A stretch of 64,000 bases of DNA, taken from positions 78,332 to 142,331 of the forward strand of contig NZ_KB905344.1 of assembly GCF_000378765.1 (NCBI RefSeq), read 5' to 3'. The DNA is from Psychroflexus tropicus DSM 15496. Lineage in GTDB: Bacteria > Bacteroidota > Bacteroidia > Flavobacteriales > Flavobacteriaceae. The notes beneath the pieces are model-generated. The model made no database searches and was not told where the DNA came from. It saw only the letters and a program-made list of their open reading frames with translations. Below are positions 1 to 64,000 of the stretch, in pieces. The first letter of the stretch is position 1; each line of letters starts with the position of its first letter. The position numbers were made by a program, and so were the translations under genes.

Positions 1-2
1 AA

Positions 3-53
3 ATTATCGCCAAGATGGTTATCGATAATAAGGATTATAAGCCTGCGACCTAA
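3..53 (+). CDS. Possible C-terminal end of a gene entering from the left (16 codons, then TAA)
   Basis: From position 3 an open frame reads IIAKMVIDNKDYKPAT and stops at 51-53. It continues to the left edge, so it could be the true end of a gene lying outside the window. The same tail recurs in five further copies downstream, each with its own stop codon, so this copy may instead be just the first repeat unit. I do not recognise the protein from these 16 residues. Confidence 0.35.
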   Translation: MIAKMVIDNKDYKPAT

Positions 54-97
54 GTCAGTTGAAAAGATTTGACTGAACGTTTGCGCTTGGCGAAAAT
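3..97 (+). repeat. Repeat unit A1 with terminal inverted repeats
   Basis: The unit starts with ATTATCGCCAAG (3-14) and ends with CTTGGCGAAAAT (86-97); these are inverted copies with 11 of 12 positions matching. The left part is the 16-codon tail ending at 53. The right part is a non-coding palindrome with AGTCA and TGACT arms. The layout resembles a miniature mobile element, but no transposase is linked to it. Confidence 0.7.
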
Positions 98-106
98 ACA
101 TCCAAA

Positions 107-201
107 ATTATCGCCACGATGGTGATCGATAATAAGAATCATAAGCCTGCGACCTAAGTTGGTTGAAAAGATTTGACTGAACGTTGACGCTTGGCGAAAA
201 T
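107..201 (+). repeat. Repeat unit A2
   Basis: It has the same layout as A1. The tail reads MVIDNKNHKPAT and stops at 155-157. The right end CTTGGCGAAAAT (190-201) is intact, while the left inverted end has changed (CCACG in place of CCAAG). Confidence 0.7.
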
Positions 202-232
202 GTATTTTAAATTAAAAATACTCTATTTAACA

Positions 233-274
233 TCGAGCGGAGTCGAGAGTAGATTTGTTCTCGACTCCGCTCGA
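233..274. repeat. Perfect 16-bp inverted repeat, REP-like (copy 1)
   Basis: The arms TCGAGCGGAGTCGAGA (233-248) and TCTCGACTCCGCTCGA (259-274) are exact reverse complements around a 10-base loop. A second copy lies at 572-614. Decayed relatives of such sequence appear near 750-835 and at 27025-27038. Confidence 0.85.
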
Positions 275-343
275 ACGTAAACATTACTTCTAAGTTGTGT
301 AAATAGATCTTTAGATATTTTTGAAAAAGCTTAGAAGAAAATA

Positions 344-435
344 ATTACTAAGATGGTAATTGATAATAAGGACTACAAGCCTGCGACCTAAGTCAGTTGA
401 AAAGATTTGACTGAACGTTGACGCTTGGCGAAAAT
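344..435 (+). repeat. Repeat unit A3
   Basis: The tail reads MVIDNKDYKPAT, stopping at 389-391, with four synonymous third-base differences from A1. The right end is at 424-435. The left inverted end has been lost (ATTACTAAG). Confidence 0.7.
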
Positions 436-444
436 AAAATCAAA

Positions 445-539
445 ATTATCGCCACGATGGTTATCGATAATAAGGATTATAAGCCTGCGACCTAAGTCGG
501 TTGAAAAGACCTAGCTTAAAGTTGACGCTTGGCGAAAAT
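445..539 (+). repeat. Repeat unit A4
   Basis: The 13 tail codons (457-495) are identical to those of A1. The palindrome after the stop differs (arms TAAG and CTTA). The right end is at 528-539. Confidence 0.7.
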
Positions 540-571
540 GTAATTTAAATTAAAAATACTCTGTTTTAGCA

Positions 572-614
572 TCGAGCGGAGTCGAGATGTGGATTTGTTC
601 TCGACTCCGCTCGA
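572..614. repeat. Perfect 16-bp inverted repeat, REP-like (copy 2)
   Basis: The same arms as the element at 233-274 lie at 572-587 and 599-614 around an 11-base loop, within the second macro-repeat copy. Confidence 0.85.
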
Positions 615-683
615 ACGTAAACATTACTTCTAAGTTGTGTAAATAGATCTTTAGATATTTTTGAAAAAGTTTAGAAGAAAATA

Positions 684-731
684 ATTACTAAGATGGTAAT
701 TCATAATAAGGACCACAAACCTGCGACATAA
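684..731 (+). repeat. Repeat unit A5 (tail part only)
   Basis: The tail reads MVIHNKDHKPAT with TAA at 729-731. The palindromic right half seen in A1-A4 is missing; similarity to the macro-repeat ends near 735. Confidence 0.65.
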
Positions 732-903
732 GTTGATGAGATGTCACCTCGAGCAGCCTGTGCTGAACGAAGCCGAAGCAGAGTCAAGATGTAGATTTGT
801 TCTCTACTTTAGTTTATCCTGAGCAAGAACGAAAGGCTTAAACATTACTACTATACTTTTTGAATGGGTATTTGGGCATACTTTGAAAACTTAGAGGAAG
901 ACA

Positions 904-951
904 GTTATCATAATGGTAATCGACGATAAGGATCACAAGTCTGCGACTTAG
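904..951 (+). repeat. Repeat unit A6 (most diverged tail)
   Basis: The tail reads MVIDDKDHKSAT and stops with TAG at 949-951. It is the copy nearest to the recombinase gene and the most diverged, but the frame and length are still kept. Confidence 0.6.
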
Positions 952-965
952 TTCAAATAAATCAA

Positions 966-973
966 TAACTTTG
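966..973 (+). promoter_or_regulatory. Probable -7 box for xerC
   Basis: TAACTTTG fits the Bacteroidota -7 consensus TAnnTTTG. Transcription would start around 978-981, inside the first arm of the hairpin at 976-1001, so that hairpin would form the 5' end of the message. No clear TTTG -33 box is visible. Confidence 0.45.
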
Positions 974-975
974 TA

Positions 976-1006
976 ACCATGAATTCACCTGAGTTCATGG
1001 TTTTTT
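976..1006 (+). terminator. Intrinsic terminator directly abutting the xerC start codon
   Basis: ACCATGAATTC (976-986) pairs with GAGTTCATGGT (991-1001), with one G-U pair, and is followed by six T. The xerC ATG begins at 1007, the base after the T run. It may be the terminator of a lost upstream gene or an attenuator of xerC. Confidence 0.75.
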
Positions 1007-1900
1007 ATGGATTATATAGATGCTTTTTTAGACTATCTTGAACTTGAGAAGAAGTATGCCAAGCATACTGTATCCTCTTATGCTTCAGATTTGCAACAGT
1101 TTCAATCCTTTCTTCTCGAAGAATACGGGACATCTGATTTTTCGGAAGTGAATTATCCGATGATACGCCAGTGGATTGTCAGTTTTGTGGATAAGGGAAT
1201 GACCAACAAAACCATCAATAGAAAGCTATCTACTTTAAAAACGTTTTTCAAGTTTCTATTGAAAGTTAAAGCAATAGAGTTGAACCCTATGACTAAGCAC
1301 AAATCGCTCAAATTACCAAAGCGAGAGCAAGATGTGTTTTCAACGCAAGAGCTCGAGAAGGTTTCTGAATATTATAAGGAGGATAGTTTTGCTGAGGTTA
1401 GAGACCATCTGATTATTGAACTGTTGTACGCCACGGGAATGCGAAGACAAGAACTTATAGACCTTAAGCTTGATCATTTAGATTTCGAACAGAAACAACT
1501 TAAAGTTCATGGTAAACGGAATAAACAGCGTCTTATTCCATTAATGCCATCTACGATTAACTTAATTCGAAACTACCTAGAGCATCGTAAATTGCTAGCT
1601 ACGGACTCAGTTTCACTATTCTTAACAGCAAAAGGAAAACCTATCTACCCTAATTTGGTTTACAGAACCGTAAATAGTTATTTTAAAAAAATATCTAGTA
1701 AACGAAAACTAAGTCCGCATTTACTTCGGCATGCTTTTGCCTCACATCTGTTAGAAGAGGGAGCAGACCTTAGCGCGATTAAAGATTTATTGGGTCATAG
1801 CAGTTTAGCTTCAACAGAAGTCTATACCCACTCCAATTTTAAAGAATTAAGTAAAGCGCATTCAGCAGCTCATCCTCGATCAATAAAGGGAAAGAAATAA
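1007..1900 (+). CDS. xerC: Tyrosine recombinase, XerC/XerD type
   Basis: Site-specific recombinase of the Xer family, which resolves chromosome dimers at dif sites. It has an N-terminal SAM-like core-binding domain (about residues 1-90) and a C-terminal catalytic domain. The catalytic set is complete: Arg146 (TGMR), Lys170, His238 and Arg241 (PHLLRH), His264 (LLGHSS) and Tyr273 (VYTH). At 297 residues it has normal Xer length. The start at 1007 gives the usual Xer N-terminus (FLDYLELEKKY). XerC against XerD cannot be decided from sequence alone. It lies next to the tRNA-tuf cluster as in other Flavobacteriaceae, which argues for a housekeeping role, although it also adjoins a repeat array. 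Confidence 0.9.
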   Translation: MDYIDAFLDYLELEKKYAKHTVSSYASDLQQFQSFLLEEYGTSDFSEVNYPMIRQWIVSFVDKGMTNKTINRKLSTLKTFFKFLLKVKAIELNPMTKHKSLKLPKREQDVFSTQELEKVSEYYKEDSFAEVRDHLIIELLYATGMRRQELIDLKLDHLDFEQKQLKVHGKRNKQRLIPLMPSTINLIRNYLEHRKLLATDSVSLFLTAKGKPIYPNLVYRTVNSYFKKISSKRKLSPHLLRHAFASHLLEEGADLSAIKDLLGHSSLASTEVYTHSNFKELSKAHSAAHPRSIKGKK

Positions 1901-1979
1901 TAGATGAGTTTATTGACTTCATTTCTTTCAAATTTCAGAAAAAAACCAATAAAAAATTTTCAGATATCAATAATCGTTT

Positions 1980-1987
1980 TATATTTG
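1980..1987 (+). promoter_or_regulatory. Promoter -7 box for the tRNA-tuf operon
   Basis: TATATTTG matches TAnnTTTG and lies 39 bases before the first tRNA. A TTTTC stretch near 1957 sits at the right distance for a weak -33 element. Confidence 0.6.
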
Positions 1988-2025
1988 CAACCCGTTACGA
2001 AAAGTAGCGTTTGACATACTGATAA

Positions 2026-2099
2026 GCCGATGTAGCTCAGCTGGCTAGAGCAGCTGATTTGTAATCAGCAGGTCGTGGGTTCGAGTCCCTCCATCGGCT
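2026..2099 (+). tRNA. tRNA-Thr (anticodon TGT)
   Basis: Acceptor arms GCCGATG and CATCGGC pair fully; discriminator T at 2099. The anticodon loop TTTGTAA lies between GCTGA and TCAGC, giving TGT. The T-loop TTCGAGT is present. CCA is not encoded. First of four clustered tRNAs ahead of tuf. Confidence 0.95.
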
Positions 2100-2199
2100 C
2101 AAGAATGTAAAAAAGTTTATTGCATTCTTAATGATATTGAAAGTGAAGCAAAATTTATTTGCTTCTGGAAGTTAAGGCTTTTGTTCAATAATCAGCTTT

Positions 2200-2281
2200 G
2201 GGGAGATACTCAAGCGGCCAACGAGGACAGACTGTAAATCTGTTGGTTTTACCTTCGCAGGTTCGAATCCTGCTCTCCCCA
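2200..2281 (+). tRNA. tRNA-Tyr (anticodon GTA)
   Basis: Acceptor arms GGGGAGA and TCTCCCC; discriminator A at 2281. The anticodon loop CTGTAAA lies between CAGA and TCTG. Its 82 bases include the long variable arm expected of a bacterial class II tRNA-Tyr. Confidence 0.95.
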
Positions 2282-2332
2282 CACCAAGTCGGATGATATC
2301 AGGCTTTGCATTGACATATTGAAATTAAATAA

Positions 2333-2405
2333 GCGGAAGTAGCTCAGTTGGTAGAGCGTCAGCCTTCCAAGCTGAATGTCGCCGGTTCGAACCCGGTCTT
2401 CCGCT
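2333..2405 (+). tRNA. tRNA-Gly (anticodon TCC)
   Basis: Acceptor arms GCGGAAG and CTTCCGC; discriminator T at 2405. The anticodon loop reads CTTCCAA, giving TCC. The T-loop is TTCGAAC. Confidence 0.95.
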
Positions 2406-2434
2406 CTATTTTTTAAAAATGCAAATTCTTGAAT

Positions 2435-2506
2435 GCCGACGTAGCTCAGGGGTAGAGCGTTTCCTTGGTAAGGAAAAGGTCACGAGTTCAATTCTCGTCG
2501 TTGGCT
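2435..2506 (+). tRNA. tRNA-Thr (anticodon GGT)
   Basis: Acceptor arms GCCGACG and CGTTGGC (one G-T pair); discriminator T at 2506. The anticodon loop TTGGTAA lies between TTTCC and GGAAA. It is the second threonine isoacceptor of the cluster and sits 94 bases before tuf. Confidence 0.95.
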
Positions 2507-2600
2507 CAATTATTAAGTCTCAAAACCTGGTTTTGTTGACTTTATACGTTGTTATAAACATTAACACTAATATATAACTAAGATTAAATAATTTACTACT

Positions 2601-3785
2601 ATGGCAAAGGAAAATTTTGATCGCTCCAAACCACACCTTAATATAGGTACAATTGGTCACGTCGATCACGGAAAAACTACACTTACAGCTGCTATCACAA
2701 AAGTAATGGCAGATGCTGGATATTCTGAAGCTAGTGCTTTCGATCAAATTGATAATGCACCTGAGGAAAAAGAGCGTGGTATTACTATTAACTCTTCTCA
2801 CGTTGAATATCAAACTGAAAAGCGTCACTATGCACACGTTGACTGTCCAGGTCACGCCGATTATGTAAAGAACATGGTTACTGGTGCTGCTCAAATGGAC
2901 GGTGCTATTTTAGTTGTAGCTGCTACCGATGGTCCAATGCCACAAACACGTGAGCACATCCTTTTAGGACGTCAGGTAGGAATTCCTAGAATTGTTACTT
3001 TCTTAAATAAAGTTGACCTTGTTGATGATGAGGAGCTTTTAGAATTAGTTGAAATGGAAGTAAGAGATTTGCTTTCTTTCTACGAATATGATGGAGATAA
3101 CGCTCCTGTAATTTCTGGATCTGCATTGGGTGCATTAGAAGGAGACGAAAAATGGTCAAAAACTGTACTTGAATTAATGGAGGCAGTTGATGAGTATATC
3201 GAACTTCCAGAAAGAGATGTTGAAAAAGATTTCTTAATGCCTGTAGAAGACGTATTCTCTATTACTGGTCGTGGAACTGTTGCTACTGGACGTATCGAAA
3301 CTGGTGTTGCAAACACTGGTGATGCTGTTGAAATTAACGGTATGGGTGCAGAGAACATGAAATCAACCATTACTGGTGTTGAAATGTTCCGTAAAATTCT
3401 TGATAGAGGAGAAGCTGGTGATAACGTAGGTATCTTGTTGAGAGGTATTGAAAAGAGCCAGATCTCTAGAGGTATGGTAATTGCTAAGCCTGGTTCTATT
3501 AAGCCACACGATAAGTTTAAAGCTGAGGTCTATATCTTGAAAAAAGAAGAAGGTGGACGTCACACTCCATTCCATAATAACTACAGACCACAGTTCTACG
3601 TAAGAACAACAGATGTAACTGGTACAATCAATCTTCCTGATGGAGTTGAGATGGTTATGCCAGGTGACAACCTTACAATCACTGTTGACTTGATTCAACC
3701 GATTGCTCTTAACGTAGGTCTTAGATTCGCGATTCGTGAAGGTGGACGTACTGTTGGTGCAGGACAGGTGACTGAAATTCTTTAA
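2601..3785 (+). CDS. tuf: Elongation factor Tu
   Basis: GTPase that delivers aminoacyl-tRNA to the ribosome. The GTPase motifs are all present: GHVDHGKT (G1), DCPGH (G3), NKVD (G4) and SAL (G5). These are followed by the two beta-barrel domains, ending in GQVTEIL. At 394 residues it has normal length. It is probably cotranscribed with the four upstream tRNAs and is followed by a strong terminator at 3810-3848. Confidence 0.98.
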
Positions 3786-3809
3786 TTCTTAAGAATTAAG
3801 TTTATATAG

Positions 3810-3848
3810 AGTTAAGGTGTCTGCCACAGGTAGATACCTTAACTTTTT
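3810..3848 (+). terminator. Intrinsic terminator after tuf
   Basis: A 13-bp stem, AGTTAAGGTGTCT with AGATACCTTAACT (one G-U pair), is followed by a T run. An 18-bp palindrome, TTAATTCTTAAGAATTAA, sits just before it at 3782-3799. Confidence 0.9.
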
Positions 3849-3911
3849 AAATTTTCTTTTTTATCTGCTAGAAATTTTGTTTCTTTGCACGCTTTAAAAA
3901 ATGAAATATTT

Positions 3912-3984
3912 ACGGGTTTAGCTCAGTTGGTAGAGCACTGGTCTCCAAAACCAGGTGTCGGGAGTTCGAGCCTCTCAACCCGTG
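3912..3984 (+). tRNA. tRNA-Trp (anticodon CCA)
   Basis: Acceptor arms ACGGGTT and AACCCGT; discriminator G at 3984. The anticodon loop CTCCAAA lies between CTGGT and ACCAG. Its 3' end is duplicated 78 bases downstream (4047-4067). Confidence 0.95.
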
Positions 3985-4067
3985 CAAATGAAAAGTATGT
4001 GGCGAGAAGTTTATCCTGAGTCCCGATAGCGATCGGGAGCGAAGGAAGCCTCTCAACCCGTGCAAAT
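3969..4067. repeat. 21-bp duplication of the tRNA-Trp 3' end flanking a 57-bp palindromic insert
   Basis: The 21 bases at 3969-3989 (tRNA-Trp T-arm, acceptor and flank) recur exactly at 4047-4067. Between them lie 57 bases containing a nested palindrome: TCCCGAT (4021-4027) with ATCGGGA (4032-4038), and outer arms TCCT (4014-4017) with AGGA (4043-4046). The layout is that of a small REP-type element with target duplication, or of an integration scar at a tRNA end. Confidence 0.85.
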
Positions 4068-4077
4068 CTTAAAGAAG

Positions 4078-4275
4078 ATGTCAAATTTTAAAAATTACGT
4101 AAGCGAGTCTTACAGCGAGTTAAAAAACCATGTGACCTGGCCTACCTGGGCTGAGGGACAAAAGCTCATGGTTATTGTTGCGGTGTTTTCAATTCTATTT
4201 TCGCTTGCCATTTGGGGCGTGGATGAAGTGTTTAGCGCTGCTGTAAAGCAATATTTTAACTGGGTTAAATCATAA
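4078..4275 (+). CDS. secE: Preprotein translocase subunit SecE
   Basis: Small membrane subunit of the SecYEG channel. The 65-residue product has the short amphipathic stretch seen before the membrane span in SecE (SELKNHVTWPTW) and one transmembrane helix (about residues 29-48). I chose the ATG at 4078; the longer frame from GTG 4060 would begin inside the duplicated tRNA segment. It lies three bases before nusG, as in most bacteria. Confidence 0.93.
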   Translation: MSNFKNYVSESYSELKNHVTWPTWAEGQKLMVIVAVFSILFSLAIWGVDEVFSAAVKQYFNWVKS

Positions 4276-4278
4276 TTC

Positions 4279-4830
4279 ATGTCTGAAACTGATTTAAAAA
4301 AATGGTACGTTGTAAGAGCGATTAGTGGCTCCGAAAATAAAGTCAAAGACTATATTGAGAAAGAAATTTCTCATCAAGGATTAAGTGACTATGTCGATCA
4401 AATTTTGGTTCCTACAGAAAATGTCGTTCAAATTCGTAACGGAAAGAAAATAAGTAAGGAAAAAGTATATTTTCCTGGCTATATTATGGTGAATGCCAAT
4501 CTTGAAGGAGAAGTTGGACACGTTATTAAAGGTGTTAATGGAGTGATTGGATTTTTAGGAGAAACTAAGCGAGGTGAGCCAGTACCGATGAGAAAATCTG
4601 AGGTGAATAGAATGCTTGGTAAAGTTGATGAGCTTTCTGTTCAGAAAGACAATGTGGCTATACCTTACAACATTGGAGAGTCTGTGAAAGTGGTGGACGG
4701 ACCATTCAATAGCTTTACAGGAACTATAGAGAAGATTAATGAAGATAAGAGAAAATTACAGGTAATGGTTAAGATTTTTGGGCGTAAAACACCAGTGGAA
4801 CTTAGCTACATGCAAGTAGAGAAAATTTAA
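4279..4830 (+). CDS. nusG: Transcription termination/antitermination protein NusG
   Basis: Binds RNA polymerase, suppresses pausing and couples transcription to Rho or the ribosome. The N-terminal NGN domain starts at KKWYVVRAISGSENKVKDYI and is followed by a linker and a C-terminal KOW domain (VKVVDGPFNSFTGTIEKI, about residues 130-180). At 183 residues it has usual length. It follows secE by three bases and precedes rplK. Confidence 0.97.
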   Translation: MSETDLKKWYVVRAISGSENKVKDYIEKEISHQGLSDYVDQILVPTENVVQIRNGKKISKEKVYFPGYIMVNANLEGEVGHVIKGVNGVIGFLGETKRGEPVPMRKSEVNRMLGKVDELSVQKDNVAIPYNIGESVKVVDGPFNSFTGTIEKINEDKRKLQVMVKIFGRKTPVELSYMQVEKI

Positions 4831-4847
4831 GTGTTACATATAATATA

Positions 4848-4888
4848 GAGTTGTTTTTAAACATAATGCTTCCCACTGAAAACAATTC
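4848..4888 (+). promoter_or_regulatory. Hairpin in the rplK leader
   Basis: GAGTTGTTTT (4848-4857) pairs with AAAACAATTC (4879-4888), with one G-U pair. Its place just before rplK-rplA would suit ribosomal protein L1 autoregulation, but I cannot show a match to the L1-binding fold. Confidence 0.35.
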
Positions 4889-4904
4889 AACTAAATTTTG
4901 AAAA

Positions 4905-5342
4905 ATGGCAAAAGAAGTAAGTAAAGTAGTAAAACTCCAGGTTAGAGGTGGTGCAGCAAACCCATCTCCACCCGTTGGACCTGCTTTGGGTGCTGCTGGG
5001 GTGAATATCATGGAATTCTGTAAGCAATTCAATGGTAGAACTCAAGATAAAAGTGGAAAAATCCTTCCTGTAGAAATTACAGTATACAAGGATAAGTCTT
5101 TTGATTTTATCATCAAGACTCCACCGGCAGCAGTTCAATTGATGGAAGCATCAAAACTAAAGAAAGGATCTGGTGAGCCCAACTCTAAAAAAGTTGGTTC
5201 GGTAACTTGGGATCAAGTAAAGGCGATTGCTGAAGATAAAATGCAGGATTTAAATGCATTTACTACAGAATCTGCAATGAAAATGGTAGCTGGTACAGCA
5301 AGATCTATGGGTATAACTGTAAAAGGTAATGCACCATTCTAA
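4905..5342 (+). CDS. rplK: 50S ribosomal protein L11
   Basis: Component of the GTPase-associated centre of the large subunit. It has the characteristic proline-rich N-terminus ([21 protein letters not shown]), which is the thiostrepton-contact region, and the C-terminal 23S-binding domain ending in [10 protein letters not shown]. At 145 residues it is close to the E. coli length. First gene of the rplKAJL group. Confidence 0.98.
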
Positions 5343-5357
5343 AAAAACGAAATTAAC

Positions 5358-6056
5358 ATGGCAAAAATAACTAAAAAGCAAAAAGAAGCAGAATCTAAAG
5401 TTGATAAGTCTAAGACTTACTCTGTAGCTGATGCCTCTGCTTTATTGAAAGATGTGGCTTACGCTAATTTCGACGAATCTGTTGATCTAGCTGTAAGATT
5501 GAATGTTGATCCACGTAAAGCTAACCAAATGGTTAGAGGAGTGGTCACTTTACCACACGGAACAGGTAAAGATGTAAAAGTCCTTGCCCTTGTAACTCCA
5601 GACAAAGCTAAAGAAGCTGAAGAAGCTGGCGCTGATTATGTAGGTCTAGACGAATACCTTGAGAAAATCAAAGGGGGATGGACAGACGTTGATGTCATCG
5701 TAACCATGCCTAGCGTTATGGGTAAATTAGGTCCATTAGGACGTGTGTTAGGTCCTAGAGGCTTAATGCCAAACCCAAAAACAGGCACAGTTACTATGGA
5801 CATTGCCAAAGCAGTTTCTGATGTAAAAGCTGGTAAAATTGACTTTAAAGTTGATAAAACTGGTATTGTTCACGCCGCTGTTGGAAAAGTATCCTTTGAT
5901 GCAGATAAAATTGCTGGAAATGCAAGAGAATTACTAACGACGCTCGTCAAACTTAAGCCTCAAGTTGTAAAAGGTGCATACATTAAAAGTATTCACATCG
6001 CTTCTACAATGAGTCCAAGTATTGAAATCGATACTAAACGATTTACCGAGCAATAA
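5358..6056 (+). CDS. rplA: 50S ribosomal protein L1
   Basis: Forms the L1 stalk and can act as a translational repressor of its own operon. It carries the L1 signature near residues 125-145 ([20 protein letters not shown]). At 232 residues it has standard length. It starts 15 bases after rplK and ends nine bases before rplJ. Confidence 0.98.
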
Positions 6057-6065
6057 TTTTAAGTT

Positions 6066-6587
6066 ATGACAAGAGAAGAGAAATCTATAGTAATAAAAGA
6101 TTTAACTACTAAGTTAGCGGATTCATCAAATGTATATTTAGCAGATATTTCAGGGTTGAACGCCGCTGTTACATCAGATTTAAGACGTGCATGCTTTAAA
6201 GCAGACGTTAAGTTGATGGTAGTTAAGAATACTCTCCTAGCCAAGGCTATGGAAAGTACAGATAAAGAATTCGGTGAGTTAACAAGTATTTTGAAAGGAA
6301 GTACTTCTATTATGCTTTCCGAAACTGGAAACGCTCCAGCTAAAGTGATTAAAAACTTTAGAAAGAAAAATGAAAAGCCTGTATTGAAAGGGGCTTATGT
6401 TGCAGAATCCATTTATGTTGGAGACGAGAACTTAGATGCTTTAGTAGATATCAAATCTAAAGAGGAAGTAATCGGAGACATCGTTGGATTGCTTCAATCT
6501 CCAGCTAAAAATGTTGTATCAGCACTTAAATCTAGTGGTGGTAAACTTTCTGGAATCCTTAAAACACTTTCACAAAAAGAAGAATAA
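6066..6587 (+). CDS. rplJ: 50S ribosomal protein L10
   Basis: Anchors the L7/L12 dimers on the ribosomal stalk. It begins MTREEKSIVIKDLTTKL with the typical L10 N-terminal fold (KNTLLAKAM) and ends with a helical L12-binding tail. At 173 residues it has family length. The very short gap from rplA suggests translational coupling. Confidence 0.97.
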   Translation: MTREEKSIVIKDLTTKLADSSNVYLADISGLNAAVTSDLRRACFKADVKLMVVKNTLLAKAMESTDKEFGELTSILKGSTSIMLSETGNAPAKVIKNFRKKNEKPVLKGAYVAESIYVGDENLDALVDIKSKEEVIGDIVGLLQSPAKNVVSALKSSGGKLSGILKTLSQKEE

Positions 6588-6633
6588 ACACGCACTAATT
6601 ACTAAATATTAAATTACACTAAAACGATAGAAA

Positions 6634-7011
6634 ATGGCAGAATTAAAAGATTTCGCAGAACAATTAGTTAACCTTACTGTAAAAGAGGTAAATGAGTTAG
6701 CTGATATTTTAAAAGAAGAATATGGAATTGAGCCTGCTGCTGCTGCAGTAGCTGTTGCTGGTGGCGGTGCTGCTGGTGGTGGTGAAGAAGCTGAAGAGCA
6801 ATCAGAATTCGACGTAATTTTGAAAGCTGCAGGTGGATCTAAATTAGCAGTTGTAAAACTTGTTAAAGAATTGACAGGTTTAGGTCTTAAAGATGCTAAA
6901 GCATTAGTTGATGGTGCACCAGCTCCAGTTAAGGAAGGTGTTGCTAAAGACGAAGCAGAAGCACTTAAAGCACAATTAGAAGAAGCAGGTGCTGAAGTTG
7001 AGCTTAAGTAA
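6634..7011 (+). CDS. rplL: 50S ribosomal protein L7/L12
   Basis: Stalk protein that recruits translation factors. It has the N-terminal dimerisation helices, an Ala/Gly-rich hinge (about residues 36-52) and the C-terminal factor-binding domain ([20 protein letters not shown]). At 125 residues it has normal length. A strong hairpin follows before rpoB. Confidence 0.98.
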
Positions 7012-7034
7012 GCTCACCAACACATTTAATACTA

Positions 7035-7072
7035 GGTTTAGACCACAAGATATAGTCTTGTAGGTCTAAACC
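7035..7072 (+). terminator. Hairpin between rplL and rpoB, probable attenuator
   Basis: GGTTTAGACC (7035-7044) pairs perfectly with GGTCTAAACC (7063-7072), and AAGA/TCTT inside the loop can also pair. Only a short ATTTT follows, so it is probably a partial terminator or processing site setting the ratio of ribosomal protein to polymerase mRNA. The rest of the gap to rpoB (7073-7169) shows nothing else clear. Confidence 0.65.
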
Positions 7073-7169
7073 ATTTTGCGTATCTATACGCGACGTGTTT
7101 ATTTTACTTTTTATAAGTTAATATTGCTGATGAATTTTTTAAAATTCTAAGCATTAAAATCTTTCTTAG

Positions 7170-10100
7170 ATGTTAGCAATGCATAATGAACGAATTAGTT
7201 TTTCTTCCGTACAAAACAAGCCAGATTATCCAGATTTCTTGGATATTCAAGTAAAATCCTTCCAGGATTTTTTCCAGCTTGAAACGAAACCAGAAGAAAG
7301 ATCCAATGAAGGTTTATACAATACCTTCCAAGAGAATTTCCCAATTACAGACACCAGAAATCAGTTTGTACTTGAATTTTTAGATTACTTTGTAGATCCT
7401 CCCCGTTACTCTATTCAGGAATGTATCGAAAGAGGTCTTACCTACAGTGTGCCGCTTAAGGCAAGATTAAAACTTTACTGTACCGATCCAGAACATGAGG
7501 ATTTCGAAACGATCGTGCAGGATGTATATTTAGGAACTATTCCTTACATGACTCCAAGTGGTACGTTTGTGATTAATGGCGCAGAACGAGTCGTAGTTTC
7601 TCAATTACACAGATCTCCGGGTGTGTTCTTTGGCCAGTCTTTTCATGCCAACGGCACCAAGTTATACTCAGCCCGAGTCATTCCTTTTAAAGGGTCTTGG
7701 ATTGAATTTGCTACAGATATCAACTCGGTGATGTACGCCTACATCGATAGAAAGAAAAAATTACCTGTCACTACACTTTTCAGAGCTATTGGCTTTGAAA
7801 GGGACAAAGATATTTTAGAGATCTTCGACCTTGCTGAAGAAGTTAAGGTATCTAAAACCGGTTTGAAAAAATACTTAGGCAGAAAGTTAGCAGCTAGAGT
7901 ATTGAATACATGGTATGAAGATTTTGTGGATGAAGATACCGGTGAAGTTGTTTCGATTGAAAGAAACGAAATTGTACTCGACCGTGATACTATTTTAGAG
8001 AAAGATCATATAGAAGAAATCTTAGAAACTGGATCAAAAACCATCTTACTTCATAAAGAAGATAATTTGACTGGGGACTATGCTATTATCTACAACACTC
8101 TACAAAAAGACCCTACTAACTCAGAAAAAGAGGCAGTAGAGCATATATACAGACAATTACGTAATGCTGAGCCGCCTGATGAAGAAACAGCGAGAGGTAT
8201 TATTGATAAATTATTCTTTTCGGATCAACGTTACAACTTAGGTGAAGTAGGTCGTTACAGAATGAATAAGAAATTAGGACTTGATATCAGCATGGACAGT
8301 AAGGTTTTGACCAAGCTAGACATCATTACGATCATCAAGTACCTTATTGAATTAGTGAATTCCAAAGCAGAAGTCGATGATATTGATCACCTGTCCAACC
8401 GACGTGTTAGAACCGTAGGTGAGCAATTATCTCAACAATTCGGTGTTGGTCTAGCCAGAATGGCAAGAACCATAAGAGAGCGAATGAACGTAAGAGATAA
8501 TGAGGTCTTCACACCAATTGACTTGATTAATGCAAAGACCTTGTCTTCAGTTATTAATTCATTCTTTGGAACCAACCAGTTGTCTCAGTTTATGGATCAA
8601 ACCAATCCATTGGCAGAGCTAACTAACAAAAGAAGACTTTCTGCTCTCGGGCCTGGTGGTTTATCCAGAGAAAGAGCAGGTTTCGAGGTTCGTGATGTTC
8701 ACTATACTCACTACGGAAGACTTTGCCCTATTGAAACTCCTGAAGGACCAAACATTGGTTTGATTTCTTCAATGTCGGTTTATGGAAAAGTCAACAATAT
8801 GGGATTCATCGAAACTCCATATCGAAAGGTTGAAAATGGAAAAATTGATTTTGAATCCGATCCACTATACCTTTCTGCTGAAGAAGAAGAAAATAAATTA
8901 ATAGCACAGGCTAATATTCCTATAGATAAGGATGGTACAATGACTTCAGAACGTGTTATTGCGCGTATGGAAGGTGACTTCCCAGTCGTAGATCCTAAAG
9001 AAGTAGATTATATTGACGTTGCACCAAATCAGATTTCATCGATTTCAGCTTCTTTGATTCCGTTCCTGGAACATGACGATGCTAACCGTGCCTTGATGGG
9101 ATCTAACATGATGCGTCAGGCGCTTCCATTGTTAAGAGTTGATGCTCCAATCGTCGGTACAGGATTAGAAAGAAGAGTAGCTCAGGATTCCAGAGTATTA
9201 ATCAATGCTGAAGGTGAAGGTACTGTAAAGTACGTGGATGCCAGAAAAATTGTTATTGATTACGATAGAACTGATAACCAAAGATTGGTCAGTTTTGACG
9301 ATGATGACAAGACATATGATTTGATTAAATTCAGAAAAACCAATCAGGGTTCTACAATCAACCTAAAGCCAATCGTACGTGTTGGCGATAGAGTGACCAA
9401 AGGACAAGTCCTCTGTGAAGGCTATGCGACAGATAATGGTGAGCTAGCTTTAGGTAGAAATATGAAAGTGGCATTTATGCCATGGAAAGGTTACAACTTC
9501 GAGGATGCTATTGTGATTTCAGAGCGTGTGGTCAAAGATGACCTTTTGACGTCTGTTCACATCGATGAGTACTCTTTAGAAGTAAGAGATACGAAACTTG
9601 GTAATGAAGAATTAACCGCTGATATTCCAAACGTTTCAGAAGAGTCTACAAAAGACTTGGATGAGCATGGTATGATCAGAATTGGTGCTGAAATCAAGCC
9701 AGGTGATATTCTTATCGGTAAGATCACACCAAAAGGTGAAAGCGATCCAACCCCAGAAGAAAAATTACTGAGAGCGATTTTTGGTGATAAAGCTGGTGAT
9801 GTTAAAGATGCTTCTTTAAAAGCCTCGCCATCACTTAATGGTGTTGTTATAGATAAGAAATTATTTACAAGAGCGGTTAAGGATAAGCGTAAAAGAGCTC
9901 AGGATAAGCAAGAAATTGATGCACTTGAAGCTAAATATCAGGTGAAGTTTGAAGAACTCAGAAACCGATTAATCGAAAAATTATTTGGTATTGTGGGTGG
10001 TAAGACTGCACAAGGTGTTCAAAATGATTTAGGAGAAGATACTTTACCTAAAGGTAAGAAGTATACCCTAAAAATGTTGAATTCTGTAGAAGACTTCAGC

Positions 10101-10982
10101 CACTTAACTAAAGGAACCTGGACGACCGATAAGGAAACCAATGCTCTTGTAGCAGATTTGTTACACAACTACAAGATCAAACAAAACGATCTTCAGGGTA
10201 ACCTTAGAAGAGAGAAATTTACCATTACCGTTGGAGATGAATTACCATCTGGTATTTTAAAACTCGCTAAGATTTACGTAGCTAAGAAACGTAAGTTGAA
10301 AGTGGGTGATAAAATGGCAGGACGTCACGGTAACAAAGGTATTGTAGCCAAAATCGTAAGAGAGGAAGACATGCCATTCTTAGATGATGGAACTCCGGTA
10401 GATATCGTATTGAATCCACTAGGTGTACCATCACGTATGAATATCGGTCAGATTTATGAAACTGTACTGGGATGGGCTGGACAAAAATTAGGTAGAAAAT
10501 TTGCTACTCCAATTTTTGATGGTGCTACCTTAGATCAGATCAACGAATTGACAGATGAAGCAGGAATTCCAAGATTTGGCCACACTTATCTATATGATGG
10601 TGGAACTGGTGAACGTTTCGATCAGCCAGCAACAGTTGGTGTGATTTATATGTTGAAACTAGGACATATGATCGAAGATAAAATGCACGCCAGATCAATT
10701 GGACCATACTCGTTGATCACGCAGCAACCTCTTGGTGGTAAAGCTCAGTTTGGTGGACAGCGTTTTGGTGAAATGGAGGTTTGGGCACTTGAAGCTTATG
10801 GTGCTTCTGCAACCTTGAGAGAGATCCTAACCGTTAAGTCTGATGACGTTATCGGTAGAGCCAAAACTTACGAAGCTATCGTGAAAGGTGAGCCAATGCC
10901 AGAACCAGGATTGCCAGAATCTTTCAATGTATTGATGCATGAATTGAAAGGTTTAGGACTAGATATCAGATTAGAAGAGTAA
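7170..10982 (+). CDS. rpoB: DNA-directed RNA polymerase subunit beta
   Basis: Catalytic beta subunit of RNA polymerase (1270 residues). The N-terminal [19 protein letters not shown], the rifampicin-pocket region ([11 protein letters not shown], near residues 473-483) and the C-terminal [20 protein letters not shown] region are all recognisable. Residue 486 is Asn where E. coli His526 and most bacteria have His; substitutions there are known to lower rifampicin sensitivity. I kept the ATG at 7170, giving [13 protein letters not shown], similar to relatives. Downstream rpoC is 68 bases away, with a small hairpin between. Confidence 0.98.
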
Positions 10983-10988
10983 TAGCAA

Positions 10989-11008
10989 TCCCGCTCTAGG
11001 GCGGGATA
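10989..11008 (+). other. Hairpin between rpoB and rpoC
   Basis: ATCCCGC (10989-10995) pairs with GCGGGAT (11002-11008) around a six-base loop. No T run follows, so it is more likely an mRNA processing or stability element than a terminator. Confidence 0.5.
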
Positions 11009-11050
11009 TGTTATCACATTTTATTACAATAATTCTTTAGCACTTGTATT

Positions 11051-14000
11051 ATGACAAGAAATAATGATAAGAATACACAAAAGAGATTTAATCAAATCTC
11101 TATAGGTTTATCTTCTCCAGAAAGTATTCTAGCCGAATCTAGAGGTGAAGTTTTAAAACCTGAAACGATTAACTACAGAACACACAAGCCAGAAAGAGAT
11201 GGATTGTTTTGTGAACGAATTTTTGGCCCAGTCAAAGATTATGAATGTGCTTGTGGGAAATACAAAAGAATACGTTACAAAGGAATTGTTTGTGACCGCT
11301 GTGGAGTTGAAGTTACTGAGAAAAAAGTACGTCGAGACCGCGTTGGACACATCAACTTAGTGGTTCCTGTAGCGCATATTTGGTACTTCAGATCTTTACC
11401 AAATAAAATTGGTTACCTTCTAGGAATTCCTTCTAAGAAGCTCGACATGATTATCTACTATGAAAGATATGTCGTCATTCAACCTGGGGATGCCAAAAAT
11501 GAAGATGGAGAGCCGTTGAAAAAGATGGATTTCTTAACTGAAGAAGAGTATCTAAATATCTTAGATGAACTACCACAGGAAAATCAATACTTAGATGATG
11601 AAGATCCAAACAAATTCATCGCCAAAATGGGTGCTGAATGTTTGTTGGAAATCCTTAAACGTCTTGACTTAGATGAGTTATCTTACGACTTAAGACATAA
11701 AGCTAATAATGAAACCTCTAAGCAAAGAAAAACCGAAGCGCTTAAGCGTCTTCAGGTTGTGGAAGCGCTTAGAGATTCTAAAAATAACAGAGAGAACAAC
11801 CCTGAGTGGATGATCATGAAAGTGATCCCCGTAACTCCACCAGAATTGAGACCTCTTGTACCTTTAGATGGTGGTCGTTTTGCTACTTCAGATTTAAATG
11901 ACCTATATAGAAGAGTCATTATTAGAAACAACCGTTTAAAGCGTTTGATGGAAATCAAAGCTCCTGAAGTCATTCTTAGAAATGAGAAACGTATGCTTCA
12001 GGAATCTGTGGATTCTCTGTTTGATAACACCAGAAAATCTTCTGCAGTTAAAACGGATTCTAACAGACCACTTAAATCACTCTCAGATTCCCTTAAAGGG
12101 AAGCAAGGTCGTTTCAGACAAAACTTACTTGGTAAGCGTGTAGACTATTCTGCTCGTTCTGTCATTGTCGTTGGACCAGAAATGAAAATGTTTGAATGTG
12201 GATTGCCAAAAGACATGGCAGCAGAACTTTACAAGCCTTTCGTAATTCGTAAATTAATTGAGAGAGGTATAGTTAAAACTGTAAAATCTGCTAAGAAAAT
12301 AATAGACAAGAAAGAACCTGTAGTATGGGATATCTTGGAGAATGTATTGAAAGGACATCCAGTTCTTTTAAACAGAGCTCCAACTCTTCACAGACTGGGT
12401 ATACAAGCTTTCCAGCCAAAGTTAATTGAAGGAAAAGCTATCCAGTTGCACCCTTTAGTGTGTACTGCATTTAATGCCGATTTTGACGGTGACCAGATGG
12501 CTGTTCACCTTCCATTAGGACCAGAAGCTATCTTAGAAGCTCAACTTTTAATGTTAGCCTCCCATTCTATTTTAAATCCGGCTAACGGATCACCTATTAC
12601 TGTACCATCACAGGATATGGTTCTTGGTTTATACTATATGACCAAGCCAAGAAAATCAACAGATGAAGTTGCTGTAAAAGGTGAAGGCCTTAAGTTCTAT
12701 TCTGCTGAAGAAGTAAACATTGCTTACAATGAGAAGAAAGTAGATCTTAATGCGCTGATTACGATCAGAACTAATGATCTGGATGAAGAAGGAAATATTG
12801 TCAAGAAAAATATTGAAACGACAGTTGGACGGGTATTATTCAACGAATCTATTCCAGATAGTGTTGGTTTTATCAACGATGTGATGACCAAAAAAGCACT
12901 GCGTGACGTTATTGCAAAGGTGCTTAAAAAAACCTCTGTGCCTGAAACTGCAGAGTTCCTTGATGAAATCAAAAGCTTAGGATACAACTTCGCCTTTAGA
13001 GGTGGTTTATCTTTCTCTTTAGGTGATATTATTATTCCTGAAGAAAAGCAGACCATGATTGCTGATGCCAACGAACAGGTTGAAGGCATTATCGGTAATT
13101 ATAACATGGGTCTGATCACCAATAACGAACGTTATAATCAGGTGATTGATATATGGACAGCAACGAATGCTAATCTTACCGAATTAGCGATGAAGCGAAT
13201 TCGCGAAGACAAGCAAGGGTTCAACTCCGTATATATGATGCTTGACTCTGGTGCAAGGGGTTCTAAAGAACAAATTCGCCAGTTAACCGGTATGCGTGGA
13301 TTGATGGCCAAGCCTAAAAAATCAACATCTGCAGGTGGAGAGATTATTGAAAACCCAATTCTTTCTAACTTTAAAGAAGGACTTTCGATTTTAGAATACT
13401 TTATCTCTACTCACGGTGCGCGTAAAGGTCTTGCCGATACCGCCTTGAAAACTGCTGATGCTGGTTACCTAACCAGACGTTTGGTAGATGTGTCTCAAGA
13501 TGTCATCGTAAGAGAGGAAGACTGTGGAACCTTAAGAGGTATTGAAGTGTCCGCCTTAAAGAAAAATGATGAAGTAGTTGAAAGCCTTGGAGAACGAATT
13601 GTAGGTAGAACAGCCTTAAACGATGTTGTAGATCCCATTTCTCAGGAGCTTTTAGTTTCTGCTGGAGACGAGATTCATGAAGATGCTGCAGATAAAATTG
13701 AAGCTTCTGCTTTAAATTCTGTTGAAGTACGTTCGCCATTAACCTGTGAAGCTAAACAAGGCATTTGTGTGAAATGTTATGGTAGAAACTTATCGACTAA
13801 TAAAACTGTACAAAGAGGTGAAGCTGTAGGAGTTGTTGCTGCCCAGTCAATTGGTGAGCCAGGTACTCAGCTTACCCTAAGAACCTTCCACGTGGGTGGT
13901 ATCGCCGGTAACATTTCTGAAGAAAATAAATTGGAAGCCAAATTTGATGGTGTAGCAGAAATTGAAGATCTAAAAACTGTTGAAGGTCAAAATAGCGAAG

Positions 14001-15358
14001 GAAAGAAAATTGATATCGTTATTTCAAGGACTTCAGAGGTGAAAATCATCGATAAAAAATCCGGTATTGCTTTAAGTACAAACGTGATTCCTTATGGTTC
14101 AGAATTGATGATTAATCCTGGCGATAAAGTGAAGAAAGGAGATGTCATTTGTAAATGGGATCCATATAATGGGGTTATCATTTCAGAATTCTCTGGTAAA
14201 ATTGAATTTGAAAACATCACTCAAGGTCAAACCTATGAGGTGGAAAGTGATGAGCAAACTGGATTCCAGGAGAAAGTGATTATAGAGTCTAAGAACAAAC
14301 GTAAAATACCGACACTTCATATTAAAAATAATGATGATGAAGTGATGAGATCTTACAATTTACCAGTTGGAGCACACCTAATGGTAGACGATGATGAAGA
14401 GATCAAGATTGGTAAAATTTTAGTGAAGATTCCTAGAAAATCATCAAAAGCTGGTGATATTACTGGAGGTCTACCACGTTTGACAGAGCTTTTTGAAGCG
14501 AGAAATCCTTCAAACCCTGCTGTAGTCAGTGAAATTGATGGTGTGGTATCTTTTGGTAAAATCAAAAGAGGTAACCGTGAGATCATTATAGAATCTAAAT
14601 TAGGTGAAATCAAAAAGTATTTGGTTAAGCTTTCTAATCAGATCTTAGTTCAGGAGAATGACTACGTAAAAGCTGGTATGCCATTATCAGATGGTTCTGT
14701 AACTCCAGAAGATATCTTGAATATTAAAGGCCCAAGCGCTGTTCAACAGTACTTAGTTAATGAGGTTCAGGAAGTCTATAGATTACAAGGAGTACAGATC
14801 AATGATAAACACTTTGAAGTGGTAGTGAGACAAATGATGAGAAAAGTGAAGATTCAGGATTCTGGAGACACTATTTTCTTAGAAAATCAATTGGTTCACA
14901 AAGAAGACTTTATTGAGGAAAACGATAATATTTTTGGTAAAAAGATCGTTGAAGACGCTGGAGACAGCACAACACTTAAGCCAGGACAGATTGTGACTTT
15001 ACGCGAGTTAAGAGATGAAAATTCTATCTTGAAACGTGAAGATAAACAACTGGTCACTGCCAGAGATGCAGAGTCTGCAACAGCAGCTCCAATACTACAA
15101 GGTATTACAAGAGCTTCTCTACAGACTAAATCTTTCATTTCTGCAGCATCTTTCCAAGAGACAACAAAAGTCCTCAACGAAGCAGCTGTTAGCGGTAAGA
15201 TAGATCGTTTGGAAGGCTTGAAAGAGAATGTAATTGTGGGACACAAAATTCCTGCAGGTACTGGTCTTAGAGAGTTTGACGACATCATTGTAGGTTCTAA
15301 AGAAGAACTAGCCAGGATGATGGAGAAGAAACAAGAAGTGAATGTAAACTTTAATTAA
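11051..15358 (+). CDS. rpoC: DNA-directed RNA polymerase subunit beta'
   Basis: Largest polymerase subunit (1435 residues), carrying the active-site magnesium motif NADFDGD (about residues 475-481). The N-terminal zinc ribbon is complete (CACGKY with CDRCGVEV), and so is the second zinc site (CGTL, then [15 protein letters not shown]). The clamp, bridge and trigger regions follow in the normal order. The stop is two bases before the next gene, so DUF3467 is translated from the same message. Confidence 0.98.
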
Positions 15359-15360
15359 AC

Positions 15361-15678
15361 ATGAGCGATCAAAACGATAAAAAGCAACAAAAGTTAAACA
15401 TACAGATCGATGATGATGTAGCGCAAGGTATTTATAGTAACCTCGCTATCATCAATCATTCTCAGACTGAATTTGTTTTGGATTTTGTTAATATAATGCC
15501 TGGATCACCTAAGAATAAAGTTCGATCCAGAATCATATTAACTCCTCAGCACGCTAAACGTTTGCTCAAGGCCTTAAATGATAACATTGTTCGTTTTGAG
15601 AAGAGTCAGGGTTCAATTAAAGAACAGGAAAAAACCAATATTCCATTGAATTTTGGTGGACCAACTGGAGAAGCTTAA
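15361..15678 (+). CDS. DUF3467 family protein
   Basis: Small protein of 105 residues that in Bacteroidota regularly follows rpoC. Its function is not established. The visible core is IYSNLAIINHSQTEFVLDFV followed by PGSPKNKVRSRIILTPQHAK and an acidic or polar tail. The start lies two bases after the rpoC stop, so translation is probably coupled, and a strong terminator ends the operon. The context suggests a role linked to transcription; that is inference. Confidence 0.85.
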   Translation: MSDQNDKKQQKLNIQIDDDVAQGIYSNLAIINHSQTEFVLDFVNIMPGSPKNKVRSRIILTPQHAKRLLKALNDNIVRFEKSQGSIKEQEKTNIPLNFGGPTGEA

Positions 15679-15701
15679 CAAAGCAGTTTTATTGGTTTAA
15701 T

Positions 15702-15739
15702 AAAAAGAGCCCCGTCAAATATATTTGACGGGGCTTTTT
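15702..15739. terminator. Bidirectional terminator between rpoC-DUF3467 and yceI
   Basis: GCCCCGTCAAAT (15709-15720) pairs with ATTTGACGGGGC (15723-15734), flanked by A5 on the left and T5 on the right, so it can end both converging transcripts. Confidence 0.92.
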
Positions 15740-15760
15740 GTGTTTACAACAATTCTATAT

Positions 15761-16432
15761 CTATTCAGCTTTGAACGCTTTCAGATCAAACGAAATATTC
15801 ATTTGATCACTCACGAAATTATCTCCTAAATTTTCTATAAAAGATTTGGACATAAATTTGATGCCCCATTCAGTTCTGTCTAACATGATTTCCTCAGAAG
15901 TGAGTATTAGAGAATTATCAGAAGCATTCATAGAAACATCGACTGGGAAAGTGATATTTTTAGAAGTGTCCTTTAAAGTCAAATTACCAGACAACATCAT
16001 TTGACCATTTTTCTCTTCAAGGCCTGTGATTTCAAATTGAGCTTCAGGATATTTGTTGGCATTGAAGAAGTGATCTTCTTTTCCATTAGAGTAACCCATC
16101 AGGTGATCTTCAAGCTTCTTTTTGTCATCCCCTTCAAGATCTTGTACTTCAATACTTGTCATGTCAATGACAATATTGCCACCCTTGAGTTCATCGCCTT
16201 CTACCTGAAGTGTACCTTCAGAAATAGAGACCTGGCCATTGTGCTCTCCTGCAGGCTTTGATCCTACCCAGTTTATTTTAGACTGTTCTACATCTACGTT
16301 GTAAGAAGTAGCAGATGTTGCTTCTACGGTTTCTTTTACCTCTGACGTTTCTGTTTTCTTGTCATTTTTACAACTTAATGCTGTTGCCACAAGTGACAAT
16401 ATCAGCATAGAATTAAGTACTCTTTTCTTCAT
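15761..16432 (-). CDS. YceI-family lipid-binding lipoprotein
   Basis: Member of the YceI/polyisoprenoid-binding family, beta-barrel proteins that bind lipids in the periplasm. The N-terminus MKKRVLNSMLILSLVATALSC is a lipoprotein signal with the lipobox ending in Cys21, followed by a charged spacer rich in Lys, Glu and Thr. The YceI core runs from about NVDVEQSKINWVGSK to the C-terminus. I chose the ATG at 16432 because the longer frame from 16459 adds nine residues ahead of the signal peptide. It is transcribed divergently from grpE. Confidence 0.88.
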   Translation of the reverse strand: MKKRVLNSMLILSLVATALSCKNDKKTETSEVKETVEATSATSYNVDVEQSKINWVGSKPAGEHNGQVSISEGTLQVEGDELKGGNIVIDMTSIEVQDLEGDDKKKLEDHLMGYSNGKEDHFFNANKYPEAQFEITGLEEKNGQMMLSGNLTLKDTSKNITFPVDVSMNASDNSLILTSEEIMLDRTEWGIKFMSKSFIENLGDNFVSDQMNISFDLKAFKAE

Positions 16433-16488
16433 TTTGTGTTTATTTAGGTTTAAAGTCAACTATCCAAAAACATTCCACAATAACCTTA

Positions 16489-16528
16489 TGCCATTATGGC
16501 ACTAATGTTCTTCTGGCAATAGATTTGA
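16489..16528 (+). promoter_or_regulatory. Palindrome and sigma-54-like promoter elements before grpE
   Basis: TGCCATTATGGCA (16489-16501) is a perfect palindrome with one central base. TGGCAATAGATTTGA (16514-16528) resembles the sigma-54 consensus TGGCAC-N5-TTGC, with the correct GG-to-GA spacing but A in place of C at two positions. A TGGCAC lies 17 bases upstream at 16497. Transcription from the second element would start about 12-14 bases before the grpE ATG. Confidence 0.4.
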
Positions 16529-16553
16529 CATATTAGGATTAAAATTGAAAAAT

Positions 16554-17147
16554 ATGAGTGAAGACAATATAAAACCAGAAAATAATCAATCTGCAGAGAC
16601 AGAACAGGCTCATCCAGAGTCTGAGGCACAAACAGAGCAGTCTGAGAATACCACAGATGCTACTGAAGATAATGATAAGGCTCCTGAAGAGGAATTATCT
16701 AAGGAAGAACAACTTCAACGAGAGCTTGATGCTAAAGATGATAAGTACTTAAGGCTTTTTGCTGAATTTGAAAATTATAAACGTAGAACTTCCAAAGAAC
16801 GAATTGAACTCTTCAAGACAGCTGGTCAGGATGTCATGCAATCCATGTTACCCGTTCTAGATGATTTTGATCGAGCAATGATGGAAATTAAAAAATCATC
16901 TGATGAATCTTTGGTTCAGGGTATAGAGCTTATCAACAATAAATTGAGAGAAACGCTCAAAAATAAAGGTCTAGAAGTAATGTCTGTAAGTGCTGGTGAC
17001 ACTTTTGATTCAGATTTACACGAGGCAATTACTCAAATACAAGCCCCTAGTGATGATATGAAAGGTAAAATTATTGATATAGTCGAAAAAGGATACACCT
17101 TAGGAGATAAAATCATTCGTTATCCTAAAGTGGTGACAGGAAAATAA
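16554..17147 (+). CDS. grpE: Nucleotide exchange factor GrpE
   Basis: Releases ADP from DnaK in the DnaK-DnaJ-GrpE chaperone cycle. The first 55 or so residues are acidic and probably disordered; a long coiled-coil helix (about 55-105, containing LRLFAEFENYKRRT) and the C-terminal beta wing (ending RYPKVVTG) follow. At 197 residues it is near the E. coli length. I use ATG 16554 (MSEDNIKP) rather than the TTG three codons upstream. It lies six bases before dnaJ. Confidence 0.96.
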   Translation: MSEDNIKPENNQSAETEQAHPESEAQTEQSENTTDATEDNDKAPEEELSKEEQLQRELDAKDDKYLRLFAEFENYKRRTSKERIELFKTAGQDVMQSMLPVLDDFDRAMMEIKKSSDESLVQGIELINNKLRETLKNKGLEVMSVSAGDTFDSDLHEAITQIQAPSDDMKGKIIDIVEKGYTLGDKIIRYPKVVTGK

Positions 17148-17153
17148 AATACT

Positions 17154-18278
17154 ATGAAAGAAGATTATTACGATATTTTAGGATTATCAAAAGGAGCTTC
17201 CCAGGCTGAAATCAAAAAGGCTTACAGGAAAATGGCGATAAAATACCATCCTGATAAAAACCCAGATGATACCGAAGCTGAAAATAAATTTAAGAAAGCA
17301 GCAGAAGCTTATGAGGTCCTTGGTAATGAAGAAAAACGTCAAAAGTATGACCAGTTTGGTCATGGTGCATTTGATGGTTCACAAGGCTTCGGTGGAGGTG
17401 GAATGAATATGGATGACATCTTTAGCCAATTCGGAGATATCTTTGGTGGTGGCTTTGGAGGTCGAAGTCAAGGGTTTTCCGGTTTCGGAGGTGGCTTTGG
17501 TGGTAGACAACGAGCTAAAGGATCTAATTTAAGAATTCGAGTTAGTCTATCATTGGAAGAAGTCTCTAAAGGTGTTGATAAGAAAGTAAAGGTTTCTCGT
17601 AAGAAAAAGCCGTCAGATACTACATTTAAAACCTGTTCCACTTGTAATGGAACTGGCCAGGTTACTCGAGTAACAAACACAATACTTGGTAGAATGCAAA
17701 CAGCTTCTCCATGTACTAGTTGCTCTGGCTCTGGGCAAATTATTGATAAAAAAGGTCAGGGAACCGATGCTCATGGTTTGAAAATGGAAGAGGAAGCAGT
17801 ATCTATCAAAATTCCCGCTGGAGTAGAAGATGGCATGCAGCTTAAAGTTTCTGGAAAAGGAAATGAACCCGTTGGTGATGGAGTTTCCGGAGATTTAATT
17901 GTGCTTATAGAAGTAAAAGAGCATGAAAACCTTCAACGTGACGGTGAAAATTTACATTATGATCTTTACGTTAGTTACCCTGAAGCAGCTTTAGGAGCCA
18001 GTAAGGAAATTCAGACTGTAAACGGTAAAGTGAGAATTAAGGTAGAGCCAGGTGTGCAAAGTGGAAAAATCCTAAGGTTGAGAAACAAAGGATTACCTAA
18101 CTTAAATGGATTTGGTACAGGGGATCTTTTAGTACATATTAATGTTTGGACTCCTCAAACCTTAAGTAAAGAACAGAAAGAGTTTTTTGAAGACTCCTTA
18201 GGAGATTCTAACTTCGAACCTAACCCTAACAGGTCTGATAAATCTTTCTTTGAAAAAGTAAAAGACATGTTTTCATAA
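17154..18278 (+). CDS. dnaJ: Chaperone DnaJ with a reduced zinc-finger domain
   Basis: Hsp40 co-chaperone that stimulates DnaK ATPase and presents substrates. The J-domain has HPD at 32-34, followed by a Gly/Phe-rich segment (about 75-120). The cysteine-rich domain has only two CXXCXGXG repeats (Cys161/164 and Cys187/190) instead of four. By alignment these are motifs 2 and 3, which form zinc centre II in E. coli; motifs 1 and 4 (centre I) are absent. The C-terminal substrate domains are complete, and the total length is 374 residues. It is in an operon with grpE, followed by two tandem terminators. Confidence 0.95.
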
Positions 18279-18308
18279 GTTAGTTAACAAAATATTATAT
18301 ATATTTGA

Positions 18309-18337
18309 ACATCGCTTTTTAAGCGGTGTTTTTCTTT
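18309..18337 (+). terminator. Terminator 1 after dnaJ
   Basis: ACATCGCTT pairs with AAGCGGTGT (one G-U pair) and is followed by TTTTCTTTT. Confidence 0.8.
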
Positions 18338-18354
18338 TACATATCAATTTTTTT

Positions 18355-18385
18355 CCCATCCTAAACTTTGTTTAGGGTGGGTTTT
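18355..18385 (+). terminator. Terminator 2 after dnaJ
   Basis: CCCATCCTAAAC (18355-18366) pairs with GTTTAGGGTGGG (18370-18381), with one G-U pair, and T4 follows. Confidence 0.8.
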
Positions 18386-18487
18386 GTATTTTATGTCCTG
18401 TTGTTTGATTTTCAGGTTGATAGTCAGTTCACTCACCTAAAAGGCTGTTTTTAAGTTATTCTTCCAATATTTAAATTATTCAAAAAA

Positions 18488-18510
18488 GTGATTATGGTAA
18501 ACATAATTAC
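18488..18510. promoter_or_regulatory. Inverted repeat upstream of the NtrC-type regulator
   Basis: GTGATTATG (18488-18496) pairs with CATAATTAC (18502-18510) around five bases, with one G-U mismatch. It lies about 40 bases before the start codon and could be an operator; this rests only on symmetry and position. Confidence 0.3.
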
Positions 18511-18549
18511 TTAAAAATACTCCTATATTTAATTTAAAATAATTCAGCT

Positions 18550-19722
18550 ATGCCAAGCCTTTTACTTATTGAAGATGAAGATGCTATAAGACGCGTATTA
18601 AAAAAAATACTTCTTGATGAAGATCAAAATTATACGATCGATGAAGCGGAGGATGGACTCCTAGGAGTGGATATGATCAAAAAAAAGACTTATGACCTGG
18701 TCTTATGCGATATTAAAATGCCAAAGATGGACGGCCTTGAAGTGTTGTCTGCTTGTCAAAAATTACAACCAGAACTTCCTGTGGTGATGATTTCTGGGCA
18801 TGGAGATTTAGAAACAGCGGTGGAGACCATGAGAATGGGGGCCTTCGATTATATTTCAAAACCTCCAGATTTAAACCGCTTATTGAACACTGTAAGAATT
18901 GCTTTGGATCATACTCAATTAGCACAGGAAAACAAGCAGCTGAAACGAAAGGTTTCCAAGCAATTTGAAATGATTGGAAACTCAACTGAACTGACGCACA
19001 TAAAATCCATGATCGATAAAGTAGCTCCTACCGAAGCTAGAGTGATGATTACTGGAGAAAATGGAACAGGTAAGGAGCTGGTAGCTCATTGGTTGCACGA
19101 AAAAAGCAATAGAAACAAAGGTCCTTTTATTGAAGTGAATTGTGCAGCAATCCCTTCAGAGCTTATAGAAAGTGAACTATTTGGACATGTAAAGGGAGCT
19201 TTTACTTCGGCTAATAAAGACAGGGCTGGAAAATTTGAAGCTGCAAACGGGGGGACGATTTTCCTTGATGAAATCGGAGACATGAGTTTATCGGCTCAGG
19301 CCAAAGTTTTGAGGGCTTTACAAGAGAATAAAGTCCAGAGAGTTGGTAGTGACAAAGATATTAAGGTAGACGTGAGAGTGATTGCAGCAACCAATAAAAA
19401 TTTAAAGGAGGAAATTGAGAAGAAAAACTTCAGGGAAGATCTATACCACCGTCTTGCGGTTATCATTATTCATGTGCCAGCTCTTCAGGAAAGAAAAGCA
19501 GATATTCCTGAACTCATTCAACACTTCACAGAACAGATTGCTCAGGAGCAGGGTACCAAACCTAAAACCTTCGACGAGGAAGCAATAGAGCTTTTAAAAC
19601 AACTGAATTGGACTGGTAACATTCGAGAACTTCGTAATGTGGTGGAGCGCTTGATTATACTAGGCAATCAAAAAATATCAAAGGAAGATGTCAATACTTT
19701 TGTTCAATTAAAATCTAGCTAG
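18550..19722 (+). CDS. Sigma-54-dependent response regulator lacking a DNA-binding domain
   Basis: NtrC-family two-component regulator. The receiver domain (about 1-120) has the acidic pocket EDE, the phosphorylatable Asp54 (LCDIKMPKMDG) and a conserved Lys (SKPP). The AAA+ domain (about 140-370) has Walker A GENGTGKE, the sigma-54 contact loop GAFTSA and Walker B IFLDEIGD. The protein ends at residue 390, soon after the GNIRELRNVVERL region, leaving no room for the C-terminal Fis-type helix-turn-helix normal in this family. It probably acts from solution or through a partner. No histidine kinase lies beside it. It overlaps the 3' end of the converging gene by eight bases. Confidence 0.9.
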   Translation: MPSLLLIEDEDAIRRVLKKILLDEDQNYTIDEAEDGLLGVDMIKKKTYDLVLCDIKMPKMDGLEVLSACQKLQPELPVVMISGHGDLETAVETMRMGAFDYISKPPDLNRLLNTVRIALDHTQLAQENKQLKRKVSKQFEMIGNSTELTHIKSMIDKVAPTEARVMITGENGTGKELVAHWLHEKSNRNKGPFIEVNCAAIPSELIESELFGHVKGAFTSANKDRAGKFEAANGGTIFLDEIGDMSLSAQAKVLRALQENKVQRVGSDKDIKVDVRVIAATNKNLKEEIEKKNFREDLYHRLAVIIIHVPALQERKADIPELIQHFTEQIAQEQGTKPKTFDEEAIELLKQLNWTGNIRELRNVVERLIILGNQKISKEDVNTFVQLKSS

Positions 19723-20353
19723 TTTCATCCAGCTTTGGTGGAGTATATTTCAAAAAATACATAAGATCACCACTAGGATGCTTCCATTTTTTAAGTAATT
19801 CAAAACCATACCTTCTATAGGCAACAGAGACTTTTCTTATTCGAGTTTCTGCATAAATAGGTAATTGAAGAGCCTTTGAGATCCTAAACATCTCATCCTT
19901 CATCTTGTAAGGCGTTTTGTCACTCGTATTCCCTCTGGCGCCTTCTAAAATACCCCAGAACCAGCAGTATAGATACTCGCCATCATTAGGACGTTGCTGT
20001 CTCACAAACTTCTGAGATTTTAGAGCTTTAAGACCTTTTTTAATGCCGGTTACATTGAGAGCTAGTTTTAAATCATTGATTATTTCGGTCCAAAATCCAT
20101 CTCCTTTTCCGTCCATTTTGAAAAAAATTGCAATTCCTCTACCATCATCAGAGACGAGTAGTGCATCTTTTTTGATGGCCTTTTCAACCATATGACGGGC
20201 GAGGTAAAGGAACCTTTTCTCTTTTTTGGAGTCGTCCTTAACGATCTCCATAGAGGTCGGTATCTCTTGTAGCAATTGGGCTACGTGTTGGATGATTTCT
20301 TCCTTATCGTAATCTTTTTTCAAGGTTCTAAGTTTACAGCTTTTAATTTTCAA
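19715..20353 (-). CDS. Uncharacterised protein, possibly GNAT-type acetyltransferase
   Basis: I do not firmly recognise this 212-residue protein. The C-terminal third (YAETRIRKVSVAYRRYGFEL, then a strand pair) resembles the end of GNAT acetyltransferases, where a Tyr in AYRRYGF contacts coenzyme A. The middle (DALLVSDDGRGIAIFFK) would fit the first strands. The acetyl-CoA loop Q/RxxGxG/A is not clearly visible. It converges on and overlaps the NtrC-type regulator by eight bases, so the two transcripts are antisense at their ends. Confidence 0.55.
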   Translation of the reverse strand: MKIKSCKLRTLKKDYDKEEIIQHVAQLLQEIPTSMEIVKDDSKKEKRFLYLARHMVEKAIKKDALLVSDDGRGIAIFFKMDGKGDGFWTEIINDLKLALNVTGIKKGLKALKSQKFVRQQRPNDGEYLYCWFWGILEGARGNTSDKTPYKMKDEMFRISKALQLPIYAETRIRKVSVAYRRYGFELLKKWKHPSGDLMYFLKYTPPKLDETS

Positions 20354-20471
20354 AGATAGAGTAAAATTGACATTTGTACGGTAAAAGCAAGCGGCATATT
20401 ATGAATGAACTTCAAATGTGTATTTATGCATTAATTAAGTGAACCTCATCCCTTATTTTACTTTCAAAGTG

Positions 20472-20479
20472 TACTTTTG
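20472..20479 (+). promoter_or_regulatory. Promoter -7 box for the MATE gene
   Basis: TACTTTTG fits TAnnTTTG. Transcription would start near 20486, so the true start codon must lie downstream of it, which excludes the upstream in-frame start at 20439. Confidence 0.6.
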
Positions 20480-20498
20480 CAATTCAAAAATACAGCTG

Positions 20499-21866
20499 TT
20501 GAATATTTCAATTTACACAAAGGAATTCTCCAAAAACTTTAGTCTAGCCTTACCAATAATGCTTGGTCAGCTGGGGCATGTCTTAGTTGGATTCGTCGAT
20601 AATTTGATGATAGGGAAGCTTGGAGCCGCCCCTTTAGCTGCTGTGTCCTTAGGTAATACGCTTATCTTTTTTGCTTTATTTCTAGGCATTGGATTTAGTT
20701 TTGCTATTACTCCTCTCATCGCTGAAGCCGATGGAGAACATGATGTCAAAAAAGGAAGAATCTATTTTCAGCATGGTTTGGTGATGTGCGCTGTAAATGG
20801 TGTAGTATTATTCCTGCTCCTGCTTCTCGCTAAGCCTATATTGTATTATCTGGATCAGCCCAAAGATGTCGTGGATTTAGCTCTGCCTTATCTGGATATC
20901 GTTGCGTTTTCATTGATTCCACTTATGATTTTTCAGGGTTTTAAACAATTTGCAGATGGACTCTCTTTAACTAAGTATGCGATGTACGCCACGTTAGCGG
21001 CTAATGTGGTAAACGTTATTTTCAATTACTTTTTGATCTACGGTATTTGGTTTTTTCCTCGGCTAGAGCTGGAGGGTGCGGCTATAGGAACGTTAATTTC
21101 CAGAATATTTATGCTGGTTCTACTGTATATCATTTTGAAACAGAGGCCAAAATTAAAGTCTTACTTTATTTTGATGAAGCGATCACTGGATAAAGCCATT
21201 TTTAAGCGTTTGATCAATCTTGGGTTTCCTACTGCTTTACAGATGCTATTTGAGGGTGGGATCTTCACAGCAACGGTGCTTCTGGCAGGTACCCTAGGAA
21301 CACAAGCTCAGGCCGCCAATCAAATCGCTCTCAATTTGGCATCCATGACGTTTATGATTGCCGTTGGACTGGGTGTTACCGCCACAATTCGTGTCGCTAA
21401 CCAAAAAGGAAAGCGTCAGTTTAGAACACTTAGAGATGTAGCCTATTCTATATTTCTACAGGTTTTTTTGATTGAAGGTGTATTTGCTATAGGGTTTATT
21501 CTTCTTAAAAGCTTTTTGCCAACCCTGTATATCGATGATGGCGAAGTGATTATGATTGCCTCCCAGCTATTAATTATTGCGGCTTTATTTCAGCTGAGCG
21601 ATGGCCTACAAGTCACTATCCTTGGGGCTTTAAGAGGGTTGCAGGATGTCAAAATCCCCACTCTATTATGCTTTATAGCCTATTGGCTTATCGGCTTACC
21701 TATTTCATACTTTACTGGAAAAGCAAATGTCTTAGGTAGTATGGGCATCTGGTTAGGACTCTTGTCAGGGCTTACAGCCTCGGCAATTATGCTCTATATC
21801 AGGTTCAATATCCTTTCCAAAAAACAAATTCTTACTTTTGAAGAATCAAAATTTGCATCTACATGA
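20499..21866 (+). CDS. MATE-family multidrug efflux transporter
   Basis: Cation-coupled multidrug or toxin exporter of the inner membrane, with the usual 12 hydrophobic segments. The first repeat begins ALPIMLGQLGHVLVGFVDNLMIG and the second half begins near GFPTALQMLFEGG, typical MATE starts of helices 1 and 7. I chose the TTG at 20499 (455 residues) because the promoter box lies upstream of it. The stop overlaps the next ATG (ATGA), indicating coupled translation. The substrate cannot be inferred. Confidence 0.88.
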   Translation: MNISIYTKEFSKNFSLALPIMLGQLGHVLVGFVDNLMIGKLGAAPLAAVSLGNTLIFFALFLGIGFSFAITPLIAEADGEHDVKKGRIYFQHGLVMCAVNGVVLFLLLLLAKPILYYLDQPKDVVDLALPYLDIVAFSLIPLMIFQGFKQFADGLSLTKYAMYATLAANVVNVIFNYFLIYGIWFFPRLELEGAAIGTLISRIFMLVLLYIILKQRPKLKSYFILMKRSLDKAIFKRLINLGFPTALQMLFEGGIFTATVLLAGTLGTQAQAANQIALNLASMTFMIAVGLGVTATIRVANQKGKRQFRTLRDVAYSIFLQVFLIEGVFAIGFILLKSFLPTLYIDDGEVIMIASQLLIIAALFQLSDGLQVTILGALRGLQDVKIPTLLCFIAYWLIGLPISYFTGKANVLGSMGIWLGLLSGLTASAIMLYIRFNILSKKQILTFEESKFAST

Positions 21867-22087
21867 AATTACCACGATTTATACTAGGAGACAATACAGA
21901 TTATCCAGAATCAATTTTCATAATCCATACTGAATTTCCTCGATTTATTATCGATTTAAAAACAGATGATATAGAATGGTTTGAAGATTTTGATGTTGAA
22001 AATGAAGATGATTTAGTAGAAGAAACCAATAATTTGATCAAAGAAGCTTCAGAGTTCTACGACAGAGAAGTGGACCGTTATCAATAA
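21863..22087 (+). CDS. Small acidic conserved hypothetical protein
   Basis: I do not recognise a domain in these 74 residues. The N-terminus (MKLPRFILGDNTDYPESIFIIHTEFPRF) alternates hydrophobic residues like a beta sheet; the second half is strongly acidic and helical. It overlaps the MATE stop by four bases and lies three bases before the PAP2 gene, so the three appear to form one operon. Confidence 0.7.
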   Translation: MKLPRFILGDNTDYPESIFIIHTEFPRFIIDLKTDDIEWFEDFDVENEDDLVEETNNLIKEASEFYDREVDRYQ

Positions 22088-22090
22088 TCT

Positions 22091-22678
22091 ATGATTGAGA
22101 AACTGAAACATATCGATACTGAGTTATTTCTATTTCTAAATAATTTAGGAATAGAAGAGTGGGATTGGTTTTGGGTTTTCCTCACCGAAAAGGAGACTTC
22201 TATTCCACTTTACGCTGTTCTCTTATTTTTGATTTATAAAAAAACCAGCCTGAAGGTCCTAGGAGTTACTGTTGTTGTAGTTGCTTTGATGGTTGCATTT
22301 ACAGATCAATTTGCCAATTTCACCAAAGACACCTTTCAACGCCTTAGACCCTGTAATGAAGGGTTTATAGAATACGGTAGGTTTTTAGCTAAGCGTTGCG
22401 GTAAGTTTGGATATTTCTCTGGACATGCGATTAGTTCCTTTGCCGTAGCTACTTTGGTTTCCCATATTTTAAAACCTTATTATAAATATGTATTTTACTG
22501 GATGTTTTTCTGGGCGTTTATGATTACTTATAGCCGAATTTATGTTGGGGTTCATTATCCAGGTGATATCCTTACAGGCTCGTCATTAGGCTTAGTTACG
22601 GGTTATCTTTTCTTCAGGCTGCATTCCTATTTGACTTCGAAATTCAATTTGAAGCCTAAAGTAAATACTTCCTATTAA
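22091..22678 (+). CDS. PAP2-family membrane phosphatase
   Basis: Type 2 phosphatidic acid or undecaprenyl-pyrophosphate-like phosphatase. All three motifs are present: KDTFQRLRP (motif 1), SGHA (motif 2) and SRIYVGVHYPGD (motif 3), separated by about five transmembrane helices. At 195 residues it is of ordinary length. The substrate is probably a lipid phosphate, but sequence does not settle it. Its 3' end converges on meaB with a four-base overlap. Confidence 0.9.
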   Translation: MIEKLKHIDTELFLFLNNLGIEEWDWFWVFLTEKETSIPLYAVLLFLIYKKTSLKVLGVTVVVVALMVAFTDQFANFTKDTFQRLRPCNEGFIEYGRFLAKRCGKFGYFSGHAISSFAVATLVSHILKPYYKYVFYWMFFWAFMITYSRIYVGVHYPGDILTGSSLGLVTGYLFFRLHSYLTSKFNLKPKVNTSY

Positions 22679-23757
22679 GACTTAGCCTTTTTTAATAAAT
22701 AGTGGGCTGCTTCAAATGGACTGAGTGTCTGATTTTGAATTTGCTTTAAAACCTTTGGGAATTCAGCTTTAATGTTAGGATTCTGATAAAATTCTCGCTT
22801 AAGTGTAGCTTCTATAGTTTGAGTGAGCCAGAATTTATTTTGGCTAGCTCTTTTCTCTTCAAAGAAACCGTTGCTTTTAGCAATTGAGAAATACTTTGAA
22901 AGCATGTTCCAGACTTTATCAATACCTTCGTTCTTGAGTGCGCTTGCCAACTTAACTTTTGGAGTCCAGCCGTTTGCTTTAGAGGGATACATATGCAATG
23001 CGCGATTAAATTCTACCTTTGCCTTTTTCGCAGCTTCGATATTGTCTCCATCAGCTTTATTGATCACAATAGCATCGGCCATTTCAATGATTCCGCGTTT
23101 GATCCCCTGTAATTCATCTCCTGCTCCTGCCAACTTCAGTAATAAAAAGAAATCGGTCATACTATGCACTGCAGTTTCACTCTGTCCCACTCCAACTGTT
23201 TCAATCAAAAGAATATCATATCCGGCAGCTTCACATAATAAGATGCTTTCTCTTGTTTTACGAGCGACGCCACCAAGGGATTCACCAGATGCTGTAGGTC
23301 TTATAAACGCATTGGGGTGCTGCACCAATTTTTCCATCCTGGTTTTGTCTCCGAGTATACTCCCTTTTGTTACTGAACTAGAGGGGTCCACTGCCAGAAC
23401 CGCTACTTTATGTCCCTGATCTGCCAGGTAGAGGCCCAACTGCTCTATAAAAGTACTTTTTCCAACCCCGGGAACACCTGTTATTCCAATCCTTAGCGAT
23501 TTATTGGAATAAGGCAAACAATTAGATATAATCGTTTTAATAGCCTCTGTATGCCTCTTACTATCGCTTTCGATGAGCGTTATAGCTTGGCTTAAACTTG
23601 TTATGTTTCCCTTCAAAATACCCTCAGAAAGTTGAGTGATATCTTTTGAGCGTCTTCTCAGGTTTTTAATCTTTTCAGCCGAGGACGAACTCAAGTTGAT
23701 ACCAGGTTCGCTCTGTGTTTCCTGAAGTGCGGATTTTTTAGATTTAGACGTCGGCAT
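22675..23757 (-). CDS. meaB: Methylmalonyl-CoA mutase-associated GTPase MeaB
   Basis: G3E-family GTPase that loads and protects the adenosylcobalamin cofactor of methylmalonyl-CoA mutase. It has Walker A GVPGVGKST (about residues 97-105), the base-recognition motif NKAD and the ETVGVGQSE switch region characteristic of MeaB/ArgK. At 360 residues it is slightly longer than usual because of a Ser/Lys-rich N-terminal extension. The mutase genes are not in this window. Confidence 0.93.
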   Translation of the reverse strand: MPTSKSKKSALQETQSEPGINLSSSSAEKIKNLRRRSKDITQLSEGILKGNITSLSQAITLIESDSKRHTEAIKTIISNCLPYSNKSLRIGITGVPGVGKSTFIEQLGLYLADQGHKVAVLAVDPSSSVTKGSILGDKTRMEKLVQHPNAFIRPTASGESLGGVARKTRESILLCEAAGYDILLIETVGVGQSETAVHSMTDFFLLLKLAGAGDELQGIKRGIIEMADAIVINKADGDNIEAAKKAKVEFNRALHMYPSKANGWTPKVKLASALKNEGIDKVWNMLSKYFSIAKSNGFFEEKRASQNKFWLTQTIEATLKREFYQNPNIKAEFPKVLKQIQNQTLSPFEAAHYLLKKAKS

Positions 23758-23843
23758 GAAATTAGATTTAGTACAAATTTATGAATTCATTTTTTTACTG
23801 AGCTAGTGTAGTTAGTATATTCGAGAAAACAAAATTACAACTC

Positions 23844-24269
23844 ATGAAAACACTCTATACAGCAAAGGCAACAGCAAAAGGAGGCCGTAAAGGTCACGTC
23901 AAAACTGAAGATGGCCCTATCGACATGCCATTGAGTATGCCAAAAGAATTAGGAGGCGATGGTGGTGATGGTGTCAACCCAGAGCAACTCTTTGGTTCTG
24001 CCTATTCTGCTTGCTTTGGTAGCGCCTTAAGTCTTGTGGCAGAAAAACATAATGTTGATTTGGGAGACTTTAGCGTCTCTGCACATATTAGTATCAATAA
24101 AGAAGACGAGGGCGGTCTTTTACTTTCTGCAGTTTTAGATTCTTATCTTCCTGGAGTAAAAGATATTGAAACAGGAGAAAAGCTTGTGAATGAGGCCCAT
24201 GAAGTATGTCCATTTTCGAGAGCGACACGAGATAATATGGATGTAACCCTTAACCTTCTTCAGGATTAA
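23844..24269 (+). CDS. OsmC/Ohr-family organic hydroperoxide reductase
   Basis: Thiol-dependent peroxidase of the Ohr subfamily. The two redox cysteines sit in YSACFGSAL and VCPFSRATR, the arrangement expected for Ohr. The N-terminus LYTAKATAKGGRKGHV matches Ohr proteins. At 141 residues it has family length. It is a single gene with its own terminator. No OhrR regulator is adjacent. Confidence 0.9.
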   Translation: MKTLYTAKATAKGGRKGHVKTEDGPIDMPLSMPKELGGDGGDGVNPEQLFGSAYSACFGSALSLVAEKHNVDLGDFSVSAHISINKEDEGGLLLSAVLDSYLPGVKDIETGEKLVNEAHEVCPFSRATRDNMDVTLNLLQD

Positions 24270-24292
24270 TTCATTATAACTATAAATCAATT

Positions 24293-24320
24293 CAAAACCC
24301 CAATTAATATTGGGGTTTTG
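24293..24320 (+). terminator. Terminator after the Ohr gene
   Basis: CAAAACCCCAAT pairs with ATTGGGGTTTTG around a four-base loop, with the T run built into the stem. Confidence 0.85.
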
Positions 24321-24345
24321 TTAGTTAATACACGAGCACCTCGCT

Positions 24346-25029
24346 ATGCTGGATTTGATAAACACACGCTTCGGATCTTCTTTTTTTTCAATTTTAGGCC
24401 CTTCCTATTCAGAAAAAGATTATGTTCCAATAGATCTTTCTCATCAAAACACTTCTCAGCTGGCAATAGATTTAAGCACTGAGTTTGCATTACAAGAGTA
24501 TTTAGAACACTATTTGAAGCATCATAAAGCTAAGGCGGCATTTGGAGGGTATTTAGAAAAACGAAGTCTCTACGACAGAAGTTCTTATTTTGGAGATAGT
24601 TCACATTCTCATAAACGAAACATTCATCTAGGTCTCGATGTTTGGGCTCCTGCCGGTACGGAAGTTTACTCTCCTTTTCCAGGTAAAGTTCATAGTCAGC
24701 AAGACAATTTAAATTATGGAGACTATGGTCCAACCCTAATTTTATCTCATGAACTAGATAATCTTAAATTTTATTCACTTTATGGTCATCTTTCCAGAGA
24801 GTCTCTTCACAGCTATAAAGTTGGAGAAGAAATTTTATTAAATCGCCCTTTAGCTTTGTTAGGAACTAATGAGGTCAATGGAAATTATGCTCCTCATCTT
24901 CACTTTCAGCTCATTTTAGATATTGAAGATTATTATGGAGATTACCCTGGGGTATGTGCACAGAAAGATCTAAAGTTTTATATGATGAATTGCCCAGATC
25001 CTAATTTGATCCTTAATTTCAGTTCATAA
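24346..25029 (+). CDS. M23-family metallopeptidase
   Basis: Peptidoglycan endopeptidase-like (LytM) domain with all zinc ligands in place: HLGLDVWAP (His and Asp) and HLHFQ near the C-terminus. The glycine-rich turns around YGDYGPTLILSH are also typical. The 227-residue product has no obvious signal peptide in this frame, so either it is cytosolic or export is non-classical. It lies 61 bases upstream of an amidinotransferase-fold gene that has its own promoter-like box. Confidence 0.85.
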   Translation: MLDLINTRFGSSFFSILGPSYSEKDYVPIDLSHQNTSQLAIDLSTEFALQEYLEHYLKHHKAKAAFGGYLEKRSLYDRSSYFGDSSHSHKRNIHLGLDVWAPAGTEVYSPFPGKVHSQQDNLNYGDYGPTLILSHELDNLKFYSLYGHLSRESLHSYKVGEEILLNRPLALLGTNEVNGNYAPHLHFQLILDIEDYYGDYPGVCAQKDLKFYMMNCPDPNLILNFSS

Positions 25030-25060
25030 TTATTTAATACATCCACCTTTTACTTTTGAG

Positions 25061-25068
25061 TATATTTG
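25061..25068 (+). promoter_or_regulatory. Promoter -7 box upstream of the amidinotransferase-fold genes
   Basis: TATATTTG matches TAnnTTTG and lies 22 bases before the TTG start codon at 25091. Confidence 0.6.
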
Positions 25069-25090
25069 CAAAAAATTTAAATCAAGTCTT

Positions 25091-26002
25091 TTGAAACTAA
25101 ATATAAAGAATGAAACCTCTCCACTGAAGTCCGTAATCTTAGGAGTAGCTGAGTCTAACGGATCTCAGCCAAGTTTGGATGAGGCTTATGATCCAAAGTC
25201 TATAAAACACATCAAAGCCGGCACTTATCCTCAGGAAGAGGATATGGTTGAAGAGATAGAATCTGTAGCCAGAATTTTACAAAGACATAAGGTTGATGTT
25301 TTAAGACCTCAAATTATAGCAGATTACAATCAAATCTTTGCAAGAGATATTGGTTTTGTGATCGAGGATAAATTTATTTACGCCAATATTTTACCAGATC
25401 GAGAAAAGGAGATTAAAGCGATTGAATTTATTTTAGATAAAATTGATGCCGACTGTAAGATTAAGCTTCCAGAGCATTGCCATATTGAAGGAGGAGATGT
25501 TATGCCGCATGGTGATTATATTTTTATTGGCACTTACAGAGGAGAAGATTATCCAGATTTCATAACCGCTAGGACCAATGTTGAAGCGGTGGAAGAACTT
25601 CAGAAATTATTTCCAAATAAAAAAGTGAAATCCTTTAATTTAAGAAAGTCAAATATTGATCCTAAAGCCAATGCTCTTCACTTGGACTGTTGTTTTCAGC
25701 CTGTAGGTGACAAATACGCCATTATTCATAAAAACGGATTTTTGGAAGAAGAGGAGTATAACTGGCTTGTTAATCTATATGGTGCCGAAAATGTTTTCGA
25801 TATTGATGCTCAGGAGATGTATGATATGAATAGCAATATATTTTCAATATCAGAACAGATAGTGATTTCAGATCAACATTTTAAACGCCTTAACGAATGG
25901 TTGAGTTCCAAAGGAATTCAAGTGGAAACTGTGAATTACAGAGAAATTGCAAAGCAAGAGGGACTATTAAGATGCTCAACTTTACCCTTAGTTAGAGCTT
26001 AA
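25091..26002 (+). CDS. Amidinotransferase-fold hydrolase (arginine deiminase/DDAH-like)
   Basis: Member of the guanidino-group-modifying superfamily. Catalytic elements seen are the acidic pair in IFARDIGFV, HIEGGDVM (about residues 136-143), the His in LHLDCCFQP and the nucleophilic Cys near the C-terminus in LLRCSTLP. The start is TTG. The substrate could be arginine, methylarginine or another guanidino compound; sequence does not settle it. It lies just upstream of a second member of the superfamily (CtlX), so the pair may act on one nitrogen-rich substrate in sequence. Confidence 0.8.
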   Translation: MKLNIKNETSPLKSVILGVAESNGSQPSLDEAYDPKSIKHIKAGTYPQEEDMVEEIESVARILQRHKVDVLRPQIIADYNQIFARDIGFVIEDKFIYANILPDREKEIKAIEFILDKIDADCKIKLPEHCHIEGGDVMPHGDYIFIGTYRGEDYPDFITARTNVEAVEELQKLFPNKKVKSFNLRKSNIDPKANALHLDCCFQPVGDKYAIIHKNGFLEEEEYNWLVNLYGAENVFDIDAQEMYDMNSNIFSISEQIVISDQHFKRLNEWLSSKGIQVETVNYREIAKQEGLLRCSTLPLVRA

Positions 26003-26052
26003 TTAGAGTCTTCAAAATTATTGATTGACTATAAACTATTAGAATTAAACTG

Positions 26053-26985
26053 ATGAAACAAATTACAGATACCTTAGTAATGATCCGTCCGGTAAACTTC
26101 AGGATGAACGAAGAAACTGCTGTCAATAATTACTTTCAACACTCCACAGAAGAATTACAAGCTACAGTTAATAAGAAAGCTCAGGACGAATTTGATGCCT
26201 TTGCAGAAAAACTTAAAGCCGCTGGCGTCCATATAATTGTTATCGATGATATAGCCAGCCAGGACACGCCAGATTCAATTTTCCCTAATAACTGGGTGTC
26301 GTTTCATGAAAATGGAGACGTAGCACTGTACCCAATGTTTGCTAAGAACAGGCGTAAAGAGCGACGTGAAGATATTTTTGATAAGATAGAAGCCGAGGGA
26401 AGAGTCATCAGAAACTTTGTGGATTACACCTCTGCAGAATTAGAGAATGTATTTTTAGAAGGGACGGGCAGCTTAATACTAGATCGTCAACATCAAAAAG
26501 CCTATTGTGCTTTATCTCCCAGAGCAGATGAAGATTTAGTCATTGAGTTTTGTGAAGATTTTGAATATACTCCTATTATATTCAATGCGTATCAAAGTCA
26601 TGATGGTAAAAGGCTGCCCATTTATCATACTAATGTGATGATGTGTGTGGCAGAAGAGTTTGCTGTGATATGTCTAGATACTATCGACGATAAAAAAGAA
26701 AGGAAACTCGTAACAGAAAGTCTTTCTCAGGATGGAAAAGAAATCATAACGATATCTGAAGAGCAAATGAATAATTTTGCCGGAAATATGTTACAGGTTC
26801 AGGGAGCAAAAGATAAGTTTTTAGTGATGAGTAAAACGGCTCATGATGCTTTAAAACCTCATCAAATCGAAGCGATTGAAAAGCATTGTAAAATACTAAG
26901 CAGTGATCTCAGCACCATAGAAACTCACGGCGGAGGCAGCGCCAGATGTATGTTGGCTGAAGTATTTATACCAAAAGCGAAGTAG
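26053..26985 (+). CDS. ctlX: Citrulline-utilisation hydrolase CtlX family
   Basis: Amidinotransferase-fold hydrolase related to CtlX, for which citrulline hydrolysis to ornithine has been described. The opening DTLVMIRPVNFRMNEETAVNN and the EGTGSLILDR element are family hallmarks; the catalytic His is in YHTNVMMC and the Cys in GGGSARCM. At 310 residues it has the usual length. It follows another amidinotransferase-fold gene by 50 bases, giving a possible two-step arginine-citrulline route; the pairing is inference. Confidence 0.85.
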   Translation: MKQITDTLVMIRPVNFRMNEETAVNNYFQHSTEELQATVNKKAQDEFDAFAEKLKAAGVHIIVIDDIASQDTPDSIFPNNWVSFHENGDVALYPMFAKNRRKERREDIFDKIEAEGRVIRNFVDYTSAELENVFLEGTGSLILDRQHQKAYCALSPRADEDLVIEFCEDFEYTPIIFNAYQSHDGKRLPIYHTNVMMCVAEEFAVICLDTIDDKKERKLVTESLSQDGKEIITISEEQMNNFAGNMLQVQGAKDKFLVMSKTAHDALKPHQIEAIEKHCKILSSDLSTIETHGGGSARCMLAEVFIPKAK

Positions 26986-27143
26986 TCGTAAAAAGAAATT
27001 GTCTCAATACCTCAACTATTTTCATTTCGAGCGGATTCTAGTAATTCCAGTGATTAAATTCAACTCACTATGACTACCCTATCTTTGCCGTCAGGCTCCA
27101 TATGACATTCATCGTTATAAAATGTTTTGAGGCAAATCTTTAT
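26986..27143. other. Intergenic region with REP remnant and an orphan promoter-like box
   Basis: TTTCGAGCGGATTC (27025-27038) looks like a decayed arm of the REP element at 233-274. TATCTTTG (27080-27087, plus strand) fits the -7 consensus but faces the 3' end of recQ with no gene to drive. GTCAGG (27090-27095) and CCTGAC, just inside recQ near 27156, could form stem ends. Confidence 0.35.
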
Positions 27144-29330
27144 TTAGTTGGCCTCCTGACTGATAAATTTTATTCGGTAAAGCCTTAGTTCTTCCTCATC
27201 ATAATCTCCATCAAATTCCTCTATAGCTTCATTGATGCTATCTGATTCTGCATCCAGAAAATAATCATGTATTTCTTCTTGCTGATCTTCATCTAAGATA
27301 TCATCTAGCCAATAATCAATATTGAGCTTAGTTCCGCTAAAAACAATGGCTTCCATTTCTTTAATGAAATCCTTCATTTCAAAACCTTTGCCCTGTGCTA
27401 TGTCAGTAAGTGGTAATTTCCTATCAACATTTTGAATGATGTAAAGCTTATTTGCACTATTGGCTCCGGTACTTTTCACTACGAGATCATCTGGTCTTAA
27501 GATGTCGTTTTCTTCTACATAATCTTTAATGAGAGATATAAACTCTTTACCAAACTTCTTTGCCTTTCCTTCGCCCACCCCATGAATATTGATCAATTCA
27601 TCCTGGTCTATTGGGTATTTAAGAGCCATATCCTCTAAGGAAGGATCTTGAAACACGACAAATGGAGGAACTTCTTTTCGCTTTGCGATTTTCTTCCTCA
27701 AGTCCTTCAGCATCTTTAAAAGCTTTTGGTCTGTTCCGCCCGAGGCTTGAGAAGCAGTAGAGCTTTTCATCGGCTTACTAAAGTCATTATCCTCTGTCAT
27801 CATGAACGAGCTGGGTTCCTCTAAGAAAGCTTTGCCACTAGGTTGTAGCTTTACCACTCCGTAAGACTCCAGTTCCTTTTTAAGCATTCCAGAAATGATA
27901 ACCTGTCTAAGCAGAGCTGTCCAATAACTGGAAGGTTTATCTTTACCTGCTCCAAACACCTCTAGTTTTTCTACTTTATTCGATTTGATGAGGACATTTG
28001 TTTTTCCAGATAAGGTGTGAACAATTTCCTTGGACTTAAAGAGCTGCCCCGTATCTCTTACAGTCTTTAGTAATAAGACAACATCCTCTTTTGCTTCTTT
28101 TTTCTTCTTAGGATACCGCACGTTATCATCCATATCTCCACCCTCTCCTGTTTCATTATCAAACTCTTCCCCAAAATAGTGAAGAATATATTTTCGTCTA
28201 GAAATGGAACTCTCTGCGAAGGCTACTACGTCTTGTAAAAGCGCATGTCCAATCTCTTGTTCGGCAATGGGTTTGCCACTCATGAATTTTTCAAGCTTTT
28301 CTATGTCCTTATGATTATAGTAAGCTATACAATGGCCCTCACCGCCATCCCGACCAGCTCTACCAGTTTCCTGATAGTAACTTTCAATGCTTTTAGGAAC
28401 ATCATTATGGATCACAAAGCGAACATCTGGCTTATCTATTCCCATACCAAAAGCAATGGTTGCCACCACCACATCAATATCTTCCATAAGAAACATATCT
28501 TGATGTTTGCTTCTGGTTTTAGCATCTAAACCTGCATGGTAGGGTACGGCTTTTATGCCGTTTACTTGAAGGGTTTGCGCAAGCTGCTCTACCCGTTTTC
28601 TGCTCAGGCAGTAAATGATACCACTTTTACCGGAATTTTTCTTAATAAATTTAATGATGTCAGAATCGATGTCGTCGGTCTTTGGCCTGATTTCATAATA
28701 CAGGTTTGGCCTGTTAAACGAGGCTTTAAAGGTTTTGGCGTTTGGAATTCTAAGGTTCTTTAAAATATCTTCCTGTACTTTGGGAGTAGCTGTGGCTGTT
28801 AATCCAATAATGGGGATGTCATTTCCAATGCGCTCTATGATATTCTTAAGGTTGCGGTATTCGGGTCTGAAATCGTGTCCCCATTCAGAAATACAATGTG
28901 CTTCATCTATCGCTAAAAAAGAAATGTTTTCTTCTTTCAGAAAATCAATGTATTCTGTTTTAGTGAGTGACTCTGGAGCAACATAAAGCAGTTTTGTTAC
29001 GCCGTTGGAAATGTCTTCTTTGACCTGCTTAACCTGAGTCTTATTTAACGAAGAATTTAACACATGGGCAACCCCGTGATGCTCTGATATGTTTCTGATG
29101 GCATCCACTTGATTTTTCATCAAAGCGATGAGCGGTGATACAACTATTGCAGTACCGTCTTTAATTAATGCAGGAAGTTGATAACACAACGATTTCCCGC
29201 CTCCTGTAGGCATTATAACGAATGTATCCTCACTAGCGATGATGCTTTTTATAACCTCTTCCTGGAGTCCTTTGAACTCACTAAAACCAAAGTATTTCTT
29301 TAATTCTTGATGTAAATTGATTTGTTCCAA
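27144..29330 (-). CDS. recQ: ATP-dependent DNA helicase RecQ with a cysteine-free zinc region
   Basis: 3'-5' DNA helicase of recombination and repair. The helicase core has Walker A PTGGGKS (41-47), DEAH at 142-145 and motif VI ETGRAGRDG. The RecQ C-terminal region still reads SRRKYILHYFGEEF (about 377-390), but all four zinc-ligand cysteines of the canonical CRRxxLLxYFGE...CGNCD pattern are missing. An HRDC domain follows (about 548-610). The 728-residue protein has an acidic C-terminal extension beyond HRDC. It is divergent from kdsD with an 89-base gap. Confidence 0.95.
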   Translation of the reverse strand: MEQINLHQELKKYFGFSEFKGLQEEVIKSIIASEDTFVIMPTGGGKSLCYQLPALIKDGTAIVVSPLIALMKNQVDAIRNISEHHGVAHVLNSSLNKTQVKQVKEDISNGVTKLLYVAPESLTKTEYIDFLKEENISFLAIDEAHCISEWGHDFRPEYRNLKNIIERIGNDIPIIGLTATATPKVQEDILKNLRIPNAKTFKASFNRPNLYYEIRPKTDDIDSDIIKFIKKNSGKSGIIYCLSRKRVEQLAQTLQVNGIKAVPYHAGLDAKTRSKHQDMFLMEDIDVVVATIAFGMGIDKPDVRFVIHNDVPKSIESYYQETGRAGRDGGEGHCIAYYNHKDIEKLEKFMSGKPIAEQEIGHALLQDVVAFAESSISRRKYILHYFGEEFDNETGEGGDMDDNVRYPKKKKEAKEDVVLLLKTVRDTGQLFKSKEIVHTLSGKTNVLIKSNKVEKLEVFGAGKDKPSSYWTALLRQVIISGMLKKELESYGVVKLQPSGKAFLEEPSSFMMTEDNDFSKPMKSSTASQASGGTDQKLLKMLKDLRKKIAKRKEVPPFVVFQDPSLEDMALKYPIDQDELINIHGVGEGKAKKFGKEFISLIKDYVEENDILRPDDLVVKSTGANSANKLYIIQNVDRKLPLTDIAQGKGFEMKDFIKEMEAIVFSGTKLNIDYWLDDILDEDQQEEIHDYFLDAESDSINEAIEEFDGDYDEEELRLYRIKFISQEAN

Positions 29331-29356
29331 TTGAATTATTACTATTTAGTTTTATT

Positions 29357-29364
29357 TACCTTTG
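29357..29364 (+). promoter_or_regulatory. Promoter -7 box for the kdsD-tatC operon
   Basis: TACCTTTG matches TAnnTTTG, 55 bases before the kdsD start and just outside divergent recQ. Confidence 0.6.
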
Positions 29365-29419
29365 CAAAATTAAATATACGCATTCTTTAAAGGCGCGCAA
29401 TTATTAAATATAGTAATTT

Positions 29420-30382
29420 ATGGAAGATGTAGCAATACAATCTTACGCAAAAGAAATCATCGAAATGGAGTACAAGGCCATCAAGAACCTTGGGAGTCTT
29501 ATCGATAATTCATTTTCTGATGCTGTAAATGCCATTTATAAATCCAAAGGCAGGGTTATTATTACTGGAATTGGTAAAAGTGCGGTAATTGCAACTAAAA
29601 TTGTGGCTACCCTCAATTCCACTGGAACTCCTGCAGTCTTTATGCATGCAGCAGATGCGATTCATGGCGACCTGGGAACCATCCTGGAAGATGACATCGT
29701 TATTTGCATTTCAAAAAGTGGTAATACGCCAGAAATAAAGGTTTTAGCTCCACTGATCAAAAATTTTAAAAACACATTAATAGCCATAACTGGTAATAAA
29801 GAGTCATTCTTAGGTCAACAAGCCGATTTTATTTTGAATGCTTTTGTGGAAAAAGAAGCCTGTCCTAACAATCTGGCCCCAACAACCAGTACGACCGCAC
29901 AACTTGTTATGGGTGATGCTTTGGCTGTCTGTTTATTGAAATTGAGAGGGTTTTCCAGTGATGATTTTGCAAGATTTCATCCAGGCGGAGCTTTGGGTAA
30001 AACACTGTACCTTAGAGTGCAGGATATCACTTCTCAAAATATGAAACCTCAGGTGACTAAAGAAACACCTTTAAAGGATGTAATTGTCGAAATTTCAAGA
30101 AACATGTTAGGCGTGACAGCTGTTTTGGATCAAGAAGAGGTTGTAGGTATCATTACTGATGGAGATTTAAGGAGGATGTTGAGTTCTGCAGAGGACTTTA
30201 CACAACTCAAAGCCAAAGACATTATGTCCGACCATCCCAAAACCATTAAAAATTCTGCAATGGCTATTGAAGCCCTAGAGCTTTTAGAAAATAATGATAT
30301 AACTCAACTTATCGCTCTGGAATCTGGAAAATATGCTGGTATTGTTCACCTTCATAACTTGGTAAAAGAAGGCATTATATAG
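29420..30382 (+). CDS. kdsD: Arabinose-5-phosphate isomerase, KpsF/GutQ/KdsD family
   Basis: Converts ribulose-5-phosphate to arabinose-5-phosphate, the first step towards the Kdo sugar of lipopolysaccharide. It has an N-terminal SIS domain (about 30-180, with TGIGKSAVIA and CISKSGNTPE) and two C-terminal CBS domains (about 205-320). At 320 residues it has typical length. It begins a tight run with tatC one base later. The KdsD role fits the later lptB gene in the same run. Confidence 0.9.
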   Translation: MEDVAIQSYAKEIIEMEYKAIKNLGSLIDNSFSDAVNAIYKSKGRVIITGIGKSAVIATKIVATLNSTGTPAVFMHAADAIHGDLGTILEDDIVICISKSGNTPEIKVLAPLIKNFKNTLIAITGNKESFLGQQADFILNAFVEKEACPNNLAPTTSTTAQLVMGDALAVCLLKLRGFSSDDFARFHPGGALGKTLYLRVQDITSQNMKPQVTKETPLKDVIVEISRNMLGVTAVLDQEEVVGIITDGDLRRMLSSAEDFTQLKAKDIMSDHPKTIKNSAMAIEALELLENNDITQLIALESGKYAGIVHLHNLVKEGII

Positions 30383-30383
30383 T

Positions 30384-31229
30384 ATGGCAAAATCAAAATC
30401 CAAGAAGGATCCCAATAATATGTCTTTTCTAGATCATCTCGAAGATTTGAGATGGCATTTATTACGGGCCACGCTAGCGATATTAATAGGAGGAGCCGTT
30501 GCTTTTGGTTTGAAATCTTTCATCTTTGATGTGATTATCTTTGGACCAAAGCGTGCAGACTTTCTGACCTATAGTATTCTCTGTAATATTTCTGAATATT
30601 TTGGACTTCAGGAAAGCTTTTGCTTTGATGAGCTTCCTTTCAGAATTCAAAGTAGGACCATGGCAGGGCAGTTTAGCGCCCATATCTGGACTTCGATTAC
30701 AGCTGGATTTATAATTTCTTTTCCCTATGTGATTTATCAATTTTGGGCTTTTATTGCGCCAGGCTTACAATCTACAGAACGAAAAACAGCCAGAGGATTT
30801 ATCTTCGTGACTTCGTTTCTATTCTTCCTCGGGGTATTATTCGGTTATTACGTAATTACTCCTTTATCCGTCAATTTTTTAGGGAGTTATACAGTAAGCT
30901 CAGAAGTATTTAATGATTTTGATCTTAGTAGTTATATCGGTTTGGTTAGGGCTTCAGTCCTTGCCAGCGGTCTTATATTTGAGTTGCCAGTCATCATTTA
31001 TTTCTTGACCAAAGTAGGGGTAGTAACGCCAGAATTCCTAAAGAAAAATAGAAAATACGCGCTGGTGTTCATATTGATCATTTCAGCCTTGATTACTCCT
31101 CCAGACATTGCCAGCCAGGTGATTGTAGCAATTCCGGTGTTGGTTTTATATGAAGTGAGCATTTTTATATCAAAATTAGTATTGAGAAAACAACGAAAAG
31201 CAGAAAAAAAAAGAAAAACAAATAATTAA
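30384..31229 (+). CDS. tatC: Twin-arginine translocase subunit TatC
   Basis: Receptor and core subunit for export of folded proteins. It has the signature MSFLDHLEDLRWHLLR at the N-terminus (the LEELR-type motif) and six membrane segments. At 281 residues it is somewhat longer than E. coli TatC; the extra sequence lies in the first periplasmic loop (about 50-85) and includes two cysteines 18 residues apart. No tatA gene is adjacent. One base separates it from kdsD, and two from the next gene. Confidence 0.95.
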   Translation: MAKSKSKKDPNNMSFLDHLEDLRWHLLRATLAILIGGAVAFGLKSFIFDVIIFGPKRADFLTYSILCNISEYFGLQESFCFDELPFRIQSRTMAGQFSAHIWTSITAGFIISFPYVIYQFWAFIAPGLQSTERKTARGFIFVTSFLFFLGVLFGYYVITPLSVNFLGSYTVSSEVFNDFDLSSYIGLVRASVLASGLIFELPVIIYFLTKVGVVTPEFLKKNRKYALVFILIISALITPPDIASQVIVAIPVLVLYEVSIFISKLVLRKQRKAEKKRKTNN

Positions 31230-31231
31230 TT

Positions 31232-31591
31232 ATGATCGATTTAGTAGATGAATTTGAGGCTTACAGAGCCAGGATGAACGGTAAAATTTTAGAAGAGAAT
31301 AATAAGGTATTAAAGCGTATTTTTAACCTGGATACCAACTCCTTTACAGAAGGTGCTTTAGACGTTAAAACCAAAGAGCTGTTAGGTTTAGTTTCTTCCT
31401 TAGTGTTGAGATGCGATGACTGTGTGAAATACCATTTAGAATCTTCTTATAAGGAAGGCTTAGAGCGTGCTCAAGTGGTTGAAGCCTTAAGTATCGGAAC
31501 ACTTGTTGGAGGCACTATTGTTATTCCACATTTAAGACGAGCTTTTGAATATTGGGAAGCTTTAGAACAAAAATTTGGTAAAACCAGTTAA
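31232..31591 (+). CDS. Carboxymuconolactone decarboxylase/AhpD-family protein
   Basis: Small all-helical protein with the redox motif CDDC at about residues 68-71 and a nearby His (CDDCVKYH), as in AhpD-like alkylhydroperoxidases. At 119 residues it is of normal length. It sits two bases after tatC, inside the kdsD-lptB operon. The CXXC pattern suggests thiol peroxidase activity rather than decarboxylation, but this is by family only. Confidence 0.85.
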   Translation: MIDLVDEFEAYRARMNGKILEENNKVLKRIFNLDTNSFTEGALDVKTKELLGLVSSLVLRCDDCVKYHLESSYKEGLERAQVVEALSIGTLVGGTIVIPHLRRAFEYWEALEQKFGKTS

Positions 31592-31607
31592 TTCAACTCA
31601 AATTTCT

Positions 31608-32267
31608 ATGAAACCATTAATTCCACTTTTTACTCGATTGGTAAGTTATTCAGCCGTGATGTTTCTCATGGCTTTAGTAATTCAGTTTGATTTTGCTGAA
31701 GGTGAAGTCAAAGAGGATTCATTAATCGAGATCACACAGGAAATTGTATTATTGATAAGTACAGTGCTATTGGTAAGTTTTGCCTCGAAAGCAAAAGACT
31801 TTAGGTTGTTCTTTCTTGTTTTAGCGGGATTCTTAGGTGTTCATTTTGTGAGAGAATTTGATTTTTGGTTGAATACTCAGCTATTTGACAAAGCTTGGCA
31901 GGTTTTTTCCCTGGTCATTATTATTTTGGTCATGGTACTAGTTGTGAAAAATTGGAAAAGACTAATTCTTGAGATCACTTCAGTATCTAAGACTTATGGT
32001 TTTGCTTTTTTCTTCTCTGGACTGGTTATATTACATGTGTTTTCGAGGCTTTATGGTAGAAAACTGATGTGGATTGACTTATTAAGAGATACTCACGATA
32101 AGTATGTGATTTCTGAGAACGGTGAAAAAGTGGTCGCCCTAAGAGACTTCATGAGGCCTGTGAAAGATGCTTCGGAGGAGAGCTTAGAGTTATTAGCCTA
32201 TTCAATTATACTCATAGGTGTAGTAGAGATGATTATCTTTGGAATTAAATCGACAAGAAAAGTGTAA
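31608..32267 (+). CDS. Uncharacterised membrane protein
   Basis: I do not recognise a family. The 219-residue product has about six hydrophobic segments (near residues 10-25, 45-62, 68-85, 95-115, 130-150 and 198-215). A soluble loop at about 160-195 is rich in charged residues (DTHDKYVISENGEKVV). I use the ATG at 31608; the longer frame from 31575 would overlap the previous gene. It lies within the kdsD-tatC-lptB run, so an envelope role is likely. Confidence 0.7.
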   Translation: MKPLIPLFTRLVSYSAVMFLMALVIQFDFAEGEVKEDSLIEITQEIVLLISTVLLVSFASKAKDFRLFFLVLAGFLGVHFVREFDFWLNTQLFDKAWQVFSLVIIILVMVLVVKNWKRLILEITSVSKTYGFAFFFSGLVILHVFSRLYGRKLMWIDLLRDTHDKYVISENGEKVVALRDFMRPVKDASEESLELLAYSIILIGVVEMIIFGIKSTRKV

Positions 32268-32269
32268 TT

Positions 32270-33025
32270 ATGAGCCTCAATCAAGCGACACTTCGTGCAG
32301 AAAACCTAATTAAATCTTACAAGGGAAAAAAAGTTGTAAAAGGCATTAGTGTTGAGGTTACTCAAGGGGAAATTGTTGGTCTTTTAGGCCCTAATGGTGC
32401 CGGAAAAACAACTTCATTTTATATGATTGTTGGGCTTATTAAACCCAATGGTGGGCGTATTTTTTTGGATAAAGTGGATATTACCAAATTTCCGATGTAT
32501 AAAAGGGCTCAAAATGGAATAGGTTATCTCGCTCAGGAAGCTTCTATATTTAGAAAATTAAGCATAGAAGACAACATCATGAGTGTGCTTCAGCTTACTG
32601 ATTTAAATAAAAAGGAGCGCGAAGAAAAAATGGAAGCACTCATCAGTGAATTTGGTCTTAACCATATCAGAACCAACCGCGGAGATTTGTTGTCTGGAGG
32701 GGAACGAAGACGAACTGAAATCGCACGAGCCTTAGCTACAGATCCAAAATTTATTTTGCTGGATGAACCTTTTGCCGGTGTAGATCCAGTAGCGGTGGAA
32801 GATATTCAAAAGATTGTAGCTCAGCTGAAAAATAAAAACATAGGCATTCTCATTACAGATCATAATGTCCAGGAAACCTTGGCTATCACAGATCGAACTT
32901 ACCTGATGTTTGAAGGAGGGATTTTAAAACATGGGCAGCCTGAAGAATTGGCAAACGATGAGATGGTGAGAAAAGTTTATCTGGGCCAAAACTTCGAACT
33001 TCGTAAGAAGAAGATATTTAAATAA
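32270..33025 (+). CDS. lptB: LPS export ABC transporter ATP-binding protein LptB
   Basis: ATPase that powers lipopolysaccharide extraction with LptF and LptG. Walker A is GPNGAGKTT (about residues 39-47), the signature LSGGERRR, Walker B FILLDEPFAGVDP and the switch His in TDHNVQET. At 251 residues it has family length. It is the last gene of the kdsD-tatC operon. An LptF/LptG-type permease lies separately at 37026-38102. Confidence 0.95.
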   Translation: MSLNQATLRAENLIKSYKGKKVVKGISVEVTQGEIVGLLGPNGAGKTTSFYMIVGLIKPNGGRIFLDKVDITKFPMYKRAQNGIGYLAQEASIFRKLSIEDNIMSVLQLTDLNKKEREEKMEALISEFGLNHIRTNRGDLLSGGERRRTEIARALATDPKFILLDEPFAGVDPVAVEDIQKIVAQLKNKNIGILITDHNVQETLAITDRTYLMFEGGILKHGQPEELANDEMVRKVYLGQNFELRKKKIFK

Positions 33026-34282
33026 TTAAGTTTTTTGTTTCTTTTTCTCTGCTGCAGGAAATAAGATATTATTCAAAATTAGGCGATAGCCGGGTGACTT
33101 TGGGTGTAATTCTAGTTCAGTTTTAGGATCTCCTACACGGTGTTGGTAATCTTCAGGATCATGGCCTCCATAAAATGTAAAAAAGCCTTTTCCTTTTATG
33201 CCATGAATGTACCTGGCTTCCTCATTTAATTTGTTTTTACCCATCACAAGTACATTAGACTTGATTTGGTTGGGATTGAATGCAGTCGTCTGTCCCATAA
33301 ATCCTTTAACAACAGCTGTATGATTCTGGCAAAGCATGGTAGGAATTGGATCCCATTTGGCAGAATAATCCATAAGTGTAAAATAATCTTTAGACTTAGG
33401 GACCGCTCTTCGCTCAGTCATATCTATAGAGGAATATTCGTAGACCATGGGATCCTTCTCCAGAATAAAATCTGTAAAAGCAAAGGTCTTGGAATAATCG
33501 ATTTTATTTTGATATCCAGCCTCAGAAGGATCGCCATCAAACATAGGTTCACAAATATCAACACCATCTGCAGACAAAGCGATATCAAATGAGTCAGTAG
33601 CGCTGCACATGGCAAACATAAAGCCGCCACCGATAACATAAGCATTTATTTTTTTAGAGACTGCAAGCTTTGCCTCAGAAACTTTATCGTAGCCAAGTGA
33701 ACTGGCGTAGGCTTCGGCTTCTTTTTTTTCTTTGATGTACCAGGGGGCTGAGCGGTAAGCCCTGTAGAACTTGCCATACTGACCCGTAAAATCTTCATGA
33801 TGAAGGTGAAGCCAATCATATAGCAAAAGTTCATCCGCCAGCACCTCTTTATCATAAATAGTCTCGTATGGAATTTCTGCAAATTCAAGCACCATGGTAA
33901 CGGCGTCATCCCATGGCGCGTTGCCTTGAGGAGAATAGACTGCAATTTTAGGTGCCTTTTCCAGTAAAACTGCTTCCATGTTTTGAGAAGGGCTGCTTAT
34001 AGTTCTTAAAATCTCTTCTGATTTTGAGTTGGAGATGACTTCAAAAGATACTCCTCTTATCGTGCATTCTCTCTTAAGATCATCAGAATACGGCGAAAGA
34101 AAAGAGCCGCCTCTGTAATTAAGTAACCATTGGACTTTTTGATCTCGTTCTAATAACCAATATGATATTCCATAGGCTTTGAGATGATTGTCCTGAGATT
34201 CAAAATCCATTGGAATGAGTATGAAGTTGGAAAACCCGCTCCAGCTCATTAACAAGGTTATAATGATAATTATTTTTTTCAT
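33026..34282 (-). CDS. Secreted protein of the group annotated 'asparagine synthetase B' in Bacteroidota
   Basis: The 418-residue product begins with a signal-like helix (MKKIIIIITLLMSWSGFSNF). It shares no visible motif with true AsnB: there is no N-terminal Cys2 glutaminase and no SGGLDS pyrophosphatase loop. The middle (INAYVIGGGFMFAMCSATDS) has a glycine turn followed by Cys, reminiscent of a class I amidotransferase-like nucleophile elbow. Its function is unknown, so the common label should not be trusted. It converges on lptB with no gap and follows dnaB by eight bases on the same strand. Confidence 0.75.
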   Translation of the reverse strand: MKKIIIIITLLMSWSGFSNFILIPMDFESQDNHLKAYGISYWLLERDQKVQWLLNYRGGSFLSPYSDDLKRECTIRGVSFEVISNSKSEEILRTISSPSQNMEAVLLEKAPKIAVYSPQGNAPWDDAVTMVLEFAEIPYETIYDKEVLADELLLYDWLHLHHEDFTGQYGKFYRAYRSAPWYIKEKKEAEAYASSLGYDKVSEAKLAVSKKINAYVIGGGFMFAMCSATDSFDIALSADGVDICEPMFDGDPSEAGYQNKIDYSKTFAFTDFILEKDPMVYEYSSIDMTERRAVPKSKDYFTLMDYSAKWDPIPTMLCQNHTAVVKGFMGQTTAFNPNQIKSNVLVMGKNKLNEEARYIHGIKGKGFFTFYGGHDPEDYQHRVGDPKTELELHPKSPGYRLILNNILFPAAEKKKQKT

Positions 34283-34290
34283 GGATTAGA

Positions 34291-35832
34291 TTAAAACGGT
34301 ACCTCATCATCATCTATGCCGGGAGGTGGTGGAGGAGCAGAGCCAAACACATCTTCAGCATTAGGAAAGGATGGTCCTTCAGCGTCTTTTCCAGAATTCA
34401 TACTTGAATTGATTTCAAAGGGAGAGTCAAAATTATCAAGGTTCTCAAATTTACCGAGTTGACCGATGAATTTCAATCGAATATTATCCAATCCACCATT
34501 TCTGTGTTTGGCGATGATAAACTCTGCCTGACCCTGGGTAGGCGTTTGTGCATCATCATCCCATTCTTCGATATCGTAATATTCTGGTCGGTAAATAAAG
34601 GATACAATATCGGCATCCTGTTCTATAGCTCCAGATTCTCTCAAGTCACTTAGCAAAGGTCTTTTACTGCCACCCCGGGTTTCTACGGCTCTGGATAGCT
34701 GAGATAAAGCCAATACTGGGATATTTAATTCTTTTGCTAATGCTTTTAGGTTTCTGGAAATTGTAGAAATTTCTTGCTCTCTGTTTCCTCCTTTTTGAGA
34801 CCCACCGCCTGTCATCAGTTGAAGGTAATCTACTACGATAAGCTTAATCCCATGTTGAGAAGAAAGCCTTCTGGCTTTTGCTCTCAAGTCAAAAATAGAA
34901 AGTGATGGGGTATCATCAATAAATAAGGGTGCCTGTTCTAAAGACTTTACCTTGACGTTGAGCTGTTCCCACTCGTGAGGCTCCAGATTACCCGTTCTGA
35001 GCTTTTCTGAACTCAGACCTGTTTCTGAAGAAATAAGTCGTGTAATCAACTGTACTGAAGACATTTCCAGTGAGAAGAAAGCAACTGGAATATTTTGTCC
35101 AACAGCAATATTTCTGGCCATGGTCAAGGTAAGTGCCGTTTTACCCATACCTGGACGAGCTGCAATAATGACAAGGTCACTGGGTTGCCAACCAGAGGTG
35201 AGTTTATCTAAGTCTGTAAATCCAGACGGCACACCGCTTAATCCCTCTTTGTTCGAAATTTCTTCAATTCGTTTTTTGGCCTGCATCACCAGGTTTTGAG
35301 CTGTTTCTGAAGACCGTTTGATATTGCCCTGGGTGACTTCGTAAAGTTTGGATTCTGCATGATCGAGAAGATCAAAAACATCGGTGCCTTCATCGTAGGA
35401 TTCTTCAATAATTTCATTTGAAATTTTGATTAAGCACCTCTGAATGTATTTTTGAAGAACAATTCGTGAATGGTATTCTATGTGAGCAGAAGAAGAGACC
35501 TTCTGGGTCAATTGAATCAAGTAATATTCCCCTCCTGAAGCCTGTAATTTTTTTGATTTCTTTAATTCTGTGGAAACCGTTAATAAGTCTATTGGGTCTC
35601 CTTTTTCAAAAAGCATGATGATAGCTTCATAGATATTTTTATGAGCTTCTTTGTAAAAGACATCGGGGTGTAAGATATCAATGACTTCGTCTACCCCTTT
35701 TTTGTCTATCATCATCGCTCCAAGTATAACTTCTTCAAGATCAATTGCTTGAGGCGGTATTTTGCCCTTTTGGAGGCTAATGACATCGCCTTTTGGCGAA
35801 TTTTTATAAGATGATTGAGTCGCGTTTTCCAT
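34291..35832 (-). CDS. dnaB: Replicative DNA helicase DnaB
   Basis: Hexameric helicase of the replication fork. It has the N-terminal domain (PPQAIDLEEVILGAMMID), the linker and the RecA-like C-terminal domain with Walker A ARPGMGKTA (about residues 224-232) and motifs VDYLQLM and LSQLSRAVE. At 513 residues it is longer than E. coli DnaB (471) owing to an N-terminal extension and a proline-rich acidic tail (SAPPPPPGIDDDEVPF). No intein is present. Two consensus DnaA boxes lie upstream. Confidence 0.97.
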   Translation of the reverse strand: MENATQSSYKNSPKGDVISLQKGKIPPQAIDLEEVILGAMMIDKKGVDEVIDILHPDVFYKEAHKNIYEAIIMLFEKGDPIDLLTVSTELKKSKKLQASGGEYYLIQLTQKVSSSAHIEYHSRIVLQKYIQRCLIKISNEIIEESYDEGTDVFDLLDHAESKLYEVTQGNIKRSSETAQNLVMQAKKRIEEISNKEGLSGVPSGFTDLDKLTSGWQPSDLVIIAARPGMGKTALTLTMARNIAVGQNIPVAFFSLEMSSVQLITRLISSETGLSSEKLRTGNLEPHEWEQLNVKVKSLEQAPLFIDDTPSLSIFDLRAKARRLSSQHGIKLIVVDYLQLMTGGGSQKGGNREQEISTISRNLKALAKELNIPVLALSQLSRAVETRGGSKRPLLSDLRESGAIEQDADIVSFIYRPEYYDIEEWDDDAQTPTQGQAEFIIAKHRNGGLDNIRLKFIGQLGKFENLDNFDSPFEINSSMNSGKDAEGPSFPNAEDVFGSAPPPPPGIDDDEVPF

Positions 35833-35896
35833 ATTGCGAATGTAAATAAAAGCTCATGAAGTTCGTAGAAAATAAAGGTTGTTAACAGTACTTCGT

Positions 35897-35939
35897 TTTC
35901 CACAACACCCTGTGCATAACTCCTTGAAAATGTGGATAA
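35897..35939. promoter_or_regulatory. Cluster of DnaA boxes upstream of dnaB
   Basis: On the minus strand TTATGCACA (35911-35919) and TTATCCACA (35931-35939) both match the DnaA-box consensus TTATnCACA. On the plus strand TTTTCCACA (35897-35905) has one mismatch. They lie 65-107 bases before the dnaB start on its upstream side, between dnaB and the accA terminator. Confidence 0.7.
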
Positions 35940-35941
35940 CT

Positions 35942-35974
35942 AAAAAATCCAGATAAAGAATATCTGGATTTTTT
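35942..35974 (-). terminator. Terminator after accA
   Basis: AAAAAATCCAGATA and TATCTGGATTTTTT form a near-perfect hairpin with A and T runs on both sides; on the minus strand it follows the accA stop by about 25 bases. Confidence 0.88.
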
Positions 35975-35998
35975 CTAAGAATTTATATTTAAAAGGGC

Positions 35999-36952
35999 TT
36001 ATTCAGAATAGACTCCTAAATCCACAAATTTGTTCATTCGTTTTTCAATCAAATCTTCTGGGGATAACTTTTTCAATTCTTCAAGTTCTGACAGAATAGA
36101 CTTGGTTACAATTTCGAAAGTTTTTTCTCTATTGCTATGTGCTCCACCTAGAGGTTCCTTTATGATCTTGTCTATAATTTTTAACTTCTTCATGTCTGTA
36201 GCTGTCAACTTCAGGGCTTCAGCTGCAGTTTGTTTATATTCCCAGCTTCTCCACAAAATAGAAGAACAAGATTCTGGAGAAATGACAGAATACCAAGTGT
36301 TTTCAAGCATCATGACGCGGTCTCCAACCGCTATACCTAAAGCTCCGCCACTCGCTCCTTCTCCAATGATAATGACAATAATCGGAACTTTGAGCTGACT
36401 CATCTCCATAATGTTTCTTGCAATAGCTTCACCTTGACCTCGTTCTTCGGCTTCTAAGCCTGGAAAAGCTCCCGGGGTATCAACAAGAGTCACGATAGGC
36501 AAATCGAATTTTTCTGCTTTTTTCATCAAGCGCAGAGCTTTTCTGTAGCCTTCCGGATTGGCCATACCAAAATTTCTGTATTGTCTCGTTTTGGTATTGT
36601 AACCCTTTTGCTGGCCAATAAACATAAAGCTTTGCTGGTTGATTTTTCCTAACCCGCCAATCATAGCTTTGTCATCCCCAAAGGTTCGGTCGCCATGGAG
36701 TTCCATAAAGGTATTTCCGCAGATCGCGTTGATATAATCTAGAGTGTAGGGTCTGTTGGGATGTCTGGACAATTGAACTCTCTGCCAGGCATCAAGATTG
36801 GAGTATATCTCTTTCTTTTTATTATCGAGCTTGAGCTTGATTTGCTTACAGGTGTCGGTGACATCTACTTCACTGTCTTCCCCTATTTCGCATGCCTTCT
36901 CGTATTGCTCCTGAAGAGCTTTTATCGGTAATTCAAAATCTAAATATTCCAT
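35999..36952 (-). CDS. accA: Acetyl-CoA carboxylase carboxyltransferase subunit alpha
   Basis: Alpha half of the carboxyltransferase that makes malonyl-CoA for fatty-acid synthesis. Recognisable elements are [39 protein letters not shown] and [20 protein letters not shown]. At 317 residues it matches the E. coli protein (319). The zinc-bearing partner AccD is not in this window. It is a single gene between an LptF/G permease and dnaB. Confidence 0.97.
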
Positions 36953-37025
36953 GAATATGGTGTGTTTCTTTAAAAGTCAATTCGCAAATATATGAAAGTT
37001 ATGCCTGTTTATTTAAAAACAATGA

Positions 37026-38102
37026 TTAGCGTTTTGCTTTGATTAAGAGATAAATAGCTAATAAACCAAATAATATATTGGAAAACCAAACAGCGATAAT
37101 CGGAGAAAAAGTAGATTTTTCAGCAATAGTTCCAAACACCTTGTCTAAAAAAATATATCCAAAGGCAATTACAATCCCTATAGCTAGGTTAACACCCATG
37201 CCCCCACGTCTTTTCATTGCAGAAACTGAAACAGCAATGATAGTGAGAATAAAAGCTGAAATCGGTACACTCCAGCGTTTATAAGCTACAATTTCATAGC
37301 TGCTGATATTCGCGGATCCTCGTCGCTTCTCTGTAGCAATGAACTCCTTAAGCTCACCATAATCTAAGGTTTCAGCAATATATTCTACAGGGGTGAGTTC
37401 ATCAAATTCAAAAGGAAGCACTGTGTCTAATGTTGAGGCTCTGTAAATTACATCTTCACGATCGTTGATGATTCTCTTTTCAAAGTTATTTAAAGTATAA
37501 GTTGAATCTTCAGGATTGAATTTTAAGCGAGAAGCAGAAATTTTAAATTCCATTTTGTCATCCTCAAAGTGTTCAAGCGTAAAATTTCTGGCTGTTCTTG
37601 TATTGGGTTGAAAATTTGTCGCAAATATGAATTCATTATCATTGACTTGCCTGTATACATTTGAGGTCTCCTGGGACTGTCTCCCTTTTTTAAAGTACTT
37701 GTATTTGAATTCATTAAAGCCCTCGCTAGCATTTGGGACCAGGTACATTGTAAATATCAGGGCGATGCCGCAAACTAAAGTTGCTCCAACAAAATAAGGT
37801 CTTAAAAACCTCCAGAAAGAAATACCAGAACTCAAAATAGCGATAATTTCAGTGTTGTTGGCAAGTTTGGAGGTGAACCAAATAATGGAAAGGAATAAAA
37901 AAATAGGGAATAATAAGTTGGCGAAATAAATTGTGAAATTCCCGTAAAACACCAATACTTCTTCTAAAGGAACTTCGTTTTCCTGTATTTCGTCTATTTT
38001 TTCAGATAGATTCACAACGATACCAATGGGAATAAACATCAGTAAAAGCGCAACAAAAGTGGCTAAGTATCGCTTTAAAATATACCAGTCAATAATTTTC
38101 AA
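37026..38102 (-). CDS. LptF/LptG-family permease
   Basis: Inner-membrane component of the lipopolysaccharide transport complex. The N-terminus MKIIDWYILKRYLATFVALL is typical of the family. Six membrane helices, three at each end, flank a beta-jellyroll periplasmic domain (about 125-260). At 358 residues it has usual length. Whether it plays the LptF or the LptG role cannot be told from one gene. It lies 11 bases after tgt on the same strand. Confidence 0.88.
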   Translation of the reverse strand: MKIIDWYILKRYLATFVALLLMFIPIGIVVNLSEKIDEIQENEVPLEEVLVFYGNFTIYFANLLFPIFLFLSIIWFTSKLANNTEIIAILSSGISFWRFLRPYFVGATLVCGIALIFTMYLVPNASEGFNEFKYKYFKKGRQSQETSNVYRQVNDNEFIFATNFQPNTRTARNFTLEHFEDDKMEFKISASRLKFNPEDSTYTLNNFEKRIINDREDVIYRASTLDTVLPFEFDELTPVEYIAETLDYGELKEFIATEKRRGSANISSYEIVAYKRWSVPISAFILTIIAVSVSAMKRRGGMGVNLAIGIVIAFGYIFLDKVFGTIAEKSTFSPIIAVWFSNILFGLLAIYLLIKAKR

Positions 38103-38113
38103 TGCATCAAAAT

Positions 38114-39244
38114 TTAAAGTCTTATTGATAATTTTTTTACCATGGTATCTTTCCAGGGTCTAAATGTTCCGGCCTGAATCTGTCTGCGTGCTTCTCTCAC
38201 TAGCCAAAGATAAAATCCTAAATTGTGAATTGTAGCAATTTGTTTGCCTAAAAGCTCTTTAACCGAAAATAAATGCCTTAAATATGCTTTTGAATATTCT
38301 GTATCGACCCAGGTGTAACCTGCTGGATCCAGTACAGAAAAGTCATCTTCCCACTTTTTATTTTTTATATTAACAGTACCTTCAGAAGTAAAAAGCATAC
38401 CATTTCTGGCATTTCGAGTTGGCATAACGCAATCAAACATATCTACTCCCAGCGCAATGTTTTCTAATAAATTGGAAGGCGTTCCTACACCCATTAGATA
38501 TCTGGGTTTGTCTTCAGGCAAAATATCAGTGACCACTTCTGTCATTGCATACATTTCATCGTCTGGCTCCCCAACAGATAACCCGCCTATGGCATTTCCT
38601 TCAGCTCCAACATTAGCGATATACTCAGCAGATTGCTTTCTTAAATCTTTGTAAGTGCTTCCTTGCACAATTGGAAAGAGTGTCTGGTCATGGCCGTATA
38701 ATGGAGAAGTGCTTTTCATGTGAGTCATGCAGCGGTCTAGCCACCGATGGGTCATGTGCATCGAACGTTTAGCATAATTATAATCACAGGGGTAGGGTGT
38801 GCATTCGTCAAACGCCATAATGATATCAGCTCCGATTTCTCTCTGGACATCCACTGCGCTTTCAGGAGTGAATAAATGAGTTGAGCCGTCGATATGAGAT
38901 TTAAATTTTACACCTTCTTCGTTTATTTTTCTATTGGCAGAAAGAGAGTACACCTGGTAACCACCACTATCGGTGAGTATATTTCTATCCCAATTCATGA
39001 ACTTATGAAGTCCGCCTGCTTTTTTTAATATACCAGTCCCCGGTCTTAAATAAAGATGGTAGGTATTTCCCAGAATGATATCGGGATTAATTTCTTCTTT
39101 GAGTTCTTTTTGGTGAACCCCCTTTACAGTGGCGATGGTTCCTACTGGCATAAAAATAGGCGTCTCGATGACACCATGGTCTGTCGTAAGTTTTCCTGCT
39201 CTCGCTTTTGAATTTGGGTCTTTACCGAGTAATTCGAATTTCAT
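38114..39244 (-). CDS. tgt: tRNA-guanine transglycosylase without the zinc cysteines
   Basis: Inserts preQ1 into the wobble position of GUN-anticodon tRNAs. Catalytic residues are present: Asp92 (LTDSGGYQV) and Asp271 in FDCVMPTRNARNG. At the place of the zinc motif CxCxxC the protein reads DPAGYTWVDTEYS (about residues 306-318), with no cysteine; only the final His (TIHNLGFY, His340) remains. I start at 39244 (MKFELLGKD, 376 residues); the longer frame from 39265 overlaps the promoter box. Probably cotranscribed with the LptF/G permease. Confidence 0.95.
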   Translation of the reverse strand: MKFELLGKDPNSKARAGKLTTDHGVIETPIFMPVGTIATVKGVHQKELKEEINPDIILGNTYHLYLRPGTGILKKAGGLHKFMNWDRNILTDSGGYQVYSLSANRKINEEGVKFKSHIDGSTHLFTPESAVDVQREIGADIIMAFDECTPYPCDYNYAKRSMHMTHRWLDRCMTHMKSTSPLYGHDQTLFPIVQGSTYKDLRKQSAEYIANVGAEGNAIGGLSVGEPDDEMYAMTEVVTDILPEDKPRYLMGVGTPSNLLENIALGVDMFDCVMPTRNARNGMLFTSEGTVNIKNKKWEDDFSVLDPAGYTWVDTEYSKAYLRHLFSVKELLGKQIATIHNLGFYLWLVREARRQIQAGTFRPWKDTMVKKLSIRL

Positions 39245-39262
39245 ATAAATTTCAATAGCCTG

Positions 39263-39270
39263 CAAAGATA
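39263..39270 (-). promoter_or_regulatory. Promoter -7 box for tgt
   Basis: Read on the minus strand, TATCTTTG fits TAnnTTTG and lies 18 bases before the tgt ATG at 39244, which supports that start. Confidence 0.55.
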
Positions 39271-39350
39271 GGGACTTCTTTCAAAACAACTTCTCAGGAT
39301 TTAATATTAGGTTAGCCTAATCTTTGGCCTTCAGTTTTACAATAAATCCT

Positions 39351-39358
39351 TACTTTTG
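39351..39358 (+). promoter_or_regulatory. Promoter -7 box for the transketolase operon
   Basis: TACTTTTG fits TAnnTTTG, 28 bases before the ATG at 39387. A TTTG at 39323-39326 is slightly too far away to be an ideal -33 box. Confidence 0.55.
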
Positions 39359-39386
39359 AGCAACTTAAAAATTTTGATTTTATCTC

Positions 39387-40232
39387 ATGTCGACATCACA
39401 ACATTTACAAGATTTTGTAACGCAAGTCAGAAGAGACATTCTTCGCCAGGTTCATCAAGTGAATTCAGGTCATCCTGGAGGCTCTCTAGGATGTGCAGAA
39501 TTCTTTTCAGTGCTCTATCAGGAAGTAATGGATTATTCTAAAGACTTTAATATGGATGGCGTAAATGAAGATTTATTCTTCTTGTCTAACGGCCATATAT
39601 CTCCGGTTTTTTATAGTGTGCTATCCAGATCTGGATTTTTTCCTGTAAAAGAATTAAATACATTTAGAAAAATTGATTCCAGGCTGCAAGGCCATCCAAC
39701 CACTCATGAGGGATTACCCGGTGTAAGGATTGCTTCTGGATCACTAGGACAGGGAATGTCTGTAGCCATTGGAGCAGCATTGACCAAAAAACTGAATGGA
39801 GATTCACATCTTATCTATAGCTTACATGGTGATGGAGAACTTCAGGAAGGACAGAACTGGGAAGCAATTTTATATGCTGGTTCTAAGGGTGTTGATAATC
39901 TTATTGCAACGATAGATTATAACAAGAAGCAAATAGATGGAGCTACAGACGATGTTCTGCCGCTTGGAGATTTGAAGAAAAAGTTTGAAGCTTTTGATTG
40001 GAAGGTTTTAGAATTGAAAGAAGGTAATGATCTAGATGCTATAAAAACCACTTTGGAAACTGCAAAGGAGTTGACAGGCAAAAAACAGCCAATTGTCATT
40101 TTAATGGAAACCGAAATGGGTAATGGTGTCGACTTCATGATGGGGACTCATGCCTGGCATGGGAAAGCACCAAATGATGAACAGCTTCAAACTGCCTTGA
40201 GTCAGAATCCAGAAACATTAGGTGACTATTAA
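39387..40232 (+). CDS. Transketolase, N-terminal (thiamine-diphosphate-binding) subunit
   Basis: First half of a split transketolase, the pentose-phosphate enzyme that moves two-carbon units. The TPP-binding element GDGELQEGQNWEAI followed by DYNKKQ is visible (about 150-195), as is the N-terminal SGHPGGSLG. At 281 residues it covers only the PP domain; the Pyr and C-terminal domains are supplied by the next gene 35 bases downstream. Confidence 0.95.
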   Translation: MSTSQHLQDFVTQVRRDILRQVHQVNSGHPGGSLGCAEFFSVLYQEVMDYSKDFNMDGVNEDLFFLSNGHISPVFYSVLSRSGFFPVKELNTFRKIDSRLQGHPTTHEGLPGVRIASGSLGQGMSVAIGAALTKKLNGDSHLIYSLHGDGELQEGQNWEAILYAGSKGVDNLIATIDYNKKQIDGATDDVLPLGDLKKKFEAFDWKVLELKEGNDLDAIKTTLETAKELTGKKQPIVILMETEMGNGVDFMMGTHAWHGKAPNDEQLQTALSQNPETLGDY

Positions 40233-40267
40233 TATCAAATTTTAACTAAAGACAAAGTTCATAAGAA

Positions 40268-41224
40268 ATGAAAACATATAAAAATACAGGAAATATAGAT
40301 ACTCGATCTGGATTTGGAGCAGGACTTGCAGAACTTGGTAGGACTAACCCAGAGGTCGTTGCTATGTGTGCAGACCTTACAGGTTCCTTAAAGATGGACG
40401 AGTTCAAAAATAACCATCCGGAGCGTTTTTTTCAAATTGGTATTGCAGAAGCCAATATGATTGGTATCGCCGCTGGAATGACTATTGGTGGTAAAATTCC
40501 TTTTACTGGAACTTTTGCTAATTTTTCTACTGGTCGTGTCTATGATCAGATTAGGCAATCTGTGGCTTATTCAGGGAAAAATGTAAAAATCTGTGCTTCA
40601 CATGCTGGTTTGACATTGGGAGAAGATGGGGCAACCCACCAAATTTTAGAAGACTTAGGATTGATGAAAATGCTCCCTGGAATGACAGTCATTAATACCT
40701 GTGATTATAATCAAACCAAAGCTGCAACGATTGCCATTGCAGAACATGATGGTCCTGTTTATCTTAGATTTGGTAGACCAAAAGTGCCAAATTTTACCCC
40801 AGAAGACCAAAAATTTGAGATCGGTAAAGCTGTCGCGCTAACTGAAGGTAATGATGTGACCATTGTTGCAACCGGTCATTTGGTTTGGGAGGCGCTAGAA
40901 GCCGCAAAAACTCTTGAGGATAAAGGGATTTCTGCTGAGGTCATTAATATTCATACGATTAAGCCACTAGACGAAACTGCGATTTTGAAATCTGTACGAA
41001 AGACCAAATGTGTCGTTACAGCAGAGGAGCATAACTTTTTAGGCGGTTTAGGCGAAAGTGTTGCCAGGACCCTTACACTTAATCATCCTGCTCCACAAGA
41101 ATTCGTTGCAACCAATGATACCTTTGGAGAAAGCGGAGAGCCATTGATGCTTCTCGATAAGTATGGTCTCAACGCCAAAGCTATTTCAGAAAAAGCTGAA
41201 GCAGTGATATTAAGGAAGGAGTAA
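40268..41224 (+). CDS. Transketolase, C-terminal subunit
   Basis: Second half of the split transketolase (318 residues): the pyrimidine-binding domain with the catalytic Glu in QIGIAEANMIG and HAGLTLGEDGATHQ, then the C-terminal transketolase domain (IHTIKPLDETAI). Both halves are complete and separated by a real gap with a fresh start, so this is a normal split enzyme and not a frameshift. A strong terminator follows. Confidence 0.95.
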   Translation: MKTYKNTGNIDTRSGFGAGLAELGRTNPEVVAMCADLTGSLKMDEFKNNHPERFFQIGIAEANMIGIAAGMTIGGKIPFTGTFANFSTGRVYDQIRQSVAYSGKNVKICASHAGLTLGEDGATHQILEDLGLMKMLPGMTVINTCDYNQTKAATIAIAEHDGPVYLRFGRPKVPNFTPEDQKFEIGKAVALTEGNDVTIVATGHLVWEALEAAKTLEDKGISAEVINIHTIKPLDETAILKSVRKTKCVVTAEEHNFLGGLGESVARTLTLNHPAPQEFVATNDTFGESGEPLMLLDKYGLNAKAISEKAEAVILRKE

Positions 41225-41246
41225 GAAAACAAATTCAACTATAGAG

Positions 41247-41278
41247 AGCCTTTAGATTTTTTTCTAAAGGCTTTTTTT
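41247..41278. terminator. Terminator between transketolase and the BLUF gene
   Basis: AGCCTTTAGA (41247-41256) pairs with TCTAAAGGCT (41263-41272) and T7 follows. It lies where the plus- and minus-strand genes converge; the T run favours the plus strand. Confidence 0.88.
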
Positions 41279-41705
41279 ATGAAGATAAGGTCTTTACAAA
41301 GTCGTACAAAACTTTTAGAACAGGGTGATAATCGTGATCTTTAGAGTTTAGAAAAATATCCTCTAGATTCAGCTCTTCATCACCGATGATGCCTTTTACC
41401 TGTTTATCACTCACTTCTTTATAAGCCATAGACCAGTCTTTAAACTGGCGTTCTTCCAGGTCTCCTGAATCTAATAATATCATGTCAGTATGCCTGTGAT
41501 CATTACTTATAGATTCATAGACATCTGTAATTTCTTCTTCAGGACCTTCTATATATTGAACAAATTTACCTTGTATAAGCAGTAAGACTCCAGTTATGGT
41601 AAGTAGTTTATTTTTTTCTCTAACTTGAAATAAAAATTCTTCAATACTTTTTTTGGACATTACACGAGATTGAGAACTCATGTAGGATACAAACTTTAAT
41701 GCCAT
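41277..41705 (-). CDS. BLUF-domain blue-light sensor
   Basis: Flavin-binding photoreceptor domain. Residues expected for the FAD pocket and photocycle are present: Tyr8 (VSYMS), Asn32, Gln50 (GKFVQYIEG), Trp91 and Met93 (DWSMAY), plus the NDHRH motif. At 142 residues it consists of the BLUF domain and a short helical tail with no output domain, so it probably signals through a partner. Neighbouring genes give no clue to that partner. It stands alone on the minus strand. Confidence 0.9.
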   Translation of the reverse strand: MALKFVSYMSSQSRVMSKKSIEEFLFQVREKNKLLTITGVLLLIQGKFVQYIEGPEEEITDVYESISNDHRHTDMILLDSGDLEERQFKDWSMAYKEVSDKQVKGIIGDEELNLEDIFLNSKDHDYHPVLKVLYDFVKTLSS

Positions 41706-41847
41706 TCGGTTTTGGTTGATTAAAAATGTAATTTAAACTTTTTTTTCATATTAACAAGAAAATTTGCAAATACCAGAATAAGTTGAAATTTTAGTTAATT
41801 CAGGGTTACTTTGATGTCAAATACTAACTTTGCATAAAATATCTGCC

Positions 41848-42618
41848 ATGGAACTAAAGTTGACTCGACCAATCTGTTTTTTCGATTTAGAAACAACAGG
41901 CACCAATATTTCAAAAGACAGGATTGTTGAAATATCGATCTTGAAAGTTTATGAAAATAACAATAAGGAAAGTTTTACGTGGAAGGTTAATCCTGGCATC
42001 CCCATCCCTAAGGAGACGACAGCTATCCATGGTATTAGCGATGAAGATGTAGCGAATGAGCCTAAGTTTGAAGAACTAGCGCCAAAGATCAATGCGATGA
42101 TTAAAGGTTGCGATTTAGCAGGCTACAACAGTAATAGATTTGATATTCCACTACTGGCAGAAGAAATGCTTAGAGTCGGGTTAGATTTTGACATGAAAAA
42201 GATAAATGCAGTTGATGTGCAAACGATTTTTCATAAAAAAGAAAAACGAACTCTGGAAGCAGCTTATAAGTTTTACTGTGATAAAGATCTTACCGATGCT
42301 CACAGTGCGGAAGCCGATACCAATGCAACTTACGAAGTCTTAAAATCTCAGTTAGACCGCTATCCCGATCTGGAAAACGATACCAAATGGCTCTCATCTT
42401 ACAGCGCTCATAAAAAATTTGCAGATCTAGCTGGATTTATTGTGCTTAATAAAAAGGACGAAGAAGTCTTTGGCTTCGGAAAATTTAGAGGTAAAAAAGT
42501 AGAAGACGTTCTGGAAAAAGAGCCTGGGTACTTCGGTTGGATACAAAATTCTGATTTTCCCTTGTATACTAAAAAAGTATTGACGGCTATTAAGTTGAGA
42601 AAGCTAGCGACGAAATAA
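41848..42618 (+). CDS. DEDDh-family 3'-5' exonuclease (DnaQ-like)
   Basis: Exonuclease domain with motif I FDLETTGT, motif II in LAGYNSNRFDIPLL and motif III DAHSAEADT, the DEDDh set (about residues 12-160). The C-terminal 80 residues (FGFGKFRGKKVEDVLEKEPGYFGWI) match the small domain common in flavobacterial homologues. I start at ATG 41848 (256 residues), because a TAACTTTG promoter box at 41825-41832 overlaps the longer frame. It may be a DNA polymerase III epsilon-like proofreader or a general exonuclease. Confidence 0.85.
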   Translation: MELKLTRPICFFDLETTGTNISKDRIVEISILKVYENNNKESFTWKVNPGIPIPKETTAIHGISDEDVANEPKFEELAPKINAMIKGCDLAGYNSNRFDIPLLAEEMLRVGLDFDMKKINAVDVQTIFHKKEKRTLEAAYKFYCDKDLTDAHSAEADTNATYEVLKSQLDRYPDLENDTKWLSSYSAHKKFADLAGFIVLNKKDEEVFGFGKFRGKKVEDVLEKEPGYFGWIQNSDFPLYTKKVLTAIKLRKLATK

Positions 42619-42711
42619 ATCGATTTTCAATCACAGGTAAAGTTTAATATAGTCTTGGGATATACACATGTCATAAATTATATATCTTAGGCATATGAAT
42701 CTAAACCTTCT

Positions 42712-43056
42712 ATGATGAAAAAGAACTTGCTGTTTATTCTGACTTTATTTTTGTGCTCATTAAGTTATGCGCAGGTAGAAATGAAACTCGAAATTGATTC
42801 TACCGACATCAAAATTAGACCTTTAAATGCGTTATCCATAGACCCTGGATTTGAAAACGTAAATCCAAAGAACATTAACTTGTCTAATTTTAATTTCAAT
42901 TCATTTAAAGATGAAGACCAAACAGAGACCTTACTAAAACTTGGAATCAACCCTTTGCAGGCCGACCAAAACACTATAGTGATAAAAAAGACTGTAAATG
43001 GTAAAAAACCATTACTTTTTGAACCAAAACCCTTGATTTCAAATAAAAATCAATAA
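42712..43056 (+). CDS. Small secreted protein of unknown function
   Basis: The 114-residue product has a clear signal peptide (KKNLLFILTLFLCSLSYAQ; cleavage after the Ala of SYA or nearby). The mature part is rich in Asn, Ile and Lys (IRPLNALSIDPGFENVNPKNI) with no recognised domain. It is monocistronic, closed by a strong terminator. The start could be 42712 or the next ATG at 42715. Confidence 0.7.
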   Translation: MMKKNLLFILTLFLCSLSYAQVEMKLEIDSTDIKIRPLNALSIDPGFENVNPKNINLSNFNFNSFKDEDQTETLLKLGINPLQADQNTIVIKKTVNGKKPLLFEPKPLISNKNQ

Positions 43057-43096
43057 AATATTACATAAATACTACAAGCTTATAATGTAATGTAAG

Positions 43097-43137
43097 GACC
43101 TCACAGTCCCGAAATTAAGGGACTGTGAGGTCTTTTT
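43097..43137 (+). terminator. Strong terminator after the small secreted protein gene
   Basis: A 14-bp perfect stem, GACCTCACAGTCCC with GGGACTGTGAGGTC, is followed by T5. Confidence 0.93.
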
Positions 43138-43223
43138 AAGTATAATTATTTTAACATAAGTAAAATAATTATTGTAACCTGCTATTGTAATTTTACGATT
43201 TATTTAGTCGCCTAAATTATACT

Positions 43224-43838
43224 ATGAAATTAATTTGTATCGGTAGAAATTATACAAGTCATATCAATGAGCTTAAGAATGAAAAGCCTAAGGATCCTGT
43301 GGTTTTCTTAAAACCAGATTCTTCAGTCTTACTTAAAAATAATCCCTTTATTATACCCTCTTTTTCAAATGATGTGCACCACGAAGTTGAGGTGCTGATT
43401 AAGATCAAAAAGGTAGGTAAGCATATCCAATCTAAATTTGCTCATAAGTATTACGATGATATTGGCTTGGGTATAGATTTTACGGCAAGAGATGTGCAGC
43501 ATCAGCTCAAGTCTGCAGGTTTACCCTGGGAAAAAGCCAAAGGCTTTGATGGAGCAGCGGTCATTGGAGAGCGATGGATGTCCAAAACTGAATTTCAGGA
43601 TGTCAACGCGATCAACTTCAGATTAGAAAAAAATAAAGCAACAGTTCAGTCAGGTTCTACTTCAGAAATGCTCTGGAAAATAGATGAACTTATTGCTTAT
43701 GTTTCTCAATACTTTACTCTCAAAATTGGGGATATTATTTTTACAGGCACCCCATCTGGTGTGGGTCAGGTGAAAGAGGGAGATGTGCTGGAAGGGTTTA
43801 TTGAAGATTCTTCTATTTTTTCAATTCAAGTTAAGTAA
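43224..43838 (+). CDS. Fumarylacetoacetate hydrolase-family protein
   Basis: Short FAH-fold protein (204 residues), similar in size to acylpyruvase/oxaloacetate-decarboxylase-like members. It begins KLICIGRNYTSHINELKNE. The metal-binding pattern HHEVEVLIKI and the GIDFTARDVQ segment are visible, with FTGTPSGVGQVKEGD near the C-terminus. The exact reaction is not deducible. It ends three bases before the CinA gene, so the two form an operon. Confidence 0.87.
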   Translation: MKLICIGRNYTSHINELKNEKPKDPVVFLKPDSSVLLKNNPFIIPSFSNDVHHEVEVLIKIKKVGKHIQSKFAHKYYDDIGLGIDFTARDVQHQLKSAGLPWEKAKGFDGAAVIGERWMSKTEFQDVNAINFRLEKNKATVQSGSTSEMLWKIDELIAYVSQYFTLKIGDIIFTGTPSGVGQVKEGDVLEGFIEDSSIFSIQVK

Positions 43839-43841
43839 TTT

Positions 43842-45089
43842 ATGCAAGCAGAAATAATTACCATAGGCGATGAAATACTCATCGGTCAAATTATAGATAC
43901 CAACTCCGCATTTATAGCAAAGCAACTCAATAAAATTGGGGTAGATGTCTATCAAATTTCTTCGATTGAAGACGAAAAGTCACATATCTTAAATGCATTG
44001 GAGGAAGCCTCCAAGCGATCTAATATTATCATCATCACCGGCGGGCTAGGCCCAACTAAAGATGATATTACGAAGCATACCTTTTGCGAATATTTCAATG
44101 ATGAACTTGTTTTAGATCAAAAAATACTGGATCATGTGGAAGAGATATTCAAAAAATACGTCAACACGCCAATTCTGGAAGCTAATCGTTCCCAAGCCTG
44201 GATGCCTTCTCAGGCAATCACTTTACATAATGAGTACGGTACAGCGCCAGGGATGTGGTTTGAGAAAAATGATGTGGTCTATATTTCGATGCCCGGAGTG
44301 CCTTATGAGATGAAATCCATTTTGACCGAACAGGCTCTGCCAAGACTTCAAGATCGCTTTAAAACGCCATATATTATTCATAAAACTGTTTTGACCTATG
44401 GTTTAGGCGAAAGCGCAATCGCAGACCGGATTGAAGACTGGGAAAATCAACTTCCTCCTTTTATAAAATTAGCTTATCTACCAAGTTTAGGCCGAGTAAG
44501 GCTACGTTTAAGTGCCAGAGGAGAGGATGAGCAGGTGCTGAAAGAAGGCTTGGAAACTTCTATTGAGCATTTGAATAGAATTATTGGAGACATTATTAAA
44601 GGCTATGAAGATGAGCAAACGCTTGAAGAGCGAATTGCCGAATCTTTTAGTTTGAAGGGCAAAACCTTAGCTACTGCAGAGAGTTGTACCGGAGGGCGAC
44701 TGGCTGCAAAATTTACAGAAATTCCTGGAGCCTCTAAGTATTTTATAGGTTCTGTCGTAAGCTATGCTACTTCTGCTAAATCGGATGTATTAAAAATTCC
44801 CGAAGAGTTTGTTGAGAAATATTCTGTGGTGAGTTCTGAAATCACTAAAGTAATGGCAGAGAAAGCCAAAGCGATGTTTAAATCTGATTATGCATTAGCA
44901 ACAACAGGAAACGCTGGACCAACTAAAGGGGATAGCGATGCTGAAATAGGAACCGTTTTTATTGCCGTCGCTACGCCAGAAGCGACTCAAGTGCATGAAT
45001 TTCAATTTGGTAAGCACAGAGAACGAGTGACTCAAAAAGCAGTTAATAAGGCTTTGGAGTTGATTTATGAAGCCATTCTAAAAAAATAA
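43842..45089 (+). CDS. cinA: CinA-family protein (nicotinamide-nucleotide amidohydrolase)
   Basis: Two-domain CinA. The N-terminal molybdopterin-binding-like domain (about 1-170) has GDEILIGQIIDTNS and ITGGLGPTKDD and is associated with ADP-ribose pyrophosphatase activity. The C-terminal domain (about 255-415) has the catalytic Ser in AESCTGG and the TGNAGPTKGD loop of NMN deamidases. At 415 residues it has full length. It is involved in NAD by-product recycling and follows the FAH-family gene by three bases. Confidence 0.93.
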   Translation: MQAEIITIGDEILIGQIIDTNSAFIAKQLNKIGVDVYQISSIEDEKSHILNALEEASKRSNIIIITGGLGPTKDDITKHTFCEYFNDELVLDQKILDHVEEIFKKYVNTPILEANRSQAWMPSQAITLHNEYGTAPGMWFEKNDVVYISMPGVPYEMKSILTEQALPRLQDRFKTPYIIHKTVLTYGLGESAIADRIEDWENQLPPFIKLAYLPSLGRVRLRLSARGEDEQVLKEGLETSIEHLNRIIGDIIKGYEDEQTLEERIAESFSLKGKTLATAESCTGGRLAAKFTEIPGASKYFIGSVVSYATSAKSDVLKIPEEFVEKYSVVSSEITKVMAEKAKAMFKSDYALATTGNAGPTKGDSDAEIGTVFIAVATPEATQVHEFQFGKHRERVTQKAVNKALELIYEAILKK

Positions 45090-45174
45090 AATTCAGTAAA
45101 ATTTATTTTTTCTAATTCAGAAAAAAGTCGTTAATTTGCATCCTGTTTTTAATAACACCTAAAAGTATATAATA

Positions 45175-45414
45175 ATGTCAAGAGTTTGTGAGCTTACAGG
45201 AAAAAGAGCGATGTCTGGAAACAACGTTTCCCACGCATTAAATAGAACTAGACGTAAATTTAGCGTCAACTTGGTTAAGAAGAGATTTTACATCCCAGAA
45301 GAAGATAAGTGGATTACCTTAAAAGTATCAACTTCTATCTTAAAAACCATCAATAAGAAAGGAATTAGTGCTGTTTTGAAAGAAGCTCGTGCAAAAGGAT
45401 TCTTGACAAAATAA
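45175..45414 (+). CDS. rpmB: 50S ribosomal protein L28
   Basis: Large-subunit protein of 79 residues beginning SRVCELTGKRAMSGNNVSHALNRT, the L28 signature. A TTAATTTG at 45131-45138 may be a weak promoter box. It is followed by rpmG after 19 bases. Confidence 0.97.
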   Translation: MSRVCELTGKRAMSGNNVSHALNRTRRKFSVNLVKKRFYIPEEDKWITLKVSTSILKTINKKGISAVLKEARAKGFLTK

Positions 45415-45433
45415 GACAATAAAGAATTAAGTT

Positions 45434-45616
45434 ATGGCAAAGAAAGGCAATAGAGTTCAAGTTATAATGGAATGTACTGAGCATAAAAATTCAGGCCTTC
45501 CAGGGACTTCAAGATACATCACAACGAAGAACAAAAGAAATACTCCAGATAGATTAGAACTTAAAAAGTTTAATCCTATCATGAAGAAAATGACTGTTCA
45601 TAAAGAAATTAAATAA
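45434..45616 (+). CDS. rpmG: 50S ribosomal protein L33, zinc-free type
   Basis: The 60-residue protein has the L33 core ([20 protein letters not shown] and a C-terminal MTVHKE). Only one Cys remains (MECTEH) and the second CxxC position reads NPIMKKM, so this is a C-minus form that cannot bind zinc. It contains a short insertion after KNSG typical of Bacteroidota. Confidence 0.95.
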
Positions 45617-45619
45617 GTT

Positions 45620-45772
45620 ATGGCTAAGAAATCAGTAGGTACAATTCAAACCGGAACAAAAAGACTTACCAAAGCAATTAAGATGGTGAAATCACCAAAA
45701 TCTGGTGCGTATGTTTTCGAAGAAAAAATCATGGCTCCTGATGAGGTGAATGATTTTTTAAAGAGTAAGTAA
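45620..45772 (+). CDS. DUF4295 family small basic protein
   Basis: A 50-residue ORF starts three bases after rpmG: MAKKSVGTIQTG at the N-terminus, then a Lys-rich centre and the tail DEVNDFLKSK. Proteins of this family regularly follow rpmB-rpmG in Bacteroidota. Size, charge and place suggest a ribosome-associated protein, but its function is not established. Confidence 0.88.
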   Translation: MAKKSVGTIQTGTKRLTKAIKMVKSPKSGAYVFEEKIMAPDEVNDFLKSK

Positions 45773-45794
45773 GTTTAAGACTTTATTATACATG

Positions 45795-45826
45795 AAGCCA
45801 TTGCATTTTTGCGATGGCTTTTTTGT
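45795..45826 (+). terminator. Terminator after the rpmB-rpmG-DUF4295 operon
   Basis: AAGCCATTGC (45795-45804) pairs with GCGATGGCTT (45811-45820) and a T-rich run follows. A -7 box, TATCTTTG (45834-45841), lies right behind it for ftsY. Confidence 0.88.
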
Positions 45827-45889
45827 TTTTGCCTATCTTTGCAATCAATTTTATACAGTAGTCCTAAGGCTAACTTTTAATTTTTAACC

Positions 45890-46852
45890 ATGAGTTTTTT
45901 TAAAAAAATATTTTCCAAAGAAAAAAAAGAAAAACTGGATGAAGGTCTGGAAAAGTCTAAAACAGATTTCTTTGGTAAACTAAGCAAAGCTGTTGCTGGA
46001 AAATCCAAAGTAGATGAGAGCGTTCTTGACGACCTTGAAGAAATATTGGTTTCTAGTGATGTGGGAGTGGCTACTACAATTAAAATAATTGATAGAATTG
46101 AAGAACGCGTAGCTCGAGATAAATATTTAGGAACAGAAGAGCTTAACCTAATATTGAGAGAAGAAATAGCTGGGCTATTAAGTGAGTCAGAAAATGGGGA
46201 GCTTGAAAGTCTAGAATTACCGGAAGGTAAAAAGCCTTACGTGATTATGGTGGTTGGCGTTAATGGAGTAGGAAAAACGACCACTATCGGAAAACTCGCG
46301 AACCAGTACAAACTAAAAGGTAAAAAAGTAGTACTAGGTGCCGGAGATACCTTTAGAGCTGCGGCTGTTGATCAATTACAAATCTGGGCAGACCGTGTTG
46401 GAGTTTCAATCGTAAAACAAAAAATGGGAAGCGATCCAGCTTCCGTTGCATTTGATACGGTTCAAAGCGCCATAAAGCAAGAGGCAGATGTAGTTATCCT
46501 CGATACTGCAGGTCGACTTCATAATAAAGTCAACCTGATGAACGAACTTTCTAAAATCAAAAGGGTTATGCAGAAAGTGACTCCAGATGTTCCTGATGAG
46601 GTTCTTCTGGTTTTAGATGGCTCAACAGGTCAAAACGCTTTTGAACAAGCTAAACAATTTACAGCAGCTACTGAAGTCACCGCCCTGGCTATCACCAAGC
46701 TCGATGGCACTGCTAAAGGAGGCGTGGTAATTGGTATTAGTGATCAGTTTAAAATCCCGGTCAAATATATAGGAGTAGGTGAAGGAGTAGAGGACCTTCA
46801 AATTTTTAATAAGTACGAATTTGTCGATTCATTTTTTTCAAATAAATCCTAA
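45890..46852 (+). CDS. ftsY: Signal recognition particle receptor FtsY
   Basis: SRP receptor GTPase that docks ribosomes at the membrane. A short lysine-rich N-terminus takes the place of the long acidic A domain of E. coli; the N domain (about 20-95) and G domain follow, with GVNGVGKTTTIGKLA (about 119-133), DTFRAAAVDQL, DTAGR and TKLDGTAKGG. At 320 residues it is the compact type. Its stop overlaps the next ATG by one base (TAATG). Confidence 0.96.
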   Translation: MSFFKKIFSKEKKEKLDEGLEKSKTDFFGKLSKAVAGKSKVDESVLDDLEEILVSSDVGVATTIKIIDRIEERVARDKYLGTEELNLILREEIAGLLSESENGELESLELPEGKKPYVIMVVGVNGVGKTTTIGKLANQYKLKGKKVVLGAGDTFRAAAVDQLQIWADRVGVSIVKQKMGSDPASVAFDTVQSAIKQEADVVILDTAGRLHNKVNLMNELSKIKRVMQKVTPDVPDEVLLVLDGSTGQNAFEQAKQFTAATEVTALAITKLDGTAKGGVVIGISDQFKIPVKYIGVGEGVEDLQIFNKYEFVDSFFSNKS

Positions 46853-47151
46853 TGTCTGAGCAAAAGCCAAAACCCTTTTCATCGGAAAGGAACAAATTGA
46901 TCATCACTAAAATTATAGTGATTTATTCTGGTTTTTTTCTACTTTTAAAATTATCAGCTATCCTACAAGGAGGCTGGGTAGCAGCTAATTTGCTAATTGC
47001 TTCGCCTATCATCCTCTTAGGACTATTAGGTTATTATTTCTTAAAAACGGATAAGGTTAATTGGGCTTACGCCCTTGGCAGCATTGTTGTTATTTCGGCC
47101 ATGCGCTTTTACGAACAGGATTTGATCGTTTGGATTCATAATACAATCTAG
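46852..47151 (+). CDS. Small membrane protein of unknown function
   Basis: The 99 residues carry about three hydrophobic helices (near 18-40, 46-64 and 70-85), a charged N-terminus (MSEQKPKPFSSERNK) and no known domain. Translation is coupled to ftsY by the TAATG overlap, which hints at a role in membrane insertion, but this is only context. Confidence 0.7.
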   Translation: MSEQKPKPFSSERNKLIITKIIVIYSGFFLLLKLSAILQGGWVAANLLIASPIILLGLLGYYFLKTDKVNWAYALGSIVVISAMRFYEQDLIVWIHNTI

Positions 47152-47225
47152 GCGCTAAGAACCATCAATACTTTAGCTTTAGTTAAACTATAAGGCGAAT
47201 GCAATTTCTTTCAAATATGAAGATT

Positions 47226-47233
47226 GTATCTTT
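47226..47233 (+). promoter_or_regulatory. Promoter -7 box for rimO
   Basis: TATCTTTG fits TAnnTTTG and overlaps the upstream in-frame TTG at 47224, so the ATG at 47254 is the real start. Confidence 0.6.
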
Positions 47234-47253
47234 GCCATTCAATTATAAGATGC

Positions 47254-48606
47254 ATGAGAACAAAGTCTATAAAAAAGAACAAAATCAACGTTGTTACTTT
47301 AGGATGTAGTAAAAATATCTACGATTCTGAGGTGCTTATGGGACAGCTTAAAGCCAATGGGAAAGAGGTAGCTCATGAAACTGAAGGTGATGTCGTGGTG
47401 ATTAATACCTGTGGTTTTATCGATAATGCTAAGGAGGAGTCTGTTAATACAATTCTAGACTATGTTCAGCAAAAAGAAAATGGAGACGTGGAGAAAGTGT
47501 TTGTAACGGGATGCTTATCCGAACGCTATAAGCCAGACTTGCAAAAAGAAATACCTGATGTCGATCAATATTTTGGTACTACAGAACTGCCTGCACTACT
47601 CAAAGCTTTAGGCGCAGACTATAAACACGAGTTGATTGGGGAGCGTATGACCACAACTCCTAAAAATTACGCCTTTTTGAAAATCGCAGAAGGTTGTGAC
47701 AGGCCCTGCTCGTTTTGTGCAATTCCATTGATGAGGGGAGGACATAAATCAACTCCAATTGAAGATTTAGTTCAGGAGGCTACAAAGTTAGCTGCTCAAG
47801 GTGTAAAAGAATTGATTTTGATTGCCCAGGACCTGACTTATTACGGCCTCGACTTGTATAAGAAAAGAAACTTAGCAGAATTGCTTAAAGCACTCGTAAA
47901 AGTAGAAGGCATAGAATGGATTCGTTTACACTATGCCTTTCCTACAGGTTTCCCTGAAGACGTTTTGGAGGTAATACGTGAGGAGCCAAAAGTGTGCAAC
48001 TATATAGATATTCCCCTTCAGCATATTTCAGATCATCTATTGAAATCTATGCGAAGAGGAACTACTCATAAAAAAACAACCGATTTACTTTCTAAATTCA
48101 GAAAAGAAGTACCAGAAATGGCCATCAGAACAACACTAATTGTTGGTTATCCTGGAGAAACTGAAACGGATTTTCAAGAGTTAAAGGACTGGGTACAAGA
48201 AATGCGATTTGAACGCTTAGGTTGCTTTACCTACTCGCATGAAGAAAATACTCATGCCTATAATCTAGAAGATAATGTTCCTGAAGAGGTGAAGATTCAA
48301 AGGGCTAACGAAATTATGGAAATTCAATCACAGATCTCCTGGGAACTTAACCAGCAAAAGATTGGAGAAACTTTTAGATGTGTGATCGATAGAAAAGAGG
48401 GTGGTTATTTTGTGGGGAGAACAGAGTTCGACTCGCCAGACGTAGATAATGAAGTTTTAATCGACGCTAAAACTCATTATCTGAAAACCGGTGAATTTGC
48501 TAATATAAAAATCACAGATGCAGGAGATTTTGATCTTTATGGGGAGCCAATTGAAGCAGAAGTATCTTCAAGTTCATCTCCAGAATCTTTTACCAAAATA
48601 ATGTAA
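47254..48606 (+). CDS. rimO: Ribosomal protein S12 methylthiotransferase RimO
   Basis: Radical-SAM enzyme that adds a methylthio group to an Asp of ribosomal protein S12. The N-terminal UPF0004 domain has its cluster cysteines in TLGCSKN, NTCGFI and GCLSERY. The radical-SAM CxxxCxxC is CDRPCSFC (about residues 149-156). A TRAM domain is at the C-terminus (FRCVIDRKEGGYFVGRTEFD). From ATG 47254 the protein has 450 residues, normal length. The last 15 residues are Ser-rich. Single gene. Confidence 0.96.
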   Translation: MRTKSIKKNKINVVTLGCSKNIYDSEVLMGQLKANGKEVAHETEGDVVVINTCGFIDNAKEESVNTILDYVQQKENGDVEKVFVTGCLSERYKPDLQKEIPDVDQYFGTTELPALLKALGADYKHELIGERMTTTPKNYAFLKIAEGCDRPCSFCAIPLMRGGHKSTPIEDLVQEATKLAAQGVKELILIAQDLTYYGLDLYKKRNLAELLKALVKVEGIEWIRLHYAFPTGFPEDVLEVIREEPKVCNYIDIPLQHISDHLLKSMRRGTTHKKTTDLLSKFRKEVPEMAIRTTLIVGYPGETETDFQELKDWVQEMRFERLGCFTYSHEENTHAYNLEDNVPEEVKIQRANEIMEIQSQISWELNQQKIGETFRCVIDRKEGGYFVGRTEFDSPDVDNEVLIDAKTHYLKTGEFANIKITDAGDFDLYGEPIEAEVSSSSSPESFTKIM

Positions 48607-48689
48607 ATTTCATCATCTGCTTAACCAACGAAGAAAGTCAATGTCTTTGATTTAACGTATCTTTTTAAAGCTTTTTAGTTGGCCTCCTC

Positions 48690-48697
48690 TATATTTG
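48690..48697 (+). promoter_or_regulatory. Promoter -7 box for bshC
   Basis: TATATTTG matches TAnnTTTG, 23 bases before the bshC ATG. Confidence 0.6.
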
Positions 48698-48720
48698 CTT
48701 GATTCTAAATTAGAACTTAT

Positions 48721-50334
48721 ATGGCTGACTGTTTATCATTTAGGAAGACTGGTTTTTTTTCAAACCTGATCACAGATTACATTGAAGAAAAACAGGATTT
48801 AAAGCCATTTTATAATCGATTTCCGACCATCAAAAACTTTAAAAGCCAGATTGATGAAAAAAAATCGACTTATGATCAATCTAATCGAGAGGCGCTAGTT
48901 GAAGTACTCCAAACCCAGTACAGTTCCCTTTCAACTTCTGAAGCAACTCAACATCATATTGATTTACTCAACGAAGATTCTACGTTTACCGTTACTACTG
49001 GACATCAGCTTAATTTATTTACTGGTCCTCTTTATTTTCTTTACAAAATAGTTTCAACGCTAAATTTAGCAAAACAGTTAAAGTCCAACTATCCAGACTT
49101 TAATTTTGTACCCGTATATTGGATGGCTTCTGAAGACCATGATTTTGAAGAGATCAATTTTTTTAATTTCAAGGATAAAAAAATCAGATGGGAAAAAGCT
49201 GCAAAAGGTCCAGTTGGACATTTGTCCACCTCAGGGCTTGAAAAAGTAGCTAAGCAGATTGAAAAGGAATTCGGTAAAAGTGAAAATGCAGAATACCTTA
49301 AAGGTCTGTTTAAAATTGCTTACCTCAATCATGATAATTTGGCAGAAGCTACTCAGTTTTTGGCCAATGAGCTTTTTGGTAAAGAAGGTCTTGTCATATT
49401 AGACGCTGATGATGCTCGGCTTAAATCAAGATTCGATCATTACATCAAAGACGATTTAATTCATCATACTTCTTTTAAAGAAACAGAAAAACAAGCAGGC
49501 GTTCTTTCAGATTTGGGTTACTCTGTACAGGTAAATCCAAGAGAAATCAATTTGTTTTATATGCTAGAAGGTCTAAGGGAGCGAATTGTAAAAAAAGATC
49601 AGAAGTATTACGTTTTAGAAACCGATATGGAATTCACAAAAGACGAAATACTAGAGCTTGTAGATCAACATCCAGAGCGATTTTCTCCAAATGTAGTTAT
49701 GCGACCTTTATATCAGGAAGTCTTATTGCCAAATTTGGCTTATATTGGGGGTGGAGGTGAACAGGCATATTGGTTAGAGCTTAAATCTCTATTCGATGCT
49801 TCGTCGGTAACCTTTCCCATATTAATGCTTAGGAATTCTGTCTTATTATATTCTGACAAAGTCTCCAAAAAAATAAAAAAACTAGAGGCGGATATCTATG
49901 ATTTATTTTTAAGTCCGGAACAGCTCGAAGCCTTGCAGACCAGACGGAATTCTAAAATTAAAATAGACTTTCATAAACAAAAACAAACTTTACATCAACA
50001 GTTTGCAGAGCTTTATGACCTAGCCTCTAAAACCGATCACTCTTTTTACGGAGCTGTGGCAGCTCAGGAAAAAAAGCAAAAAAATGGTTTAGACCACCTG
50101 GAAAAGCGATTGCTCAAAGCTCAAAAGAAAAAATTAAAGCAGCAGAATGAACGTATTTTAGAACTTCAAAGTGAATTGTTCCCTGGTCGCTCCCTACAGG
50201 AGAGGCAACTCAATTTTAGTGAAATTTTTGTGGATTATGGAGAACGTTTAATACCCAAATTATTGAATGAATTAGATCCGTTTCAATTCGACTTTATCTG
50301 CTTAGAACTCGATATTTATAACACAAAACAATAA
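48721..50334 (+). CDS. bshC: Bacillithiol biosynthesis cysteine-adding enzyme BshC
   Basis: Adds cysteine to glucosaminyl-malate in the last step of making bacillithiol, the main low-molecular-weight thiol of many Firmicutes and Bacteroidota. A Rossmann-like core carries VTTGHQLNLFTGPLYFLYK (about residues 92-110) and VPVYWMASEDHDFEEI. A long C-terminal coiled coil follows (about 430-490). At 537 residues it has standard length. It lies four bases before a PLP decarboxylase gene. bshA and bshB are not in the window. Confidence 0.94.
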   Translation: MADCLSFRKTGFFSNLITDYIEEKQDLKPFYNRFPTIKNFKSQIDEKKSTYDQSNREALVEVLQTQYSSLSTSEATQHHIDLLNEDSTFTVTTGHQLNLFTGPLYFLYKIVSTLNLAKQLKSNYPDFNFVPVYWMASEDHDFEEINFFNFKDKKIRWEKAAKGPVGHLSTSGLEKVAKQIEKEFGKSENAEYLKGLFKIAYLNHDNLAEATQFLANELFGKEGLVILDADDARLKSRFDHYIKDDLIHHTSFKETEKQAGVLSDLGYSVQVNPREINLFYMLEGLRERIVKKDQKYYVLETDMEFTKDEILELVDQHPERFSPNVVMRPLYQEVLLPNLAYIGGGGEQAYWLELKSLFDASSVTFPILMLRNSVLLYSDKVSKKIKKLEADIYDLFLSPEQLEALQTRRNSKIKIDFHKQKQTLHQQFAELYDLASKTDHSFYGAVAAQEKKQKNGLDHLEKRLLKAQKKKLKQQNERILELQSELFPGRSLQERQLNFSEIFVDYGERLIPKLLNELDPFQFDFICLELDIYNTKQ

Positions 50335-50338
50335 GTTT

Positions 50339-51727
50339 ATGAAAAGCATGCACGCTGTAGATATGGAGACCGTCGAAATGACCCTCGATATCATGAAATA
50401 TGCCATCAATAGAATCTCAAATACTTCGCCGGAACTTGGAAAACCAAAACAGGAGAAGGACTTGCTTAAATTAGTGGGTGATACGGTCACCAAAGAAGGG
50501 ATTGGTGGTGAAAAGGCTTTTCAGTTATTTAGAGATATTTTAGTTAAAGCAGCTGTGCCAGTAGATCATCCAAGGCACTTGGCGTTTGTGCCAGCTGCAC
50601 CTACACGTGCTGCTGTCCTCTTTGATTTGGTAACTTCTGCTGCTAGTATCCATGGAGCCTATTGGATGACTGGAGGGGGAGGTATCTTTTGTGAAAATAG
50701 AGCTATGGAATGGTTGGTTTCTCTCACGGATATGCCAGAAGGATCATTTGGTGTATTCACTAGCGGTGGTACAGCTGCAAACCTTTCGGCTATAGTCGCT
50801 GCTAGAGAATATTGGAGATCTCTCAACGAAGAAAACAAAGCCTTAAAAGGTTTAATAATTACTTCTAGTGGAGCTCATTCTTCAGTAAAATCAATGGCTC
50901 AGGTTATTGATGCTGACATTATCACTGTAGACGATAATGCAGAACATAAATTAACAAAGGAATGTCTGGAAAAAGAAATCGATAAACTTTCGAATTTTGA
51001 TCGGAAACGTCTCTTCGCCATCGTGGCGACTGGAGGAACTACTAATGCTGGGATTATAGATGACCTCAAAGGGGTAGCAGAAATCACCGAGAGTGAAAAA
51101 CTTTGGTTTCATGTGGATGCTGCTTATGGTGGAGCAGCATTAGCTGCTCCTTCGGTAAGGCATCTTTTTGAAGGAATCGAGAGAGCAGATAGCGTAACTA
51201 TAGATCCACATAAATGGATGTTTTCACCCTATGATTGCGGAGCTATAATTTACAAAAACATGGAGCTGGCTAAAAACGCTCATTCTCAAAAAGGAGCTTA
51301 CCTAGACATTTTTAAAGATGAAGGCGCTCAAGGTTTTAATCCATCTGATTATCAAATTCAATTAACAAGACGCCTTAGAGGCTTGCCACTCTGGTATTCC
51401 TTAGCCATGCACGGAACTGAACGATATACCACGGCGATTGAGCGTGGACTAGAATTAGCAAACAATGCCGCCAAACAGATTGAACTCATGCCTCACGTTG
51501 AGTTAATAAGAGAACCAGGACTTTCTTGTGTGTTGTTTTCAAGATTAGGATGGACCGCAGAGGATTATCGTGATTGGACGTATACCAATCACGATAGTGG
51601 CTTCGCTTTGGTTACCCCTACCAAATGGACTGTTGAAGGTGAAACCATCACTTGTGCGAGGTTTTGTTTCATCAACCCGGATACAACAGAGAAAGACATC
51701 AAAGAAATTTTAGAATCTATGAAATAG
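50339..51727 (+). CDS. PLP-dependent group II decarboxylase
   Basis: Pyridoxal-phosphate decarboxylase of the aromatic-amino-acid/glutamate/cysteine-sulfinate type. The PLP-binding lysine is Lys292 in IDPHKWMF; other elements are FTSGGTAANLSA, SSGAHSSVKSMAQ and VDAAYGGAA. At 462 residues it has family length. The substrate cannot be chosen between aromatic amino acids, glutamate, aspartate or cysteine sulfinate. The start is four bases after bshC, so the two are cotranscribed; a link to thiol or amino-acid metabolism is possible. Confidence 0.88.
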   Translation: MKSMHAVDMETVEMTLDIMKYAINRISNTSPELGKPKQEKDLLKLVGDTVTKEGIGGEKAFQLFRDILVKAAVPVDHPRHLAFVPAAPTRAAVLFDLVTSAASIHGAYWMTGGGGIFCENRAMEWLVSLTDMPEGSFGVFTSGGTAANLSAIVAAREYWRSLNEENKALKGLIITSSGAHSSVKSMAQVIDADIITVDDNAEHKLTKECLEKEIDKLSNFDRKRLFAIVATGGTTNAGIIDDLKGVAEITESEKLWFHVDAAYGGAALAAPSVRHLFEGIERADSVTIDPHKWMFSPYDCGAIIYKNMELAKNAHSQKGAYLDIFKDEGAQGFNPSDYQIQLTRRLRGLPLWYSLAMHGTERYTTAIERGLELANNAAKQIELMPHVELIREPGLSCVLFSRLGWTAEDYRDWTYTNHDSGFALVTPTKWTVEGETITCARFCFINPDTTEKDIKEILESMK

Positions 51728-51788
51728 CAGTTAGATTTTTAAATAATGGTTCATGATTTTCAGAATTTATACTGAGCTTTTACCAAAT

Positions 51789-51834
51789 AAAAAGACCCGA
51801 TTTGAAAATTGATATTTCAGATCGGGTCTTTTTT
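51789..51834. terminator. Bidirectional terminator between the decarboxylase and DUF2911 genes
   Basis: AAAAGACCCGAT pairs with ATCGGGTCTTTT, with partial pairing continuing inside the loop; A and T runs on both sides serve both converging genes. Confidence 0.88.
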
Positions 51835-51863
51835 AAATAAGTATAAACCAGAAGTTCTTAAAC

Positions 51864-52397
51864 TTACTTGGCTTTTCGAATAGGGATTTCGACAAACGTA
51901 TCATCCCAACCCATCAAAAGATCGGATCCGTCTTCTGTGGGCTTAAACGTGATCGAAAAATCTTCAACAGTAGCTGCAGTGCTTTTGACAGGGACTGTCG
52001 TTCTTAAAACGTCAAGGGACTTTTCGTAGCTATAAGCTCCCCAAACATTTATTTTCTCATTAATGATAATGGTCCATTCATCTTTCTGTGGAATGGTATA
52101 AAGTGTATAAGTTCCTGGATTTACCTTAGTTCCATTGATGTAGGCAGTCTCGTAAAATGTAATTTCAGTAGCCTCATTAGCTCCTGTTCTCCATATTTTA
52201 TTGAATGGAACAAGTTTTCCAAAAATAACCCTGTTTTTCTTCTTTGGCCTGCTGTAAACAATCCTTGCCAGAGGTGAGTTGTCTTGGTTTCTTGTAATTA
52301 CAGCATCCATTGGACTTTTGTCCATATCGGAAAAATCCTGTGCATTCACTGAAAAGCTAATCAATAGACTTAGAAGACTTATTTTTATCAAATTCAT
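51864..52397 (-). CDS. DUF2911 family secreted protein
   Basis: The protein starts with a signal peptide (MNLIKISLLSLLISFSVNAQ). Its body carries the DUF2911 pattern: SPLARIVYSRPKKKNRVIFG, WRTGANEATEI, GTYTLYTIP and WGAYSYE. From ATG 52397 it has 177 residues. Function unknown; the family is common in Bacteroidota and is probably periplasmic. An unusual set of nested inverted repeats lies just upstream. Confidence 0.85.
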   Translation of the reverse strand: MNLIKISLLSLLISFSVNAQDFSDMDKSPMDAVITRNQDNSPLARIVYSRPKKKNRVIFGKLVPFNKIWRTGANEATEITFYETAYINGTKVNPGTYTLYTIPQKDEWTIIINEKINVWGAYSYEKSLDVLRTTVPVKSTAATVEDFSITFKPTEDGSDLLMGWDDTFVEIPIRKAK

Positions 52398-52413
52398 GAT
52401 TTTCAATTTTTTA

Positions 52414-52459
52414 AACAAGTTTAGCTTAATCTAAACGTATATATCGTTTAATTCTTGTT
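52414..52459. promoter_or_regulatory. Nested inverted repeats upstream of the DUF2911 gene
   Basis: Three symmetric pairs are packed in 46 bases: GTTTAG (52419-52424) with CTAAAC (52431-52436), AAACG (52433-52437) with CGTTT (52445-52449), and outer AACAAG (52414-52419) with CTTGTT (52454-52459). They lie 17-62 bases before the start codon and may be an operator. The rest of the gap to gyrB (52460-52598) shows nothing clear. Confidence 0.4.
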
Positions 52460-52598
52460 AAAGTAAACATTAATTTATAATAGAAATTGATTTCTAAGGA
52501 AGAAACTTAATTTTTCATTCAAACTACTGCAGTTTAATTTAACTTCAATAAAATGGATTTAAAAGCGTTAAATACATCCAAATACTCATCCAATTCAC

Positions 52599-52606
52599 TA
52601 TATTTG
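52599..52606 (+). promoter_or_regulatory. Promoter -7 box for gyrB
   Basis: TATATTTG matches TAnnTTTG, 25 bases before the gyrB ATG. Confidence 0.6.
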
Positions 52607-52616
52607 TTTGAAGTAA

Positions 52617-54572
<1,956 letters not shown>

Positions 54573-54581
54573 ATAACAAAA

Positions 54582-55598
54582 ATGAAAAACTTTAAACTCG
54601 TTTGCTTATTTGGTGTTCTGATTTCATTCAGTAGTTTGAAAGCTCAGAATCAAATCATAGATCTATTATCATCCGGGTTTGACGACGCCAATAGATTTGC
54701 CAATGATTATACCCGACCAGGATCTGATGCTATCGTATATGGATTAGCTAATGGCTGGTATAACACAGCTAAAGTAAAAGGGTTGGGAGGTTTTGAAATA
54801 TCCATCATTGCTGGAGTTTCTCAAATTGGGAGTGATAGTAATACGTTTACTTTAAATCAAAACGATTATAACTTTTTAGAATTTGAATCGGGTTCATCGA
54901 CTCAGCAAGTAGGAACGGTGTTTGGACAAAACTCACCCGATATCGTTATGAATATCACTGAAGGAAATCAAACGCTGGGCACTTTAACCTTGCCGCAGGG
55001 TTTGGCTTCAGAAAATGTGGAGTATTTACCTAACATTATTCTTCAGGGGAGTGTTGGTTTACCTTTTAGTACAGAATTGAAACTAAGATTTCTTCCAGAA
55101 GTGGAGACAGAAGATGTTTCGACTCAGTTCTATGGACTAGGCCTTCAACATGAATTCACGGATTGGATCCCTGTGGTAAAAGTTATACCTGTAGCTATTT
55201 CTGGCTTTGTAGGTTATAATAAATTTGAAGGGAGGTATAATTTTTCGGAGCAATCCACTTTAATCAGTGGCTCAAATCAGGCCATCACTTCAGAAATTAA
55301 TTCTTGGCATTATGCTTTACTAGTATCAACCAAACTTCCAATTATCAACTTTTATGGAAGTGTAGGAGCAGTCTCTGGTTCAGCAGATACTCGATTAAGA
55401 GGTGAATACACTATTGATTCTGGAGTTTCTGAAGTTCAAGGACGTACATTTTTAGATCCTATTCGTTTGGATTCTTCTGTTAGCGGGTTTAGAGCAACTA
55501 TTGGTACTAAACTAACCTTGGCGTTTTTTAGGTTGAATGTAGATTATAGTTTTCAAGAATTCAACAGTTTAAATGTTGGTATTAATTTTGGAATTTAA
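54582..55598 (+). CDS. Secreted, possibly outer-membrane protein (DUF6588-like)
   Basis: The 338-residue product has a signal peptide (MKNFKLVCLFGVLISFSSLKAQ). The body is made of amphipathic strands: the glycine- and aromatic-rich segments WYNTAKVKGLGGFEISIIAG and SVGLPFSTELKLRFLPEVE, and a final FRLNVDYSFQEFNSLNVGINFGI that ends with strand-like alternation. This suggests a small outer-membrane barrel. The DUF6588 label is from memory and tentative. It lies between gyrB and mdh on the same strand with short gaps. Confidence 0.7.
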   Translation: MKNFKLVCLFGVLISFSSLKAQNQIIDLLSSGFDDANRFANDYTRPGSDAIVYGLANGWYNTAKVKGLGGFEISIIAGVSQIGSDSNTFTLNQNDYNFLEFESGSSTQQVGTVFGQNSPDIVMNITEGNQTLGTLTLPQGLASENVEYLPNIILQGSVGLPFSTELKLRFLPEVETEDVSTQFYGLGLQHEFTDWIPVVKVIPVAISGFVGYNKFEGRYNFSEQSTLISGSNQAITSEINSWHYALLVSTKLPIINFYGSVGAVSGSADTRLRGEYTIDSGVSEVQGRTFLDPIRLDSSVSGFRATIGTKLTLAFFRLNVDYSFQEFNSLNVGINFGI

Positions 55599-55624
55599 TT
55601 ATTAATTATAAAAATAAATTTAAA

Positions 55625-56548
55625 ATGAAAATTACAGTAGTAGGTGCTGGTGCAGTTGGCGCTAGTTGTGCAGAGTATATTGCCATCAAAGACTTCGCTT
55701 CAGAAGTCGTGCTTTTAGATATTAAAGAAGGTTTTGCAGAAGGAAAAGCTATGGATTTGATGCAAACCGCCACTCTAAACGGTTTTGATACCACAATTAC
55801 AGGAACCACAGGAGATTATTCTAAAACCAAAGACTCTCAGGTCGCTGTAATTACTTCTGGTATCCCGAGAAAACCAGGAATGACAAGAGAAGAGTTAATT
55901 GGGATAAATGCTGGGATCGTAAAGGATGTAGCTTCTGAGCTAATCAAGCATTCTCCAGAGGTTACCATTATCGTAGTAAGTAATCCAATGGATACCATGA
56001 CGTACTTAGCTCATAAAGAATTAGGTCTTCCTAAACATAGGATTATAGGAATGGGCGGTGCTTTAGATAGTGCCAGATTCAAATACAGGTTAAGCGAAGC
56101 TCTAGGTTGTCCATCTTCAGATGTGGATGGTATGGTAATCGGTGGCCATAGTGATACAGGAATGTTGCCATTAACACGCTTAGCCACTAGAAATAGTGTA
56201 CGTGTTACAGAGTTTCTTTCTGAAGACAGGTTGGCTCAAGTGGCAGAAGATACTAAGGTTGGTGGTGCAACCTTAACCAAACTTCTAGGGACGAGTGCCT
56301 GGTATGCTCCAGGAGCAGCTGTTTCATCTTTGGTTCAATCTATTGCCTGTGACCAGAAAAAAATGTTCCCTTGCTCTACTTTACTTGATGGTGAATATGG
56401 CTTAAAGGATCTTTGTATTGGTGTTCCGGTAATCATCGGCAAAAACGGTATTGAAAAAGTGGTAGAGATAGAACTTAATGAGCAAGAAAAGGCTAAGTTG
56501 AAGGAAAGCGCAGAAGCTGTGAAAAAAACCAATGGTCTTTTAGAATAG
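55625..56548 (+). CDS. mdh: Malate dehydrogenase
   Basis: NAD-dependent TCA-cycle enzyme of the LDH-like tetrameric type. The Rossmann motif is VVGAGAVGAS, with Asp in LLDI for NAD specificity. Substrate-binding arginines are in SGIPRKPGMTRE, the mobile loop typical of MDH, and the catalytic His is in VIGGHSDTGM. At 307 residues it has family length. A strong terminator follows. Confidence 0.95.
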   Translation: MKITVVGAGAVGASCAEYIAIKDFASEVVLLDIKEGFAEGKAMDLMQTATLNGFDTTITGTTGDYSKTKDSQVAVITSGIPRKPGMTREELIGINAGIVKDVASELIKHSPEVTIIVVSNPMDTMTYLAHKELGLPKHRIIGMGGALDSARFKYRLSEALGCPSSDVDGMVIGGHSDTGMLPLTRLATRNSVRVTEFLSEDRLAQVAEDTKVGGATLTKLLGTSAWYAPGAAVSSLVQSIACDQKKMFPCSTLLDGEYGLKDLCIGVPVIIGKNGIEKVVEIELNEQEKAKLKESAEAVKKTNGLLE

Positions 56549-56568
56549 GTTACGACATTTTTTCTAAA

Positions 56569-56606
56569 CTACATAAAAACCTGGCTTTAGCCGGGTTTTT
56601 ATGTAG
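56569..56606 (+). terminator. Terminator after mdh
   Basis: CTACATAAAAACC (56569-56581) pairs with GGTTTTTATGTAG (56594-56606), and GGC/GCC pair inside; the T run is part of the stem. Confidence 0.9.
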
Positions 56607-56660
56607 TAATCTGTACTGAACTTCAGGTGGTAAAAAGTTAAAATTATCTTTAATAAAAAA

Positions 56661-56692
56661 ATTGTCTTTTCTATATCGAAAACCTATATTTG
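56661..56692 (+). promoter_or_regulatory. secDF promoter with both boxes
   Basis: ATTG (56661-56664) and TATATTTG (56685-56692) are 20 bases apart, close to the Bacteroidota arrangement TTTG-N19-TAnnTTTG. The ATG follows 35 bases later at 56728. Confidence 0.65.
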
Positions 56693-56727
56693 CCTGATTT
56701 TATAATAAGACCCTAATAATTTAAAGA

Positions 56728-59700
56728 ATGCAGAATAAAGGACTCATTAGGCTATTTGCTATTTTATTTGCTTTGGTAAGTGTTTACCAATTGTCATTTA
56801 CGTACTTAGCCAGTAATGTTGAAAACGAAGCGGAAGCTTATGCTGAAAAAACTATTTCAGAAAGCGAAGAGAATTTTACAGAAAAAAGAGCTGCAGTAGC
56901 AGAACAATATCTAGACTCCATTGGAAATGAGCCTATTTATGCTGGAATCACTTACAATACAGCTAAAGATAAGGAGCTTAATAAAGGTCTGGATCTTAAG
57001 GGAGGAATCAACGTAATTCTTCAAATTTCTGTCAATGACTTACTAAAAGGTCTGGCCAATAATTCTAAAGACCCTGCATTCAATAAAGCTTTAGCAGATG
57101 CAGCTGAAGCTCGTAAAAATAGTCAGGATAGTTATTTAGAGCTATTTTTTGAAGCTTTTGATAATCAGGAGGGAGCCAAATTAGCATCACCAGATGTTTT
57201 TGGAACTAAAGCGCTGGCAGATGAAATCAGTTTTGATATGTCCAACAGTCAGGTAAGACCTATCATCTCAAGAAAGATTGATGAAAGTGTGACTTCTGCT
57301 TTTGAGGTCCTTAGAGAACGTATCGATAAGTTTGGTGTGACTCAACCTAACATCCAGCGATTAGGAGATTCAGGAAGAATCTTAATTGAACTCCCTGGTG
57401 CAAAAGATATCAGCCGTATCCAGAATTTACTCCAGAGTACTGCTCAATTGGAATTTTGGGATGTTTATAAAGCTAATGAGTTTTCAGACTATCTAGTAAA
57501 TGCTGATGCTATTATCGCTGAGAACCTGAAGAGTGAATCAGATAAGTCTGACGAAGAATCGGCAGAATCTACAGAAGAACAGACTGAAGAGACCGATTCA
57601 GAAGAAACTGATGAAGATGATTTAGAAAGTCTATTGTCTTCAGAAGAAGATGGGGAAGAAGATATTTCATCTACAAATCCACTTTTGAGTTTAGTTCAAT
57701 CTGTAGGGCAGCCACAGGGACCAGTTATTGCTTATTTTGCAATTAAAGATACAGCACAGGTTAATTCTTATCTAGCTATGCCACAGGTGAAATCCCAGCT
57801 TCCTTCAGATAAAAGATTTACAGAATTTGCCTGGGGAAAACCACCTAAAGATTCGGAAATTATAGAATTATATGCCCTTAAAGGGAATAGAAATGATGAA
57901 CCTCAATTAAGCGGTGCAGTGGTTACCGATGCACAGCAAACATATGACCAGGTTGGTAGAGTTGCAGTGAGTATGCAGATGGATGGCCGTGGTGCCAAAA
58001 TTTGGGAGGACATGACGGGTAAAGCATCATCTCAAGGCTCTCAAATCGCTATTGTTTTAGATAACATTGTGTATTCTGCTCCTGGTGTGTCCAGTGGTGC
58101 TATTTCAGGAGGTCGTAGTGAAATTACAGGACAGTTTACCATTGAAGAAGCTCAGGATTTAGCCAACGTCTTAAGAGCTGGTAAATTACCTGCCTCTGCT
58201 GATATTGTTCAAAGTGAAATCGTTGGTCCGTCTTTAGGTCAGGAAGCTATCGATAGTGGAATCTTATCTTTTGCTATTGCTTTGGTATTTGTTCTTATAT
58301 ACATGGTGTTTTATTACGGAAAAGCTGGATTATATGCAGACATTGCTCTTGCGGTTAACATCCTGTTCATTTTTGGTGTGCTTTCCGGTTTAGGAGCCGT
58401 ATTGACACTGCCAGGTATTGCAGGTATTGTCTTAACCATAGGTATGTCTGTTGATGCCAACGTCCTTATCTTTGAGCGTATCCGCGAGGAGATAGCTAAA
58501 GGAAAAACACAGGCCGAAGCTATCAGTGACGGTTTTAGAAATGCATTGTCTTCCATTTTAGATGCCAACATTACAACAGCACTTACAGGTATTATCTTAC
58601 TGACGTTTGGTACGGGCCCAATTAAAGGTTTTGCTACCACATTACTTATAGGTATTGTAACCTCATTATTTTGTGCTATTTTCTTAACCAGACTCTTTAT
58701 TGCTGGAGGTGGTAAAAAAGGTAAATCACTTCCATTTTCTACAGGAATCACTAAAAATTGGTTTCAGAATATTGATTTAAATTTCCTTAAGAAAAGAAAA
58801 ATAGCTTATATCATTTCAGCAGTCGCAATATTGATCAGTATTGGGTCTCTAGCTACCAAAGGTCTTAACCAAGGAGTTGATTTCGTTGGTGGTCGTAGCT
58901 ACACGGTAAGATTTGATCAGGCTGTGAATCCTTCAGAAATACAGACCAAGTTAGTCGAAGATTTACAGAGTGTAGAAGCTAAAACTTATGGGGCTTCTAG
59001 TCAATTGAAGATAACAACTAATTATAAAATTGAAGAGGAAGGGACTACTGTTGATGATGAAATCCAGTCTATACTTTTTGATAATTTACAGGAGTATCTT
59101 CCTAACGGAATGGCCCTAGGTGAATTTAGAGTTGGAGATAGTAGCTCAGATAAGGAATTTGGGATTATGTCTGCTATTAAAGTAGGCCCAACCATTGCAG
59201 ATGATATTAAAACCGCATCTTACTATGCCATTATTGGATCTCTTATTGTTGTGTTCCTCTATATCCTTTTAAGGTTTAGAAGATGGCAATTCTCGCTTGG
59301 TGCTATTGCTGCAGTTATTCATGATGTGGTTATTGTACTCGGATTATTTTCACTTCTTTACGGAGTATTACCATTCAGTTTAGAGATTGATCAGGCTTTT
59401 ATTGCCGCTATTCTTACGGTGATTGGTTATTCGTTGAATGATACCGTGGTTGTATTTGACAGAATTAGAGAATTCTTTAATGATCATCCGTCTTGGAAAA
59501 TGGATAAGTTGATTAATGTAGCGGTAAGTTCTACGATCAGTAGAACGATAAACACCTCTTTAACTACACTTGTGGTGTTGGTAGCGATTTTCATTTTTGG
59601 TGGAGATAGCATTAGAGGATTTATGTTTGCACTTATTATTGGTGTAGTAGTGGGTACATATTCATCTGTATTCATAGCAACTCCAGTGATGTTTGATTCA

Positions 59701-59775
59701 GTAAAAAAGAAAGGAATTGATTTTACTGAGCCAAAACCTCAAGACGAGGAGCAGCAAGGAAAGGTTAAGATCTAA
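56728..59775 (+). CDS. secDF: Fused protein translocase SecDF
   Basis: Proton-driven accessory of the Sec channel, with SecD and SecF in one 1015-residue chain and 12 transmembrane helices. The SecD part has LDLKGGINVILQ, the periplasmic P1 domain (FEVLRERIDKFGVTQPNIQR) and SVDANVLIFERIREE. The SecF part has GVDFVGGRSYTVRF and YSLNDTVVVFDRIREFF. A strongly acidic, low-complexity stretch of about 50 residues (about 268-318, Glu/Asp/Ser-rich) is inserted in the SecD periplasmic region. It has its own promoter and a bidirectional terminator. Confidence 0.96.
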   Translation: MQNKGLIRLFAILFALVSVYQLSFTYLASNVENEAEAYAEKTISESEENFTEKRAAVAEQYLDSIGNEPIYAGITYNTAKDKELNKGLDLKGGINVILQISVNDLLKGLANNSKDPAFNKALADAAEARKNSQDSYLELFFEAFDNQEGAKLASPDVFGTKALADEISFDMSNSQVRPIISRKIDESVTSAFEVLRERIDKFGVTQPNIQRLGDSGRILIELPGAKDISRIQNLLQSTAQLEFWDVYKANEFSDYLVNADAIIAENLKSESDKSDEESAESTEEQTEETDSEETDEDDLESLLSSEEDGEEDISSTNPLLSLVQSVGQPQGPVIAYFAIKDTAQVNSYLAMPQVKSQLPSDKRFTEFAWGKPPKDSEIIELYALKGNRNDEPQLSGAVVTDAQQTYDQVGRVAVSMQMDGRGAKIWEDMTGKASSQGSQIAIVLDNIVYSAPGVSSGAISGGRSEITGQFTIEEAQDLANVLRAGKLPASADIVQSEIVGPSLGQEAIDSGILSFAIALVFVLIYMVFYYGKAGLYADIALAVNILFIFGVLSGLGAVLTLPGIAGIVLTIGMSVDANVLIFERIREEIAKGKTQAEAISDGFRNALSSILDANITTALTGIILLTFGTGPIKGFATTLLIGIVTSLFCAIFLTRLFIAGGGKKGKSLPFSTGITKNWFQNIDLNFLKKRKIAYIISAVAILISIGSLATKGLNQGVDFVGGRSYTVRFDQAVNPSEIQTKLVEDLQSVEAKTYGASSQLKITTNYKIEEEGTTVDDEIQSILFDNLQEYLPNGMALGEFRVGDSSSDKEFGIMSAIKVGPTIADDIKTASYYAIIGSLIVVFLYILLRFRRWQFSLGAIAAVIHDVVIVLGLFSLLYGVLPFSLEIDQAFIAAILTVIGYSLNDTVVVFDRIREFFNDHPSWKMDKLINVAVSSTISRTINTSLTTLVVLVAIFIFGGDSIRGFMFALIIGVVVGTYSSVFIATPVMFDSVKKKGIDFTEPKPQDEEQQGKVKI

Positions 59776-59796
59776 ACGATCGACCTCCAACAGAAT

Positions 59797-59829
59797 AAAA
59801 AAACCCGTGAATATTTTCACGGGTTTTTT
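59797..59829. terminator. Bidirectional terminator between secDF and fabH
   Basis: AACCCGTGAA pairs with TTCACGGGTT, flanked by A and T runs, between converging genes. Confidence 0.93.
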
Positions 59830-59847
59830 ATGAATAAAACTTAGTGG

Positions 59848-60855
59848 TTACCAACGTATGATAGTACTGCCCCAGGTAAATCCACTACCAAACGCAGCCA
59901 AGACAACAAGATCTCCTTTTTTGATTTTACCTTTTTCCCAGGCTTCAGTTAAAGCTATAGGGATAGAGGCTGCGGTTGTATTTCCGTACTTTTGAATATT
60001 ATTATAGACTTTATCGTCACTAAGTCCAAGTTTACTTTGAATAAACTGCGATATCCTCAAATTAGCCTGATGAGGAATAAACATATCAATATCTTCTTTC
60101 TTAAGTTGATTGTGTGCAAGGCCTTCATGGATCACCTCTGAAAATCTTACCACAGCATTTTTAAATACCAGCTGCCCGTTCATCTTAGGATAATAAGGAA
60201 TATCCTCTTGTGGGTCTTCTGCAATGATTTCAGGTACCCATTTTTCAGTAGATGGACCTCTTAATGAAAGCTCATCAATATACTCTCCTTGAGAGTGAAG
60301 ATGTGTGGAAAGAATACCAGAGGAATCATCATCACTTCTACTCAATACAGCTGCGCCGGCACCATCTCCAAATATAACCGAAACATGTCTTCCTCTGGTA
60401 GTCATGTCTAAGCCTCCGCTATGATTCTCACTACCAATCACTAAAACATTTTTGTACATCCCTGTCTTGATGTATTGGTCGGCTACTGATATACCATAGA
60501 CAAAACCACTGCATTGATTTCTTACATCTAATGCAGGACAGGTTTTTATACCTAAGCCTTCTTGTATTTGCACACCACAGCCCGGGAAATAATAATCCGG
60601 ACTTAAAGTGGCAAACACAATCAATTCAATATCATCCTTATTGATATTAGCCCTTTCTATAGCCTGTTTGGCTGCCTTTAGACCCATTATGGCAGTTGAG
60701 TTGCCGTCTCCTTTTTTGATGTGTCTCCTCTCCTGAATTCCAGTTCTTTCTTGGATCCATTCATCAGAGGTATCCATCATTTTACTTAAGTCATCATTAG
60801 TGACTACATTTTCTGGCACATATTTGCCTAAGCCTAATATTTTGGATTTGAACAT
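59848..60855 (-). CDS. fabH: 3-oxoacyl-ACP synthase III (FabH-type)
   Basis: Starts fatty-acid chains by condensing acetyl-CoA with malonyl-ACP. The catalytic Cys115 lies in NQCSGFVYG, the His in FIPHQANLRI and the Asn in YGNTTAAS. DEWIQERTGI at the N-terminus and GAGAAVLSRS also fit. At 335 residues it has typical length. An alternative role in branched or special lipid synthesis cannot be excluded, as it is not beside plsX, rpmF or acpP. Confidence 0.9.
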   Translation of the reverse strand: MFKSKILGLGKYVPENVVTNDDLSKMMDTSDEWIQERTGIQERRHIKKGDGNSTAIMGLKAAKQAIERANINKDDIELIVFATLSPDYYFPGCGVQIQEGLGIKTCPALDVRNQCSGFVYGISVADQYIKTGMYKNVLVIGSENHSGGLDMTTRGRHVSVIFGDGAGAAVLSRSDDDSSGILSTHLHSQGEYIDELSLRGPSTEKWVPEIIAEDPQEDIPYYPKMNGQLVFKNAVVRFSEVIHEGLAHNQLKKEDIDMFIPHQANLRISQFIQSKLGLSDDKVYNNIQKYGNTTAASIPIALTEAWEKGKIKKGDLVVLAAFGSGFTWGSTIIRW

Positions 60856-60916
60856 ATTTTATACATTTAGCAATGCAAGATACGTATAATTGAGTATTTC
60901 GTTAGATTAAGACAAA

Positions 60917-60953
60917 AAGAAAACGCTCTTTTACTATATTTCAAAGAGCGTTT
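60917..60953 (-). terminator. Terminator after the ABC1-kinase gene
   Basis: On the minus strand AAACGCTCTTT pairs with AAAGAGCGTTT and TTCTTTTTG follows. It separates the kinase operon from fabH on the same strand. Confidence 0.85.
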
Positions 60954-60985
60954 CCCAACCAACCTAACCAATAATCTTAAATATC

Positions 60986-62293
60986 TTACAAGTATTTTTT
61001 GTAATCGTTAATGTCTACTTTGGCTTTCAAATCGTTTAATAAATTGTAAAGTCCAAAGAATGTTCTATTAATGTAAAGGAAATGCTTACTTCCTCGATTA
61101 CCGTTCATTTTTCTTAATTCTTTATCGCTGCTATATTTCTCACTTAAACCAGAAACCTGATTCCAAAACTCTTCGTCACCAAAATCAAAGGTATCTTTAT
61201 GAAATGGGCTGGTAAATAAACTCAGCATCTCATGAAATAAAGCAGAAAAATACTCAATTTCTTTTTCCGAATCGTCTGGTCGAATAATTTCTAACTCTTT
61301 TAATTTCTGTAGAAAAAAGTGAGGATTATTAATGTTTTTAGGCTCAGCTAATTCAAAGTAAGGTTTATAAAATTGATTTGGTATATTTTTAATGCAGCCA
61401 AAATCTATAGCAATCAAATTGTAATCCTCATCAATCAAAAAGTTACCAGGATGAGGATCAGCATGAACCTCTTTAAGTTTATGAAACTGAAACATGTAAA
61501 AGTTCCAAAGGGTTTGACCTATGGCATTTCCAACCTCTTCAGAAAAATCTTGTTTTACAAATTCACTTAAATGTTTTCCATCCATCCAGTCCATCGTTAT
61601 GATTCTTTCACTCGAAAGATTTTCATAATACATTGGGAACTTTAGATTCGGGATATCAGAACAAGCTTCAGAAATTCGTTTGCTCTGCTCAACTTCCAAA
61701 ATGTAATCGGTTTCTTCAATCAATTTATCTTCAATTTCTTTGAAGTATTTTTCGGAATCTTTTCCTTTTAAGTTAAACATTCTAGTCGCAATAGGTTTTA
61801 CCATTGCTAAATCTGAGCTTATGCTATCGGCTACGCCCGGATATTGTATCTTGATCGCATATTTATTACCATCTTTTTCAGCTCTGTGAACCTGGCCAAT
61901 ACTTGCAGCATTGACGGACTCTGAGGTAAATGAATCAAAAATTTCCTCTGGATACTTGCCGTTGTACTTTTTGAACGTTTTTCTTACTAGCGGAGCAGAC
62001 AAAGGAGGAACACTAAATTGAGCTAAACTAAATTTCTCTACGTAAGCATTGGGTAGTAAGCTTTTTTCCATAGAGAGCATTTGTGCAACCTTTAGCGCAC
62101 TACCCTTTAAGTTTTTTAAGCCATCATAAATATCAGTAGCATTATCTTCATCTAGACTATCTCTTGTCAGTTCAGGATTGAATGCTTTTTTGGAGTAATA
62201 TTTTAAATAATTAGCACCGATTTTAGTACCCGTACCAATCAATTTTGAAGTCCTACTAAATTTTCCAGTAGGTATTTTATCAATTGTCTTCAT
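60986..62293 (-). CDS. ABC1/AarF/UbiB-family atypical kinase
   Basis: Protein-kinase-like ATPase of the UbiB family, linked in other organisms to quinone or lipid metabolism. Visible motifs: the KxGQ-like element as LKVAQMLSME, the alanine-rich loop NAASIGQVHRAE, the conserved lysine in YAIKIQYPG, the catalytic-loop equivalent HADPHPGNFLI and the metal-binding IDFGCI. At 435 residues it lacks clear C-terminal membrane helices. The start is three bases after the TetR-like gene; the two form an operon. Confidence 0.88.
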   Translation of the reverse strand: MKTIDKIPTGKFSRTSKLIGTGTKIGANYLKYYSKKAFNPELTRDSLDEDNATDIYDGLKNLKGSALKVAQMLSMEKSLLPNAYVEKFSLAQFSVPPLSAPLVRKTFKKYNGKYPEEIFDSFTSESVNAASIGQVHRAEKDGNKYAIKIQYPGVADSISSDLAMVKPIATRMFNLKGKDSEKYFKEIEDKLIEETDYILEVEQSKRISEACSDIPNLKFPMYYENLSSERIITMDWMDGKHLSEFVKQDFSEEVGNAIGQTLWNFYMFQFHKLKEVHADPHPGNFLIDEDYNLIAIDFGCIKNIPNQFYKPYFELAEPKNINNPHFFLQKLKELEIIRPDDSEKEIEYFSALFHEMLSLFTSPFHKDTFDFGDEEFWNQVSGLSEKYSSDKELRKMNGNRGSKHFLYINRTFFGLYNLLNDLKAKVDINDYKKYL

Positions 62294-62296
62294 AGT

Positions 62297-62959
62297 CTAT
62301 CGCATTGTTTCTTTGTAAAGGAATTTTCCAAAATCGAAAACTTTCTCAAGAGGAGTATTATCGAAGACATCGAATATGGTATTGACAGATTTTTCTATAG
62401 CGACGTCTGTCTTTTCAAAGTCTGCAGACCTGTCGTCTTTCCAGAATTTCAATAAAAACAAAAATTGAATCCAAGCCGCTTCAGAGTAAATACTCTCATT
62501 TCGTTTGAGAAAGCTGTAAGCTTTCTCGTCATTATCATCTTCAATTAAATCTTTAGCAAATGACTTGATGTTTCTTCGTAAACCCTTTAATTGTTTTAAA
62601 TTTTTTAGCTGATCATCGTGCTCGTTGATCACATAAAGCACATAACTTCTATTGGCTGTTAAAATTTCAAAGAAAGTGTAAAAGAAAGTAAGCATTTTTT
62701 CTCTACTTCCATAATGTTCTACCTCTTCATTTTTGGTCATTAAGGTATGTGCATTTTCAAAAAAACTCTCCCAAATTTCTTCTCTAAGTGCTTCGAAACT
62801 TCCAAAGAACTTGTAAAAGTCTTTTTCTTCAAACTTATGATCTTTGGCAAATTTGTAAACTGACCTGGGCGTATGTTCATGCATTAAAACATGATCCATA
62901 TAATAAGTGAAAATATCTATTTTGGAGATTTTCTTTTTAGATTTAGTCTGCGCAGCCAT
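62297..62959 (-). CDS. TetR-like regulator
   Basis: The 220-residue all-helical protein has a TetR-like N-terminus: a lysine-rich tail, then HTPRSVYKFAKDHKFEEKDFYKFFGSFEALREEIW, matching helix-turn-helix helices 2-4 followed by helix 4. The rest is a typical ligand and dimer domain. It is translated just before the ABC1 kinase and may control it. The DNA-binding helix is atypical, so DNA binding is likely but not certain. Confidence 0.75.
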   Translation of the reverse strand: MAAQTKSKKKISKIDIFTYYMDHVLMHEHTPRSVYKFAKDHKFEEKDFYKFFGSFEALREEIWESFFENAHTLMTKNEEVEHYGSREKMLTFFYTFFEILTANRSYVLYVINEHDDQLKNLKQLKGLRRNIKSFAKDLIEDDNDEKAYSFLKRNESIYSEAAWIQFLFLLKFWKDDRSADFEKTDVAIEKSVNTIFDVFDNTPLEKVFDFGKFLYKETMR

Positions 62960-62976
62960 AATAATATATTTATATA

Positions 62977-62984
62977 CAAATATA
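62977..62984 (-). promoter_or_regulatory. Promoter -7 box for the TetR-like/ABC1 operon
   Basis: Read on the minus strand, TATATTTG matches TAnnTTTG, 17 bases before the start codon, within a very AT-rich run. Confidence 0.55.
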
Positions 62985-63047
62985 ATTATTGTTTAACCTT
63001 GTAGCTTCAACTTTAAACGAAATCTTTTGTTAAATGTATAATGCTAT

Positions 63048-63061
63048 GTCAGTTTGTCAGA
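63048..63061 (+). promoter_or_regulatory. Direct repeat TGTCAG upstream of htpG
   Basis: TGTCAG occurs twice separated by TT, about 55-65 bases before the htpG start. It may be part of a stress promoter or an activator site; no classic CIRCE element is present. Confidence 0.35.
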
Positions 63062-63114
63062 AAACAAGGCTCGGTATCTCATTTGATATTCTAATGAAAA
63101 TAAAAAATTAAATT

Positions 63115-64000
63115 ATGGCTAAAGGCAATATCAATGTATCAGTTGAAAACATCTTTCCACTGATTAAAAAGTTTCTTTACAGCGATCATGAAATCTTCTT
63201 GAGAGAGCTTATATCTAATGCCACCGATGCAACCCTTAAGTTGAATCATTTAGTGAGAATTGGAGAGGCGAAAATAGATATAGGTCAACCTAAAATTGAG
63301 ATTAAGGTCGACAAGGATAATCAAACTCTTCATATCATAGATGAAGGAGTTGGTATGACAAAAGAAGAGGTTGAAAAATACATCAATGAAGTAGCCTTTT
63401 CTGGAGCCGAAGAGTTTTTAGAAAAGTATAAAGATTCTGAAGCGAAAGACACAGGTATCATAGGTCATTTTGGGCTAGGTTTTTATTCTGCATTTATGGT
63501 AGCCAGTAAGGTGGAAATCAAGACAAAATCCTGGAAAGATGAACCTGCAGCCCATTGGACTTGTGAGGGTACAACTGAATTTTCTTTAGAGGAAGCAGAT
63601 AAGACGGATAGAGGAACTGAGATCATCCTTCATATCAACGATGATGAAAAAGAATTTCTTGAAGATCACAGAATAAACGAATTGTTGGTTAAATACAATA
63701 AGTTTATGCCTGTTCCTATTAAGTTTGGTACGAAAGAAAAAGAACTTCCAAAGGCAGAAGATGCCAAAGAAGATGAAGAGCCAAAAAAGGTCACAGTAGA
63801 CAACATCATCAACAATCCAGATCCTGCCTGGACTAAACAACCTACGGAGCTAGAAGAGTCAGACTATAACTCATTCTACAGAGAATTGTACCCAACTCAG
63901 TTTGAAGAGCCACTTTTCCACATTCACCTTAATGTAGATTATCCTTTTAACCTAACAGGAATTCTATATTTCCCAAAATTGACTAACGATTTATCCATTC
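63115..64000 (+). CDS. htpG: Chaperone HtpG (Hsp90), 5' part, cut by the window end
   Basis: Hsp90-family ATP-dependent chaperone. From ATG 63115 the frame is open to the last base (about 295 codons). It begins MAKGNINVSVENIFPLIKKF and has the GHKL ATP site: LRELISNATDA, DEGVGMTKEE and GHFGLGFYSAFMV. The middle domain begins with the charged linker (KAEDAKEDEEPKKV). The rest of the gene lies outside the window, so completeness cannot be judged. Confidence 0.96.
   Translation, partial: MAKGNINVSVENIFPLIKKFLYSDHEIFLRELISNATDATLKLNHLVRIGEAKIDIGQPKIEIKVDKDNQTLHIIDEGVGMTKEEVEKYINEVAFSGAEEFLEKYKDSEAKDTGIIGHFGLGFYSAFMVASKVEIKTKSWKDEPAAHWTCEGTTEFSLEEADKTDRGTEIILHINDDEKEFLEDHRINELLVKYNKFMPVPIKFGTKEKELPKAEDAKEDEEPKKVTVDNIINNPDPAWTKQPTELEESDYNSFYRELYPTQFEEPLFHIHLNVDYPFNLTGILYFPKLTNDLSI

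Follow-up and report, generated by a model that had tools for sequence, protein, structure and literature searches.

Why would the end of a bacterial gene be repeated several times downstream of its own stop codon? The window analyzed here, 64,000 nucleotides of the Psychroflexus tropicus genome, begins within a tandem array (positions 3 to 951) in which each unit repeats the final 51 nt of a gene for an acyl-CoA dehydrogenase (ACAD). The initial annotation, made from the window alone, had proposed that small elements repeatedly integrated at one gene end or, alternatively, that a tandem gene family had decayed. Our best explanation is that the array is a locus-specific gene-end repeat.

A tandem array of acyl-CoA dehydrogenase gene ends

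All six copies reported by the initial annotation are present, with ATG codons at 15, 119, 353, 457, 693, and 913, and each encodes approximately MVIDNKDYKPAT followed by a stop codon. As the annotation had suggested, we extended the sequence to the left of the window, and this revealed a full ACAD gene (G000:C3:77062-78228) that ends with the tail. Its own end is a seventh copy, identical to A1, the first copy in the window. The ACAD stop codon ends at G000:C3:78228, and 3 bases and a 100-N assembly gap separate it from the first base of the window. Because the gap splits the array, seven is the count for the assembled sequence. The ACAD protein has 388 amino acids, ends in EILKEIIAKMVIDNKDYKPAT, and contains Pfam domains PF00441, PF02770, and PF02771. 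Its nearest named relatives, which are 97% identical, are in P. longus, P. lacisalsi, and P. montanilacus. A search of the P. tropicus genome with the tail gave five matches, all at the array (the gene's end and four copies).

All copies and arms in the window are on the forward strand. A1 (3 to 53) encodes IIAKMVIDNKDYKPAT and a stop, and between it and A2 (107 to 157; 4 differences from the gene in 39 nt) is an inverted arm, CTTGGCGAAAAT (86 to 97), which can pair with ATTATCGCCAAG, where the coding part of the copies starts. A3 (341 to 391) has 4 third-position differences in 39 nt, with a decayed hairpin arm ahead of it (31.6 bits), and A4 (445 to 495) has 1 difference in 39 nt; the arm between them is at 424 to 435. 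The arms after A2 (190 to 201) and A4 (528 to 539) were read directly from the sequence. Clear hairpins in a covariance model of the junction join A1 to A2 (52.1 bits) and A3 to A4 (48.4 bits). A5 (681 to 731) has 8 differences in 39 nt and scored 22.1 bits, no better than the gene's codons alone. A6 (901 to 951), which adjoins the native 3' flank, is the most distal and most diverged copy (9 differences in 39 nt).

This array was made longer by two dispersed palindromes and by duplication of a 338- to 340-nt superunit in which the copies are embedded (1 to 228 and 339 to 566 are 89% identical, and 249 to 393 and 589 to 733 are 96% identical). The palindrome, TCGAGCGGAGTCGAGA / TCTCGACTCCGCTCGA, lies at 226 to 281, and comparison within the window placed its second copy at 565 to 621. 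More copies are dispersed over contigs C1, C3, C4, C6, and C7 of the genome, and we labeled it REP-like. The layout in P. curvus (L020) is related: a similar palindrome region occupies the same place, and a single distant copy follows it. Promoter-like matches also recur in the units (8, versus a shuffled mean of 3.1, in L009:8100-9400), with a sigma-70 consensus that may not apply to Bacteroidetes.

Downstream of A6 are a terminator-like hairpin and T run (975 to 1002, forward strand), similar to one that precedes xerC in array-free Psychroflexus. The tyrosine recombinase that had been noticed at 1007 is indeed there (1007 to 1900, forward strand; 297 amino acids), but it is of the housekeeping XerC/XerD type. 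Its position is conserved, including beside array-free ACAD genes, and this syntenic neighbor is a putative bystander to the array. Several genera have a short gene between ACAD and xerC (L056, L067, L078, L081, L087, L090, L091, and L112), which by eye we take to be ribosomal protein S21, presumably rpsU; it is absent from that place in Psychroflexus (L009). Beyond 1900 is a gap without a gene for the ribosome hibernation factor that we presume lies between xerC and the tRNAs in other Flavobacteriaceae, and by eye there is a tRNA-like gene cluster ahead of tuf (2029 to 2520).

Two results connect the array to this gene end specifically. We scanned 596 open reading frames of at least 100 amino acids in 82 sources, namely the window, L009, and 80 named loci. 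A copy of the 3' end followed within 600 nt in 22 of them, every one an ACAD. The same scan at 5' ends gave one match among the 596. A decayed tandem gene family was rejected: 26 of 27 genus genomes have a single ACAD match at E<=1e-100 (the other has none), and the copies start near codon 373.

The initial annotation had also argued from codon positions that the units evolved as real coding ends. Its count of 5 variable first, no variable second, and 8 variable third positions is right from the Met codon to the stop codon, but over K376 to T388 of the gene and six copies the counts are 5, 1, and 8, the sole second-position change being in the codon ahead of the ATG. Within the window the bias is weak (p=0.07 for 5/1/8 and p=0.02 for 5/0/8). 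The argument itself was borne out: the units are ends of a conserved gene, and they differ in the way that diverging coding sequences do. Pooled over 55 arrays, differences between the gene and the last detected copy numbered 37, 42, and 174 at first, second, and third positions, and in 32 distant arrays retained after thinning they numbered 16, 20, and 93. A copy counts as the last here if none farther out reaches 25 of 39 matches, so more decayed outer copies (for example in L088, L096, and L111) are uncounted. The set omits L023 and L041 to L047, whose genomes are shared with other loci, and 8 further duplicate genes. Between the gene and first copy, 24 longer arrays gave 2, 1, and 26, and the third-position share for gene-versus-gene differences of similar size was 0.79. 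This third-position bias indicates that the copies descend from real coding ends, although the last ones carry extra second-position change, as if partly decayed. As a check on adenine-directed variation by a diversity-generating retroelement, we noted that the differences within the P. tropicus array involve all four bases.

The inverted arm

The units have a common order: a tail and stop codon, an arm (consensus TTTTNGCGAAAAT), a spacer, and then the next copy. The tail is the last ~16 to 19 codons of ACAD plus the stop codon. The arm complements the 5' coding part of its own unit (IIAKMVI), pairing with the gene codons ATTATCGCNAAAATG (IIAKM) with a shared A-A mismatch, and usually lies 11 to 16 nt from the Ala codon of the next copy. 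The repeat step is 75 to 95 nt, or 103 to 107 nt in several Psychroflexus, and exceeds the 75- to 107-nt range only in L009 (156 nt across the N gap, and 220 to 236 nt), L020 (382 nt), and L033 (226 nt). The maximum copy number that we found, with the gene's own end included, was 8.

We analyzed covariation in 31 hairpins, leaving out L020 (spacing >130 nt) and the first P. tropicus junction, which holds N. The alignment (alignment A1, as distinct from tail copy A1) lacks L024, L083, and later-fetched loci, including those of the genus g92. Six pairs had changed on both sides, a number reached in 11 of 500 shuffles. Counted by cells, 20 had changed on both sides, compared with a shuffled mean of 6.9, and none of 500 shuffles was as high. 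With the copy as partner of the arm, 83.5% of cells paired, and sliding the partners by 1 to 3 columns lowered this to 37 to 53%. RNA folding was strong relative to shuffles for five of six hairpins (z of -3.1 to -6.7), but the P. tropicus A1-A2 junction folded no better than its shuffles (z of -0.8). Most array loci have a post-stop arm above their shuffles, the exceptions being L020, L083, and L116, and none of the array-free loci has one (p below 0.05).

Where the gene and first copy differ, the arm complements only the gene at 96 sites and only the copy at 25 (53 of the 55 arrays). Most of these sites are at the ragged start of the copy; within the copied part (positions 6 to 20), the numbers are 22 and 7. 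The match between arm and gene might reflect nothing but copy decay. The Ile374 codon of the gene is ATC in 30 of 32 array genes, compared with 14 of 62 array-free genes (49 of the 62 have Ile there), and the ATC share of Ile codons in the gene bodies is 0.22 with arrays and 0.21 without. A tree-aware version of this test was weak (median p of 0.07).

The arm does not fit an intrinsic terminator: no T run follows the junction stems, and the one forward-strand terminator-like site of the P. tropicus array is the one after A6.

Distribution and history in the Flavobacteriaceae

Arrays are found in Psychroflexus, Gelidibacter, Winogradskyella, Salegentibacter, Mesonia, Kordia, Tenacibaculum, Planktosalinus, and other genera. 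Copies at the ACAD end were detected in 21 of the 80 named loci and, in a second set that shares species with the first, in 8 of the 26 loci from the genus. Four further named loci have a degenerate copy (L054 and L093) or a sequence that ends at the start of the second copy (L100 and L113), and the sequence of L030, a genus locus, also ends there. Of 397 family genomes, 37 matched R1, the model of the junction hairpin, and we assign 36 of these to the ACAD end. This is a lower bound because the filters were strict; P. curvus (G003), for example, was missed. The set of 55 arrays includes loci that were fetched for their hairpins and so gives no prevalence.

The initial annotation had recognized that the same array at many unrelated loci would speak against coding ends. 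Instead, matches were at the ACAD end or on contig-end fragments, apart from two weak ones inside other genes (41.6 bits in G164:C23, and 36.8 bits in G080:C3, the only match in that genome). The G119 match is on a fragment at the end of a contig, and the ACAD gene of that genome is cut off by the end of another contig. Of the two matches in G228, one adjoins the gene and the other is on a contig-end fragment. An exact hairpin pattern, run on 27 genus genomes, matched only four: at the ACAD end in G001, G011, and G013, and in G015 at the end of a contig. The pattern has no match in P. tropicus itself, where the codons differ. The array coincides with assembly breaks: the 100-N gap in P. tropicus and contig ends in G015, G119, and G228.

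A search of the order matched 7 of 296 genomes; six of these belong to the family, and the seventh, G496, is from a different family and matched weakly (36.5 bits). A search of the class matched 2 of 295, both in the family and none outside it. Both samples include family members. Rfam gave no match up to E 0.5 within L009:8000-9600, and a limited search of the open-access literature returned no description of a gene-end array. We also searched for fossil arrays in 66 sources (62 array-free loci and four of g92). Of 61 matches, 55 were the gene's own last codons, and the remaining six had E values of 0.21 to 1.8; the search missed the known fossil in L188 and so has low power.

On a tree of ACAD bodies from 94 loci, 32 of them with arrays or remnants, array presence requires at least 18 state changes, 11 of which are forced by well-supported branches. 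Shuffled states need more (mean of 27; none of 500 was as low as 18). Junction similarity falls with gene distance among 54 arrays (Mantel r of -0.40; 0/999), and once gene distance is above 0.2 the highest junction identity is 0.88.

Inheritance can be followed in g92. By eye, a second copy is recognizable in 9 of 13 species and a fossil in one more, intact units adjoin the gene, and one decayed distal copy is common to L183, L185, L187, and L188. The pattern resembles inheritance in which the units beside the gene are young and the distal ones decay. The same genus holds the one clear case of exchange. L134 and L174 have 34 differences in 1,116 nt of gene body but 7 synonymous sites within the last 25 coding nt, and their last copies differ at 1 of 42 positions and the flanks at 0 of 100; L134 has one unit more. 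The run of dense differences starts before the tail is reached, in the manner of a homologous recombination tract. The simplest reading is that a foreign gene end was imported by homologous recombination and the old end was left downstream.

Other cases are less specific. L022 and L024 are identical in the tail (51 nt) and junction (59 nt), whereas gene third positions are 21% different, and four Salegentibacter have near-identical gene tails (1 to 3 differences in 54) with third positions 29 to 39% apart and last copies that differ at 5 to 10 of 42 positions. Recombination and a unit that spread recently explain these two cases equally well. L103 and L120 differ at 5 of 51 tail and 7 of 41 junction positions, compared with 7% of gene third positions, an excess for which fast mutation, rather than import, could be responsible. 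We also asked whether the nearest array-free relative resembles the gene tail or the last copy. It was closer to the tail in 23 cases, closer to the last copy in 14, and tied in 16 (n=53; most pairs saturated), which gives no clear direction.

Dozens of species hold one apparently homologous structure at every stage (none, single, long, and decaying), so this single locus shows how repeats are born, homogenized, imported, and lost.

Origin and maintenance

Several known systems resemble the array in part. Direct copies around an inverted piece are called tandem inversion duplications, and quasipalindrome mutations have reportedly been described in E. coli. The array likewise has direct copies with inverted, complementary sequence between them. 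It is in this respect like template-switch products; according to PMC8794818, template switching can make and keep complementary stems. Unlike them, it spans a bacterial family at one gene end, with up to 8 copies. Some integrative elements use a gene 3' end as their attachment site, and, as with such elements, a gene end is duplicated here and may have been replaced by an incoming version with synonymous changes, which displaced the old end. The synonymous differences fit such restoration, and the one import case fits homologous recombination. However, we found no element, integrase, or distant second end: nothing of this kind was seen between the duplicated ends, the copies are 75 to 107 nt apart in nearly all arrays, and no copy was far from the gene on its contig in 149 family genomes (98 with a match, three of them weak and in other frames). 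In that sample, G119 has a further tail copy on a second contig, which ends in the array. The tail was not found in viral contigs with an exact degenerate pattern or in plasmids or phages with window positions 1 to 104 in distant mode. The array is like REP/BIME and MITE-like repeats in having short palindromic tandem units but, unlike them, was found at one locus and carries coding sequence with a stop. A dispersed REP or MITE repeat would have many genomic locations, but R1 matches were restricted to the ACAD end (36 of 397 genomes) or contig-end fragments, with the two weak exceptions. Integron attC arrays also have folded sites between tandem units, but by eye neither cassettes nor attC core boxes are visible here.

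We give a probability of roughly one-half to the reading that the array is an ancient duplication of the tail plus an inverted arm, kept by descent, unequal recombination, and import, with the arm matched through template switching or selection. It would probably have originated once in the Flavobacteriaceae, when template switching duplicated the tail with a short inverted piece. Inheritance, as seen in g92, would have followed, with growth and shrinkage by unequal recombination between tail repeats and, as the tree suggests, many losses. Occasionally a relative's gene end may have been imported by homologous recombination, leaving the older end downstream, and distal copies would decay. Either template-switch correction or selection for a stop-spanning hairpin may keep the arm matched to the gene codons. 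Besides the less specific cases, the weak tree-aware test of Ile374, and the possible effect of copy decay on arm matching described above, two points count against this reading. Direct repeats flanking a palindrome are expected to be lost fast, so persistence would need selection or frequent regain. Also, the third-position share of 0.69 exceeds the ~0.53 that we estimate if a neutral copy is combined with a gene branch that changes synonymously. Import or another process must therefore be common, yet we found only one clear import case.

The repeated integration proposed by the initial annotation was not supported: we saw neither an element nor an integrase between copies, junctions track the gene tree, and g92 arrays are inherited. 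That reading can be put as a nonautonomous mini-element of ~80 nt with inverted ends, the left end being the gene's own codons, which a trans-acting recombinase inserts at the ACAD 3' end, restoring the C terminus with its own version and pushing the old end downstream. Inverted ends with a short spacer resemble recombinase core sites, and the units have both; the arm is a better match to the coding end of the unit it belongs to than to the copy that follows, and copies differ in the manner of coding ends. The identical L022/L024 unit and the Salegentibacter tails, lying between diverged gene bodies, are further support. Even so, we consider this reading unlikely. Apart from the two weak matches in other genes, no unit was off-locus in the searched family genomes, neither an element nor an integrase was seen between copies, and the 0.88 ceiling on junction identity and the g92 differences that begin upstream of the tail do not suit it. 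Odd lineage-specific residues are, moreover, common to copies and their own gene (KIVIDKR in G245 and YDPAT in G260). Recurrent independent duplication, in which a fragile gene end that slips or folds easily near IIAKM often re-creates the array, is a long shot. The very patchy distribution, with its 18 or more changes, and arrays nearly identical to their gene (such as L158 and L132) are in its favor, but by eye different genera have an arm, GCGAAAAT, that looks homologous and keeps the same A-A mismatch, as do parts of their spacers in seeming homologous, and g92 species share a decayed distal copy.

Since the untranslated arm covaries with synonymous gene codons, maintenance by template switching can be contrasted with selection on a stop-spanning hairpin. 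In its pure form, the latter holds that the arm works at the mRNA level by pairing with the next copy or, across the stop codon, with the last codons of the gene. Its role might be termination or stabilizing the 3' end, and the extra copies would be tolerated by-products. The covariation, the strong folds, the synonymous preference for ATC at Ile374, and an arm that tracks the gene's Ala375 codon are consistent with it. We nevertheless find it doubtful as a full account: the P. tropicus hairpin is no better than its shuffles, the stems have no T run and a separate terminator follows the last copy, 62 of 94 loci do without the structure, and, according to PMC8794818, template switching can create and maintain stems as well. 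There is, finally, a small chance that the array is a stop-spanning selfish or functional single-site unit, which took the gene's last codons as its left inverted end, dictates synonymous codons, multiplies beside the gene, and spreads family-wide only at this gene end.

Two Gelidibacter loci provided further observations. By eye, ~80 to 130 nt past the ACAD stop codon of L111, a distal hairpin looks still paired through changes in both arms, with the tail copy gone. In L111 and L116, the gene's own tail is altered (...PASLTF and ...PST), and the downstream copies retain ...PAT.
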